Shown: positions 1-64,000 of the stretch, one piece after another
How positions within the stretch are numbered: position 1 is the stretch's first letter
Layout of the letters: every line of letters begins with the position of its first letter
NCBI GenBank assembly: GCA_903813345.2
Contig: CAIIXF020000007.1
Coordinates: forward strand, 36,176,538 to 36,240,537
Reading direction: 5' to 3'
Length of the DNA: 64,000 bases
Origin: Owenia fusiformis
Taxonomy: Eukaryota > Annelida > Polychaeta > Sabellida > Oweniidae
The notes under the pieces: model-generated
The model's input: only the letters and a program-made list of their open reading frames with translations
Told to the model about the DNA's origin: nothing
Database searches by the model: none
Made by a program: the position numbers and the translations under genes

Positions 1-398
1 CGTTGTGGACATTATACGTATTTTTTGGACGATGTATCTTGTTATACAATAAAGTTTTTATTTTTTCAAATGTCATAAAGTTATGTCATACTTTGTGGAC
101 TAAATGTATAGCCTGTTTAATACAAAAATCAGACATAGATTTTGAATAAATGATTTTATGAAGAGAGTCGTGATTCGTGAATATCATGGTATAAATATAG
201 ATTATTTACTGTGAAGGATTCAACATGGGTTTTATTCCGAGGGACAATATGATATTTCCCGATGGCCCGGAGGGCAAGAGCGGTAAAAAATAATTTGCAA
301 CATTGGTGACAGAATGTTTCTAGTTGCCTGCTTTTTGTCGAGTATTGCATCTTGCGATTGTAATTTTATGCGATCTGTTTGCATGGGGTGAGTCACTT
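1..398. other. Left flank, no gene recognised
   Basis: AT-rich sequence ahead of the first inverted-repeat element. A 64-codon open frame on the minus strand (156-350) has no recognisable domain and no convincing splice sites. It may lie in the large intron of the minus-strand gene whose first exon is at 12.2 kb, because that gene would read leftwards through here. That placement is inference only. Confidence 0.4.
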
Positions 399-1523
399 TA
401 CACTCCCCTCCAAAAGTGTGGCAACCTTAGCTCCCCTATTGAACTACGTCTTAAAGCCTCTTTGTGTTTGAATTTTGTTTACATAACCTGCAGTGAAAAA
501 AACGTATACAATTTATGGAAATAAATTGTATACTTGACTTTATTTCCAATACCTCCAAATTTTCCCAATTTCTTTCTTTAATAAGAATAAGTCGTATTTA
601 TGACGTGCACGGACCTGGGGACAATTCGGGAAATGCGGGCTTATCTCAGCTTTGAACGTTAATCTCTGCCTTATTTAAAAATCCAACTATGTGTTTTACA
701 TATCATTTTGAAGTATTTTTTATTCGCATTTCAATGAAATTATTTTTCCTTCAAAATTTTGATGGGATCCAACACATTTTTAAAGTTAAATATACTCCGA
801 CATCGTCAAATACGCTGTAAGACGTAACACTTTACGCTTACAGGGCTCGTTGAAATTGAGATAACTTTTGAAATAATGATCAAAATCCCACTTAAATTTC
901 ACAATTTATTCAATGGAACATTTGCATTTATGACGTCACAATTGCTTAACGGCTACATTTCAAATTATCTTATACGAACGCTTTTAAAATTTTCAAAATT
1001 GTGTAAGGTTTTGAAGGCGAATGGGACGAGCAATAAGTTTACCTTCATTTAACCTTCTAATTTAGGTCTGATTTGAAAGAAAATTTAACTGCACAATATT
1101 GTCATGGCGAAATTTACAAAACAATAACCGGTTTGTTTATTTTGCAAATAATATCAAAATAAGAGCTGGTTTTCGAGACTTGAAAAAATGTGACGCATCG
1201 ATTTTTTACCACAAATTCAATACATATCAATATTTACTAACGCCTCAAGTGGATTTCTTGACCGTTTTTCAAAATTCAAAAACATTTTAGAAATATTGTC
1301 CTCGAGATCTTGCTACCCTGTAAATTTTGTAATGATTAGATAAGGATAAAGTATTTTATTTTTAGGTTGACTAAACTTGTAAAAAATGTGACGCTTGTCG
1401 TTTTTGACGTTGTAAGGCTGTTTGCGCCCTATACTGCTCATTGTTTTGTTTTGTTTTTTGACGCCATAATGTTACGCTAATTGTCCCCAGTTTCGTGCGA
1501 CGTGTAATTGTATTGTATAAGTC

Positions 1524-2540
1524 GTGGGTATTCTTTCTATGAGCCAAAGGCAAGGTGTTATATCCCTGATACCGAAGGGAGAAAAAGATTCAGAATATTT
1601 AAAAAATTGGCGACCAATTACTTTGCTAAATATTGATTATAAAATTGCATCCAAATCAATAGCACAGAGAATAAATGCTGTTCTAGGTAAAACTATTGGA
1701 TCGGATCAAACTGCTTTTATTGAAGGGAGGTTTATCGGAGAAAATATTCGCTATGTCGAGGATCTTTTGGAATACACCAAGAAGAGGGGTATACATGGAA
1801 TTGTTTGTATGGTGGATTTTCTCAAAGCCTACGACAGTGTCGAGTTTGATTATATTGAGCATGTACTAAGGGTGTTTAATTTCGGAGATGACCTGATCCG
1901 ATGGGTTAAGATGTTTAATAATGATATTAAAAGTTGCGTCCTTAACAACAACGTGTCGACTGGCTGGTTTAGCGTTAAACGCTCATGCAGGCAGGGGGAC
2001 CCGATCAGTTGCTTGAATTTTTTACTTGTTATAGAGATGCTAGCCTTAAAAATTAGACAAGACAATGGTATACAGGGAGTTGACATTGGCGAGGCAAGTC
2101 AAAAACTAGCGATCTTTGCAGATGATACCACGTTGACTCTTAAGGACGTAACGTCATTACAAAAAGCATTGGACATCTTTGAAGATTTCAGACTAATATC
2201 AGGTTTATGTATTGATAGAGAAAAAACAGAGTGTATGTATATTGGAAGTGATCGTCATAATAATGAAATAAACCTTTTTGGTCTGAAATGGGTAAAGATA
2301 CCAAGTAGACTTTTAGGGATAAAAATATCATATGACACAAATGCAAATAACACGGATAATTTTGAGAGAAAGTTAAATATGCTTGAAAAGGTTCTTAAAT
2401 TGTGGTCAAAGCGAGATCTTACTTTCTATGGAAAGGTACTCATAATTAAGTCCCAGGCAGTGTCGAAGCTAATATACTCGATGACAATGACCAATACGCC
2501 TGATAATATCTTGACGAAGGCTCAACGACTAGTCTATTCT
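1524..2540 (+). pseudogene. L1-like LINE reverse transcriptase, N-terminal fragment
   Basis: An open frame encoding the finger and palm domains of a non-LTR reverse transcriptase. Visible landmarks are SLIPKGEKD and LKNWRPITLLNIDYKIASK near the start, the motif-A block MVDFLKAYDSV, the RQGDPIS motif B region and the FADDTT catalytic motif. No endonuclease domain precedes it: the frame starts at the LINE's truncation point, with a GTG that is not a genuine start. The frame is cut at LVYS (2540), and the next residues FLWGG lie across the DIRS-like insertion at 8860. Not expected to be functional. The host strand of this copy is plus, opposite to the DIRS-like ORFs inside it. Confidence 0.85.
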
Positions 2541-2616
2541 ATACCATACTTTACACCTCGTTACAAAATAACATGACATCATCTTAAGAATAAGCAAATG
2601 GCTTGCGGTCGCTTTA
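2541..2616 (-). repeat. DIRS-like element repeat B2 (3' terminal)
   Basis: Direct copy of the B1 block. It forms the downstream end of the element relative to its ORFs and abuts LINE sequence at 2540. Confidence 0.85.
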
Positions 2617-3661
2617 TTCGTATTTAAATCCCACTTGGGTAGCAACACAATAGAATTTGCTGTGGTTTATTTTTAAGAATGTATGGTTTTATCAAAAGGA
2701 AAGTGCATTATTTTTCTATTGTTTTTAAAGAATGTACACTTGGCAAGCTATCAAAAACAAGTGAGACATAAATGACCATTGACAGTTTTTGATAGTTTTC
2801 ATTCCCTAAAAACAATATACAAAAATACATGTACCCTTCTCTTGTTACTGTGCATTCTTTAGAATAAAACAATTTATCAATTTTTGTTGTTATCTACATC
2901 ATTGATCTTATCTTACTTACAAATATTCTGCTGTATTCAAATGCAATGTTCTGGACTGGACAGTCACCTAGTGCACTGAAGCTAGACTAATTATAGCCCA
3001 CTCAGTCACTTACATCAACTCACACTCATGAGGTCAATGCGACCAACTCTTTTTGTTGTTACAATTAATTGGCTATATAACTACATGAACAGTCAACTCA
3101 AAAGAACTCACTCACTTACATGTATCAAACCACTTACCCCTACATGAACAGTCAACACAAAAGAAATAAAATTTTCCAGATTAGATCATTGACCATTTAC
3201 CTGCAATATACCATTTACCTGTAATAAGAATGTGTGTGATTTAAGTAAGATAAAGCATTCGAATTCGATTTGATAAGAAATAATAACCTCAGGCCTTCGG
3301 CCTTCGGTGTATTATTTCTTATAAAATCTCATTCTTATGCTTTATCCAGTACGTAAATGAATGGGAAGGATGAGTACAATATAAGTACACATGGAATGCA
3401 TATACTAAGTACAATATATGTATAAATGGAATGCACAAAACAGTTAAGTTTATTTGAGAAAAGTGTTGTACAATTTTTATATAACACAGATTGTTGCATC
3501 GGATTTATATTTACCAAAAAGGGTGTGAATATTCTTACATAGTCTATGAAAAATGAAAAATACCGATTGATTTTGGGGTCCTTCACACCATTAAAACCTA
3601 ACAATTAGGAAAGGTATGGAATTACCCCTCCACCTATCGGCATTTGTTAACAGTTTTATTC
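2617..3661. other. Non-coding segment between A2 and B2 of the DIRS-like element
   Basis: About 1.05 kb inside the element with no recognisable ORF. In Ngaro elements a fourth ORF (hydrolase-like) can be present, and nothing like it is seen here. The one structured region is an inverted repeat at 3249-3346 (arms GATAAAGCAT/ATGCTTTATC and ATAAGAAATAATA/TATTATTTCTTAT) with a GGCCTTCGGCC-type core. That could be a folded RNA 3' end, by inference. Confidence 0.5.
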
Positions 3662-3870
3662 TGTGAAGTGTTCATGCATAGGCGACCAAAGCCAGAATGA
3701 TCCTAAATATCCAGCAATCTACCACAATAACAATACAACTCGCTCACCCAGAAACAAACACATGCATGAAACTACACGCCAATCTGATTGGTAACCGAGT
3801 TTACAAGTACACAATAGAAAATATTTATGTTCTAATTCATTACACTCAACCGAACATAAATGATTATTCT
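3662..3870 (-). repeat. DIRS-like element repeat A2 (internal)
   Basis: Direct copy of the A1 terminal repeat, placed downstream of the ORFs and directly abutting the B1 repeat. The junction reads TATTCT then ATACCATAC, which is the order expected at the joint of a circular intermediate. Confidence 0.85.
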
Positions 3871-3946
3871 ATACCATACTTTACACCTCGTTACAAAATA
3901 ACATGACATCATCTTAAGAATAAGCAAATGGCTTGCGGTCGCTTTA
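3871..3946 (-). repeat. DIRS-like element repeat B1 (internal)
   Basis: A 76-bp block beginning ATACCATACTTTACACC and ending GCGGTCGCTTTA, repeated at 2541-2616. It starts 49 bp downstream of the recombinase stop codon and adjoins A2. Confidence 0.85.
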
Positions 3947-3994
3947 CAGAAAAACTAGAGAAAGAAGTAATGCTTTTTATGATATTTTGTTTAT

Positions 3995-5047
3995 TTATAA
4001 ACCCAAGTTCAATGTTACACCTAATTTGTGTATTAAATCGTCTTTAACGTAACCATCTTTGGCGGATTCTGATTTCCAACGTCCATGACGTTTAAAATTA
4101 CGATCTAAAACAGAACCATTGGCTGCAGCAGTTGCACCGCCTGAACGTAACGAATGAACGCCAAATAAATTTGGATCAAGACCAATGGTCTTTAACATAC
4201 TACGGACAATTTCCCTGACTGTTGTATACGATAATTGTTTGTTTTCTGTTCTTGCAACAAAAGCTCTTTGAAGTGGCTTAAATGACAGTGCCCTAAATAT
4301 AAAGCACTCTTTTGACAGCTCATTTTTTGAGTTCAACGCTTTTAGATAACGTTGTAAAAGAGCGTAAGGACAAGTAGGATTGCCAGTTTTGGCAACAACA
4401 ACTGAATTCCCTTCTCTGTATACATCAGTCTTGGAAGACGGAATATTTATAGTAAAATGAAATTCACTAAAGGAAATGTCACCAAAAGTGATCTGAGCTA
4501 ATTCACTGTAACGCAAAAAACCTGCGAATCCCAAAACGCAAATTGTCACATTTCTTAATTCTTTGAGAGAACTTTGATCTGATAAAGAATCGACCAGTTT
4601 ATGCAACATATCCGCTGTGAAAGGTTCTTTTTTAACAACTGGTTTACTCGCTTGTCTCTTAGCTGCATCTAGAATGTTTCGAACTAAGTAAGACTGACAG
4701 GGGTCCTCTAAACCAGCAGATGTGTGAGCCCAGCTTATTCCAGATTTAAGAGCATACAGAACGTTATATGATGAACCACTTTGTAACTGGGATAACAGGA
4801 AAATGGCTACGAACTTTGAGTTGGCTGGTAGATCGTTTACTTCATCGAAACTGTTGGTCCATTTAGTCCATTTTTCGAAATAAAAACTGTACTTCTTAAT
4901 TGTATTTTCGCTTTTCCCATGTTTTGTGATTTCAGTCATAAGATCCAACGACAAAGATTTGAGGCGAGTGTCTTTCACATTGTCGAATTGTAGCATACCA
5001 TGTTTAATAACCCTGGAACCATATTGTATTTCTAATAAATAAATCAA
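3995..5047 (-). CDS. Tyrosine recombinase of the DIRS-like element
   Basis: Integrase of the phage lambda/Cre tyrosine-recombinase fold, expected to insert a circular cDNA by strand exchange. The catalytic set is visible: the first Arg in GFLRYSEL (about residue 179), the HxxR box in GVHSLRSGG (H298, R301), the second histidine in HGRW (H321) and the nucleophile in DGYV (Y333). The N-terminal third (residues 30-130) looks like the core-binding SAM-like helical domain. The 350-codon frame opens with TTG and has no in-frame ATG until residue 18. The upstream frame is open only to a stop at 5135. Initiation at that ATG or splicing onto this exon are both possible. A TTTTTTAG sequence near 5085 resembles a splice acceptor. 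Confidence 0.9.
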   Translation of the reverse strand: MIYLLEIQYGSRVIKHGMLQFDNVKDTRLKSLSLDLMTEITKHGKSENTIKKYSFYFEKWTKWTNSFDEVNDLPANSKFVAIFLLSQLQSGSSYNVLYALKSGISWAHTSAGLEDPCQSYLVRNILDAAKRQASKPVVKKEPFTADMLHKLVDSLSDQSSLKELRNVTICVLGFAGFLRYSELAQITFGDISFSEFHFTINIPSSKTDVYREGNSVVVAKTGNPTCPYALLQRYLKALNSKNELSKECFIFRALSFKPLQRAFVARTENKQLSYTTVREIVRSMLKTIGLDPNLFGVHSLRSGGATAAANGSVLDRNFKRHGRWKSESAKDGYVKDDLIHKLGVTLNLGL

Positions 5048-5289
5048 TTGACAAAAACTCCTCTCATGAGAACCTGCGGAATCTCTAAAAAATAAAATTA
5101 TGTTTAAAGCCAGAATGCTGCCGATCCCTCTGCATCAATCACTGTAAAGCGATGTTCATTCATATAATTCTAATAAAACATTTCAATTTAAGTTGACATT
5201 TTGTAAGTCAATGTATATATTTAATTTAATTTGAATAATTATCAATGATTTTTAAATATATTCTTAGTATAATTATAAATATACTCTTA

Positions 5290-5780
5290 GTGAGAATTGA
5301 AATAGTATTCCAGTGGCAGTCTGATTTTATAAGCACTCAGGAATATTCTAAATATGATTTTTGTAGCATTCAACATATATTCTCAGTGGCTATCAAATTT
5401 TGCTCTCAGTGGCAATCACTAAGGTATTAAAAATAATCTCATATTAGCAATCAATGTATTATGTTCTTATCAATATCTAGTAATCGTTAGTAATACAATT
5501 GAAATACATTTATTATATGCTCTCAGTGGCTATTAATATAAGCTCTCAGTGGCTATATTTACAAACCCTTAGTGGCTATATATTTATAAGCTCCTCGGTG
5601 GCTATCAATATAAGCTCTCAGTGGCTATCAATATAAGCTCTCAGTGGCTATCAATATAAGCTCTCAGTGGCTATCATTATAAAATCTCAGTCGTTATCTA
5701 TTCAAGCTCCTCAGTGGCTATCATTATAAGCTCTCGGTGGCTATCAATGTAACTCTCAGTGGCTATCAATATACTTTTAC
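5290..5780. repeat. 23-bp minisatellite between RT and recombinase ORFs
   Basis: Irregular tandem copies of a unit containing CTCTCAGTGGCTAT followed by AATATAAG, about 23 bp long. Spacing is loose at the left and regular from about 5520 to 5770. It lies in the 826-bp gap between the RT stop codon and the recombinase ORF and encodes nothing obvious. Confidence 0.8.
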
Positions 5781-5873
5781 AATTGAGATCTATGAAATCA
5801 AGATATATCTGTAAATTCAGTAAATATGTTGTTTAAAAATCAATAAAGACTTTCAATGCTATCTTTAAAACGC

Positions 5874-8048
5874 TTAATAGGATGTGCCCAACTTTCCATT
5901 TAACCTCAAGGCCAGAACATGTGATTTTAACTTTTTCGTTCCAAACACAGTGTTAAGAAAACGTCCCTGTTGAAAAATATTCATGGGATTGCAAAACTCT
6001 ATGTGATCTACCACAGTTGGAACAAAATTCCCATCTTTAAAAATGAGAGGCCAGAAATAAGACGATGTCCACTTTGGTACGATGAGCGTTCCCATAGCCT
6101 TACAAGCTATCAAATGATCGACTACCCGCCCTACAAGTTGAATAGGTGGAACAAGCCAATTGTTTTCATTTTCCCAGTTGAAACTGAAAGCATCTACCCC
6201 TTCGGTAGAGGGTTGGGCGAATTTGGAATTAAAACGTGGTAGTTTTGTATTATCTACGCTAGCGAAACGATCAATGGAATGAGGCCCATATCTCTGATTC
6301 AGAAATTTGAAAATAGATGGACACACCATCCAATCATCTGGATCGATCATTTTGCTCAAATCGTCTGCTCTTTGATTGAACTTTCTTGGAATCCAGTAAA
6401 AATTCAAGTCTATTTTGAACTTCCTACAAAATTCAAAAATTCTAATTGCCAAAGCCTGAAGCTCAGTGACCATGCTTCCTTTACTTGTAATTCTGCACAC
6501 ATTTTGATTGTCTGTAGACCAAGAAACGGACTTGTCAATAAGCTCACTTTTGAAAGAACTTAGAACAATTTCTACTGCCTTTAATTCTCTCCAAGTTGAA
6601 CTTTTTACCTTTTCTGAATCCGTCCACGCTTGATAACTGATAGATTGATTTTTGAGTTCGCCATGCTCAATTATATAACCAGCCGCTGCGCTTTCAGAAG
6701 CGTCAGAATATACAAATCGTTCTGGAGCGTGACATTCTATCAAATCGACACCGTTGTATACATGTATGTTTGATAACCAAAATGTTAATTCTGTTCGATC
6801 AAAATCGGATAGCACTGTATATTGATCCCAATTTGAAATTCCAGCAGTTTTCATGCTGAGATACCTAGTCATTAGCAAAGTGATCTTCCCTAAACCATGT
6901 CCCATTGAAATGATTTTTCCGACAATTGATGCTATTTGTCTATAAGTAACCTTTTTCTGTTTCAACGTAAGGATGACCAAATTCTTCAAATGTTCAATTT
7001 TTGAATCTGGAACGAAAATTTTGCCTTGGTTCATATCTAGAACAAAACCCAACCAAGTCAAGGATCCCTGTGGATTGAACTCTGACTTTTTCTCATTAAT
7101 GACATATCCTGCACTGTTCAAATCCGACCTCAAAAGAGCGGCGTCCAGTTTTGATTGTTCAGTACTGTCAGAAACGTTTAGAGCATCATCTAAATAGAGA
7201 ATGACCTTAAGACCTTTTGACCTCCAATGAGTGACAAGACTTTTGAAAACTTTGGTGAATACTAAACCTCCAGTACTGATTCCAAAAGGCAATACAGTGA
7301 AAACGTAGAACTTTTGTACACCTAACATGTTCCACGAAAACCCTAAAAAAGTTTGATGAGGTTCGCAAATATCGATGTGATGGTAACCGGAAGTGACGTC
7401 AAAGGATATTAATTTTGATCCTTTTTTCAAATAATTTTTAGCAGTTGACAAATCTTCATATTTCACACTAGATTTTAAAATGTACTCATTCGGATGTCTC
7501 ATATCTAAAACCAAACGTTTCTTGCCAGATGAATTTTCCGCAACCGTCAAAGGATTAACAACCCATGGGATCTCATCAACTTCTTTTATACAACCCAGAA
7601 TTTCTAGTGCCTGTATTTCTTTTACTACAAAATCGGAATTTTCAATTGCAGATTTGTTGTTATTCAAAATAGCTCTAGGTGGAATTTGTTCAAATGGAAT
7701 TTTATAGCCATTAGCTATTATGTCAAGTACATAACTATTTGTGTTAATGCTTTGCCAGAAACTGAAATGCCTCTTTAAACTGCCTTTTACATTTACTTTG
7801 TTTCCCAGTGAATTCAAAATATCATTTGAGCTACTTAACTTGTCTATAGCTCCCTGACCAGAAGTGTGGGGTCTATCGAGATGCAACGTCGGTACTGGTC
7901 TTCTTTGTACAGGAATCTGCCCAGTGCGAAAGGTCCCCGCAGACCCAGCAGCCGCCTGGCTTGAAGTGACCTCTACCACGTTGGCTGATGTTGTTGGCAA
8001 AATAATTTCCGCGCCAGCCGTAGCCCCGGTTCCCGTAGGTCGGTCCAC
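5874..8048 (-). CDS. Reverse transcriptase / RNase H polyprotein of the DIRS-like element
   Basis: A 724-codon frame that copies element RNA into DNA. RT motif A is FDVTSGYHHI (D217), the catalytic motif is ILYLDD (about 283-288), and LPFGI precedes it. RNase H follows with a full acidic set: YSDAS (D449), WRELKA (E488), STDN (D513) and QRADDL (D562). The C-terminal segment (about 589-670) has DRFAS, DAFSFNW and a VPP motif. This resembles a degenerate form of the Dam-like methyltransferase region of DIRS elements, but the resemblance is inferred by eye. The listed start is a GTG inside gag. The two frames overlap by 176 nt, with RT in +1 relative to gag, so expression by frameshifting is more likely than independent initiation. 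Confidence 0.92.
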   Translation of the reverse strand: MDRPTGTGATAGAEIILPTTSANVVEVTSSQAAAGSAGTFRTGQIPVQRRPVPTLHLDRPHTSGQGAIDKLSSSNDILNSLGNKVNVKGSLKRHFSFWQSINTNSYVLDIIANGYKIPFEQIPPRAILNNNKSAIENSDFVVKEIQALEILGCIKEVDEIPWVVNPLTVAENSSGKKRLVLDMRHPNEYILKSSVKYEDLSTAKNYLKKGSKLISFDVTSGYHHIDICEPHQTFLGFSWNMLGVQKFYVFTVLPFGISTGGLVFTKVFKSLVTHWRSKGLKVILYLDDALNVSDSTEQSKLDAALLRSDLNSAGYVINEKKSEFNPQGSLTWLGFVLDMNQGKIFVPDSKIEHLKNLVILTLKQKKVTYRQIASIVGKIISMGHGLGKITLLMTRYLSMKTAGISNWDQYTVLSDFDRTELTFWLSNIHVYNGVDLIECHAPERFVYSDASESAAAGYIIEHGELKNQSISYQAWTDSEKVKSSTWRELKAVEIVLSSFKSELIDKSVSWSTDNQNVCRITSKGSMVTELQALAIRIFEFCRKFKIDLNFYWIPRKFNQRADDLSKMIDPDDWMVCPSIFKFLNQRYGPHSIDRFASVDNTKLPRFNSKFAQPSTEGVDAFSFNWENENNWLVPPIQLVGRVVDHLIACKAMGTLIVPKWTSSYFWPLIFKDGNFVPTVVDHIEFCNPMNIFQQGRFLNTVFGTKKLKSHVLALRLNGKLGTSY

Positions 8049-8628
8049 CGTAGAAATTCCCTGGTTGGAATTGGTTTCCCCATGCCGCGTCTCGTTGATA
8101 GTCTTCTCTGCCGAAACTGCCGCGATGCCTGAAATTATAACTACGACGAGAGAATCTTGATCGACTTGATCTCATTTTTCTAATAGCGTCTCTATCTGCG
8201 GAACGTATACGTTTATCATCGTCATCATCTAATGCTAATGGTTTTCTGTCATATTCTTCAACGGTTTTCCAACCTGCATCTGAACTATCAGCCATTTTGA
8301 TTAATTTATTTCTATAATCAATTAAATTCATACCTTCTTGAAGCGTTTCGTGCGTTTTCATAATCAGTTCGTCTTGCTTTTCACCGGATTCCACCTTTGC
8401 AGCACGTTCCAACAGATTCTGGGAAGTATCAAAGCGTTCTTTTAGTTTCGAATTAAATTCATACTGCACTTTGTTACCCTTTCTCTTGAAGTTGAAATCG
8501 TCTTGCTTGAATTTCTTTAGAAGTTGTGTGTTTGTCTCCTCATTATCTTCTCTAAGAGCTCTCGAAAACTTGTTGAATTCTGAGGAAATAATATCTGTCA
8601 CGTTTTTTAACGTGGCAGGCTGATCCAT
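7873..8628 (-). CDS. Gag-like protein of the DIRS-like element
   Basis: 251 residues from an ATG at 8628. The N-terminal half is charged and helical. A basic, Arg/Ser- and Gly/Tyr-rich stretch follows (about 140-222). A CX2CX4HX4C zinc knuckle, CWVCGDLSHWADSC, sits at 227-240. This composition fits a nucleic-acid-binding capsid-like protein. It is the first ORF after the A1 repeat and overlaps the RT frame by 176 nt. No major capsid homology could be judged without a search. Confidence 0.82.
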   Translation of the reverse strand: MDQPATLKNVTDIISSEFNKFSRALREDNEETNTQLLKKFKQDDFNFKRKGNKVQYEFNSKLKERFDTSQNLLERAAKVESGEKQDELIMKTHETLQEGMNLIDYRNKLIKMADSSDAGWKTVEEYDRKPLALDDDDDKRIRSADRDAIRKMRSSRSRFSRRSYNFRHRGSFGREDYQRDAAWGNQFQPGNFYGGPTYGNRGYGWRGNYFANNISQRGRGHFKPGGCWVCGDLSHWADSCTKKTSTDVASR

Positions 8629-8650
8629 GTTGTGTGTTTATTGAACTGTA

Positions 8651-8859
8651 TGTGAAGTGTTCATGCATAGGCGACCAAAGCCAGAATGATCCTAAATATC
8701 CAGCAATCTACCACAATAACAATACAACTCGCTCACCCAGAAACAAACACATGCATGAAACTACACGCCAATCTGATTGGTAACCGAGTTTACAAGTACA
8801 CAATAGAAAATATTTATGTTCTAATTCATTACACTCAACCGAACATAAATGATTATTCT
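8651..8859 (-). repeat. DIRS-like element repeat A1 (5' terminal)
   Basis: A 209-bp block nearly identical to 3662-3870 in direct orientation. It forms the upstream end of the element relative to its minus-strand ORFs and so probably includes the promoter. The last six bases, TATTCT, are shared with the LINE target. Confidence 0.85.
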
Positions 8860-9790
8860 TTTTTATGGGGAGGAAAGGGTGAGAAAATTAAGCGAAATAC
8901 TTTAATAGGGGATTTTGAGGATGGGGGTCTAAGAATGATTAATAAATTCACAATTGAGAAAGCCTTGAAATTAATGTGGTTAAGACGTTTACTTGACACA
9001 CGAACTATTCACTGGAAGCATATTCCTCAAGTTTATTTCAAGGGTCTTGGAGGACTGAGTTTTTTGTTGCAGTATATAATTATGATATTAAAACACTGGC
9101 ACACAATGTTCCTACCTTTTATATGAATTTGCTTCGAAACTATTCAGAATTAAGAAATATGTCGCCGCCTAGAACCAGTTCAGGGGTTAAAGGTGAAATA
9201 ATTTGGAATAACAAATCAATTCTAATTAATGATAAGGAGGTGATGTACAAACATGTCATGGAAAAGGGAGTCATTTATATTAATGACCTTCTTAACGAGA
9301 ACGGTTTTTTTACAGTACAATGAGTTTAAGACTAAGTATAATATTAATATCAACTTTCTTGAGTATTTTTCAATCATATCGGCTATACCAGATGATTGGA
9401 AATTTCTATTGAAATCAGATTTAAATTCGACCTTTGAACCCAGCATACAGGAAGAACTCGTGTATTTGAAACTTGGTGAAAAACAGGTGACAATCTCTAG
9501 TATAACGGTTAAATCAATTCAAACAATATTAAATGGAAACAAGTTCTTGGAACCGTTATATAAAGACAAACATGATCGTGAATTAAAGAGAACCGATTAT
9601 TTTAAAATGCCTTATATGTGTACGAAACAGAACGCGACAACTTCAGTTTAAAATACTTCATGGTATCTGCACTACAAATGCCTTTTTAGCGCAGATAGGC
9701 ATTAAAAAAATGACTCTAAATGTAACTATTGTGCCTTTCGAGATACGTTAAAACACACTCTGGGAGTGCAAAAGGATTCAAATATTTCTG
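8860..9790 (+). pseudogene. L1-like LINE reverse transcriptase, C-terminal fragment
   Basis: Continuation of the interrupted LINE ORF: FLWGGKGEKIKR, then DFEDGGLRMIN, typical of the thumb and C-terminal region of L1-like RTs. The frame shifts near 9080 and again near 9315. A Cys-His segment (KCNYCAF followed by LKHT) is still readable around 9718-9765. Multiple frame breaks show that this copy is not translatable as a whole. Confidence 0.75.
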
Positions 9791-10130
9791 AAAGCAATCA
9801 AAGGGAATTTAAAGCGTTTATTTAAAGTTGATTTCGATTTTAACGCCCATGACATGGTTTTTGGAAGGTAAGCTAATAAGAAAAATATCTTACCAAATAG
9901 ACTTACCCTTGCAATTAAGTACTATATTTTTATTAAAGAGTTCGACGAAGTGAATCCCAATTTGTATGAGGCGCAATTTGAAAAAAATATGTTTTATTAT
10001 GTACCTGAACTTAAAAGTATGACTGTTGCAAACGTCTGAATGAATGGAGGTGGTGTGAAAAATATCTGAACTGTTCTAATTTTTGTACTTGTACTGTTTG
10101 AATAGAGAAATAAAAAAAAGAAAAAAAAGA
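9791..10130 (+). other. LINE 3' untranslated region and A-rich tail
   Basis: No open frame of note. It ends in an A-rich run with interspersed G (10108-10130) immediately before the target-site duplication ATAAGTCG at 10131. Confidence 0.65.
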
Positions 10131-10730
10131 ATAAGTCGAAAATTGATGATAAATTTGATGAATTTTTAAAAATCGTCATTCCCATGTAAACCAATGCGAA
10201 ATGGTATAGAAAATTAAATTGCCCAACTTTTTTGTGCGCTAAGTGTTTAGTTTACTTGATGAATACCAAAGTTACAGAACTTCAAAGTCATTTTTGAAAA
10301 TAAGTTTTCACCTCTTGTGTTATTTCAATGGAAGAGATTTTTTGAAAACAATTTTGACTTTGAAGGCCTATAACATTGTTGGACCTGAAGAAACGTATCA
10401 ATTTTTGTTAAATAAAGTTAGCAAATTCAATTGACTATCTAACTTGTATTTTTGCGAGAACTAAGATGAATGGATATACTGTCATATGACTTGCGCCTAA
10501 CCGACCATTTCCCATTGGTTAACATTGGAATGTCGATTTTCAAAAATTCATCAGATTTGTCATTCATTTCCGATCTAATGTAATTGTTGTAAAAAGTTGA
10601 AAAAATTAGAAAAATTGGAGGTATTAGAAATGTCGATTTATATTTTCAGCCCTAAAAGAAAATTTCTTTATAGGTTATGGAAATAAAAACTCAAACATAA
10701 AGAGTCTTTAAAGATTCTCGCAATCTTTAT

Positions 10731-10770
10731 CCAATCAGCGTTTGCGATGTGTATCGGCTCACGTATAAAA
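10731..10770 (+). promoter_or_regulatory. CCAAT/TATA promoter-like pair
   Basis: CCAATCAG at 10731 and TATAAAA at 10764 on the plus strand, followed by moderately GC-rich sequence. The nearest downstream open frame (10899-11102, 67 codons) is not recognised. It may be a chance match or the internal promoter of the transposable element. Confidence 0.25.
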
Positions 10771-11287
10771 GGCGAATCCAACTCAAATCCATGCAGGGGT
10801 GTATGAAGTACTCGAATACGAAAGAGCTCGTGAAATCTAGATTTATATGCACATGGTCAATGTTTACACATGTTTGGAGTTATTGAAGAAAATGTGATAT
10901 GGGTGTGGTTCCGAATTTGAAATCATTGCTGGAAAATATGATTTTAATACGTGAAATTATATCTCTAAATACAGCACTAAAAATAACAGTACACTTGAAG
11001 TACATGTATGATTGTGTCCAAAAATGTTTGAAACCCTTACGGAAAATTCTGTCTGCATTTTGTCACCATTACTCTTTCTTCCCGCATTCTAATGCTATTT
11101 GAATGAATATATTTATTAATGTATTTCTAACTAAAATATATATCACTTTTTTTTAAACCACAAACACTTAGATCATAAAAAAATTATTCAATACTTGAGT
11201 GAGCACGATATGCAAGGGTTGCTAAGTTGACACAGTAAATGACCACTGATATTGAGTTAGTCCATGCACACAGCGTATTCTGCTAAG

Positions 11288-11728
11288 GCCATAAGAAGTA
11301 GATTCTTTGTTTTGCGTCCCCTTGCTTGCATGATTTTGAGTAAATCAGAAAAAAACAAACACATTCAAATAGAATTCACAAGGCTCTGAAAGTACCATCA
11401 AAATTCGTTCAATCTGAATCATATGAAATGGCGGATAATTTGACATGCGCCAAAATTGACAGTGTTATTGATTACTTGGCATACATTGTGTATTTTCTAA
11501 TTTTTTACCCTTGAATAATAGCTATGTGTAAATATATTGTATAAAATGTATAGATATGTGTTTGTGATCACTGCAAATTGGTATGTCATCCCTTTTTATG
11601 CCCATAAAATTTATTCATTTCTCAACAAACAAGTTTGTGTTTTTCTTGAGTTTGTGTTTGTTTTCCTTGTACCCTTGTATGATTTGGATTTTGCCAGGAC
11701 GCAAAACAAAGAATCTACTTCTTATGGC
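11288..11728. repeat. 441-bp element with 32-bp perfect inverted termini
   Basis: The 32 bases at 11288-11319 (starting GCCATAAGAAGTAG) are the exact reverse complement of 11697-11728. The interior has no ORF of note. It is probably a small MITE inserted into the larger TIR element. No clear target-site duplication was seen. Confidence 0.6.
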
Positions 11729-12188
11729 ATAATACACATTTCCTAACACCCCCCACTTTCATAGTGAAGTGACTAATTGGTTTATGTTTACGTTTTAATG
11801 TGTTTTGGGTTCCTTGTTACAGCAAGGGGGGCCAGTAAAGTAGACTAACATGTTTGCATGGCAAATTTTGATCGAATATGTGAGACACTTTAACACGTAG
11901 TTCAATGGGGGAGCTAAGGTTGCTAAACTTTTGGAGGGGAGTGTACCTCTATCAGCTCAGTTTCTGTTCCAAAATTTTAGAATGATTTTTTTTATGAACT
12001 TTTTTGAAATGAAACAATGACATTTAACATCCGTTGTTCTGAAAATGTCAAAATTCATCGGTGACTTCAGTAGAACAACATGTTAAACGTTTATGCTTAT
12101 ATTACGCTACTTTGGGATGTGATGGACGGATGACATAATACTAGTATTATGTATATTATACATATACAATGTCATTTTGGATACTCAC

Positions 12189-12281
12189 CTTCGGCTGCTC
12201 CATCCCTTGAGGAAAACGGTTTTCCTTTGGTTCATTCGCAGTGTTGTTACACGACGCGCAACAATCACGACCTCCTTCCAT
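12189..12281 (-). CDS. Probable first coding exon of an unidentified gene
   Basis: On the minus strand an ATG in a good context (ACACCATGG) opens a 31-codon frame. It runs without interruption to CCGAAG, followed at once by GTGAGTAT, an excellent 5' splice site, in phase 0. The peptide starts MEGGRDCCASCNN and is cysteine-rich at first, then polar. No family is recognised from 31 residues. The exon is more GC-rich than its surroundings and is preceded by a GC-richer leader with an 11-bp hairpin. Any further exons would lie to the left. None is visible between here and base 1, so intron 1 would contain the whole nested transposon block. A chance ORF cannot be excluded. Confidence 0.5.
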
Positions 12282-12334
12282 GGTGTCCTTCTCTGTTCTG
12301 TTCTACCTCTGGCGGTGTCGTACGATTTCTTTTG

Positions 12335-12378
12335 CTAGACTTTGGGGCTCTTTTGATTACCGTTAATCCAAAGTCTAG
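12335..12378 (-). promoter_or_regulatory. Hairpin in the putative 5' leader of the 12.2-kb exon
   Basis: CTAGACTTTGG (12335-12345) pairs perfectly with CCAAAGTCTAG (12368-12378) around a 22-nt loop, 54 bp upstream of the putative ATG. Confidence 0.35.
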
Positions 12379-12381
12379 AGT

Positions 12382-13189
12382 TGTTTTTGCATTTTTTAAA
12401 AACGTGATAATAAATTATCATTGAGAATGTCAATAAAATGATTTGTACTACATGTCCTAACAATCCATTCAAATTGTTGGTTAGTATAAAATAATGAATT
12501 AAATTCCATGTGCTCCATCTTCAAGCAAAGTATCTCTGCAAAATCTAACTTCATATTCCTATCATATTAAAAGGTCCAGGCACAATTATTTTTCTAAAGT
12601 ACATAATCAGTGATAATGACTTCTTCAAAAATTAAAGTGCAAGTTTATTTGTGAGGGCAGTTTTGATATCTAAGGATTTCATTTTAATGACAGTGGCGTG
12701 TTTTATAAAATATGATCCAATTGACCATGAACGTCGGTTTATTTTCAATACTGCTATAATTCACTTAGCTCATGTTTGTATTGTGACATTACAATTTGCA
12801 AAAGTCTTTTTTTAGTTTGTTACATACTTTATTGTCACATAAATTATACATCAACTGACACTTTAACAAGTGTATGAAGTTGTTTTAGTGACAAAAATGA
12901 GAATTCAATTATAACTATAAATATTGATAGCATATGTATGCATCTAACTTGAGCCTAGTGGTGGTGGGTTGTGGCTGCCAATGTGTGTTAACTCTATGTC
13001 GGTTTAGGAAAAGGTATGGATAGAAAGGTAGATGAGGTGACAGTATAGATTTATATTTCAGCAATTAAGTTTTTCTTTCTAGTCATTTTAAATTGAAGTA
13101 AAGAAGGCAAAAATCTGACATGATCTGAGATAGAATTCCAGATTCTTGGACCCTGTACTTTGATTGAATATAACCCTATTTTTGTTTTG
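12382..13189. other. No feature recognised
   Basis: AT-rich sequence upstream of the putative exon. No ORF, tandem repeat or inverted repeat was noticed. Confidence 0.4.
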
Positions 13190-13194
13190 TAAGC

Positions 13195-13800
13195 CCTAGC
13201 ATGTAAACCATGATAGACAGGTTCCAATTTCAGAATATCTCAAGGGAAAGGTTTTTATTGAGGCATTTTTTAGAGAAAGCAACAGACCTATTTTTTCTGG
13301 ATCAGTTTTTCATGCTGATAAAGATATTAAAAGATGACAGCTCAACGGGGTGGTCACGACACTGAATTTTAGCGTTTTTACCCCCCTAGGAAATTATTTT
13401 AGGGGGTACTATAATATTAGTTCATAACTCAAAGTATATATAAACTATTGCTCTGAGTTCTACAGCATACATTGTTAGTACAGAGATAAATACTATCCTA
13501 AAGTTATAGGTTGATATCTTTGTTGGTTTCGGAAAAATACAATTAATTAGAAAAAAATATGCAATTTTTGTCATTTTTTCTTGCTTATTTTATATTAGTA
13601 GCTTCAAGCAAAATATGATAACTTAAACAGCTCAAAGTAGTATTCCAACAACATTCCCAAGCTATTTGTGATATTGTAATACATCTATTATAGTGATGAA
13701 GTACTATTTTGTAATTTCAATATGACTTTACAGTGCCCTACCCCTGGTAAATAGAAGAAAGTTGGTGTGGTTTTCTTCTGGTTTTAACATTTTATTGACT
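13195..13800 (+). repeat. Dispersed repeat, copy 1 (unoccupied site for the R2/HERO-like LINE)
   Basis: The reverse complement of this stretch matches the two flanks of the LINE array at 18.2-22.5 kb. The part up to about 13715 matches 22505-23070. The part from about 13718 to 13770 matches 18120-18179. Shared landmarks include GGTGGTCACGACACTGAAT, the CCCCCCTAGG/TAGGGGGTA pair and TACTATTTTGTAATT. It is moderately diverged and has no evident coding function. Confidence 0.75.
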
Positions 13801-16800
13801 TCTTAGTTGAAGATACAATCAATTCTGTCAGTTTACCATGAGTAGCTTTACAATGGTTAATTATTCCCATGAATAGAGGGTTGGGACCTCAAAAATACCA
13901 GAACTGTTAAATGCCATCCTTGGGCAACCCTCTTCAGAGCATTTTCCTTATACTCCGATAAAATCTGCAGGGGATACTATAAGAAACCTGTATTCCTAAG
14001 ATACTAATGAAGATACTGAATTCAAATTTTCAGGATTTGGTCCTGGTATGATAGGTAATCTGTATGACAAAAATGACAAAAAGAAAAAACTCTGTTGCCA
14101 TAGTAACAAGAATACCACACTATTTGTTTCCCAAGAAATGTGTTTTAAGAGGTTTTGTCATTCTCTTCATATTTTTAATTCTAAATATGTCTACAATGTG
14201 GGATGATTAAAATTATGGTAAAGTTATATTTTCTATTGTTCTATTGTTCTCTAAAATAGAAGTTGCTATGGCGACACATATATCATAGAAAAAATCCTGG
14301 GATGATCGCTCTATTTGTCAGGATATTAAAATGGAAACTGAAAAATGAGTTTCTTCCTACTGGATAGCAATTTGGTAGACCATGGCTGACACGCACAATA
14401 AAGCGTTTATCAGTTCTATGTCATTTTGTTAATGAACATTCATATATCTCAACAAATATGGCCTGAGATTTGGACAATGATGATGAAACTCTGAGGGAAA
14501 ATTAGACGAAACATTAATGTGAGTGGTCCAAAAATAATACTTACATGTTTTGGAAAAGTTATGCTCTCGGTGAATCAGTGCTCATTTAAGGATAGTCTGC
14601 GTCAAGTGAATGTTTACCTATTGTACCCCTCCCCAAACCCCACAAATTTTGACAATTGTCGAAAAGTGGCAAACAACAATTAAACAAACATCATTAAAGT
14701 TCAATATGGCTATTTCGCTTCTATGTCATAAAGATATGGTACGATCTCAGGTCAATCAATAAATTTCACAAGTGACACTCTATCTTATGAAGAAAATACT
14801 ATCGTATTTGAAGACATGTCCAAAATTTGGTGGAAATAATTTTGTCACTCCTGATTTGACCTGGAAAGGTTCAGGTAAGTTATCACAAACAATTTCAGAC
14901 AGTCATATCTTTGATTATGACTATTTTCTGACCATGAAGACAGGTATACAGGGATAATAAAGTCAATCGGACTCGGAAATATTTCACTAGCAATCAACCC
15001 ATCAATATATCTTGCCAAAGTTGTTGACCTCATTTTCACCAAAAATGCAATCATTTTAACAATGTTTAATGCATTACTATTATTTATTTTAATGTATCAA
15101 ATAGCTCTTGAAAAGAAAACTGAATTCCCCTAAGATTAGTGTTCCCCATATTATTTCCCCATTGAAAACATTCATGCTATCCATTGGTTTCAGTTCATTT
15201 TGGTCATCCAAATTCAGTATCTTTAAAGTCCCTGGAGCAATCCACTTTTCCTCTTAGGAAATAGAACATGTCTCAAAGCATATTCTAATTACTGTATGCA
15301 TTCAACAATATAATTAAAGGTTGCATCTTTGGTAAAAATTAGGTCAACATTTTTAGTAAAAAGTATGTTGATTGGGCCATTCCCTTTAATATCACTTAGG
15401 TCTGATTAATCATTATATTTACTTTTCTTGAAGATAATGAATAGATCTAAAAGATATACCCATGTTCATTGTCAGAAAATATTCATAATTCAAGTTAGAA
15501 TTGTCTGAAGTTGTTTGCAATAACCTACATGCTCCTTTATAACAATATTATGTAAAATACTATCAAATGCTTTAGTCATGACAGTTGAAGTAAACTGAAG
15601 TCTTGGTATTTAAATGTAGAATCAGATCTATATAGAGTAAACAAAATTGAAAGCAACATGTACAGTTGACCTACCAATGTATTTCTTACAATCTCAAATA
15701 TAATATCTCCCAAAAGATCCTCAATATATTATTAATTGGTAATGTTGTTTAAAATTCAAAGTGTAAAAGGGGGAAATGTTCATATTCTCCCAAATAATAA
15801 TAAATAAGTTACACTAAGTTATACAAGTGTGAGGAACCATCGATGGGAAAGTCATCTGTGGTTAATAAAAAATATTCTTAGCTACTTTTCTAACATCTGG
15901 CTGTGATGCATCATGGCTTAATGAGGACTCTGCTATATGGTCAGATGATGAGAACTAACTGTTTTACGGACTTTTGCCATGTTTTGCACATTGTAAATGA
16001 CCCTTTTGAATGGGTTGTAAAGGTATATACCAGGAGGTATATATGGCTCAAATGCCCTAGTACATGGTACACTGTATTACATTACTTGTGCATGATGACC
16101 ACCATAGTCTAGTTGCTCAAATGACATCAATTGATGATTATAATGTTTAGACTTTATGTCAATGTCCAGACTGTATGCCAACCTCTCTAGTATGTGATTA
16201 CACTAGATTTCATTATGATGCATGTACTGAATTGAAACTCACATATAAAATATTTTAAGTCCTATATTCTAGTAATAAATGAACCCTTACGACAATGGTG
16301 ATATATTTTTAAATTACAGAAATAGAAAATTAACACCTCCATGAAAAGCTCGTTTGTTAACTTCACGTTTGACAAGTGTTCTGTATTAAATATCAAGGAC
16401 GCAGAATGACGATATATGACGCTTTACGACATAGTAATCCATAGCAACTAAGAGATTCTCATTTTCAATGTTGTTTTATCATGACGTCATATTACACGTT
16501 TGTTAATGGGTTCTTGGAATATGATAGCATTATCTGTGACGTCAGTGACATATTGCCCCATCAACAAATAAACAAACAAATGAACTATACGTCATCAATT
16601 CTTCTAAATAATTCAGTGATTTTTTGTATATTCTTGTTTTATTCCAGTTTCGTGTCTGTTTCTTTCGTTTATCCCAGCAGTATATGTGTATGTGCCCATG
16701 TATTACAAACACGGCAAATCTAATTTGTACCTTGCTTCTTATTTCGCTACAGTCTGTATGAGTTTTCATTAAGTTATAGCACGGACCTGAAGTCCGTGGT

Positions 16801-18049
16801 TATAGTCTAAAGCCTATGTGTTGACCAGGGGTATTTAATATCAAAAGGCAACTGTAAAATACAGTATTCTATTTTGGAATTTCTATAATTCATGTATACA
16901 CTTATTACACTTAATACACTTAAAGTCCGTGCATGAACATTCATTTATATGTATTTTTATTGAAATCATTACCTTGTTTCGTTTCCCTTTCTGTCAAAAC
17001 AAATACAATCAAACATGTCAAACAAGCCTTTCAAACCTTTGTTCAATTTATGTTATTATTCTATTTTTTTAAATATAGTTACCAGTTAAAAATATTTTCC
17101 CAATGAGTATTAACGACCATGATCGGACATGCCAGATACAATGCGAAAAACGTCCATAGCCATTCACAAGAACACATTATTCTTGTACTAAATTCAGTAG
17201 ACGTATCTTGCTCAAATCCGACAGCTTTACATAAGTGGAGACCTCAGGGTGAGGAATGCACAGGGAATGTACAACCCCACCCGAAAATCATCAAAACGCA
17301 CGCATGCTATATATCACGAGTAAAATCATTTGTGCCTGATCTGTGAGGTTATACTTGTGAAGGCAGTTCATTAAGACAGGACATGTTGAGTTTTCACAAA
17401 TTGTTAATCTCAAATGTAACGTTATCCTTTCCCGAAAAATGAACAGAAATATTACCATATTATTATTCAATGCTTTATTGTACTAAAAATCCCTTTCGGG
17501 TAAGTGTACAGCAAATAAACATGATAAAATGATAAAATAAAAAATAAAACTATACATATAATTACAATAACATACAATGCATTTTACATGGCATATAATG
17601 ACAATATAATGCGATTGACTGATCATTAGATATATACCAACCACTACTATTAGCCTACATGTATATATTAGAATAGGAGTCAAATATGGCTATTATTAGC
17701 CATTTTAAATCATCGTTTATTGAATGAATGTCTTACTGGGGCATCTAGCCCTCAATTTATTCATAATTTATCATATTTTGAAATGATGTTTATCATGTGG
17801 ACTTAGCTAGTTTATGTTTTTGTGAGCAGTCGATTTTGTTAATTCTTAAGAAAGACGTCATATATTTAGTTAAATTATGACGCGAATTGACCAGTGGCTT
17901 TTGTATTATTGTTAAAGCACACCAATCTTCAACGGCATTTTCAAGCGTAAAACAGACCGTTGACCCTATGTTTTTTTTTTATATCAAAATAAACATGAGA
18001 ACACCTTTTTTAGAATAAGCAAATAAAAAAAATACCACAATCCATTGGA
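13801..18049. other. 4.2 kb without recognisable genes
   Basis: AT-rich sequence. The longest open frames (60-80 codons) show no domains. A 75-codon frame at 17119-17346 lies in a locally GC-richer block and could be an exon or exon relic, but it has no convincing splice sites. Two CRE-like octamers occur close together near 16.5 kb. A short inverted pair (CACGGAC near 16781, GTCCGTG near 16925) is also present. Confidence 0.4.
16482..16544. promoter_or_regulatory. Pair of CRE-like TGACGTCA sites
   Basis: Two perfect palindromic CREB/ATF-type octamers at 16482-16489 and 16537-16544, 48 bp apart in AT-rich DNA. There is no adjacent gene, so function is speculative. Confidence 0.25.
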
Positions 18050-18119
18050 AATTGAGAGATTAAAAATGGTCGATTTTTTCGGAGGTTACACTGGTATATC
18101 CTTAATTCTGCAAAATGAT

Positions 18120-18179
18120 AAAATTCACCACATCCACTTTCTTCAATTTTCCAGGGGTATGGCACTATAAAGTCATATT
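18120..18179 (-). repeat. Dispersed repeat, copy 2 (left flank of the LINE array)
   Basis: Shares CACTTTCTTC, CCAGGGGTA.GGCACT and TAAAGTCATATT with the reverse complement of 13718-13770. The LINE array begins right after CATATT. Confidence 0.7.
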
Positions 18180-21100
18180 ATATTATGATAAACATGCTTA
18201 GATGGACTACATGCTGTTGCGCCATACACATTAGCTGTGGAAATGTAGAGGTTTCCTCAGCTGCCTCCAACTTCCATCAGAGTAGACATCTCAACTAAGG
18301 GAATGAGCGGTAAATGCTTGAAACCGACTTGCGACGGTCTATGGTAGGTTTAAAAAGCGCTTTATGGTCGACCAACGCTCACCTTTTCACATCTCCGCTC
18401 AAGCTTGAAGAAGGGGTTAAAAGTATGCTAGCTAGGGGAGACTTATTGGATACAGGGTGTGTCATGATAATGGTGGAGATGAGGCAAGATGACAAGGGAT
18501 TACTGGGGCAACCAATTTGCATTTCTTCTCAACCACAGCCAACGAGAGCAACGTTCAGCTTCCCTTCCTAGGGTAATCATTGCTTTCTTGCGCTTGCGAG
18601 ATGGTAGACCAAGCGACTTCAACATCCAGTCCATAGACTTGGCTGGAAAACCTCTGCAGCCTACTTCCACAGGGAAACAGTGTGGCTGCCATCCTCTTCG
18701 CTTGGCATCAGTTACAATGTCCTCGTATTTCAATTTCTTTAATTCGTGGGATTCTTCTACCCGCTCCTCCCAGGGTACAGTTAACTCAACAAGAATGATG
18801 GTCTGCGTTGTTTCTGAGGTGATGATGATGTCTGGCCTCAGAGTGGTGCTGACTACATGCTGGGGGAAAACAAGCTGCTTACCAACATCAACCTTCATAA
18901 CCCAATCAGATGCTGAATGTAAAATGCCTCTGGATGGCTGGTTAACTGTTGGTTTTGCAGTTGCTTGTCCTGCTTTCACAAATCCGATGGTTAGTGGTTG
19001 TGAGGGTGGACTAGTCAGGGAGGGATCAGAGATCAAGGGATCAAGCTGTCTAGCAATCTCTTTCAAAACCTGGTCATGCCGCCATGTGTAGCGATGTTCT
19101 GCTAGGGCAACTTTGCAAGAGCTGAGGACATGACGCAGGGAGGCTGCTCGATCTTGGCACAGCTGGCATGTAGGGTCATCGCTCAATTTCCAGAGTGCTA
19201 GATTTGTAGCTGTAGGTAAGGTGTCACTAAATGCTTTCAAGAAGAAAGCCACAGGTACATTACTCGTCTGCAGGAGATCACTTCCTGTGAGTTTCCGACT
19301 CTCTACTCCTTCCCACTTCATCCATGCTCCTTGGTTGCTCATAGTCACAGCCTTCACTCTTCTACTTTCCTCCTCCATTTGTCTCACTTCTGAGGTAACC
19401 ATCTTCCTCCTTTCTTTTGAGTTGGCCTTCGACCAAGGTATGCGTCCATAACTCCCGAGTCCCTTTCTGCCTTGAGCCACAGTACCAACGATGTCGCTCT
19501 GGTGCAGGCGAGTCTCTGCTTTGGTGATGGTATCCTGTGGGGACCACTTTCTGTTCTTCGGAGTTTTGGCTTCTGTTCGATTCGCGACTTTGTCCTTTGA
19601 GTCACGTAGCAACATTATCGTTCTTACTTTGGCTACCTTGTACTCTTCCACCACTGAATCAATAGGAAGTGCTGCTGGTGAGGATGAGCTGTACAAGTTG
19701 ACATCACTGAAGGACTTGGAGACACCTAGCCATTTCCTCAGCTTCTTGTTTATCATTCTCTCCATCATCTCTACTACAGTGAGTGGTATGTCGTAGAGGG
19801 AGAATGGCCAGCTCAGTCTGGGAAGGATTCCGTACTGAAAACACCAAACCTTGATCTTTCCAGGCAGTGTTGTTCTGTCGATCGCTTCCAGCCATGTTCT
19901 GAGTTGAGAAACTAACTCTTTGGTGATCTTTCTGTCTCCCAAACTGGCATCAAAGTATTTTCCCAAAGCCTTGATGGGCTGCTCTGAGATGGTTGGTATT
20001 CCCTTTCCTTGCACAGTGAACTTAGTGGGTGACATTGTACCTTTCTTCAAAACGAGGCTTCTTGACTTGTGAGGCTTGAATGTAAGTCTACCCCATGTGG
20101 CTATTGCTTCAAGTCGCTTCAGTATCCAGCGCATTCCTATTTCATGGATTGTCATGGCTGTTATATCATCCATGAATGCACGACAGGGTGGGTGGCAAGT
20201 TCCGTCCATGGCTTTTGGACCTCTGCATTCCTTGGAGGCTTCCTTCAGCATGATGTTCATTGCTGCAACAAACAGAATTACAGAGATGGTGCAGCCTGCC
20301 ATTATTCCCTTCTCAAGACGTTGCCAGTTAGTTGTTATTGTGCCTGATGTAAAGCGCATCTTCATACCTCCCAAGTGTTGTTTTACCAAGCTGATGACAT
20401 CTTCAGGCACATGATAGTGTTGTAGAGCGGTAAATATTAGTTGGTGGGGTACGCTAGGATATGCCTTCGCCAGGTCTAACCACACAATGGCCAAGTCGGT
20501 TTTGTTTTTCTTGGCTTCTGCTATCAGCTGAGACATTGCTGAAGTGTGTTCGATGCAACCAGCAAATCCTGCTATACCGCCCTTTTGTGCTGAAGTGTCA
20601 ATATAGCTATTCTTGGTGAAGAAGTCGGTCATTCGTCTTGAGATGATAGACCAGAAGATCTTTCCCTCCACACTCAACAGTGAAATCTCCCTAAACTGGT
20701 CGAGGGTAGATGACTTCTCTTCCTTTGGAACAAAGCATCCCTCCGCTATCAGCCAAGATGGTGGTAGCTGCTTCAACCTCCATGCCGTTTTTAAAAGCTT
20801 CCAGAGTCGGTTGGTTAACAAGGGACAGTTCTTGTAAACCTTGTAGGACAATCCACTGGGACCTGGCGATGACTTTGCCCTGGCCTTGCGAATAATATCC
20901 TTGACTTCTTTTAGCTTTATTTCATCAAGATCAAACTGATGTAAAGGCGGGGGTGCGGGGCTGATGTTAGGTGGTTCGTCCAAGGGAACATCTCGCTGGG
21001 GGTCGCTGTGGGAATCCATGAGACTGGCTTCGATTTCATCCCTACTGCTTTGCAGTTGGCCGGACTTTGGTTTCCCTAACAGTTCACCAATGAATGTGAA

Positions 21101-22017
21101 GGGGTTCTTAAAGAATTTGCTTCTTGTCTTCCTTCTTTCATTTCGGCGTTTTCGGAGCCTTTCTGCTTGCCTCAGTGATCTCAGCTTAGCTCTGAGGTTG
21201 TCTCTCAACACACTCAGTGCTTGGCGTTGACCATCCTCAGCTTGCAGGTATGCATTCCTCAATTGCCTCAATTCTCTCCTGATGTTTGCAATCTGTTCTT
21301 GGCGTCGACTTGGGCCTGTCTGTTTTCTGCTGTTGTCACTTCTTTCTACGAGGCCAAATCTCTCTTCGCACACTGCGTAGACTAATGTTGGAAATTGGTC
21401 TAGCTTCCTCACAATGTCTCCCCTGAGATTTGCCTGCAGAACTTTATCCAGGTCTTCATCCAGTTGTTTCCACTCCGGACTGGATGCCGGTGGTAGTTTC
21501 AGCTGCTGTCTCCGCTCCTTTACTGGCTCATTTGCTACTTCTTCTTGCGCACTAGTGTTTGCCACCTCTTCAGTATGGTTTTCCCTGACACTGTGGTTTG
21601 AGTCCTGGTCTGAGATAACCTCTGTCTCATGCTCGGCAGGTGCCTGACTGCAGATCTTCAGAGTTGGCCCACACTTCATTCTGCCTTTGTGGATCTGTAC
21701 TCCATGCCAGTTTTTGAAGTGTCGATTACAGCTGTCACAAATGTTTGATTTTATCGGTTCGTGTTCAATTCGATGTCTTTCAACGTGTCCAGTGTGATTG
21801 CGATGGTCTGCTTCCGTTTTATCTGTCCGTGTCTTTCGAGGCTCTTTTAATAGACTTGTAGCGAGAATGTAGTGTGCATGTCTTGCGACATGCACTTGGT
21901 CTCAGGAGCTGCTGACACCTGAGATCAATGGGTGCTGTCTGTCCAGCTGTCACTGTCCTTTCACAGTTGTCATGAGGACTATTCCCTCAGGTCACTGGTC
22001 GTCGCAGACCAGAGATA
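18180..22017 (-). mobile_element. Full-length R2/HERO-like LINE with restriction-like endonuclease
   Basis: Minus-strand non-LTR element with a short 5' leader (22017-21896), one long intact ORF (21895-18500) and a 3' region of about 320 bp ending at CATGTTTATCATAATA. It has no poly(A) tail, as is common in R2-superfamily elements. Its last 480 bp are repeated head-to-tail upstream as a truncated copy (22018-22504). The host site is a dispersed repeat seen uninterrupted at 13.2-13.8 kb. The leader contains a perfect 6-bp stem (CTGGTC/GACCAG). Confidence 0.88.
18500..21895 (-). CDS. R2/HERO-type LINE polyprotein: zinc finger, reverse transcriptase, endonuclease
   Basis: 1131 codons, uninterrupted. 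An N-terminal zinc finger CDSCNRHF...HKGRMKC (C53, C56, H69, C75) is followed by a basic coiled segment (about 195-265). The RT domain runs from about 330 to 720, with VWLDLAKAYP (D474) and the catalytic box AFMDDITA (D576, D577), methionine replacing the usual alanine of FADD. A gag-knuckle-like CCHC (CQLCQDRAASLRHVLSSC, 910-927) precedes a PD-(D/E)XK restriction-like endonuclease. That has LRPDIII (D1022), VELTVPWE (E1037) and downstream lysines. This order is that of R2, R4, NeSL and HERO elements, which nick a target and prime reverse transcription there. The first codon is GTG, an in-frame stop lies at 21904-21902, and the first ATG is residue 73, inside the finger. Clade assignment is tentative. 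Confidence 0.92.
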   Translation of the reverse strand: MHVARHAHYILATSLLKEPRKTRTDKTEADHRNHTGHVERHRIEHEPIKSNICDSCNRHFKNWHGVQIHKGRMKCGPTLKICSQAPAEHETEVISDQDSNHSVRENHTEEVANTSAQEEVANEPVKERRQQLKLPPASSPEWKQLDEDLDKVLQANLRGDIVRKLDQFPTLVYAVCEERFGLVERSDNSRKQTGPSRRQEQIANIRRELRQLRNAYLQAEDGQRQALSVLRDNLRAKLRSLRQAERLRKRRNERRKTRSKFFKNPFTFIGELLGKPKSGQLQSSRDEIEASLMDSHSDPQRDVPLDEPPNISPAPPPLHQFDLDEIKLKEVKDIIRKARAKSSPGPSGLSYKVYKNCPLLTNRLWKLLKTAWRLKQLPPSWLIAEGCFVPKEEKSSTLDQFREISLLSVEGKIFWSIISRRMTDFFTKNSYIDTSAQKGGIAGFAGCIEHTSAMSQLIAEAKKNKTDLAIVWLDLAKAYPSVPHQLIFTALQHYHVPEDVISLVKQHLGGMKMRFTSGTITTNWQRLEKGIMAGCTISVILFVAAMNIMLKEASKECRGPKAMDGTCHPPCRAFMDDITAMTIHEIGMRWILKRLEAIATWGRLTFKPHKSRSLVLKKGTMSPTKFTVQGKGIPTISEQPIKALGKYFDASLGDRKITKELVSQLRTWLEAIDRTTLPGKIKVWCFQYGILPRLSWPFSLYDIPLTVVEMMERMINKKLRKWLGVSKSFSDVNLYSSSSPAALPIDSVVEEYKVAKVRTIMLLRDSKDKVANRTEAKTPKNRKWSPQDTITKAETRLHQSDIVGTVAQGRKGLGSYGRIPWSKANSKERRKMVTSEVRQMEEESRRVKAVTMSNQGAWMKWEGVESRKLTGSDLLQTSNVPVAFFLKAFSDTLPTATNLALWKLSDDPTCQLCQDRAASLRHVLSSCKVALAEHRYTWRHDQVLKEIARQLDPLISDPSLTSPPSQPLTIGFVKAGQATAKPTVNQPSRGILHSASDWVMKVDVGKQLVFPQHVVSTTLRPDIIITSETTQTIILVELTVPWEERVEESHELKKLKYEDIVTDAKRRGWQPHCFPVEVGCRGFPAKSMDWMLKSLGLPSRKRKKAMITLGREAERCSRWLWLRRNANWLPQ

Positions 22018-22504
22018 ATATTATGATAAACATGCTTAGATGGACTACATGCTGTTGCGCCATACACATTAGCTGTGGAAATGTAGAGGTTTCCTCAGCT
22101 GCCTCCAACTTCCATCAGAGTAGACATCTCAACTAAGGGAATGAGCGGTAAATGCTTGAAACCGACTTGCGACGGTCTATGGTAGGTTTAAAAAGCGCTT
22201 TATGGTCGACCAACGCTCACCTTTTCACATCTCCGCTCAAGCTTGAAGAAGGGGTTAAAGCCTAAAGGTATGCTAGCTAGGGGAGACTTATTGGATACAG
22301 GGTGTGTCATGATAATGGTGGAGATGAGGCAAGATGACAAGGGATTACTGGGGCAACCAATTTGCATTTCTTCTCAACCACAGCCAACGAGAGCAACGTT
22401 CAGCTTCCCTTCCTAGGGTAATCATTGCTTTCTTGCGCTTGCGAGATGGTAGACCAAGCGACTTCAACATCCAGTCCATAGACTTGGCTGGAAAACCTCT
22501 GCAG
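22018..22504 (-). mobile_element. 5'-truncated R2/HERO-like LINE copy in tandem
   Basis: 487 bp nearly identical to the last 480 bp of the full-length element: the final ~52 codons of the ORF plus the 3' region. It differs by a few substitutions and a 7-bp insertion near 22259. It lies immediately 5' of the full-length copy in the same orientation, so the two form a head-to-tail array. Confidence 0.9.
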
Positions 22505-23090
22505 AATTACAAAATAGTACTTCATAATTAAAATAGATGTATTACAATACCACACATAGCTTGGAAATGTTTTTAGAATACTACTATGAGCTGTCAAAGT
22601 TGTCATATTTTGCTTGAAGCTACAAATATAAAATTGGCAAGACAAAATTGCGTATCTTTTTCCTGTTTAGTGTATTTTTTCTGAGACCAATAAGGCTATC
22701 AACCTATAACTTTAGGATAGTATTTATATTTGTACTAGCAATGTTTGGTGTACAACTCAGAACAATAGCTCATATATCCTTTGAGTTATGAACTAGTTTC
22801 ATAGTACCCCCTAGAATATTTTCCTAGGGGGGTAAAAATGCCAAAATTCAGTGTCGTGACCACCCCGTTGAGCTGTCATCTTTTAATATCTTTATCAGCA
22901 TGAAAAACTGATCTAGTAAAAATAGGTCTGTTGCTTTTTCTAAAAAATGCCTCAAAAACTTGAATTATTTGAATTGGAACCTGTCTATGACTTCTTCTGG
23001 TAGGATAATTCTGAAAATATTCATTTTGATTAAAATAATCATTATATAGTAATTTGAACAGGTTCCTGGTAAATACAGCAATAGACAAAA
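22505..23090 (-). repeat. Dispersed repeat, copy 2 (right flank of the LINE array)
   Basis: Matches the reverse complement of 13195-13715. The remainder of the same repeat is at about 18120-18179, left of the LINE array. A 70-codon minus-strand frame (22876-23088) is present but not conserved in copy 1, so it is not called as a gene. Confidence 0.75.
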
Positions 23091-24240
23091 GGAATAGTAT
23101 CGATATGGAGAACTGAATTCAACAATGTTTTTCTCTTAAACCAATTATTGAAAACATTCTGTAAAAAACACGGTATTTTATGTAATGTTGACTGATTGAG
23201 AACAATTTAATGCGAAAATTATTTAAAAATATTTTATATAACTGTTTTTGTTAACATTTTTTGTTTTTTAGTGCAATTGTTTTTGCTCCTTTCTACCAAT
23301 TCTTGAAAATGAAATAAAATGTCTTTCCGAACCTTGTTGGAACAAAATACAAGCTGTACATTACTGAGCTACTGTACTGACGGTAAAAGACCCAATCGTA
23401 ACTGCCAGGGTGAGGTTTCGAAGCCTCTTATATAGCACTACTATTGGCATGTTGCCAAACCACGATTGGCAACCTGCCAATGACCAATTTTATTGTTGAA
23501 TGTAAGAATCAAAGATATGGATTTAGGGATACAAACTCAAGGATTCTTACTTCACCACCACCCGAGAACAAGGACAATAAGAATAATGAGAATCATTAAA
23601 AATTACTGACAGATACACTTAATTTGGCTTCTGTTTTAATTTCAGAAATTCCGCCAAATTAAAAAACCGTCAAATTTCAGTTTGGAATTTTTGTCCAATG
23701 CACTTCAGAAATTAAACTTTTTCCTGTCAGCATGTCATCAATTCTACATTATTCCAAAAGAAATACAGAAAATATCTTAGTAAATACCTGTCCTAATGAG
23801 ATAAACATAGACAAAAATTAAACTTCAGTCCCGAATCCGCCAAATTAAATAGCCGCCAATATTTGAAATTGAGCAAATCCGTCAAACTAAGTAGCGTCAA
23901 AATAAGTGTATCTACAGTATACTTTTCGAACTTTCGCCTTTACATTGAAGGGTCTGGTCTCAATGTCCAGTTGTGGAGATTTGTGTATAAAGGTACTATG
24001 TGTGCCAACGATTGATAGTATTACTGTGCGTGCTGCCCCACAACTTTATTGGTGAATATCATTAGCATTGTTAGTTGTTGGTAGGAAAATATTCAGATAA
24101 TGCATTATTGAACCTTTGTGGAATAAGGAATTATCACAGGGGAAGAATGGTTCTTAACTTACCGGTAACTGTGTGGGCTACGGCATGATTTTTGGTGAAT
24201 ACCAGAATTAATTCTGTGTGGGCTGTAGCGTAAAACCAAA
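23091..24240. other. No gene; possible small MITE at 23612-23912
   Basis: GATACACTTA (23612-23621) and TAAGTGTATC (23903-23912) are inverted. They enclose AT-rich sequence with repeated CCGCCAAATTAAA-type phrases, also seen near 48420-48500. This suggests a diverged dispersed family. Nothing else is recognised. Confidence 0.4.
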
Positions 24241-24893
24241 TAATAGGGAGGTTAAGATTAGCGTAAAAATATACGTGTACCTATCCCTATCCGTATGTTT
24301 GTTACGGATACGTATAGGTAATGCGTATTGCAAAATGAGTTTAAGATTAACGTAAAAGGCTACGAAACCGAATGCTACAATTTATGATAAAATTAACTCC
24401 TAATCATAGAATAAAAACCATGCGATGGCTTATATAGCATATACCAGTACATGTCACCTCCAAGAATTGTTAAATACTTCAGAGAGTGTGTGGTGTAGCT
24501 ACTGTATTTGGGAGGGGGTGTTGCTTGAGGGTCCGCTAATGGGGCAGTGACTTAAGCCGAAATGTTAAATTTCTAGCATGATCTAGCAATGAGAGTGGCC
24601 AAATAGTAAAGTTAAACAATTAAAACTACGATATAATGGCTGATTTCATACATTTACAATAAGCAAAACTGATGAAGAATTTGTAAATTCAACAATTTCA
24701 TGCATCATCACATGGCATCGTTTATCGCATCAATGAATGTGTTCGACCACTTAATTTCTATGCAGATCGAATGAGAAATGTTTGGTGTTACTATTTTAAA
24801 GTTTAATGGATGATATTTGATCTAGAAATGACACAATTTGTTTGATAAAAACATACGTTTTCGGATTACCTATCTTCGGCCATTTATAGGTAA

Positions 24894-25404
24894 TGGAGAG
24901 GTTAAGCTTTGCATATATAATCGAAACTGAACCTGTACGTATCACTCGACCATATACAAATTCATGTAGCCTTCTCATATAAATAGCCGTTCAAATCCAG
25001 TGTTTGTTTAGACTACACCATAGCGTGTAATGATTCTATAGTATGTCATTGATGCGGTTTTATAGCTGGTTTTCTAATACATATTTTAAACGAGCTCGTT
25101 TCGTAAGATTTTTGGCGCTAAATCATGCATGACATACATCATCGTGTTCAGCAAGAATTCAACTGTGCATCGAAATCAAAATTGACAGCATAGTGTTCAA
25201 TGGACACGAGTAAAATGGTTCCCGTTGACCCAACGTCAAATATTCAAATCTCCCGTTCTAAACCCGAAACTCTGAAGCTGAAAGAGTATCTGAAGTAGAC
25301 TAAGCGCGCATAAAACTATGAGCGCTCGATACATTCCTTTGTTAATTTTTGTACTTTGCGTTCACGGTTACGTTGTGAAAAACATCGTTAGCTTAACCTC
25401 TCCA
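24894..25404. mobile_element. MITE with TGGAGAGGTTAAGC termini
   Basis: TGGAGAGGTTAAGC at 24894-24907 is the exact reverse complement of 25391-25404. The interior is 480 bp without an ORF. Related phrases (GAGAGGTTA next to CACGT, and TAGCTTAACCTCT) occur at 28072 and 35178-35193, suggesting a family. Confidence 0.6.
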
Positions 25405-25462
25405 CTTACGTATCGTAAACCCTGTAACTTAGGTAAAATACCGCTTAGTGTAATAACAAACT

Positions 25463-27439
25463 CATAGCCGTAGCCAGCGGGGGTTCGGTGGGTTCGAACG
25501 AACCCCCGGTCAGGATTTCCCAAAATATCATTTTGCGAAAAAATGCATATAACCAGAATCATTAAATTACTGTGCTATTTGAAAACTACATATATGAGCA
25601 GTAAATGAATTGATATTTGTTATGGTGAACACGAGAGCATTATTTTCTTAAAAACATGTCATAGTGAAGTTACACTTCCCTCAAAACGTGTAGCATGCTT
25701 CATCTCGGACAAAATAACCCATCTTGGGCAATGGCTAAATCAGTCCTTTGTAGGAATTTTGTCTTAAGCCAGTTCTGGTCCAATACGAAGTTATTGAAAG
25801 TTATTGAAAACAATGCAGACGTCCCATACTCCGAATGATTTTTACAACATTGGTGAATAAATATCTGGAATAGTCGTAATATTGATGAAACACATGTTCT
25901 TTCAAATGTGTACATCTCTGTTTTGTTTTATTTCGATTAAAATTTAAAATATTTCTTGGGGCGTCCCTGGAGCTGGCAAGTCGAAGTCCCCGAAACCAAT
26001 TAATAATATAAACGTTGTGAAATGAATTATCTAAAAGCGTATATCATTTATAAACACAAGGATTTGTTAAAATTTATTCATTCTTTCATTTGATCAGTAT
26101 TTATTTACCCATCACTTTCCAAAGAAAAGTCAATCATTGCAAAAAATGATTTTGTTTTTTTCAGATACACTCCACTCATCTAAGAGATTGTATAGAATTC
26201 AAATTGTTATCGTTCCAGTTTACTTGCTCTCCATTTTCATGTTAATGTCATGATATGTTTAGCGAATATAATAAAAAAAACGTTGAAAAATTATATGGTA
26301 TTAATCTTCAAATAATGAAGGCCTAATTTGTTATCAAGCCGTCTGAACTTAACAAAATAACAGTCGCTTTTATTTATATAATTTTATCCACTAAAACGTT
26401 GTTATTATCAATTGCGGTTGATCTGCTCTGGGGGACTTACCACTGAGCTCCGATGACGTCCAAAAAAATATTTTTAACTTTTTAAAACAAAGCATAACCG
26501 AGACCCACTTATTTGAATAATATATATTTTCATCAGTAATACGACTATCCCGGATAGTTTATAAAGCCTTCGTGTAAACGTTGTGAAAAGTTATCATAGA
26601 AGAACGATCTTTCGGAGTATAGGGTGTTTGCGTCAATTTCAATAACATTGCATTTGATCCAAACTGGCTTCCAACAAATTTACTGAAAAATAATGATAAG
26701 CCATTGCATGAGGTGATTTATTTCGTCCTAGATGAAGTAGCTTAAGTTAAAGAATAAATTGTGCGAAATAGTTTATATTCTTTGGAAACAAATCATGCTC
26801 CAGGGTCTTCCAGAAATCATTCGAAATAATGGTGGATTCGGGGCAAATCAGATTTCAGGATATGTATTCAGTAAAAGATTCACCGAAGTATATTTTGATG
26901 CAGAAAATTAATTACAAGTTGTCTGACTTTTTTTGCACGTTGCCCGCCGTTTATTTTACTTTGTGAACATTAAAGTTGCAAAGCTACAAGGTCATTTTTG
27001 AAAATCATTTTTACGTCCAGACTTTTCTCATGTCATTCCAGGAAAACTAAAGATTTTTTACAAAAATGTAAAAATGTTGTGAATCTTTTGGGAGATATTG
27101 TATTTGATATTGTAAGGAATAGATTGGTAGGTCAATTATACATGTTGCTTGTAATTTTATCACCCACTATAGATCAGATTCTGCCTTTAATGAAGGTATT
27201 GCAATGAATTATATTTCCCCTCCCAAAATAGTTTTTTCTTTACAAATTATGCAAATAAGAATTCAAACTTAAAGATGCTTTAATACATAATCCAATGGGG
27301 TAGTTAGGATTGCCAAACTTTTGGAGGGAGTGTAATTGTACACATTGCATTATTTGAGAAACCCTAATGAAGGGGGGGGGGGATTTGTGAATAACATAAA
27401 AATAGAACCCCCGGTCACCAAATCCTGGCTACGCCACTG
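25463..27439. mobile_element. hAT-like non-autonomous element (GCGTAGCCAG termini)
   Basis: The right end, read inward, is CAGTGGCGTAGCCAGGATTT. The left end is CATAGCCGTAGCCAGCGGGGG, with a shared GGGGGTTC and CCCCCGGTCA block nearby. AAACT is duplicated at 25458-25462 and 27440-27444. The CAGTGGCGTAGC terminus is a common animal hAT-type end. It is interrupted by the TA-flanked element at 25673-27332. Confidence 0.65.
25673..27332. mobile_element. TA-flanked TIR element, second copy
   Basis: The left end CACTTCCCTCAAAA and right end AACTTTTGGAGGGAGTG match the termini of the element at 401-11943, with TA at 25671-25672 and 27333-27334. It is 1660 bp with no coding frame. The right part shares sequence with 10230-10700. 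Confidence 0.65.
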
Positions 27440-27497
27440 AAACTACGTATAGGTATAGGTAAATGGGTTATTTACTCTAATCTTAAACTCCCTAATA

Positions 27498-28464
27498 TTA
27501 TCGGACATACCTATGTGAGATTCTGCCTCATAGATTGTGGACGAAATACTATCTAATTTAGATACCAGTCATGTTTGCCGTTGAGGTTGAAACATAATAA
27601 GTGAATACAACATATTGAACATAGTAGGCATCTAATTGCAAATGATTGCAATGTTTCAGAGATTTCTAAAAACAAAATAGAATTGGTGTTGATGTTGCCA
27701 TATTTAAAACATGTTTAACTGTATTATAAAATGAACTTCTATACTAATCAAAATATATCATGAACTTACAGAAGTAAGTCCATGGTTATATCAGGTGTAA
27801 AAGGGTAGGAGGTCCTATCAAATTATGGTCCTACTCTCCATTGATTTATATGGTGACCTAAATACAACTCTTTCCCTCATTATCTTATACACAATCAGGG
27901 CCAGTAAGGGCCGTTAAGAAAGTGGACCATAATCCCTGGGGGACCATCATTTCTTTAACACCGGTTGAGTCAACAGTGTCAAAGTCACAAGTTTTAAGAA
28001 AGCAATATGCATGTAAAAAACATTCTGTATTTAAATACAGATTGAGCTAGGGAGTCACGTAGACTCATTAGAGAGGTTACACGTTCAAATGCAAACCGTG
28101 AACCTGAACCTGAAGTTCACGCTCAAGTACACGTTGAAGAACATTTTCTGTAAAGCTACACGTCTGAAACCATGTCAGTGGACGTGGAGGTATATTTATG
28201 TGGTGACCGTGTATAAGGGGCATGGCTCTATGGTGTAGGCCTAATGGTTAGCACTTAGGGACTCGTGTGCGCTAGGCCTGAGTTCAAGTCTATAGTCGCT
28301 TGAATACAGTTTTGTTTTTTATTTTTGCGTTATTTCATATTCAGCCACAATACAATTACGTTACTTCAGTATCACTTTTTGCTCATATCAAGGACGGACG
28401 TAATACAAGGAAAATGCCTCATTCGCAAATCAAATGTAGTGATAAGGCAATAGTAGGGGTTTCT
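27498..28464. other. Intergenic; includes a tRNA-like SINE head
   Basis: No ORF is recognised. GAGAGGTTACACGTTC at 28072 starts a stretch with several CACGTT/AACGTG phrases akin to 34930-35190. The tRNA-like segment is listed separately. Confidence 0.4.
28221..28300 (+). repeat. tRNA-like sequence, possible SINE head
   Basis: TAGGCCTAATGGTTAGCAC (from 28236) resembles a pol III A box and the D-arm of tRNA. GAGTTCAAGTCT (28280-28291) resembles a B box, 44 bp downstream. The segment is tRNA-sized but lacks clear acceptor-stem pairing, so a tRNA-derived SINE or relic is likelier than a working tRNA gene. Confidence 0.45.
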
Positions 28465-28630
28465 AGACAACTCATCCCAAGACAACTCATCCCGAGACAA
28501 GTCATCCCTAAGACAACTCATCCCAAGACAAGTCATCCCCGAGACAACTCATCCCAAGACATCTCATCTCAAGACAACTCATCCCAAGACATCTCATCCC
28601 AAGACATCTCATCCCAAGACAACTCATCCC
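28465..28630 (+). repeat. 15-bp tandem array (AAGACAACTCATCCC)
   Basis: About eleven copies of AAGACAACTCATCCC and AAGACATCTCATCCC variants, 15-16 bp each. The reverse-complement array is at 34476-34652, so the two bracket a 6.2-kb region. Confidence 0.85.
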
Positions 28631-28944
28631 ACTTGTATAATTGATAAATTATTTTGTCCTCTATATTATATATATCCCCTTTTCATTTTTATGATTACAA
28701 AGTGATTTTTGATTACACACTCAATTTTTAATACTGATTTTTAGCGTTTTGAATGGTACTTGAAAGTTATGTTTTACTTGTTAGTACTGCCGCTATTTTG
28801 ATTAATTCTGGGTTTTTCTAAATATATTTGAGAATATAGAATTGAACATAAAAGTCATAGACATTATTTCCAAATTTAATCATCATAAATCTTAAAGTTT
28901 GAAATTGGCTTAGTAGACTACGGCCCACTCTGATAATTGTAACT

Positions 28945-29640
28945 CCTTCCTTACATGAAAGGTTACACATTCCAACCTATTTCAAACCATCTGTATGATG
29001 ATACTAGACACTTTCTGGGTAGTTGGACTTTCTATAGGGGTGGCAGACGGCCCTCAGACCAATTTATACCCCTACCCCAAAACAACCATGGGGGTACTTT
29101 AATACCACCCAATAAAAAGAATACTAATGCATGTCAGATATTCATTGTTTTATATTGGGTAGGGCATGTTATGGTTAGTAAGTGCCAGAAATTTCCAATC
29201 TCAAACTGATATGGTTACCATAGAAACAGTATTTATATCTTGAAATATTCTCAATGTGACCCCTCCCAAATGTGTCCTTTTGATCTCAAAGTGAAATATT
29301 TGCAAATCTGTTTGGATTTTATGGCTGCTACTTTGACAAAAATTGTATCAATATGTATATTTTAACATTAAAACACTGAAAAGTGTTCATAATGATCCTA
29401 TAAATCAATAATATTTATCAAATATAGTCACACATAGCTGCTTTTAGGGAAAAGTGGGCGTGGCACTTTTTGGTACGTGTGTACTTGTTGCAGCATTAAA
29501 TGAAAAATACATATTATACTAACAACAATTGACATTTAATTAGCATCTACTTATGTTGTGTAACATTGTAATATGTTCATTATCATTATTAGACACTTTA
29601 AATATTTTATATAAGTGTTATCCTGACCCTTCCCTTTATC
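28945..29640 (+). repeat. Left arm of a large inverted repeat
   Basis: About 695 bp matching the reverse complement of 33340-34033 with scattered differences. It contains an 84-codon frame that is partly preserved in the other arm, but no domain is recognised. Confidence 0.85.
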
Positions 29641-30689
29641 CCTACACTACACCCTTCAAGGTGGGCATTACCAATCGTGTCAAGTTAACATTTCTGTTTG
29701 ATTTATTTTTACCATAGACAAGGTACTAAAGCTTTACCATGAGTACTGACCTTATTAGGTGCTAAACTGATGAATGGATGGGTAGATGGCAGCACTTGTG
29801 CTGGTTGGACTACACGCTAGCATCTACCATAGACACATATTGATTTACCATATTTGTTATTTTGGATTAAAGTAAAACTGCTTTCACATCAAACTTAATG
29901 AGATTCAGATTGTGTTTGAAACGAGATGATCTTCAGATTTTGTGTGAACCTTATTCATGACAATCAAAAGAATTCAACATTTAGGAAGCCAACATTAAGA
30001 TTTTTAACATCGTCTCAATGAGAATTTAGCCCGACCTTTTTCAGAAAGTTAAAGATCATAGAAAATTGAACATAATCAAAGTTCCTCATGAGTAGAACAT
30101 TTAATCTCCTAAAATCACATTAAAACTATATCAGCAATATTTCCAAGCTAAATAGTATAAAAACTTCTATCACATCATTTGCAACGTTTTCATTATTCTA
30201 TAGTTCAACCCTATATGAATTATTGATGATTTTAAAACTGCAAGGAAACTAAATGAATCAGGGAAGTCAGTGATATGTATTTGCCTTATTAATTGTTGAC
30301 TTATACAATGAAATAGACTTAGATGCAAATAGAAATAATCTTGCTTTATATCATTAAAAATTCAAAATTCAGTCAAATAAGTGATATCATATTTGAATTC
30401 AGTCAAATAAGTGATATCATATTTAAAATCTTCATGTAGAATTACATTTCTTCATGCAATAAGTTAACCTTTTAGTGAGAAGTTGTGACTAATGTAATCA
30501 TGTACTTATACAATTTGTCAGTAAAAGTTATTTATCCTATACTTAGTGTTATAGGTAAATAAAATGCATGAATATAATTGATACCTTAGGTGAATGGGGA
30601 TATACATGTACTGCATATCCCGCTTTATCCCATACTTGGTTGTGTTTCAGGTACATAAAGCAGGTTTGTAAAAACTTATATTTTCATCA

Positions 30690-31015
30690 GGGGGCAGATA
30701 TAGCTTTACGTCCCGTTGCGAGCGGGCAGATTTAGTATATCTGCCCACTCCATCATAATCGCCCTCGGGCAGATATATTATATTTGCCTCGGGATAGTTC
30801 TAATATCCTGAACCTCATATAGGATAATCTATATATATTCTCATTCTCATCAGCGGGCAGATATAGCTTTACGTCCCGTTGCGAGCGGGCAGATTTAGTA
30901 TATCTGCCCACTCCGTCATAATCGCCCTCAGGCAGATATATTATATTTGCCTCGGGATAGTTTTAATATCCTGAACCTCATATAGGATAATCTCTATGTA
31001 TCGCCAGGTTTATCA
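30690..31015. repeat. 163-bp tandem duplication
   Basis: The block starting GCAGATATAGCTTTACG recurs with a period of 163 bp (30694 and 30857) with few differences. It is part of the inner inverted region of the foldback-like structure. Confidence 0.8.
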
Positions 31016-33339
31016 CCCGCTCAGTAATCCCCTGCAGGAATTTCATTCTGTGTAATTTCTCATATTTTCTTATTTTAGTATATGATAAATAATTTTGGCT
31101 ACAAGGTATAACCCTTTGGAAATACAATATTCTACCCTCAAACCCTCGGGGAGGTATATTCAATTTCCCTCAGATATATTGTATTTCCCTGTATTAAAAA
31201 CTTCCCATTAATTAAACCTCATATATAATGCACACCATTTTAAATATGAAAAAACTATAAATTAGTGATATCCATGTTTTTAACGAACGCATGAATTTGA
31301 AAGAAACAAATATTCTACTCATATGGTATAAAGGTATTACCAGTTGTGTCCATTTTAAATTTGATTGAAGAACTTGAATTAGAGGCAATTTTGAAATTAC
31401 AACATATTAAAAGAGGCTCTGTTGCTTAGATGGGAGAATCAATTAGCTGCATTGTTCAGTTTATGACAAAATTGATGTTTAGTGTTACTTTCATGAACAT
31501 CCATCCTGTAAAATAGCATTTGGAATCTAGTAGTTTGTATATAGATGAATTAGATAAGGCATTGTCAAGGGAAAATATCCAACAAGATTACTAGTTTTCT
31601 CATGAAAGTCATACTTTAACTTGAAATAGTTTGTAACACTCAATTTTTGGGGTTTGGAGATCGAAGTAATAATGATGAAAAACAAGCAATTTTAAAATAT
31701 TTATGTTTTACCCAAATTTTTAAAGATTTTTGTTAGCCTTTGTTTTGTCTGTTTTACTCTCAACTAAATCATGGTCATCAATTCTATTGTGACAAAATCA
31801 TCATTTACCAATTTTAAAATTAAATATTACTGGTTAGAGAATGTAATTTCTTACTTTAGGTTATATTTATATCCCGATTTATATGTATAATAATAATTGA
31901 TGAAGACGAATAGAGATTATCCTCTATGAGGTTCAGGGTATTGGAATTATCCCGAGGCCAATATAATATATCTGGCCGAGGGTTGTAGGTCCAGAGGGAA
32001 GATATTTTCTATTGGCCAAAGGCCTTAGGTACTGAGGGAAGATATATTATATTCGCCAAGGGATAATCCTAATAGGATGATCTGTTTATCCTATATCAAT
32101 CTTTCTTATCCGGTTCACATTGTTCAATTGGCCAGAGTTAGAAAGAATTCAACCATATGAATGTATTCATGTCTAATTTTGTTTTCTTGGCCTTAGGAGG
32201 ATTCTCCTGTTTTTCAAATATTCTCGAATCATTGATTATCAACATATGCATTAAGTATGCTACTTCCCTCATTGCTAATCATACACAAATGATGGTTATG
32301 ACTTAGTGGGCAGGTGTAATATATCTGCCCTCTCAGGCCGGGACATTAGCTATATCTGCCCGCTGATAAAAATATAAGTATTTATAAACCTGCTATATGT
32401 ATCTGAAACATGTCCAAGTATGGGACAAATGTATCTACTTTTTTGATTTCATACACTAAACAGATTTGTTTAGGAATTATTTGAAGTATTTCAAAAACAT
32501 ATACCGAACCACTATTGAAGGAATCATTGAAAATACAGCATATCAGAAACATGTGTAAATTGTTTATCTTGCAATTATTTTGCTAAATACTAATAGAAAT
32601 TATACTGTACCTTCCAGAGAATAGCTTTTTTGTTAACTATGAGCCAATGAATGAATGGATGCATTTTATTATAACTGCAAAATGATGCTCTATGCAATTC
32701 ATACGAAAAATTAATTTTGCCATATTAGAATCAAGTATAATCTTTAATCCATTGGATAGATCATGCATTGCCTGATGTTGAGGTATTGATAAAAGAATCA
32801 GCAAGTGTCTGACAAAATAGATTTTAGTGTTATGTATTAGGCAAAATATTAGGAAGGGTATAAATGTCTCCAATCTTTCTAGTTTTGAGTTTTACGCCTT
32901 CTTGCTTTGATTCAAATTATCCTCGGTCACTATTTGTAACCCCTCCCTCCTTCGCCATTTAGGCCATGGATATGAAGATGATTTAGAGGTTATGTGAAGG
33001 ATACTAGGGAAGGGTTAATAGCCAGAGTTATATTAGTTCATTTAAGTTTAATCATAAATGTTATGCAATTCACTCTAGCATCAAATATCATACCAAAAGG
33101 ATTGAACTGTTCATTACTTTTCAATTGCAGTAAACATGGTAAAATGATTCTAAATATTGAAGCCTGTTGAACAAGCATATTAATTAATTGTAACTCATAG
33201 CTCTAGATGACTTGAACTTATCCATTCATATTCTAGGAACAAGTCAATGAATAAGTAAGACTTGACTCTTGACAGACTTAAAAGACTGAGGACCCTATAA
33301 GACTTAAACTAAAAGTTCATTTGTCCATTGATGACCTAT

Positions 33340-34033
33340 GATAGGGAAGGGTCAGGATAACACTTATATAAAATATTTAAAGTGTCTAATAATGATAATG
33401 AACATATTACAATGTTACACAACATTAGTAGATGCTAATTAAATGTCAATTATTGTTAGTGTAATCTGCATTTTTCATTTAATGCTGCAACAAGCGCACA
33501 AGTACCAAAAAGTGCCACGCCCACTTTTCCCTGAAAGCAGCTATGTGTGACTATATTTGATAAATATTATTGATTTATAGGATCATTATATCAACTTTTA
33601 AATCTTTAAGTGTTAATATAGACATAATATTACAAATTTTGACAAAATAGCAGCCATAAAATCCAAACAGATTTTGAAATATTTCACTTTGAGAACAAAG
33701 GGACACATTTGGGAGGGGGTCAAATTGAGAATATTTCGAGATATAAATACTGTTTCTATGGTAACCATATAAGTTAGAGATTGGAAATTTCTGGCACTTA
33801 TTAACCATAACATGCCCTACCCAATTTAAAACAATGAATATCTGACATACATTAGTATTCTTTTTATTGGGTGGTATTAAAGTACCCCCATGGCTTTTTG
33901 GGGGTAGGGGTATAAATTGGTCTGAGGGCCGTCTACCACCCCTATAGAAAGTCCAACTACCCAGAAAGTGTCCAGTATAATCATACAGATGGTTTGAAAT
34001 AGGTTGGAATGTGTAACCTTTCATGTAAGGAAG
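33340..34033 (-). repeat. Right arm of a large inverted repeat
   Basis: Reverse complement of 28945-29640. The corresponding frame here is longer (149 codons, 33575-34024). Conservation of the frame between arms is weak evidence for coding, because both arms are simply similar DNA. Confidence 0.85.
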
Positions 34034-34475
34034 GTTGCATTTCTAGAGCACTTCTACAGAATGGGTTACAGTCTATAGGCCAAAATATTTTTAAACAAAG
34101 ACTAAATTAATCTGAGAGAATTATTCTGATAGCACCTTGGATAATACATTCTAACGGAGTTAATCCTACACCTTTGATGATCTTTGATTTAATTATCAAA
34201 GTATATATTAATTTGAACATGTTTAACTTTATCCCAATCAGTCGACAAAAATTAACTAAAACTAGGCTAAACCAACCACAAAATACAAAAATATTAAGTA
34301 AATACAGCATGACAAAATATGAAATGTGTTAGTTTAAAATACAGCATGAAAATGTATATTATAAAAAAAAGATATTTCATGAGTAGTGTGCTAACTGCTA
34401 AAATCTCTAAATATTTTTCATTCTTTCAAAAGTGAAAATTAATTGTATAAATTATGTTATATTTCAAGTTGGGTA

Positions 34476-34652
34476 GAGTTGTCTAGGGGATGAGTTGTCT
34501 TGGGATGACATGTCTTGGGATGAGATGTCTTGGGATGAGTTGTCTTGGGATGAGATGTCTTGGGATGAGATGTCTTGGGATGGGTTGTCTTGGGATGAGA
34601 TGTCTTGGGGATGAGTTGTCTTGGGATGAGTTGTCTTAGGGATGAGTTGTCC
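34476..34652 (-). repeat. 15-bp tandem array, inverted partner
   Basis: Tandem GGGATGAGTTGTCTT and GGGATGAGATGTCTT units, the reverse complement of the array at 28465-28630. Confidence 0.85.
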
Positions 34653-35921
34653 TGTTACCATAGTAGGCCCTGGTTGTCATTTCGTTTCGTTTAGTTTACA
34701 TATTGTACGAAGCCCCGGGTATTAAGTTAGCCCTGCCTATTTATATTGTACGGAATGAAACAAAACTATCACATCTGAAGTTGTCATTTACCCATTAAAA
34801 TGTATTCTTATTTCCAATTAAGGATTGGGGTTTACCAATATAACGAGCAAGAGTATCTGTATCAAATATGGGCACCTGGGCCATCATAGAACATAGCTAA
34901 AATCAATCACGTAATGAGCGACTTGTAATAGCTCATCTACACGTAAAACCTGTAACTTTCACGCTTACCGTCCTGTAGAAAGACTAGTCTGACGTCATTT
35001 TTCTGCGCGCGCATAAAAGTTCACGTTCATGCTTTGTTGAATACGCGTCTGTAAATTGCACCAATATGATAATCTCATGTAAAAACCTGTAAACTTAACG
35101 CTGGGCCAAAGAAAATAAACAAATCTGACGTCATTTATCTGCGCGCGCATTGAAGTTCACGTTCAAGTTTTGTTAAATACGTGTAGCTTAACCTCTGTAT
35201 TGCTTGCCCCCATTGTCCTATGAATATAGGAACAAAAATATTTCAGATGGCAAATTCCATTGATATTACTTCTTATTAAGTAAGTTATATCACTACCCTG
35301 GACATTACATTTTATAAAAAAGTCTTAACTGTGAAATATGGACAAAATGCATAATATTGATTAAGAAATTGAAAAGGTATACTCTCATCATAGACATCTT
35401 AAAAAGTTCTGTTTTCCTAGGATTGTATTCAAAACATCTTGCATTTCGTGGATGGCCTATAGTTACATTTTTGTGACCTCCAAAACAAGGCAAATTGGGG
35501 AGGAAATAAATGCAGGTTGTTTAAAATACATTTTATATAAATAAATGATTGAATTACTATATTCAGATATTTGATACCTGTGATGGTAAATTATTACATC
35601 TCAAAAGTTTTAGCAAGTGGAATAGAGTGATTGGTGTGCCACTGAGTTTCTGATTTCGGAAACTGCTAGAATCATTATTTATTCCAATATAAAGTAATTT
35701 TTATTAAACCAAAACATTTATCAATTGTTAAGCCGACCCAGCAATTTAGGCTGAGGAGAGTGTAGAATACATTGCATGCATTCTTTTACATTGGTTTTTT
35801 ATATTTCATAATCTTAATATGTTCCTTTTTAAGCACATCATATGTTTCAAAATACATATTTCTCTAATACATTGAGATCTGAGATATTGCACAGTATAGT
35901 AATCTATTTTTAGGGTAGAGA
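34653..35921. other. No gene; local duplication with CRE-like sites
   Basis: Two similar segments near 34980-35050 and 35105-35175 share TCTGACGTCATTT, CTGCGCGCGCAT and AAGTTCACGTTCA. A TAGCTTAACCTCT end at about 35180 resembles the MITE family at 24894. The remainder is AT-rich and featureless. Confidence 0.4.
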
Positions 35922-35925
35922 TTAA

Positions 35926-37195
35926 AAGGTGGATTGGATCGAATGGACTGGATTCATGTAATTGTAATCTCCAAAGCACTTGGAATGAACAAGTTGTTGA
36001 GGATGACTATGTATTTAAAAAGAACCTTACTAAAATATTGTACCAAAATTATATGTATAAGGAGAAATGGAAGTGTGATTTACAATTATACCCAGTTTTA
36101 AGAACATACATTAAATTCAAAACAACTTTTGAAAGAGAACAATATTTAAGCCTTCAAAACAAAAATCACAGGCAATCAATTTCACAACTGAGATTAAGTT
36201 CACATAAATTACAAATAGAACTGGGTAGACATGATAAACCACGGCCAAAACCTGAATATGAAAGATTATGTTAATTTTGTGGGGAAATAGAAAATGAGGT
36301 TCATTTCATGATTAAATGCCATTTACATAGAGAAAATAGAAAAATATTGTTTGACAACATCACTAGCAAAATTAATGTTGATCAACATGATCCTGAAAAT
36401 ACATTCATTATGTTAATAATATCTTCAAAAGATACATTTTGGATGCATCACACCTAAAGTATATTATAACATATGTAAATAACAAGTTTTTTGTATAAAT
36501 TGTATATATTAGTGTAGTGTAGTTTTGTGAAATTTCATTTTGTAATGACTAATATGTCAGGTCATGACTTCTAAAGAGTCAATAAAAGATATATATATGT
36601 ATATAAAAGCTGGATTGGATCGGGAATCTTCAAAATGTGTAATTTCCATACAAGTTAATTCATTTGTATGTGATTATGCTGTGTTTACACTAATGCTAAT
36701 AATTTGAAAAGATCTCCACTTATAGATTATATTTTTATATTTATTGGGAGACCCCAGGGTGCCTTCTATTAATTTTTTACAGATATCATCATTTATTCAT
36801 TATTCTCCACACTTTTTCTTCTACTTCCAAGTACGCTTTCAACCATATATTACATGCTCCTACTAAAGACTTGGGCTAAACTTGACGAGAAAGTATTTTT
36901 ATCTAGGTCAAAGTCATACGTCAAAATATAGGTCAAATCATCTACAATATATTTGACCTGCAAATTGTTAGTAAGCCTACAGGGCCTCCATAAGATTTCT
37001 TACAATCTTGATGTCTAGTTAATATCATATTGCGCATTGCATAAATGAAAATAAGCATGCACTTGGTAAGACATATTATGGCAAAATATAAGAATATAAG
37101 TCACTAGCTTGTCAAAAAATCTATTCCACATTTTGAAAATTACCAATCCAATCCACCTTTTACATGAATCCAATCCACTCGATCCAATCCACCTT
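35926..37195. mobile_element. TIR element flanked by TTAA
   Basis: AAGGTGGATTGGATCGA at 35926 is mirrored by TCGATCCAATCCACCTT ending 37195. TTAA sits at 35922-35925 and 37196-37199. Within the right end the TIR sequence is repeated once more. TTAA targeting is typical of piggyBac elements, but the terminal bases are not the usual CCC, so assignment is open. It contains a LINE fragment. Confidence 0.6.
35981..36456 (+). pseudogene. LINE reverse transcriptase C-terminal fragment
   Basis: A frame starting WNEQVVEDDYVFKK, through QSISQLRLSSHKLQIELGRH to a stop at 36272, continuing CGEIENEVHFMIKCHLH. The run of Ser/Leu/Arg-rich helix then C...EVHF...KCHL is the usual carboxy-terminal tail of LINE polymerases in invertebrates. 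A single in-frame stop and absence of the polymerase core show a dead 5'-truncated copy. AT-rich sequence to about 36600 is probably its 3' region. Confidence 0.65.
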
Positions 37196-37199
37196 TTAA

Positions 37200-37984
37200 T
37201 GCTTACCATTTTTAGACTAGCTTTTCCTTATAAGTCGATCCAAGATCTTGTGAAAGTTGAGATGAATTTGGGATCAATTGGGTCTCACCTCATTAATCCA
37301 GGATCTGAATAATTAATTTGGTATCTTAATCTTTTTTTTAGAATACAACCATTTGTTTCTCCTATATATAGTAAGGATATAGTAATATAATATGCAATAG
37401 GGATCAATCAGGTGAGACTGGCTGACTACCCTTTGCATTCGTTCGACTTCACTTCTCAAAAGAGAGCTTTGTCTTCAGTTTATATAAACTAGACTCTGCG
37501 CGCAGGGTATGGTTGACCTGTTAGGTATAAAAACCAATGTTCCAAGAATTGCAAGTTCTTTTAGATAGAGTTTTTGATAGAGATTTTAGAGAGAATTAAA
37601 TTAAGTTTTGGAACAGTAAGACATATATTGTAGTTACCAAGAGATTGGAGAAATAAAATATATTAAAACGCATCTAAAGAGATAGTACTCTGTGCTTGAT
37701 TTCAAGACTTTAAATATACGTAACAATATGAACATGAAGTCACAGTATATTTAGGTTCAGAATTTTAATGCATTTTGTGATCAAAGATGCTTTTTCTCAT
37801 TACAGACCTAAAACAGTATCACAATAGCAGCACATATACAGTATTATTCATATATAAACAGTATATCCTTTGTTAATAATACATATCACATGTAAACAAT
37901 ATATACACAAGCCCATAAAACAATATAAATATGCCATATATTTGGTATCCTCCATATAACAGGGTTCGAAACTCACAGCTACCT
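37200..37984. other. No gene recognised
   Basis: A TATAAAAACC box near 37527 is followed about 130 bp later by AATAAAATATATT, which could be the R region of a degraded LTR. No matching partner LTR, primer-binding site or coding sequence was found. Confidence 0.3.
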
Positions 37985-38325
37985 GACTGCCAATGGCAAC
38001 CAGGTAATTAGGCTTAATACCAATGGCAACCAGGTAATGAACTGAATGCCAATGGCAACCAGGTAATGAACTAAATGCCAATGGCAACCAGGTAATGGAC
38101 TGAATGCCAATGAAAACCAGGCAATTGGACTGAATGCAAATGGCAATCAGATAATGGACTAAAATGCCAATGGCAACCGGGGAATGAACTGAATGCCAAT
38201 GGCAACCAGGTAATGAACTGAATGCCAATGGCAACCAGGTTATGGACTGAATGCCAATGGCAACCAGGCAATGGACTGAATGCCAATGAAAACCGGGTAA
38301 TGGACTGAATGCCAATGACAATCAC
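37985..38325. repeat. 30-bp minisatellite
   Basis: Eleven or so copies of a unit containing CTGAATGCCAATGGCAACC and AGGTAATG. Because 30 is divisible by three, long open frames appear on the minus strand (37848-38321). They are low-complexity artefacts. Confidence 0.9.
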
Positions 38326-38329
38326 GTTT

Positions 38330-39913
38330 TAACTGTAGTCATGAACCCTGCCATATAATCTTTGTTTCTTATTTTATTAAATATTTCAAATAAATAAAAA
38401 TTATAAAATAAATCATTTATGTAATTGCAAACTTTCAATAGATTGAACACATGTATAATATAATTACATGTACATTATCTGATGCATTGTCATGGTGATA
38501 AATTATAAATCATTTGGTTTCTACTTTGATCATCCTCCTAAGCAGGTATCCAGAATCCGTACCTCCTTCTCCCCCCTGCTATAACCAATTTGGAAGCGCC
38601 CGATTAAACTGAATCACATGATCTAATTATGAGCAATGACTTATACATGATTTCTGATGCAATGTTGCAACAGCCAATCAGATTGCGAGTTCTTAATCAG
38701 GGAAATGCTAACTCCTTATCCCAGGGGGTAAAAAGAAAGAGAATATATTCTGGATTTTGAAGCCCTGTGATCAGAGGATGACTTTGATCGATTCTAACAA
38801 TGTAAGAGTATTTTCCTTGATGAACATTGTATGTTCTATAAATTAAATAAACAAACTTTCATGAACTCATAACAAAACTTTCAATCATCTGTTTATGACA
38901 TTAATATTTGCTTATTCTGTGTAAATATGTTTTATCTCAATTAAATAATCTACAGATATTATTTTAATATTAAATTAAGAGTAAATATACATAATTAATA
39001 ATAGATTATACATTCATAATTTAATTTCACTTATTCATAATATAAACAATTTGAACCATAAATAAATGAGTAGTTGATTTTCTATCGTATTTCAAAACGA
39101 TGTGGTTTGAAAGCCAATAGTTTCCAATAATGTCGAGATACTTGTACAAATCCCCTAAAATGTGTATATTTTACATTTTGTATATTCTCATCCACTGATG
39201 GATGCCCTCTTGAAAATTCTCTCGTTTTTAACATGGGAAATCCTCACTTCAGCTAGTCCATGACTCATTTATTTATGGTCTAAACTGTATGTGAGTTTAC
39301 TTCACTGTTAACTCATAAATCAATTTGCACGTTTTATCACATTTTTATCACATACAGTATTTGAATGCTTTGGCGGGACTGGCTACTTTGAATGACATCA
39401 TGCTTATCAAAACTCGACATCGCTTTTATTCACTCAATCGCTCACTCACTTCTTTTGATATTTGATGAGTTGATAAAAAAGATATCAAGAATTATCATAG
39501 GATATCCCATTTATCTCATGATTTGTTGCCGGACATAAACACATAATCATGCATCAAATCTCCCCCCCCCAACTCAATAGCTCCCTCTTAAAAAATGTCT
39601 GGAGGGGGAGGGGTGAGATTTAATAAAATGCTACGTCTTCCTATACTACAGCAAAACCTGTGAAATTACACATCTCTAGACGTGGAACACCTTCATAAGT
39701 GAAGAACACGCCTCAAAGTTCTGTTACCCATTAAGTTTAAGTAAAATGACTGTATTACTTACTTATTTTAGCATGTACATAAACATCGAATGAACATATA
39801 ACATAACAAGGCACAGGACGTGAACGAGATCACACCATCAAATAGGCAGACACTATGAACCAGGAAAACTGTTCTCCTATTATGTTTACAAATTTCAAGA
39901 ACAAGAAAACAAG
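38330..39913. other. No gene recognised
   Basis: AT-rich. The only GC-richer block (38550-38720) has no open frame with splice sites. C- and G-homopolymer runs flank 39560-39615. Confidence 0.4.
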
Positions 39914-40111
39914 ATGGCCACCCAAAAGTTAATCAGCTCTAGTACTTCATATGGTCTATCATCTCTGCGAATTTGGAGAAAATCTGATGAGCAGTTTTCC
40001 TTAAACGGCGATGACAAAAAGCAGGACGATCACGACCATGATCTCGACCATGATCACGATCACGACCACGACCACGACCAGTATGACGACTATATCCCAC
40101 CGATGGTGTGA
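39914..40111 (+). CDS. Small ORF with His-Asp repeat (uncertain)
   Basis: A 65-codon frame from an ATG in good context (AAGATGGCC) to a TGA. The first 35 residues are of mixed composition (MATQKLISSSTSYGLSSLRI). The rest is dominated by alternating His and Asp, from a near-perfect CACGAC/CATGAT hexanucleotide array (about 40024-40083), which would bind metal ions if translated. No splice sites or homologues are recognised. The array may simply be a microsatellite inside a chance frame. Confidence 0.3.
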   Translation: MATQKLISSSTSYGLSSLRIWRKSDEQFSLNGDDKKQDDHDHDLDHDHDHDHDHDQYDDYIPPMV

Positions 40112-40282
40112 TAAAAATACAAGAAGTAAACCCACATGCTTCCTTATAATTAAATAATGGGTGACATATGGTATTTGAATATTACAGTATTTCAAAAAAA
40201 GATGTTTCACTTTCACTGTAAATGTGACATTGTACATTTTGAATGCCGTTTATACTAAACATTTTGGCAAAGTGATCAGTGA

Positions 40283-40494
40283 CAGGCCCGTAGCCAGGAT
40301 TTGCCAAGGGGGGTTCAGTTTCCCAAAATTTCCAAGGGGGTTCACATCTGACAATTTTGGCCCAAATATGGCTAAAATCACTTGAGAAATGCTCAAAATG
40401 GTGAAAAACTGCATGATTTTGAAAGAATTTTTGGCCAGGAGGGGGGGTGGGGTGTTTGCCCGTACCCAGCAAACCCCCCCTCGCTACGGGCCTG
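40283..40494. mobile_element. hAT-like MITE (CAGGCCCGTAGC termini)
   Basis: Perfect 12-bp inverted ends CAGGCCCGTAGC (40283) and GCTACGGGCCTG (ending 40494), with AGTGA duplicated at 40278-40282 and 40495-40499. 212 bp, G-tract rich, no ORF. A second, shorter copy is at 51523-51703. Confidence 0.8.
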
Positions 40495-40541
40495 AGTGAA
40501 TATACAATAAAAAGTTAACTCGATATAGGTGATAAAGTGGG

Positions 40542-40787
40542 TCAAACACAGATCTTCAGATCTCCATTAATGCCTATGGTGACTTTGGTAATTTTCAGCT
40601 CAGTGAATACATAATGCTCATCAAGGTTAATGTGTACTAGTATGTCCAACTTTTCCTCGTGACATTTTAACAAGGCATTAACATGCAAAATGTCACCACT
40701 TGCCATTTGTACACAGATGCCGACTGCAGAAAGTGGTATATGATTTCCAACTAGATAAAACACTTCAATTTTTGAAACACCAGGCAA
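40542..40787 (-). CDS. Candidate terminal exon of an unknown gene
   Basis: A minus-strand frame of about 80 residues, of normal amino-acid composition with alternating hydrophobic residues (for example KIEVFYLVGNHIPL and KITKVTIGINGDLKICV). It ends in TGA. It has no ATG at its start and is preceded directly by TTAATAG, which could be a splice acceptor. No family is recognised. It lies 300 bp beyond the stop codon of the cytochrome b561 gene on the same strand but is not part of that protein. A pseudogene fragment or a long chance frame are the alternatives. Confidence 0.35.
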   Translation of the reverse strand: MPGVSKIEVFYLVGNHIPLSAVGICVQMASGDILHVNALLKCHEEKLDILVHINLDEHYVFTELKITKVTIGINGDLKICV

Positions 40788-41083
40788 CTATTAAGAGACC
40801 CTAATGAACATAAGTTTCTCTTTGTTGACATACCATTTCCAAGATCCAGATTATTTTTTTATAATCTTTAATATAGATGTCAGGTTAGATCACTCAATAA
40901 CTTATTTAATAACAACGAAATCCATGACGTCATAGATTTGAAGAATTTCAGCTGGCTCTGATTGCCCAATTGGGAAAGGCAGGAAAAAGCTAATTGACTC
41001 CTATTGGATGAGACTTATAATCCTCTTTGGATAACTGATTCCTATTGGTCACTGGAGACATATTCACATCAGCTGAATGGCTC

Positions 41084-41169
41084 CTATTGGTCAAGTGGAA
41101 TGTGCTCTTCTTCAGGGGTTGGTTGACGTTCATAATCAGGATTAGTTATTATGTAACCTACGACTAGAC
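41084..41169 (-). CDS. CYB561: Cytochrome b561 exon 5 (terminal)
   Basis: 86 nt after TTTACAG. It finishes the last helix (LVVGYVITN), then the acidic cytosolic tail and a TAG stop at 41086-41084. No clear polyadenylation signal was pinned down downstream. Confidence 0.9.
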
Positions 41170-44100
41170 CTGTAAAGTAGAAATTATATCACAAATAATA
41201 TCAAGGACACAAAGAAAGCTAATTTTTTAAGATTCAAATTTTTATCTTAATGCCTTGTTTGTATTTTTCTTGTTTCCATGCGAAATATGACTCGACTTGG
41301 TCTCGTTCAAATCCTCCAATGCACATAAGGAGAGGGGAAGGGAGGGGGTCCCAGAGACTTAAACCTAGATGGACTCAAAATGACAATATTTTCCCATCAC
41401 ATTACCCAAGGAGGATTTACTCCCAGCATTCTTTAATCATTTTCTTTTGACTCGGCATGAAACAATTTGGTTATCCTGTTACCATAATGTTCATCTCCGG
41501 ACCAAGTATTAAGTCTGGAGGTGAACATTAAGGAAATATTAATACCGAATTGGTCCATGCCAGTCAATTCAAGATAAGGAAGGAATCTTGGGTACCGGCC
41601 TTCCTTGTACAATACCAAATGTAAGACATATCAGTACCTAGTGCCACAAGGACCATTCCCAATATGTTAATAATGACACCCTCAGCAGGTAGTGCACTAT
41701 AAGGGACACCTTTGTAGCTTGGAGAACCCCTGAAATGAGAAATAACACATTATCAAATATGATACAATTAATGTAATTTAGCATTATTAAACATATTATA
41801 ATTTTACATACTTGAATATTATAAATTTGTCATATTTATAATTATATACATTGAATACCTAAACAATGAAATTACACACATTGAATACTTACACACAGAA
41901 ATTACATACATTGAATACTTACACACTGAAATTACACACATTGAATACATACACACTGAAATTACACACATTGAATACTTACACACTGAAATTACGTAAA
42001 TTGAATACTTACACACTGAAATTACACACTGAATACTTACACACTGAAATTACACACACTGAAATTACAAACGTTGAATACTTACACACTGAAATTACAC
42101 ACATTGGATGCTTACACACTGAAATTACACACATTGGATACTTACACACTGAAATTACACACATTGAATACTTACACACTGAAATTACACACATTGAATA
42201 CTTACACATTGAAATTACACACATTGAATACTTACACACTGAAAAATGCTTTTTCTGTTATGCCCATTAGTGATGTAGCTATGGCCATAACAAATATTGC
42301 AAGGCCAAAATAGACATGTATCGGCTTGTAGATTGTTCTCATGCTTAGCGCAACTTTGGGCCACAGGAAACTAACGAATCCAAACACCCACTACAAAAAG
42401 ATTATCAAATGTAAATTAGATAATAGTTTTCAAAAACAGATTTTCAAATCATTTATATATTACATTTTTAAATATAGATGGCGATCACAAACCTATTACA
42501 AATATAAATATTTTGTCTACTGAATTCATTACTTCAAGGTCTGTCAAATATAAATAATATCTAAATAGGATGAATTAGAATCTATAAATATATCAGTACT
42601 ATATATAACACTAACATTTTACATACTTCTAAAAAGAAATTTTGTAATTTTTTAACTTGTCACATATAAAAATGCAATTTCATTAACAAGAAATATTGTT
42701 TCAAATATCTCAACTTCATTAACTTCAGAGTATAATGGTTTATTTTCAACGTTTCGCAAGTCATCCAACTAGCTTTATCAAGACTACATTCAAAATGGAA
42801 GTACACAGTTATATTATTTATGACGTAGTAAATGAACAGTTCAAGTTACTCAATAAGTTGAGTTATTTGAAATATATTACCAGAGTGATGAATCTACACA
42901 GGAATAAAATATTGTATTATCCTGAAATAATGTTGATGTTGGGGAGGGGGTTGTTAGGGGATTGGCCAAACAAGGGTTTAGTACAAGAATATCTAGAGCA
43001 TTATTGCATTATTCCATGCTTTGAGTAATAATATCAAATGTCATGCACATTATTTGTTTACAATTAATAATCACAATTCAAACAGTCATTAAATACACTA
43101 ATATAATGAGGTGGCTGATTGCAGTCATATATCTACAGGAAAATGTTAACAGAATATCCAAATAGGGTTACCACAACATTTTCAAATCAAGATTCCCTAA
43201 TTCAAGGATGATATATCTACAGGAAAATGTTAATAGATTATCCCAATAGTCATTAGGGTTACCACAACATTTTCAAATCAAGATTCCCTGATTCAAGGAT
43301 GATATATCTACAGGAAAATGTTAATAGATTATCCCAATAGTCATTAGGGTTACCACAACATTTTCAAATCAAGATTCCCTAATTCAAGGATGATATATCT
43401 ACAGGAAAATGTTACCAGATTATCCCAATAGTCATTAGGGTTACCACAACATTTTCAAATCAAGATTCCCTGATTCAAGGATGATATATCTACAGGAAAA
43501 TGTTAACATATTATCCCAATAGTCATTAGGGTTACCACAACATTTTCAAATCAAGATTCCCTGATTCAAGGATGATATATCTACAGGAAAATGTTAATAG
43601 ATTATCCCAATACTCATTAGGGTTACCACACCATTTTCAAATCAAGATTCCCTGATTCAAGGATGATATATCTACAGGAAAATGTTAATAGATTATCCCA
43701 ATAGTCATTAGGGTTACCACAACATTTTCAAATCAAGATTCCCTAATTCAAGGATGATATATCTACAGGAAAATGTTAATAGATTATCCCAATAGTCATT
43801 AGGGTTACCACAACATTTTCAAATCAAGATTCCCTGATTCAAGGATGATATATCTACAGGAAAATGTTAATAGATTATCCCAATACTCATTAGGGTTACC
43901 ACAACATTTTCAAATCAAGATTCCCTAATTCAAGGATGATATATCTACAGGAAAATGTTAACAGATTATCCCAATAGTCATTAGGGTTACCACAACATTT
44001 TCAAATCAAGATTCCCTAATTCAAGGATGATATATCTACAGGAAAATGTTAATAGATTATCCCAATACTCATTAGGGTTACCACAACATTTTCAAATCAA

Positions 44101-47100
44101 GATTCCCTAATTCAAGGATGATATATCTACAGGAAAATGTTAATAGATTATCCCAATACTCATTAGGGTTACCACAACATTTTCAAATCAAGATTCCCTA
44201 ATTCAAGGATGATATATCTACAGGAAAATGTTAACAGATTATCCAAATAGTCATTAGGGTTACCACAACATTTTCAAATCAAGATTCCCTGATTCAAGGA
44301 TGATATATCTACAGGAAAATGTTAATAGATTATCCCAATACTCATTAGGGTTACCACAACATTTTCAAATCAAGATTCCCTGATTCAAGGATGATATATC
44401 TACAGGAAAATGTTAACAGATTATCCAAATAGTCATTAGGGTTACCACAACATTTTCAAATCAAGATTCCCTGATTCAAGGATGATATATCTACAGGAAA
44501 ATGTTAATAGATTATCCCAATACTCATTAGGGTTACCACAACATTTTCAAATCAAGATTCCCTAATTCAAGAATGATATTCAAATCAATTCAATTTTTAT
44601 TCCTTGAAAGTATAGCTATACAAAGTACATATAATAAGGTTAACAGGTGACATCATTTCTCAAAGACGATATTCACACGTCATCAAATCCAAGTATAACC
44701 AAGAGTCCGTATTCATGAGACGGAGTAATATTGTCGTACAGTCATATCACCTCAGGGAACCTAATCAGCTTTATGTTTGCAGATCCTTGAAGGATTTACA
44801 GTCTAAAGCAGAACATCAAGAAAGATCTCAACTTGGATGGATAGCACATGCATTCATTACTTAATAGACTATAACTACATCTAGGCGATGTGCACTAAAC
44901 TGTATGCAAAATATCCATGGGAACCAACAATTTACTCAGTCCAATGCACAAATATAAAAATGTTAATACTCAACTCATAATAACAAGCAAATCCATCTAC
45001 CATCCATATATGGACATATTACCATATATGGATGCATTTTTATATGAAATATCCATCAATTGTAATTATCCCTCAAAACACTATTACTTCTTTAATACTG
45101 GACACCTTATTGTGCACAAAAATATTAAGGGGAGGCATCAAAAGTTCGATGTCGGATAGAAATAAATCTAGTTAGGGGGGAGGGGGTTCAAACCCATTTC
45201 AGTTTGCTATCCGACAAATTTCAACATTTCAAATTTTTGACAATTTCGACTGAGAATGCCTTTGAATGGTTTAAAAATAAAGATTTTACCTGATGTTTTC
45301 TTCGTCAAGATCATTCCAATGGATTCTATTCTATCAATAGTTGTTAAAAGCCGCAAATTACGATAGGAATTAACAAAAAAACTAGATCGTGTTTAGCAAT
45401 AATTTTTCAAATTCTCAAACCGGAAGTCAGCGATCAACTTTCATGGTATTTAGTTTTTGGGGGAGGGGGGGGGGCAGAGTCAAAACTAGATTTATTTAGT
45501 TTCCGATCCGACATCGAACTTTTGATGCCTCCCCTAATATATGATGTCTTTGATAATCACTGCCATCATGTATACATGTAGATTATTCTAGTTATGGAAC
45601 AGTATGGGTTTTGTAAATTACCATGGGGGTTGCGCTATGTACTGTACACAGTAAATTGAATTTACATATCACTATGGTGATGATCATATTCTTGTCTCAT
45701 AAAACCTCAGTTCTTTTGAGATTCATTTCCTTCTGGGAATCTTCACCTTGATATAAAATTCGTTAGGAAAATTCTATATCAAAGTGAAAAAGGATTTTTG
45801 AATTGTTACAGAGTAACATGAATTAGAGTTGTGCATCATAATAATAGTCATGCCTCATGAAAATAGTCCTGCATCATAAAAATAGTCCAGCATCATGTTA
45901 ATGCAAACATGATCATATATCTGAGTAGCAATAGTGAAATACTTTGAAAATGACAACAAATTACAAAAAAAAACAGTTCGTAAAGTGTTTTTTGAAAGGC
46001 CTAATGAATTTATCTAATGACTTTCCAAAGGCAAAAAGGGTCAATTGTGGTCCTTCTATTTCTCTTTCTACCTCTCATTGGTACCTCTTACACAACTGAA
46101 CTAAATTGAATTGTTATATTGTAATATTTCTGTAAATGTCTTCAGGTTTCTTGTATATAAGTTAAGTTTAATAAATTTCAATTAAAACAAAAAAATGATT
46201 TGTTACGAAGCATTTTTACAAAAAGGTTTATAATCAAGGATTCTGTGCCTGTGTGACACTCAAAAATTCTTCCTTACAAAGATTTTTGTCAATATGCTTC
46301 GTCACGAAGCAATTATAAAACCTGCAGTGTAACTTTTACCATTGGCTCTGTTATCTTTGTCGAGCCTTGATGACCTTTCTTTCTCTCTTTGAAAACACAT
46401 CTTTACAATTAATCATAGTGTCTCATTGAACAGAGATGTATGAGAATTCACACTTAATTGGACGCAATATCAGGTGGCATTTCTCATTCTTGACTCAGGA
46501 AGACATGGATATAAGAGACACGGCAATTTCTATATTACTGTTCTATCGCTGATGCGACTTTGTTAACATAAGATAACAAATGTGGGAAATAACCTATACC
46601 ACAAAAATATATTCTAAACTATACCATACTAACGCAGCAAATATTCATTTTACCATACTAATGTGTCCTTAATTATACCATACTAACACAAATATGTCCT
46701 AAATTATACCATACTAATACAAACATGGCTTGATCACTAAAAATGACATACTATTTTCTTAAATACAATTCATAATAAATCAAATACATAGGTGAGGGAG
46801 AAATGGGGGAAAGATGAATAATGATGTTTGGATTTCAGGTTCTTTTAAAATCATGCAATCATGCGGACAATAAACATTCAAGCTATCTACTGAAAACAAC
46901 AAACACTAATGATAATACAGTACAACAAGGGGGCAAACGCCCGATTTCCCGAATACCTGAAGACCAAACAAGATAACGGTGGTGAGACCGAGCCAGGAGT
47001 GAAGACTATACATATTGGGGATTGGTTTTTCAGCTAGGTTGTGAGAATCAAAAACTGCCTTGAGACCAACCGCCGCGAAGAGCAGCGCAAACGCCTGAAC

Positions 47101-50100
47101 CACCCCGTGGAGTATTTTCACATACATTTTACGCTCATTGCGGAATACTCTGTAGACTAGGATGGCTGCAAAATACAATGAAATACACAAAATTGAAAAA
47201 GGAATATACACTATTAACTTCAGGGACACTAATGGGACTGGCGACTGGGTACTTTAGGTGTGCCCCAATTAATGAAAATAAAATTGGTTGATGAAGAACT
47301 CCGTAATGTGAATTTAATCCCATCTTGTACTTATTGAATAAAAGAATAGTTTAAGTGTATGTTAGCTAGCCTATAGTTTCAATACAGATACATGCATATA
47401 TATGAATACTTAAGCTATATCGGGCGTAGAAAGGCATGAAACAGGTTGAGTAACCACATAACAAAAATTTTAGATAGAAAATGTATTTAGATTTTCAATT
47501 AACAAAATCAATTCCAAACGTAGTAATATGCATCCTTCAGCCTAAATAAAAGGGGCGTGAGTTGTTCGTAGAATGAATTCTGGAATTTTTTCATGCATTT
47601 CGCTTATCTTTTTCATCTTAAAAACAGGAATACACTTTAAAATGCTTTATTGACTGTAAGATTGCACCATATAATCCAGAAAAGTATTTCTCATTTTCAA
47701 GGATTATCTATGGATTAACACCCAGGTATTTTTATTTTTCTTCAGAGGGGTGAAAATCATTATTACTATCGCTTTTGAAAATATATAAATGCTGTTTTAA
47801 ATAGGTTTCATGTATGCCAAAAATTTCTCAAATTGTGTAAACTGCACCAATTCTTTAATCCCTAGAATATTCTCCTAGAGGAATTTCCCATGTTAATCCA
47901 ATAGTGGGGTTCCAAGCAGATTTTGAGATAACAGGAAGGTCAATCTTTAATATACACCTTATTGGGTTGCGATATAAATGAAAGCAACCCAATAAGGTGT
48001 ATATTAAAGATTAACCTTAATTTTACATCATGGCTATGCCTACACCCTTAGCTATAAAGATATTTATCAAGATGTAAAAAGTTAAAAAAATGTATAGATT
48101 ATTTTACTTGGATACTCAGGTTTTGTTATACTGTAATTTAATTTCGCTGTGTTCGCGAATGTAGTAAAATCGCAAACATTTATCGTCGCAAAATTTGTCT
48201 TCTTTTAAATCCCCGGGGATTTGACCCGGGACTTTTGATATGTTTCGTTCGGTGTTAATCATTTCTCCAGTGTTGTTGGGCGATAATTAACATGGGGTAT
48301 TGTTCAAATTTATATCAACAATTGTTGTACTTGCTAAGCTCATGCATTTGTAAAAAGGCATGTAACTATATTAATATTATCAAGAGCTGGAGGAAAAAAT
48401 TCAACTTGAGTAATCCGCGAGATGTCATCAACTCAAATCCGAGAAATTAAATAGCCGCGAAATTGCAATTTTGAAAAATCGCGAAATTTTAAAGCGTCAA
48501 AATTTACCAGGAGTACAGTATCTATGGGAATGATAGAAATTCAACTGTAGTGAAAAAACATAATTATTTTTCCTTTTTTCTGTCTTGTTTTTACCCCCTC
48601 CGCAAATGTTTATAAAAAAGCAGCACTTCAAAAATAATTTATTGTTTTCTGCCCTTATTAATAATTCAAAATAATTATGCATTTTTCAACACTATGGAAC
48701 ACATTCTCTAATTGTTATTTAAAATTTGCATGATCACCCCACCACCTCTTGAAGTGCTCTCGTGGAAAGGAGTATTAGAACAGTATAAACTACAACTACA
48801 GTGTATTAGACAGTAAACCTGTCTAATTTGAACACCACCCAGACCACCTAAAAGTGTTCAGATTGGCAGGTGTTTAATTTCAAGATTTTTTAACATGTTA
48901 GACTATGGCAGATTCAAAATGGAACAAAGAAAGGCATTCAGATCGTGCAGTTCCTATATATATAGGTTTTACTTATATACACCCCCAAAATGCAATCTGA
49001 TTTTCGACGCCATTTCGGTGCCAAATTTCGGTGACGTCTCGGCACCAAATGGACTGACTAGTCCAGTGGCAAATTTTGGAGTCAAAAAGTTTTGGTGCCG
49101 GAGAATGGTGTCGAAACGGTGCCGGAACAGCGCCGAATTTTTTTGATGCCGAAACGGCACCGAATTATATTGGCTGTGTAAGTGGGACTAAGCATCCAAG
49201 GATCAACATATCTGCAAAACCGTTCTTCACATTTCCATTTCACATTAGCCATTTACAAGCAAACTTTCAAGTGCATACAAACTGTTAATGCTTTCAGGCC
49301 AAGAATATATTAGATCAACATCATGATTTTGTGTTTAAATTTTGTCCAACATTTTTTGCTATTTCTGTAACAGATTTTTTCGATTGAATTAAAATACCAT
49401 AAATTCAAGTTTATTTTTGGATCAAAATTGTATTCATAAGAAGAATCCATAGTAAAATAAACTCACAAAATCTAAATCATATTATACTTGAACCCAAAAT
49501 CATAATTCAACAAGCATATTTTTGGCCTTGATTTCTTGGTTAATGCTTATCTACATACACTCCCCCTCATAGGTTTGGCAACTGAAAGTTCATTAGATAG
49601 TGTATCAAAGCATGGCGATGCTTGAATGTTTTTCCCTAAATTACAGGATTACAATATATAGTTTGAAAATTTATGGCAAAGTAGACGTAAATTCTGACGT
49701 TTTTAACTTTAAAGTTTTATAAGTGATCTAAAAGGCGGCTTCCAGTTGCTAAACTTATGGAGGGGAGTGTAGGACCACCACCTGGAAAATAGACTTAATT
49801 CCGCAGTTACCTGGAGACAAAATAATATCACTGTAGTCAGTCCCAGCCAGCTGTGTAGCGAATATAGATTTGGTATAGGGGCGGGTACCGTGCCCTTTTT
49901 ATGTAAATTATGAGAATCGAATACTGCTTTTAGTCCAACCCCAGCAAACGCCATGACGAGAACATGTATACAAGCATGGAGGATTTTTACAAAGGTTTTA
50001 CGCTCGGTTCTGAAGACTCTATAAACCATTATAGCTGAAATAGAGTATCACATGTCACAACACTAAACACAGCAAATTTAACTAATAACTAATAATATCT

Positions 50101-52164
50101 ATAATACAAAACATACATGTATACAGTCTACATATAAACAGTAAAACCTGTCTAATTCAAACACTACTGGTGTTAAGATTGGCTGGTATTTACACCCAGT
50201 TGAACATGTATTAAGTTCCCTTGCACCCAGTTGAACATGTATTTTCACCCAATAGACTAGACACGAGTAGACATAATCTTGATTTACAATAATTGATTTA
50301 CATTAAATATTCAAAATTCAGTCAAAGTGATATCATATTTGAAATTTACATGTAAAAGGGTTTAGAAAATTGTTTATCATCTTTGAAATTTTTTTTTGAA
50401 AGTTTGACTTCTCGTTCGGGTTGATTCCCCATAGACCCAATGTTACAAATCACAAAAAGTGAAATATCTTTTCTTGTATTGGACAGATAACATTTTCTTT
50501 TACTGGACATATTTTTATTCAATGCGATAAGGGTTATATGAAAATTGAACCATGCAAATAGATGTAATTTAAGTTGAAGGGAACTTTCTACTATACCTGC
50601 CATGCTAATTGACCCGAACGAGCCACCTGGTGGTGAAACTGGTAACTACCTACTCGCATCTGCGTTATTGAGATTATAAAGTTCCCTTGCACCCAGTTGA
50701 ACATCTATTTACACCCAGTTGAGATTATAAAGTTCCCTTGCACCCAGTTGAACATCTATTTACACCCAATTGAGATTACAAATCCCCTTGCACCCAGTTG
50801 AACATCTATTTTCACACAATTTGAGAATCATTTTCCTTGCACCCAGTTGAAAGTTTATTTAAATCCAGTCGAGATTACAATTACTTCCTTGCACCAAGTT
50901 GAAAGTCTCTATAAACTCAGTTGGGACTTTGGAAAATCAAAAAATTAGGATTTGGGAGTACACATATATACTTGACAGACACTCATTTGAGTTTGGGTCA
51001 TTGTGCTTTAAGAAATAAACAAAGACAATCTGAAAAACATGTAAAAATTAATTTCTTTAATTATTCAATGATGCCAAAAAAGATCTAAGATTAAAGACAG
51101 GTCAGTATTTTTATATACTCAAGTGAAAGACAAATCAACATTTTAAAAGTTCTTAAGATGAGGGGAGGGGGGTTAAACCATAATGAAATAAGCTTCGACT
51201 GTTGATAATTGGACAACATCCCCTATTCAAGAATGATTTCAATAGGTAACACTTTATAAAAGCTAATATCAAACTGATTGCTTATTATCTTTATTTAAAT
51301 ATCACTTGACAAGTTAATTTCCTGAATTAATATTAAATCGGGAAATTACACAAAATGATTACTCAAACCAATAAAGATACTAAAATGAGTCTCCACAACA
51401 ATTTATTACAAAATCAATACCACTTTCTTGCGCCTATTCCTCACTCTGTAAATTGCCTAATTTTACTTTAAAAATAAAATGATGAATAAGATAAAATAAT
51501 TAAGCTGAAACTTCCAAACTTGCAGGCCCATAGCTAGGACTTGACAAGGGGGGTTCACTTTTTTAAAATTCCAGGGGGGCTCACCTTTGACTACTTTGGC
51601 CCAAAAAGGGTTAAAATCGCTTGAAAAGTGTTCAGAATGGTGAAAAACTGCATTATTTAGAAATAATTTTGGGCAATGTGGGGGGGTCCTTCAAACAGGC
51701 CTGATTTCCTTTATCTAATAAAGTCATTACAGTTTATTTGTTTATACAGCGTATCATAATTTGACAAAATTTTAATGAAAATGTCATGTTCCTTTGCATC
51801 AGAGATTCTACAAATTTGTAGTTACTGTGAACCCTAACAGACAGCAGTATACATGTCAAATTATCAACATACATATTTGTGTTTCTTTACTCCAGAATTT
51901 AGAGATATCAAAAAATTGAAAATCAAAAAAATAAATAAACATGTATCAGCTTTTTTAAAACTTACCATCACCATATAGAAAGACTAGACCAATAATCATG
52001 AACAATGGGTGGTAGTTGAACTCCCGACCTGGATCTTCCTGCCAGGCAAAGCCCCCTCTATAGGAGCCCATCCATACCGCTACGAGGATAACAGATGTTA
52101 GACCAAGAACCTGTGCGATGAGGACCCAGCCAGTGAAGAGACGGAGATTTGGCTGACTATCCAT
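41084..52164 (-). CDS. CYB561: Cytochrome b561 family protein (whole gene, spliced)
   Basis: Transmembrane di-heme oxidoreductase that moves electrons from cytosolic ascorbate across a membrane, as in chromaffin-granule b561, CYBRD1 and CYB561A3. Coding positions run 52164-51966, then one of two exons (50034-49811 or 47165-46957), 42390-42236, 41729-41638 and 41169-41084. All junctions are GT-AG. The spliced product is 251 or 246 residues, normal for the family. Heme-ligand histidines are visible as NYHPLF (exon 1), KILH and SLHSWLG (exon 2) and KPIHVYFG (exon 3). The [11 protein letters not shown] stretch and the C-terminal [15 protein letters not shown] tail also fit. The ATG lies 15 nt past an AG acceptor (TTTCTAG), so a noncoding 5' exon exists further right. 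Which vertebrate paralogue is closest cannot be decided here. Confidence 0.93.
41638..41729 (-). CDS. CYB561: Cytochrome b561 exon 4
   Basis: 92 nt after TTTCAG, phase 2 in. It encodes [17 protein letters not shown], then the last membrane helix [14 protein letters not shown]. The donor is CTAG|GTACTG, weaker than the others. Confidence 0.88.
41851..42235. repeat. 30-bp minisatellite made of splice-donor copies
   Basis: About thirteen 30-bp units. On the minus strand each reads TTTCAGTGTGTAAGTATTC plus AATGTGTGTAA. It is contiguous with the authentic exon-3 donor, which is the outermost unit. Units near 42028-42073 are irregular (27 bp plus a partial). Confidence 0.93.
42236..42390 (-). CDS. 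CYB561: Cytochrome b561 exon 3
   Basis: 155 nt after TTTTTGTAG. It encodes [20 protein letters not shown], the fourth heme histidine in KPIHVYFG, a membrane helix and GITEKAFFS. The donor is AGTGT|GTAAGTATT. The intron begins directly with an array of near copies of this donor. Confidence 0.92.
43120..44575. repeat. 91-bp satellite array
   Basis: Sixteen tandem units of 91 bp (GATGATATATCTACAGGAAA ... GATTCCCTAATTCAAG), the first slightly shortened. Variants at three sites (AATAG/AACAG, AGTCAT/CTCAT, CTAATTC/CTGATTC) are shared among units. The array lies in the cytochrome b561 intron between exons 2b and 3. Confidence 0.95.
44576..46956. other. Intron of the b561 gene, no other gene
   Basis: AT-rich intronic sequence. 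Contains the PIF-like MITE (45129-45534). The open frame at 44917-45159 has no domain. Confidence 0.5.
45129..45534. mobile_element. PIF/Harbinger-like MITE
   Basis: Inverted termini GGGGAGGCATCAAAAGTTCG at both ends, with TAA at 45126-45128 and 45535-45537. TWA trinucleotide duplication is typical of PIF/Harbinger. A truncated second copy starts at 56615. Confidence 0.75.
46957..47165 (-). CDS. CYB561: Cytochrome b561 exon 2b (alternative)
   Basis: 209 nt between TTGCAG and GTATTC, with the same phases as exon 2a (1 in, 0 out). It encodes [13 protein letters not shown], helix 3 with [10 protein letters not shown], the identical AVFDSHNL, a shorter AEKPIPNMY loop and [17 protein letters not shown]. 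About 50 of 69 residues match exon 2a. Differences cluster in helix 3 and the following loop. Confidence 0.92.
47936..48018. repeat. Near-perfect hairpin, 35-bp stem
   Basis: 47936-47970 pairs with 47984-48018 (core TATACACCTTATTGGGTTGC) with one mismatch and a 13-nt loop. It lies in the intron between alternative exons 2a and 2b. Confidence 0.85.
48120..48525. repeat. Possible diverged MITE
   Basis: ATACTGTAATTTAATTTCGC near 48127 and a GCGTCAAAATTTACC...TACAGTAT end near 48522 are loosely inverted. Phrases such as AAATTAAATAGCCG recur near 23840. Intronic to the b561 gene. Confidence 0.4.
49558..49769. mobile_element. TA-flanked MITE, 212 bp
   Basis: Left end CACTCCCCCTCATAGGTTTGGCAACT and right end AGTTGCTAAACTTATGGAGGGGAGTG, TA at 49556-49557 and 49770-49771. 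Same terminal family as 401-11943 and 25673-27332. Confidence 0.8.
49811..50034 (-). CDS. CYB561: Cytochrome b561 exon 2a (alternative)
   Basis: 224 nt between TTTCAG and GTAACT, entering in phase 1 and leaving in phase 0. It encodes [13 protein letters not shown], helix 3 with KILHACIHV, the AVFDSHNL loop, an extra GTVPA-type insert, and [17 protein letters not shown]. It carries two of the heme histidines. It is homologous to exon 2b 2.6 kb downstream. A 212-bp MITE sits 41 bp past its splice donor. Confidence 0.92.
50180..50940. repeat. Degenerate ~50-bp tandem repeat
   Basis: Units containing CCCTTGCACCCAGTTGAACAT and TTTACACCCAGTTGAGATTA. Clear from 50660 to 50940 and with outliers at 50210-50250. 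Intron 1 of the b561 gene. The sequence between the two parts holds an unrecognised 85-codon minus frame. Confidence 0.75.
51523..51703. mobile_element. hAT-like MITE, shorter copy
   Basis: Begins CAGGCCCATAGCTAGGA and shares GGGGGGTTCACTTTT and TTGGCCCAAA phrases with 40283-40494. The right end is degraded to CAGGCCTG. Intron 1 of the b561 gene. Confidence 0.65.
51966..52164 (-). CDS. CYB561: Cytochrome b561 exon 1
   Basis: 66 codons plus one base, from the ATG to GATG|GTAAG. It encodes the short cytosolic N-terminus, the first membrane helix ([17 protein letters not shown]), the YRGGFAW loop and the start of helix 2 with the first heme histidine ([17 protein letters not shown]). Confidence 0.93.
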
Positions 52165-53101
52165 ATTGCACCTTAGCCTAGAAATATAAATAAAATAAAT
52201 TTAATATGAACGTGTGGTCATTTCATGCCTTCTTCCCCCAGAAGAACCAAATAAACATTATGAATTGGAACATAAAAAGTTCAACAAAACATACATGGCA
52301 ATTGCCAAGGGGTTGCTATTTGTGTCAATGCAACCCCCTTGAGTCTCTTCGCTAAATCTTTAAAATCCACTCAACATTATTGACTAATGATGTACCCTTT
52401 TTATTTTTGCACCAAAAAATTGTCCATAAGGGCACAAACTTCATATTTGCACAAAAATAAAACAGTTTTTTGCCTCATTGATAGAAAAATTTGCCTCATT
52501 GCGCCCTCCTGTCAAATCCGAGCTATAAAAGTAAAATACCTGTACTCAGTACTAAAGAATATCCTTGAACATAATGTAATATAAAATCATTGATCACAAT
52601 ATGTGACAAAAACATCTCTCTAAAAGCTAAAAGCTCCTTACTCTTAGAAGATATTATAGCAAGACCGCCTACGCTTGAGCTAATGTTATGTCACATTCAA
52701 TTAAATACCCCGACAAATGTATTCAACTGTTATACGACAGGAAACTAGCAGCAATTTATCAGGTTCTTCCCTTTATAGTGCCATATAAGAATCAAGATTA
52801 CAGTTATTAGGAGCGTTATTGATTTGCTTTTGTGAGTCTACGTGCTTTTGTCAACGATGCAGTATCTTATTCTACTTGTTCTGTTCATTTAGGTTTATAC
52901 TCCAAAGTAAAATTAAGACCAGCAGATCATGAACTATTGCAGTTTCATTAAATAGACGAGAAAAGTCCTTTCGTTTCTTCTCTCATGTTTTATTGTCTGG
53001 AGAGGACAAAATTAATGCTCTCACCTCTTGTAATTCCCCTTATTTTCTATTTCTAATAAACGGTGGGGAAATGGAAAAGGTGATGTATTTGAGGAATCAT
53101 T
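52165..53101. other. Region upstream of cytochrome b561 exon 1
   Basis: TTTCTAG just ahead of the start codon marks a splice acceptor, so the transcript begins further to the right. The first exon was not identified. There is no TATA box or GC-rich block that stands out. Confidence 0.4.
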
Positions 53102-53106
53102 TAACA

Positions 53107-54697
53107 CAGTGTTCTCCCTAATTTTTCAAAAGTGAGTGGTGAAAAAGTGAATAAAAATTGATGGGTGGTGGCAAAATTATTAGGGTGGTGATAAGTTTAC
53201 AAAAACGTGCTTAAAAAAAATCGGCCCCGCTTCGCGGCGTTACTTAATCACAATCATTTGCATCAACAGCCAATTGTTGTAAATATGCTAAACATTTGTT
53301 TTGATGTTATGTAATTACATAACATCAAAACAAATGAAATTTAGCACTGTATAATCATCTACTTTAATGACAATAGGCCATGTTGCAATGTAAATGCTCA
53401 GAGGTTTGTTTTAATTCAATGTTCAATTTAATATTTATTTCCATAATATAATATAAAGTTCAATATACAAAATAATTTTCAGTATGTGGCCACATATTTC
53501 TTCAATATAATTCAACTATAATTATTGAGTCCGAAATTCCCGGGAAAATGTGCACACATGTTCATTTTCGTTCAGTGTACTCTTCAAAATCGGAGGCTGT
53601 GAGTCCTGACCTCGAAAAAAGGTTGCGAGTAAATCTCAGGCACGACATGGAAATCTGAAATTATAGAGGGCGCATTTTCATTTTACACACGGCGAAATGA
53701 AACAAAGATTTCCCGGGAAATTTTGGACAATACTAGTATATTAATAGTCTATTGTACAACCACATTTGACCAGCACGATCACAAATCACACAGGGACCAA
53801 TTAATATGATCTAAAACAATCAACCACCTACTGACCGAGCTTAGTAAAGAAAAAATATCAAGGATCAAGGTAAATCACTAATGATCAGGAACAATCACCT
53901 AAACCAGGGACAATCACCTTAGATTAGAACAATTGAGTACAATCACAGTATCAAAACAAAATATTAAGAATCAAAACCAAACAATTGCCCTGAAGATTCA
54001 AGAAAAATTTAGTGTATTAAAAACAATCACTTAAGATTAAGAACAATCACCTGTAAAATTGTTTAGGAGCGACCCAATCCCTAAGGATCAAGACAGATAC
54101 CAAAGATCAAGATCATGAGGATATTTCTAAGGATCAAAAACATTATCACTTAGATCAATAACAATCACCTAGGATCAAGATTAATCACTTAGAATTAAGA
54201 ACACCAAGGGCTCAGAAGAAATTTTTGGATCGGGAAAAATCACTAAGTGTGCTGTTAATGGGTTCAATAATCATATTTAGACAGACTTCCGGTACAAGTG
54301 CACTTGGATTTGCGCCCTCTATAATTTCAGATTTCCATGTCGTGCCTGAGATTTACTCGCGACCCTCGAAAAAACATGTTTCATTTCTGTGCAAATCAAA
54401 CTGTTTTTTATCAAAATAGACGGTAAATTGAAGATTCTTTAGTGCAAGAAAGGTAAGTACAGACATTTCTTTATCTACATAGAGCATTTTGTATCGTTTT
54501 CAAGCAAAACGGGCTGAGATTTTGATGTGATTAAAACTTTGATTTTTTTCAATTTCTATTTTCACTTTGGGAAATTTTTCTGTCAAAGTCTAATGCGTGG
54601 CGCTGTTATAGATGTGTGGCGCGCAATAAATCAGCGTGGCGCAGCCACAATGTGCGTGGCACGAGCGCCACGCATTTTTCAGTCAGGGAGAACACAG
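53107..54697. mobile_element. hAT-like TIR element (GTGTTCTCCCT termini)
   Basis: The left end CAGTGTTCTCCCTAA and the right end, read inward, CTGTGTTCTCCCTGA. TAACA is duplicated at 53102-53106 and 54698-54702. 1591 bp with no transposase frame. Contains a 44-bp palindrome (53293-53336), irregular GATCAAGAACAATCACC repeats (about 53790-54220) and an inner inverted pair (about 53625-53690 against 54310-54375). Confidence 0.75.
53293..53336. repeat. 44-bp perfect palindrome
   Basis: Both halves (starting CATTTGTTTTGATG) are exact reverse complements with no spacer. A looser extension TGCTAAA/TTTAGCA flanks it. Confidence 0.9.
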
Positions 54698-54883
54698 TAA
54701 CAGCATCATCAAATTTTAAAATAAAGATACTTGGCTATTGGAGGCTACCATATTGAATTTTATTACTCGAGTCTCTAGCTTACAGCTAGACGTAACTTCA
54801 TTGATTCCGTATGTACTGTGCTACAAGCACCTACACGCACCTAGAACTCATTTTTAATAAATTTTATAAATATTTTTAAGAAT

Positions 54884-55310
54884 ATTGAGGACAGGGTGCA
54901 TGTTGGGAAATTTTCTGCATTCCTCAATTGAGTCACATGTTATTTTTCAAACATGAATAACTCCTTCCCCACATTGTCTACATCTTCCAAGTTTGCACAA
55001 AGAGTGCACTTCTGTGCCTAGAAAAGCCTTGTGAGAAGGTTTGTTTTGTAAAATGTATAAAAAATGAGAAAATTCAGTGAAAAAGATTTCTGAAAATTTT
55101 CTGATTTTTTTCACTGAATTTTCTTGTTTTTTATACACTTTATCAAAACATTCTTCTCACAAGTCTTTTCTAGGCACAGAAGTGCACTCTTTGTGCAAAA
55201 CTGGAAGATATAGACAATGAAGGGAAGGAGTGATTCTTGTTTGAAAAATAACATGTGACTCAATTGAGGAATGCAGAAAATTTCCCATCATGCACCCTGA
55301 CCTTAATCAT
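54884..55310. repeat. 425-bp hairpin element
   Basis: Arms of about 200 bp (54889-55090 and 55103-55305), closely matching, with a tiny loop. Outermost arms read ACAGGGTGCATG and CATGCACCCTG. No ORF is preserved. Likely a MITE or a foldback. Transcripts would form long double-stranded RNA. Confidence 0.85.
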
Positions 55311-56611
55311 ATTTAGGATGAAGCGTTGCTTGTCTGGATTTAGATATTTCAAAATTTCATTTCGCAGTTTGAAACATGTTGAAATTTTCTCGCTGTAGCT
55401 AAAAATGGCTTCCGGTTCTGGACGTGAATAAAATTTGAAATTATTCTCGCTTAAAGATATCAAATATAACAATAGATTCAGACGGGGATGTGAGCTGTTG
55501 TTCTTCAAATCTATACATAAAGGTATATTTCATATTATTATGCCATATTTACTGTGCGTGTGACACAATGATTTACAATATTTATAATACTAAGGCAGCT
55601 CAATCTTCCTCCTCAAAGCCGGAATATAGAGAAGGCTTTGGACCGAAGTAAGAATTTTACTGTCCGAAATGACCATTACAACAACCCTAACATGCATTAA
55701 GATTGCTGGGATATAAGAGAAAATAAATTAAATCATTCATTATAACAGTGCTTTAAATGATTTGAAATTTCTGAAATACTCATGATATACCCTTTCACAA
55801 TAATTCAATCTTTAGATGCATATGTTGTATTGAGCATGATGTCTCACATTTTCCCTTATACTTGTAGTACTGCTGAACTTGAGCATTTTAAATGAACAAA
55901 TGATTATTTTATATTTTCATTTTAATCATTTTAACGATTAAAACAGTGAGACAAATTTTCATTGGTCCATTGATAAACACCAAAGTCTCCCAACCTTAAA
56001 TCCAAGTTCTTGTGTATTGTCGGGACAATAAAGTTTATTCTCATGTCAACTTACAACCTTCAAAATTGATGCAAGTCAACAAATATAAAAGTCAACCCAC
56101 AAGAACTTGCTACTTGTTTCATATCCCTGAGTCATTGGGTCTTAGCTTCCAGGAATTGAGTCTGTGACGTCACAGTTATACATTTTATGATGATCATCAT
56201 TTCAAAATATATTCGTGAAAATGCTCATAATAAATTTGACCCAAGATTTCGCAAATTTTCACGATACATTACCTCCTGAAATGAGGTTGTTATTATTATC
56301 ATCATGGCAATAGATATGTTGATTAGCTTTGAGTTCTTCTGTATACTATCTTCGTTTAATCAAAAATGATCACAGGATGAAAAAGAGGGTCTTCTTTATA
56401 CAAAGATAGGGTTTAATCTTTGAATTTGGGGAATTTTTCTCCTCTTCTACACTGCGTGTAGTCTACTACTTTTTTCATGGCATGACTGCATCACTAGAAT
56501 TTGAAAAATTAGCATGGGCTTCCAACTAGAACTAGCTAACGATTGGGAGTCTTGGTTAGTACGCAAATTTAAATGGAACCCTTTCACCTTTGTTTAGTCT
56601 TTGATGAAGCA
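55311..56611. other. No gene recognised
   Basis: An ACCGGAAGCCAT-type ETS motif near 55410 (minus strand) sits in an 80-codon frame without a recognised domain. Otherwise AT-rich. Confidence 0.35.
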
Positions 56612-56614
56612 TTA

Positions 56615-56730
56615 GGGGAGGCATCAAAAGTCCGATGTCGGATAGAAAACTAAATAAATCTAGTTAGGAGGGGAGGGGGTTCAAACAGATTGCTATCCGA
56701 CAAATTTCAACATTTCATAGTTCTGACTAG
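56615..56730. mobile_element. Truncated PIF/Harbinger-like MITE
   Basis: Starts GGGGAGGCATCAAAAG after TTA and matches the left part of 45129-45534 up to about 56730, then diverges. Confidence 0.6.
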
Positions 56731-57459
56731 GGATACTAGCGGTTACCGTCCGTTGTATTCCATGGAAATAACCATGGAAAACCATGAACTTTTCCATGGT
56801 AATTACCTATATTTCATGGAGAAAAAGCATGGAATTTTTCATGGTATTTACCATGAAATACTGGTTTTCCTCGATTTTTTGTCATGACATATCTTGATCA
56901 TTGGTCTACTTTCTATAATATCGACCTACTAACCATTTTAAACTATGTCTTATTATAAAAACTGAAAGTTGCTAAACCATTACAAGTGTTTGATAATGTC
57001 TAAATATTACTGTATCAGGTCTGTACAGTTTTGTTGAACAGTTTTATATAGTTTTGTTGAATGATCTAGATGTCCTTGGCTGCTACAATGAAACCATAGG
57101 CTTTCAATTTCTAGTTGAAACCCCATGAATGAAACATATGCCAAAATAATTCATGTAATATATATGTATCTAGTGCATTATATTTGTATCAATATATGAT
57201 GGAACACTAATTATTACAGAATTAAACAGCATCATCATGCTTGTTAACATGAGATACCATCTATGAGAAGGAAATCCCATGTCTGATTGCAATGTCTGCT
57301 CGCTCCAATAACATCCTTTATTACATAAAGCTTTGAACTTTTCACCAAATACATTTTCTTTTGTTGATATTTTCAAATCAGAGATCCTATTATTATACAA
57401 GATTAACTTGCCTATAATAACATTTCAGTCAATGCTAATGTAGTTTAAAACAAAAAACT

Positions 57460-57825
57460 AAACAAAAATCTGTCTCAATTCTAAGATATTTTAGGCAAAG
57501 TTCATGTCTATTTTTTAAAAATCCTAAAAATTGGCAACAGTAGTGTCAGTTTCAGTGTTTTACTGGACAATTTACCAGAAAACCAGGTTTCACTAGCATG
57601 GAGTTTGATTGCATTTTGTAGATAGCATGAAGTTGATTGCAATCAACTCCATGCATGTCTGGTAAAATATACGGTGAAACCTGCTTTTCTGGTAATCTGT
57701 CCAATGAAACCTGAATACTTAAACATGAACTACTGTACACAATTTTTAGGATTTTTAGTAAATAAACATAATATTAGCCCAAAATATTTATAAATTGAGA
57801 CAATATTTTTGTTACAGTTTGCTCG
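57460..57825. repeat. Imperfect hairpin, about 365 bp
   Basis: TTGGACA..TTACCAGAAAA and TTTTCTGGTAA..TGTCCA are inverted, as are CTGTCTCAATT and AATTGAGACA further out. The centre contains GTTGATTGCAATCAAC. Confidence 0.65.
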
Positions 57826-57916
57826 CTACATCCGAAGCTTGAAATATTTTTTGCCATGAAAGGCAAGTTAAAAGAAGTACAGACCATGGAACTTGATTAC
57901 AGTCAAATCATAAATG

Positions 57917-58269
57917 TTTGGGAGTACTTTGAATTTAAAAAATAAGCAATCAAATGACCAAATTGAAACAGTTTATGTAAAAATAGAAACATTTATATTT
58001 ATCCCAACTTTTGTATATTTTAGTTTGTTTTGTAGTTTAGCTGTTATATCTGTGTCCTCTTATATTTTGATACTTCTCTGCCATGTGATTTTCTGAAAAA
58101 TTAACATGGCTGAAACTTCCTAAATTACAAAAGGCCACAGCTTTGCTACACATTATACATTACTATCTGAAATATACAAAAGTTAGGATAAATATAAATG
58201 TTTCTATTTTTAAACTGTTTCAATTTGGTCATTTGATTGCTTATTTTTTAAATTCAAAGTTCTCCCAAA
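57917..58269. mobile_element. Hairpin MITE
   Basis: TTTGGGAGTACTTTGAATTT and its near-complement end the element. Pairing continues inward through TAAGCAATCAAATGACC. The inner CTCTGCCATGT...ACATGGCTGAAA block also occurs in the MITE at 60973-61363. Confidence 0.7.
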
Positions 58270-59575
58270 CTTTTATGATTTGACTATACATTCTCAAGAA
58301 AGCATAGTCTTGCCATGGACATTTTGTAGGTATGGAGCATGAACTTGTATTCCAAGTTTTCTTTATATATATTTGATCAGAAATTAAGGTAGCGCTTAAG
58401 TTAATCAAAAGTACAAAAATGGCAGCCATATTTTTGGGATAAAGTCACAAGATTATTTGTATCTGTTTTCCTTATATGTGAATACATTTCCTGACTAAAG
58501 AGACATGTCAAAGAAAACTTCACATTTAAACACATTTTTCATAACTATGAATTGGGGGTGCATGGGTCCCCAAAGCTAACTTTTTATAAATATTTTATGT
58601 CCATCATTTTGTTTGCTGGAACTACTTCTAGACTTCCTGATTAATCCTCATACAAGTTTTGTGACTTCACCAAGTGGCATGGATTATCACTATAGTATAT
58701 TTTATCTATAACAGTATAATTATCATGATAGATACATGATTGAGGCTTTATAAATGATAAACAATGGATACATTAGTAAGGATTACTTTGGACGAGAAAA
58801 TAGTCCAAGCAAACAAAATGGTGGACATGAAATATTTAGAATTCACAGTGGTTTGAGCTTCATTACACTAATGCAACAAGCACACATTTTCATGCTCCTT
58901 TGATGTTCCTTGGTAAGGTAAGATGATTTGTGGAAATTTTGGAGTCCTACAAATGTGTCTCCATTGCAATCCTACTCCTTGAAAGTTATCCTCACTTCAC
59001 TGTCTCCATGCTAGCTTTAGGGACCCATGCACCTCCAATTCACAGTTATAAAGAATGCGTTTAAATGTGAAGTTTTCTTTGACATGTCTCTTTAGTCAGG
59101 AAATGCATTCACATATAAGGAAAACAGATACACAAAATCTTGTGACTTCATCAGAAAAATATGGCTGCTATTTTTTGTACTTTTGATTTACTTTAGCCCT
59201 ACCTTAAAGAAAAAATTGACATATTTTAGCTACTTTGTATCCCATTATATAATTAAAAAATAAAATGGTTGATGGGTTGATATTATAATGCAGATACCTG
59301 ATCAAGTTATGCCATGACCAAAAATCATGGAGAACCACTATTTCATGGTAAATACCATGGACAATTCCATTGGTATTTTCAATGGAATTCTGGTGAATAC
59401 CATGGAAAAGTTCATTTGTTATTTCCATCGAATACTAGTAATTTTCATGGAAATCCATGGAAAGCATGTTTTTTTTCTCAAGAGTATGGAGCAGAATAAT
59501 TTTCTGAAACAGGTAGCTTTGCAATGGTAGCTCAGTCCAGGTTCATTTATCGCAAAATCTGTGTGGTTGCGGTGT

Positions 59576-61568
59576 TGTAATTGCCATAGGAGACAGGTTA
59601 CCTGAAAAGGAAGATAGATATCATTATCAAGGACTGAAACTGAGGCAAGTCTACCCTGGCTGAAATCAGCTCTGAAATAACAATTACTGCATGTCAAGCC
59701 GTCATTCAATGCTGATTTTGTAGAAAACAGATCTGTCCATCCTTCTACATGTGAGTTTTTCCCATAAAGATGCTTGATTAAGTAGAAATTCATCAAATTA
59801 TACCCCTAGAATATCAAAGTTCAACTGTACATCAATCGCGTGAGGAAAAAAAACAAATCCATTCTTCACCTTCTGTTCACAAACCCTTCTTCTTCTTCTT
59901 GGAAAAGTTGTCCCTCATTTGACTAACAGCAAATGTGTATGTTTATGCAGCAATATATGTTAGTTTAGAAAATGATTAATTACTATCTTACCTGTACTTC
60001 ACAGAAACATCCTAAGTATGAAAATATTTCACTAAAAATACATGCTTCCATTTTGTCACATGTTCATAATAATTTACATATTGACCATGTGATGTTGACA
60101 GGGAGTGTAAACGCACCTAGCGTACAGGAAATATGTTATGATATTTATTAAGAAATTAGGTATGGTAATCATTATTACTTATTGTATTAAGCCCCCAACC
60201 CACTTCACAAAGTTCATGAAGTACCAAGGAAAGACCAAATATTAAATAAATTAGAAAAATTTGAATTTCCAAAAAAATCAAGTGGGCGATAAAAGAGTCT
60301 CTGAAACATTAAATTTTTCCTTCATTAACTTATTACATACATTATTTTTAGATAATATTAGTTTGATATGGTGTGGAAAGCACACAATGATAGATAATTA
60401 TCGGGAGTGCATTGAAAATTACAAAATATGTCACTTTTGCCATGTTTCAGAGGCTCTATTATCGCCCACTTGATTTTTTTGGAAATTCAAATTTTTCTAA
60501 TTTATTTAATATTTGGTCTTTCCTTGGTACTTCATGAACTTTGTGAAGTGGGTTGGGGGCTTAATACAATAAGTAATAATGATTACCATACCTAATTTCT
60601 TAATAAATATCATAACATATTTCCTGTACGCTAGGTGCGTTTACACTCCCTGTCAACATCACATGGTCAATATGTAAATTATTGTGAACATGTGACAAAA
60701 TGGAAGCATGTATTTTTAGTGAAATATTTTCATAATTAGGATGTTTCTGTGAAGTACAGGTAAGATTGTAATTAATCATTTTCTAAACTAACATATATTG
60801 CTGCATAAACATACACATTTGCTGTTAGTCAAATGAGGGACAACTTTTCCAAGAAGAAGAAGAAGGGTTTGTGAACAGAAGGTGAAGAATGGATTTGTTT
60901 TTTTTCCTCACGCGATTGATGTACAGTTGAACTTTGATATTCTAGGGGTATAATTTGATGAATTTCTACTTAGAGTCCATTTCACTGTTTAACTTCGTCA
61001 GTAAAAGCTAAAAAATAAGAAATCAAAATATCATTTTGCAATAATATATAGAAAAATATATTCCTATTGTACATGAATGACATTTGTATATCTTGGATTG
61101 CTTCTAGTTTAGCTTATGAAGTGTGTGGCCTCTTATATTTGGATGCTTCTCTGCCATGTTATTTTCAATAAGATTAACATGGCTGAAATTCTTCAAATTA
61201 CAAGACGGCACAGGCTTATTGCACAAAAAACTAAAAAATCTGAAATATACAAATGTCATTCATGTACAATATGAATATACTTTTCCATATATTATTGCAC
61301 AATGGTCTCCCAATTTCTTATTTTTGCCGTTCTACTGACGAAATGAAGCAGTGAAATGGACTCTAATCAAGCATCTTTATGGGAAAAACTCACATGTAGA
61401 AGGATGGACAGATCTGTTTTCTACAAAATCAGCATTGAATGACGGCTTGACATGCAGTAATTGTTATTTCAGAGCTGATTTCAGCCAGGGTAGACTTGCC
61501 TCAGTTTCAGTCCTTGATAATGATATCTATCTTCCTTTTCAGGTAACCTGTCTCCTATGGTAATTGCA
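59576..61568. repeat. 2-kb near-identical palindrome
   Basis: The left arm (59576 to about 60305) and the right arm (about 60455 to 61568) are reverse complements of very high identity around a 150-bp centre. The right arm is interrupted by a 391-bp MITE. Both arms keep an open frame of about 60 residues, identical between them (for example KHLYGKNSHVEGWTDL). The frame ends at a CTTTTCAG|GTAACC donor-like site. Confidence 0.9.
60973..61363. mobile_element. TA-flanked MITE inserted in one palindrome arm
   Basis: Termini GAGTCCATTTCACTG and CAGTGAAATGGACTC, TA at 60971-60972 and 61364-61365. The opposite arm (about 59783) shows the uninterrupted site TTCTACTTAATCAAG, proving the insertion limits. 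Confidence 0.9.
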
Positions 61569-61924
61569 AGCTAGAAAAGACTCTAATGAACACTGGTAAC
61601 TGTTTCGCTGACATGGAGATGTGCCCATGGAGATGTGCCCATGCACAGATTATGAGATGAAACGTTATAATGATCCTAAATGGGATATTTAACTGCACAC
61701 TTCATCCATCACTCTGACTCTTTTCCGTAAGATGGAAAGCCGGGCAATGGAAAATTAGATCAAAATTTGTTATTCCATATCTACTCCCCTGGCTATCTGT
61801 TCTTGTCAGTATTTCTTGCAAATATAACTTATATAACAATTATTGAACATCTTACCTTATTTTCACCTAAGACACTAAACAAACGTCAGAATCGTGGAAA
61901 ATATGGCGATGTACTTTTCAAAAC

Positions 61925-62076
61925 ATAATAACCGGAAGTAAAATCTGTCCCAGGATGCACCGATACAGGTGCGCGTGCGCGGTGACCTCTCAATAACTCT
62001 TTGTAGACAACAACACAAAATTCAACTAAAATGCACTTTAGCAGGGGATGCACGGCTTTAAACCTAGGATAACACC
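61925..62076 (+). promoter_or_regulatory. TATA-less promoter and 5' leader of the AF10-like gene
   Basis: An ETS/GABP-type ACCGGAAGT (61931-61939) and an NRF1-like TGCGCGTGCGCGG (61970-61982) lie 95-145 bp ahead of the ATG in a short GC-rich island. Both motifs are typical of housekeeping promoters. No TATA box. Confidence 0.55.
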
Positions 62077-62185
62077 ATGAAGGAAATGGTCGGAGGTTGT
62101 TGCGTCTGCTCAGACGAACGTGGGTGGAATGAAAACCCTTTAGTTTACTGTGATGGACATGGCTGTAATGTAGCCGTGCACCAAG
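62077..62185 (+). CDS. MLLT10: AF10-like exon 1
   Basis: 36 codons plus one base, ending CACCAAG|GTAAAA. Encodes the N-terminal half of the PHD finger. Confidence 0.92.
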
Positions 62186-62897
62186 GTAAAAAAATTCAAA
62201 AAGTGTGCCAAAATCCAGTTAATTTTACTCATAAATTACATCAAATTGTATGTGTAATTCTGGTTCCTCATTTGCAGCTTGTTACGGTATTGTCCAGGTA
62301 CCCCCGGGACCATGGTTTTGTCGGAAGTGTGAGTCGCAAGAACGGGCTGCTCGGGTGGTGAGTTTATTGAAATTCTGACCTGGCTTGGTGCCAATAAGTT
62401 ACCTTGACCATGATAAGCTATGTGTATAACGCATATGTATATATCACTACATAAACAGAGTGTCATATTCATTCTATTCATTTTTATTATGCCATACGGA
62501 ATATTGTTCTAACATATTTTATTAACTTATTACGATTATTTAAAACGGAACTGTGACCTATTGGCCTTACTACATACATATGTTGTTAAGCTATCTCTAC
62601 TTGGTCTCGAAGAATTGAAAAGCATATGCCAAGATGATCAAGTTTTGCCAATTTATAGATAATAATGTTTCACTTCCTTATTTGACTTTTCATTTTCCAT
62701 GAACAATATCATTCAAGTAATTTTTTAGGATAATAACAAAACGGGGTCAAGAGTACAGGATATATATGAAGGCTACGTGTTCTATCAGCTCAATATCATA
62801 TTTAGTAGATGCTGAAGTATAAAAGTTTCATAATTATTTCAGAAATGTGAACTTTGCCCTCAGCGAGATGGAGCTCTGAAAAGGACAGATTCTGGAG
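62077..62897 (+). CDS. MLLT10: AF10/AF17 (MLLT10/MLLT6) family PHD-finger protein, first three exons
   Basis: Chromatin reader of the AF10 family, partner of the DOT1L histone H3K79 methyltransferase in animals. Exons 62077-62185, 62278-62357 and 62843-62897 join by GT-AG introns of 92 and 485 bp in phases 1 and 0, leaving phase 1. The spliced peptide starts MKEMVGGCCVCSDERGW, has YCDGHGC and HQACYGIVQVPPGPWFCRKC (first PHD finger, ligands about C8/C11, C25/C30, H35/C38, C51/C54), then ESQERAARV and KCELCPQRDGALKRTDSG, the start of the extended PHD module. The next exon, expected to continue with a GWAHVVC-like block, is not found before base 64000. AF10 and AF17 cannot be separated here. The start agrees with an ACACCATGA context. 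Confidence 0.93.
62278..62357 (+). CDS. MLLT10: AF10-like exon 2
   Basis: After TTTGCAG, encodes (A)CYGIVQVPPGPWFCRKC and ESQERAARV. The donor is GTG|GTGAGT. Confidence 0.92.
62843..62897 (+). CDS. MLLT10: AF10-like exon 3
   Basis: After ATTTCAG, encodes KCELCPQRDGALKRTDSG. The donor is GGAG|GTAGGT. Confidence 0.9.
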
Positions 62898-63375
62898 GTA
62901 GGTACAAATGTCTCCTATCGATTTCAAAATGAAACATCCACTTTTATGTGTATATTATAGATTTCATTTTGCTTTTACGGATTACTGTTTATTCAAATCA
63001 TATGAAACCACAAACCAGCATAGTGGAAATTGATATTTTACATAGAAACAGTATTTGCATTCTTGAAAACATCAGGCGTTATTTGTTAAGTACAACCAAG
63101 AAAAAACTCTTATTTGGTAGTTTTTCCTCATCTACCAATACACTCATCATGTTTCCAGTATATTTTGAAAACATTCAATTGTTATAAATTAACAGCCACC
63201 CATCTAGTTTTTCTAGAATGTGGGGTTTACAAAGGAGATATTTTGATTTTGAACAAAAATTCTGTAGTGAACCCCACATTATTGAAAAACTAGAGTTTTG
63301 GTATCAATTTGTAACAATTGAATGTTTCTCCAATGTACTGGGAATGAAATTAGCGTATTTTCAGGGAGGAAAATG

Positions 63376-63574
63376 CAGTGATCTCCCCAGCAGTAAAGCA
63401 AGTGGGCGCAGCACCCACCTGAGATTTTAAAAACAGACTTGCACCCACCTGAAAATCTATATGCAGAAAATGAGGAAAACAAGAAAAATAGGCATATTTT
63501 GACCAAATTTGGTCTGAAGTTTGAAAATGAAAATTTTGCACCCACTTGAGCAAAAATTCCCGTGGAGATCACTG
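63376..63574. mobile_element. hAT-like MITE (CAGTGATCTCC termini)
   Basis: CAGTGATCTCC at 63376 and GGAGATCACTG ending 63574, flanked by AAATG and AAATA (a 5-bp duplication with one change). 199 bp with GCACCCACCTGA repeats inside. Confidence 0.7.
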
Positions 63575-63683
63575 AAATACCTAAAAACATTCACAAACGA
63601 CAAAATAAAACAACATTTACATGTACCTTATTATGTTGAACAGTGGTTTTTGTAATGTATTTCCATTTTGTAACATATTTCCT

Positions 63684-63781
63684 GTTGACTCTGTTTATTA
63701 GTGTTCATCGTCACAGACAGGATTTCAAAAATATGAAAAATAAAATAGTCTGTGACAATGAACACTAATAATAAACGGAAC
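63684..63781. repeat. Hairpin with ~34-bp stem
   Basis: GTTCATCGTCACAGAC and GTCTGTGACAATGAAC are the core of the stem (63684-63718 against 63748-63781), around a 29-nt loop. Confidence 0.75.
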
Positions 63782-64000
63782 TAATTATTAACAGACTATG
63801 AACTTAATTAATATATTTCCTGTTGAATATATAAGCACAAATGCCAAAGGGAAGGGTGACTAAAAACTTTAAAGAAACCCAACAAGAAAAGCAAACTGTA
63901 AGTGTAAATCTGTCATAAGAAAAGTAGACCCTATATATCCCAAAACCATAATCTAATGTGAAAAGAAACAATGTCTAACATCCCCCTCCCCCCTCCAATC

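Follow-up and report, generated by a model that had tools for sequence, protein, structure and literature searches.

Results

A cytochrome b561 gene with two alternative second coding exons

In the polychaete Owenia fusiformis, a gene for a cytochrome b561 carries two homologous versions of its second coding exon, 2a and 2b, and the sequence makes it very probable that these are mutually exclusive exons, which is the best explanation of the pair. The gene has five exons, with two alternatives for the second coding one, and runs on the minus strand from position 52177 to 41084 of the window, by which we mean the whole stretch of 64,000 nucleotides that was analysed (Table 1). Inspection of the sequence found AG/GT borders on its coding exons, and the spliced protein has 251 amino acids with 2a and 246 with 2b. 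An acceptor-like tttctag sits 13 nt ahead of the ATG, which suggests that an additional non-coding exon lies upstream of exon 1.

Table 1. Features of the O. fusiformis cytochrome b561 gene, in window positions.
Feature	Position	Strand	Remarks
5' untranslated part of exon 1, putative	52165..52177	-	13 nt; after tttctag acceptor
Coding exon 1	51966..52164	-	ATG at 52164; helix 1 and start of helix 2; H1 in NYHP
Alternative exon 2a	49811..50034	-	224 nt; H2 and H3 heme ligands; His at H2+4
Intron separating 2a from 2b	47166..49810	-	2645 nt
Alternative exon 2b	46957..47165	-	209 nt; H2 and H3 heme ligands; Gln at H2+4
Coding exon 3	42236..42390	-	155 nt; H4 in PIHVY, Arg H4-7, Phe H4+25
Coding exon 4	41638..41729	-	92 nt
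Coding exon 5	41084..41169	-	86 nt; TAG stop at end

Reading frame and splice sites

An earlier note on this DNA had proposed that the reading frame allows exactly one of the two exons in a working transcript, and each element of that proposal could be reproduced. Both exons lie base for base where the note had placed them and have clean GT-AG borders, 2a between ...ctatttcag and gtaact and 2b between ...attttgcag and gtattc. Exon 1 ends in phase 1, and the lengths of 2a and 2b are both 2 mod 3, so that each is entered in phase 1 and left in phase 0. When the exons were joined in silico, the 1-2a-3-4-5 and 1-2b-3-4-5 products were open through to the stop, and including both or neither of the pair shifted the frame and led to a stop within 3–7 codons: the 1-2a-2b-3 product ended 3 codons into 2b, and the 1-3 product about 7 codons past the junction, in exon 3. 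Since these stops sit well upstream of the last junction, transcripts with both exons or neither would be expected to be removed by nonsense-mediated decay. The frame leaves only the two single-exon transcripts useful; exclusion by the splicing machinery itself, which we predict, does not follow from the frame alone.

Using a rough matrix built from general knowledge, we scored the donor of 2a at 8.9 bits and that of 2b (CAG/GTATTC) at 4.4 bits. Given the weaker 2b donor, one copy may be rarely used; a weak donor is not disqualifying, because this gene's exons 3 and 4 have donors just as weak (5.5 and 3.1 bits with the same matrix). The frame beyond the 2a donor stays open for 33 codons, to a TAA at 49709, and it could be argued that 2a serves as an alternative 3' end that yields a truncated protein without helices 5-6. 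We regard this as highly improbable: 33 open codons easily arise by chance, the 2a donor CAGGTAACT is strong, and the product would be without H4, which supplies an axial ligand to the cytoplasmic heme.

The donor of exon 3 lies in a tandem array of about 30-bp units (window 41840-42244), which extends from this splice site into intron 3 and contains GTGTAAGT ten times and TTTCAG 11 times. Only the first donor of the array can be productive, because the later ones add an immediate stop (GTG TAA).

The two exons belong to one gene

To account for 2a and 2b without alternative splicing of an internal exon, they could be assigned to two tandem genes, or to separate promoters with first exons of their own, and the Drosophila b561 gene nemy does use isoform-specific 5' parts, as judged from the excisions and forward primers described in the portion of that report available to us (PMC4523183). 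Exon-by-exon searches of the 498-Mb assembly at E values up to 10 gave two copies of exon 2 and a single copy of each of exons 1, 3, 4 and 5, the lone additional match being weak (E 0.29) and containing three internal stops. As 2a and 2b each need helix 1 and ligand H1 of exon 1, and no second exon 1, 3, 4 or 5 was present among the best candidates scored, the two-gene arrangement is very unlikely; since the assembly searches gave a single exon 1 and a single exon 3, 2a and 2b must share one gene. A Pfam search of the assembly added two matches. One, on contig C5, is a b561 paralogue plainly distinct from this gene, and we read it from its sequence as CYB561D-like; the other, on contig C6, was weak and sub-threshold. 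The gene described here would then be the only one of the CYB561/Dcytb type in the assembly, a count that covers the best candidates scored in Pfam and single-protein searches made exon by exon.

The predicted protein is a CYB561/Dcytb-type cytochrome b561

The two isoforms matched the Pfam family Cytochrom_B561 (PF03188) with 153.6 (2a) and 161.1 bits (2b) against a cut-off of 23. In phmmer searches the 2a isoform matched human Dcytb (5ZLE) at E = 1.8e-45 and plant CYB561 (4O6Y) at E = 1.4e-29, and 2a and 2b resemble Dcytb to nearly the same degree (30 identities for 2a and 31 for 2b). Residues are numbered here relative to the heme histidines H1-H4, following PMC10691727. All four of these histidines are present: H1 in YHP (exon 1), H2 in KILH and H3 in LHSW (2a or 2b), and H4 in PIHVY (exon 3). 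Alignment to 5ZLE and 4O6Y bore out the earlier observation that 2a and 2b keep the same two ligands, H2 and H3. Both isoforms also have the cytoplasmic ascorbate residues Lys H2-7, Lys H2-3 and Arg H4-7 and the non-cytoplasmic ascorbate/metal residues His H2+22, Tyr H3-3 and Phe H4+25. Within the exon pair, the Dcytb ligand, ascorbate and metal positions H2-7, H2-3, H2, H2+22, H3-5 and H3-3 are identical between 2a and 2b, as are the further contact positions H3-2, H3, H3+2, H3+4 and H3+14; the shared residues include Asn H3-5, Ser H3-2, Trp H3+2, Gly H3+4 and Gln H3+14. Position H2+21 holds Ser in 2a and in 2b, the residue also found there in insect CG1275/Nemy, and H3-4 is Leu in 2a or Met in 2b, both of which occur in the b561 family. 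The heme and ascorbate/metal residues of Dcytb are thus kept in both exons, bar known conservative changes. Together, these data indicate that the gene encodes a cytochrome b561 of the CYB561/Dcytb type, with a predicted function in ascorbate-driven transmembrane electron transfer.

Age and constraint of the exon pair

The earlier estimate that the exons match at about 50 of 69 residues was close, as 52 of 70 aligned residues are identical, with one gap of five residues. A tblastn comparison of 2a with 2b inside the window gave E = 2e-30, far beyond chance, and each exon matched the PF03188 profile when searched singly (2a 68.5 bits, 2b 74.5 bits; cut-off 23). The nucleotide differences fall on codon positions 1, 2 and 3 in 14, 12 and 45 of the 70 codons, respectively; with 18 of the 23 fourfold sites changed as well, the silent sites are saturated. 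The NG86 method gave a dN of 0.20 and a saturated dS that was not computable; the constraint estimate is pairwise between 2a and 2b, and the figures are compatible with recent relaxation or decay of one copy. Neutral simulation starting from 2b produced, from 0.5 substitutions per site upward, no open copy with at least 52 identical residues. Since the simulation was negative and 52 of 70 residues agree while the silent sites are saturated, the exon duplication is by this evidence old, and both copies have been kept under purifying selection. Comparison of the flanking introns for homology left by a recent duplication found nothing beyond pieces of 13-31 nt, and a search of the introns for a third copy of exon 2 found none. 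IMG/VR and GTDB genomes (viral and prokaryotic) contained no relatives, as expected for an animal gene.

These results bear on whether one copy, more likely the more divergent 2a, is a relic or marginal, so that essentially one protein is made. Exon 2a has the five-residue insertion and the lower of the two single-exon Pfam scores, and 2b is the nearer of the two to the Pfam consensus and the plant protein; against this, the stronger donor belongs to 2a, and both copies have open frames, intact borders and their functional residues despite saturated silent sites. We therefore consider a relic unlikely, and return to mutually exclusive splicing as the preferred reading.

What the exon swap would change

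The earlier note had located the differences in helix 3 and the loop that follows it, and the alignment agrees: nine of the 18 substitutions form an unbroken run from H2+1 to H2+9 in helix 3, and the loop of 2a is five residues longer. Within this run, H2+4 is Asn in Dcytb, as against His in 2a or Gln in 2b, the plant protein also having Gln; we take this to be the position of bovine His92 (ligand His88 plus 4). The non-cytoplasmic loop, which adjoins the metal-binding His H2+22, reads HKKGTVPAP in 2a versus AEKP in 2b and is more basic in 2a. Of the two isoforms that the note had proposed, what stands is a common heme core combined with a different helix 3 and loop, while the expression of both forms and any difference in their substrates or partners are predictions.

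Should 2a and 2b both be in use, perhaps varying by tissue or stage, the choice between them would leave the electron path intact. It would alter helix 3 in its first half, which lies on the cytoplasmic-heme side, and would give the non-cytoplasmic loop beside H2+22 a different length and charge. Such a choice would tune the heme potential, the outer acceptor or the use of partners rather than turn activity on and off. A role in tuning the heme potential or outer acceptor is plausible because the changes fall at the bovine His92 position and in the loop beside the metal-binding His H2+22.

How the choice might be made

Steric exclusion by a short intron is unlikely to be the mechanism, because the intron between 2a and 2b is too long for it (Table 1). 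We searched the flanking introns of this single genome for pairing of the Dscam kind, between selector and docking sequences. The longest exact pairing was 11-14 nt, and the introns around 2a and 2b offered no convincing candidate for an inter-intron inverted repeat acting as a splicing switch. An Rfam scan of the window gave no match, and no splicing-control element for the 2a/2b choice was identified by these searches.

Several repeats and mobile elements were observed in the window. The intron between 2a and 2b contains a 47-nt inverted repeat (window 47924-48030; 87% complementary, 13-nt spacer), likely a small transposon remnant, and the intron that leads from 2b to exon 3 has a 91-bp minisatellite (window 43163-44579; 15.6 copies, 97% match). 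Elsewhere, a single open frame of 1133 amino acids with N-terminal zinc fingers (window 18500-21901, minus strand), read by eye, looks like the reverse transcriptase of a non-LTR retrotransposon, and its intact length suggests recent activity. Adjacent frames on the minus strand at window 3995-8637, likewise read by eye as gag-like zinc-knuckle, reverse transcriptase/RNase H and tyrosine recombinase, have an arrangement resembling that of DIRS-type retrotransposons.

Discussion

Tandem-duplicated mutually exclusive exons are a well-described class (PMC3228551; human landscape in PMC5740500), and the b561 pair resembles them: its two internal exons are neighbours, homologous and similar in length, they have the same borders and frame, and each isoform would swap one homologous segment. 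It differs in being predicted from the genomic sequence. WebScipio predicts such exons from a length within 20 aa, the same splice sites and frame, and homology (PMC3228551), and all three properties are found in 2a and 2b; on the fly X chromosome, 0.56% of non-exclusive exons had all three (PMC3228551). In the open-access literature searched, no earlier report of mutually exclusive exons in the b561 family was found. The pair would thus be a new instance, in this family, of an ordinary and well-understood type of splicing.

Human b561 variety comes from separate genes, CYB561, CYBRD1 and CYB561A3, whereas Owenia has two versions of one exon in a single gene. With human Dcytb (CYBRD1, 5ZLE/5ZLG) and animal CYB561 the Owenia gene has in common the PF03188 domain, the four heme histidines, the cytoplasmic ascorbate Lys/Lys/Arg set and the non-cytoplasmic His H2+22, Tyr H3-3 and Phe H4+25. 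Drosophila nemy is likewise one b561 gene with several isoforms, in which, according to the part of the report available to us, mutants that differ in the isoforms affected act on different ascorbate-dependent monooxygenases, PHM and TbetaH (PMC4523183). The difference is that the nemy isoforms are told apart by forward primers and a first-exon insertion, and an internal swap of a core exon is not described in that part of the report (PMC4523183).

Dcytb-type proteins are reported to have two heme potentials that lie close together and to react less readily with the monodehydroascorbate radical (PMC12563681). A single gene with both the Dcytb and the CYB561 role to fill might do so by choosing between exons. 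It is conceivable, though we think it rather doubtful, that exon choice in Owenia replaces the gene duplication of vertebrates and insects, with 2a giving a CYB561-like secretory-vesicle form and 2b a ferric-reductase-like form. On this hypothesis 2a, with His at H2+4 and a long basic loop, would serve luminal monodehydroascorbate and monooxygenases, and 2b would have Gln at H2+4 and a short loop; the pairing of 2a with CYB561 and of 2b with Dcytb rests on very few residues.

If mutually exclusive splicing of 2a and 2b is confirmed, the gene would provide a natural swap experiment in a two-heme membrane enzyme, with isoforms that are identical outside one exon, share the known catalytic residues and differ only in half of one helix, on the cytoplasmic-heme side, and in a loop near the outer substrate site. 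It would offer a way to ask what sets the heme potential and the choice of outer acceptor in this protein family, and to learn whether a duplicated exon can take the place of the duplicated genes of vertebrates and insects.
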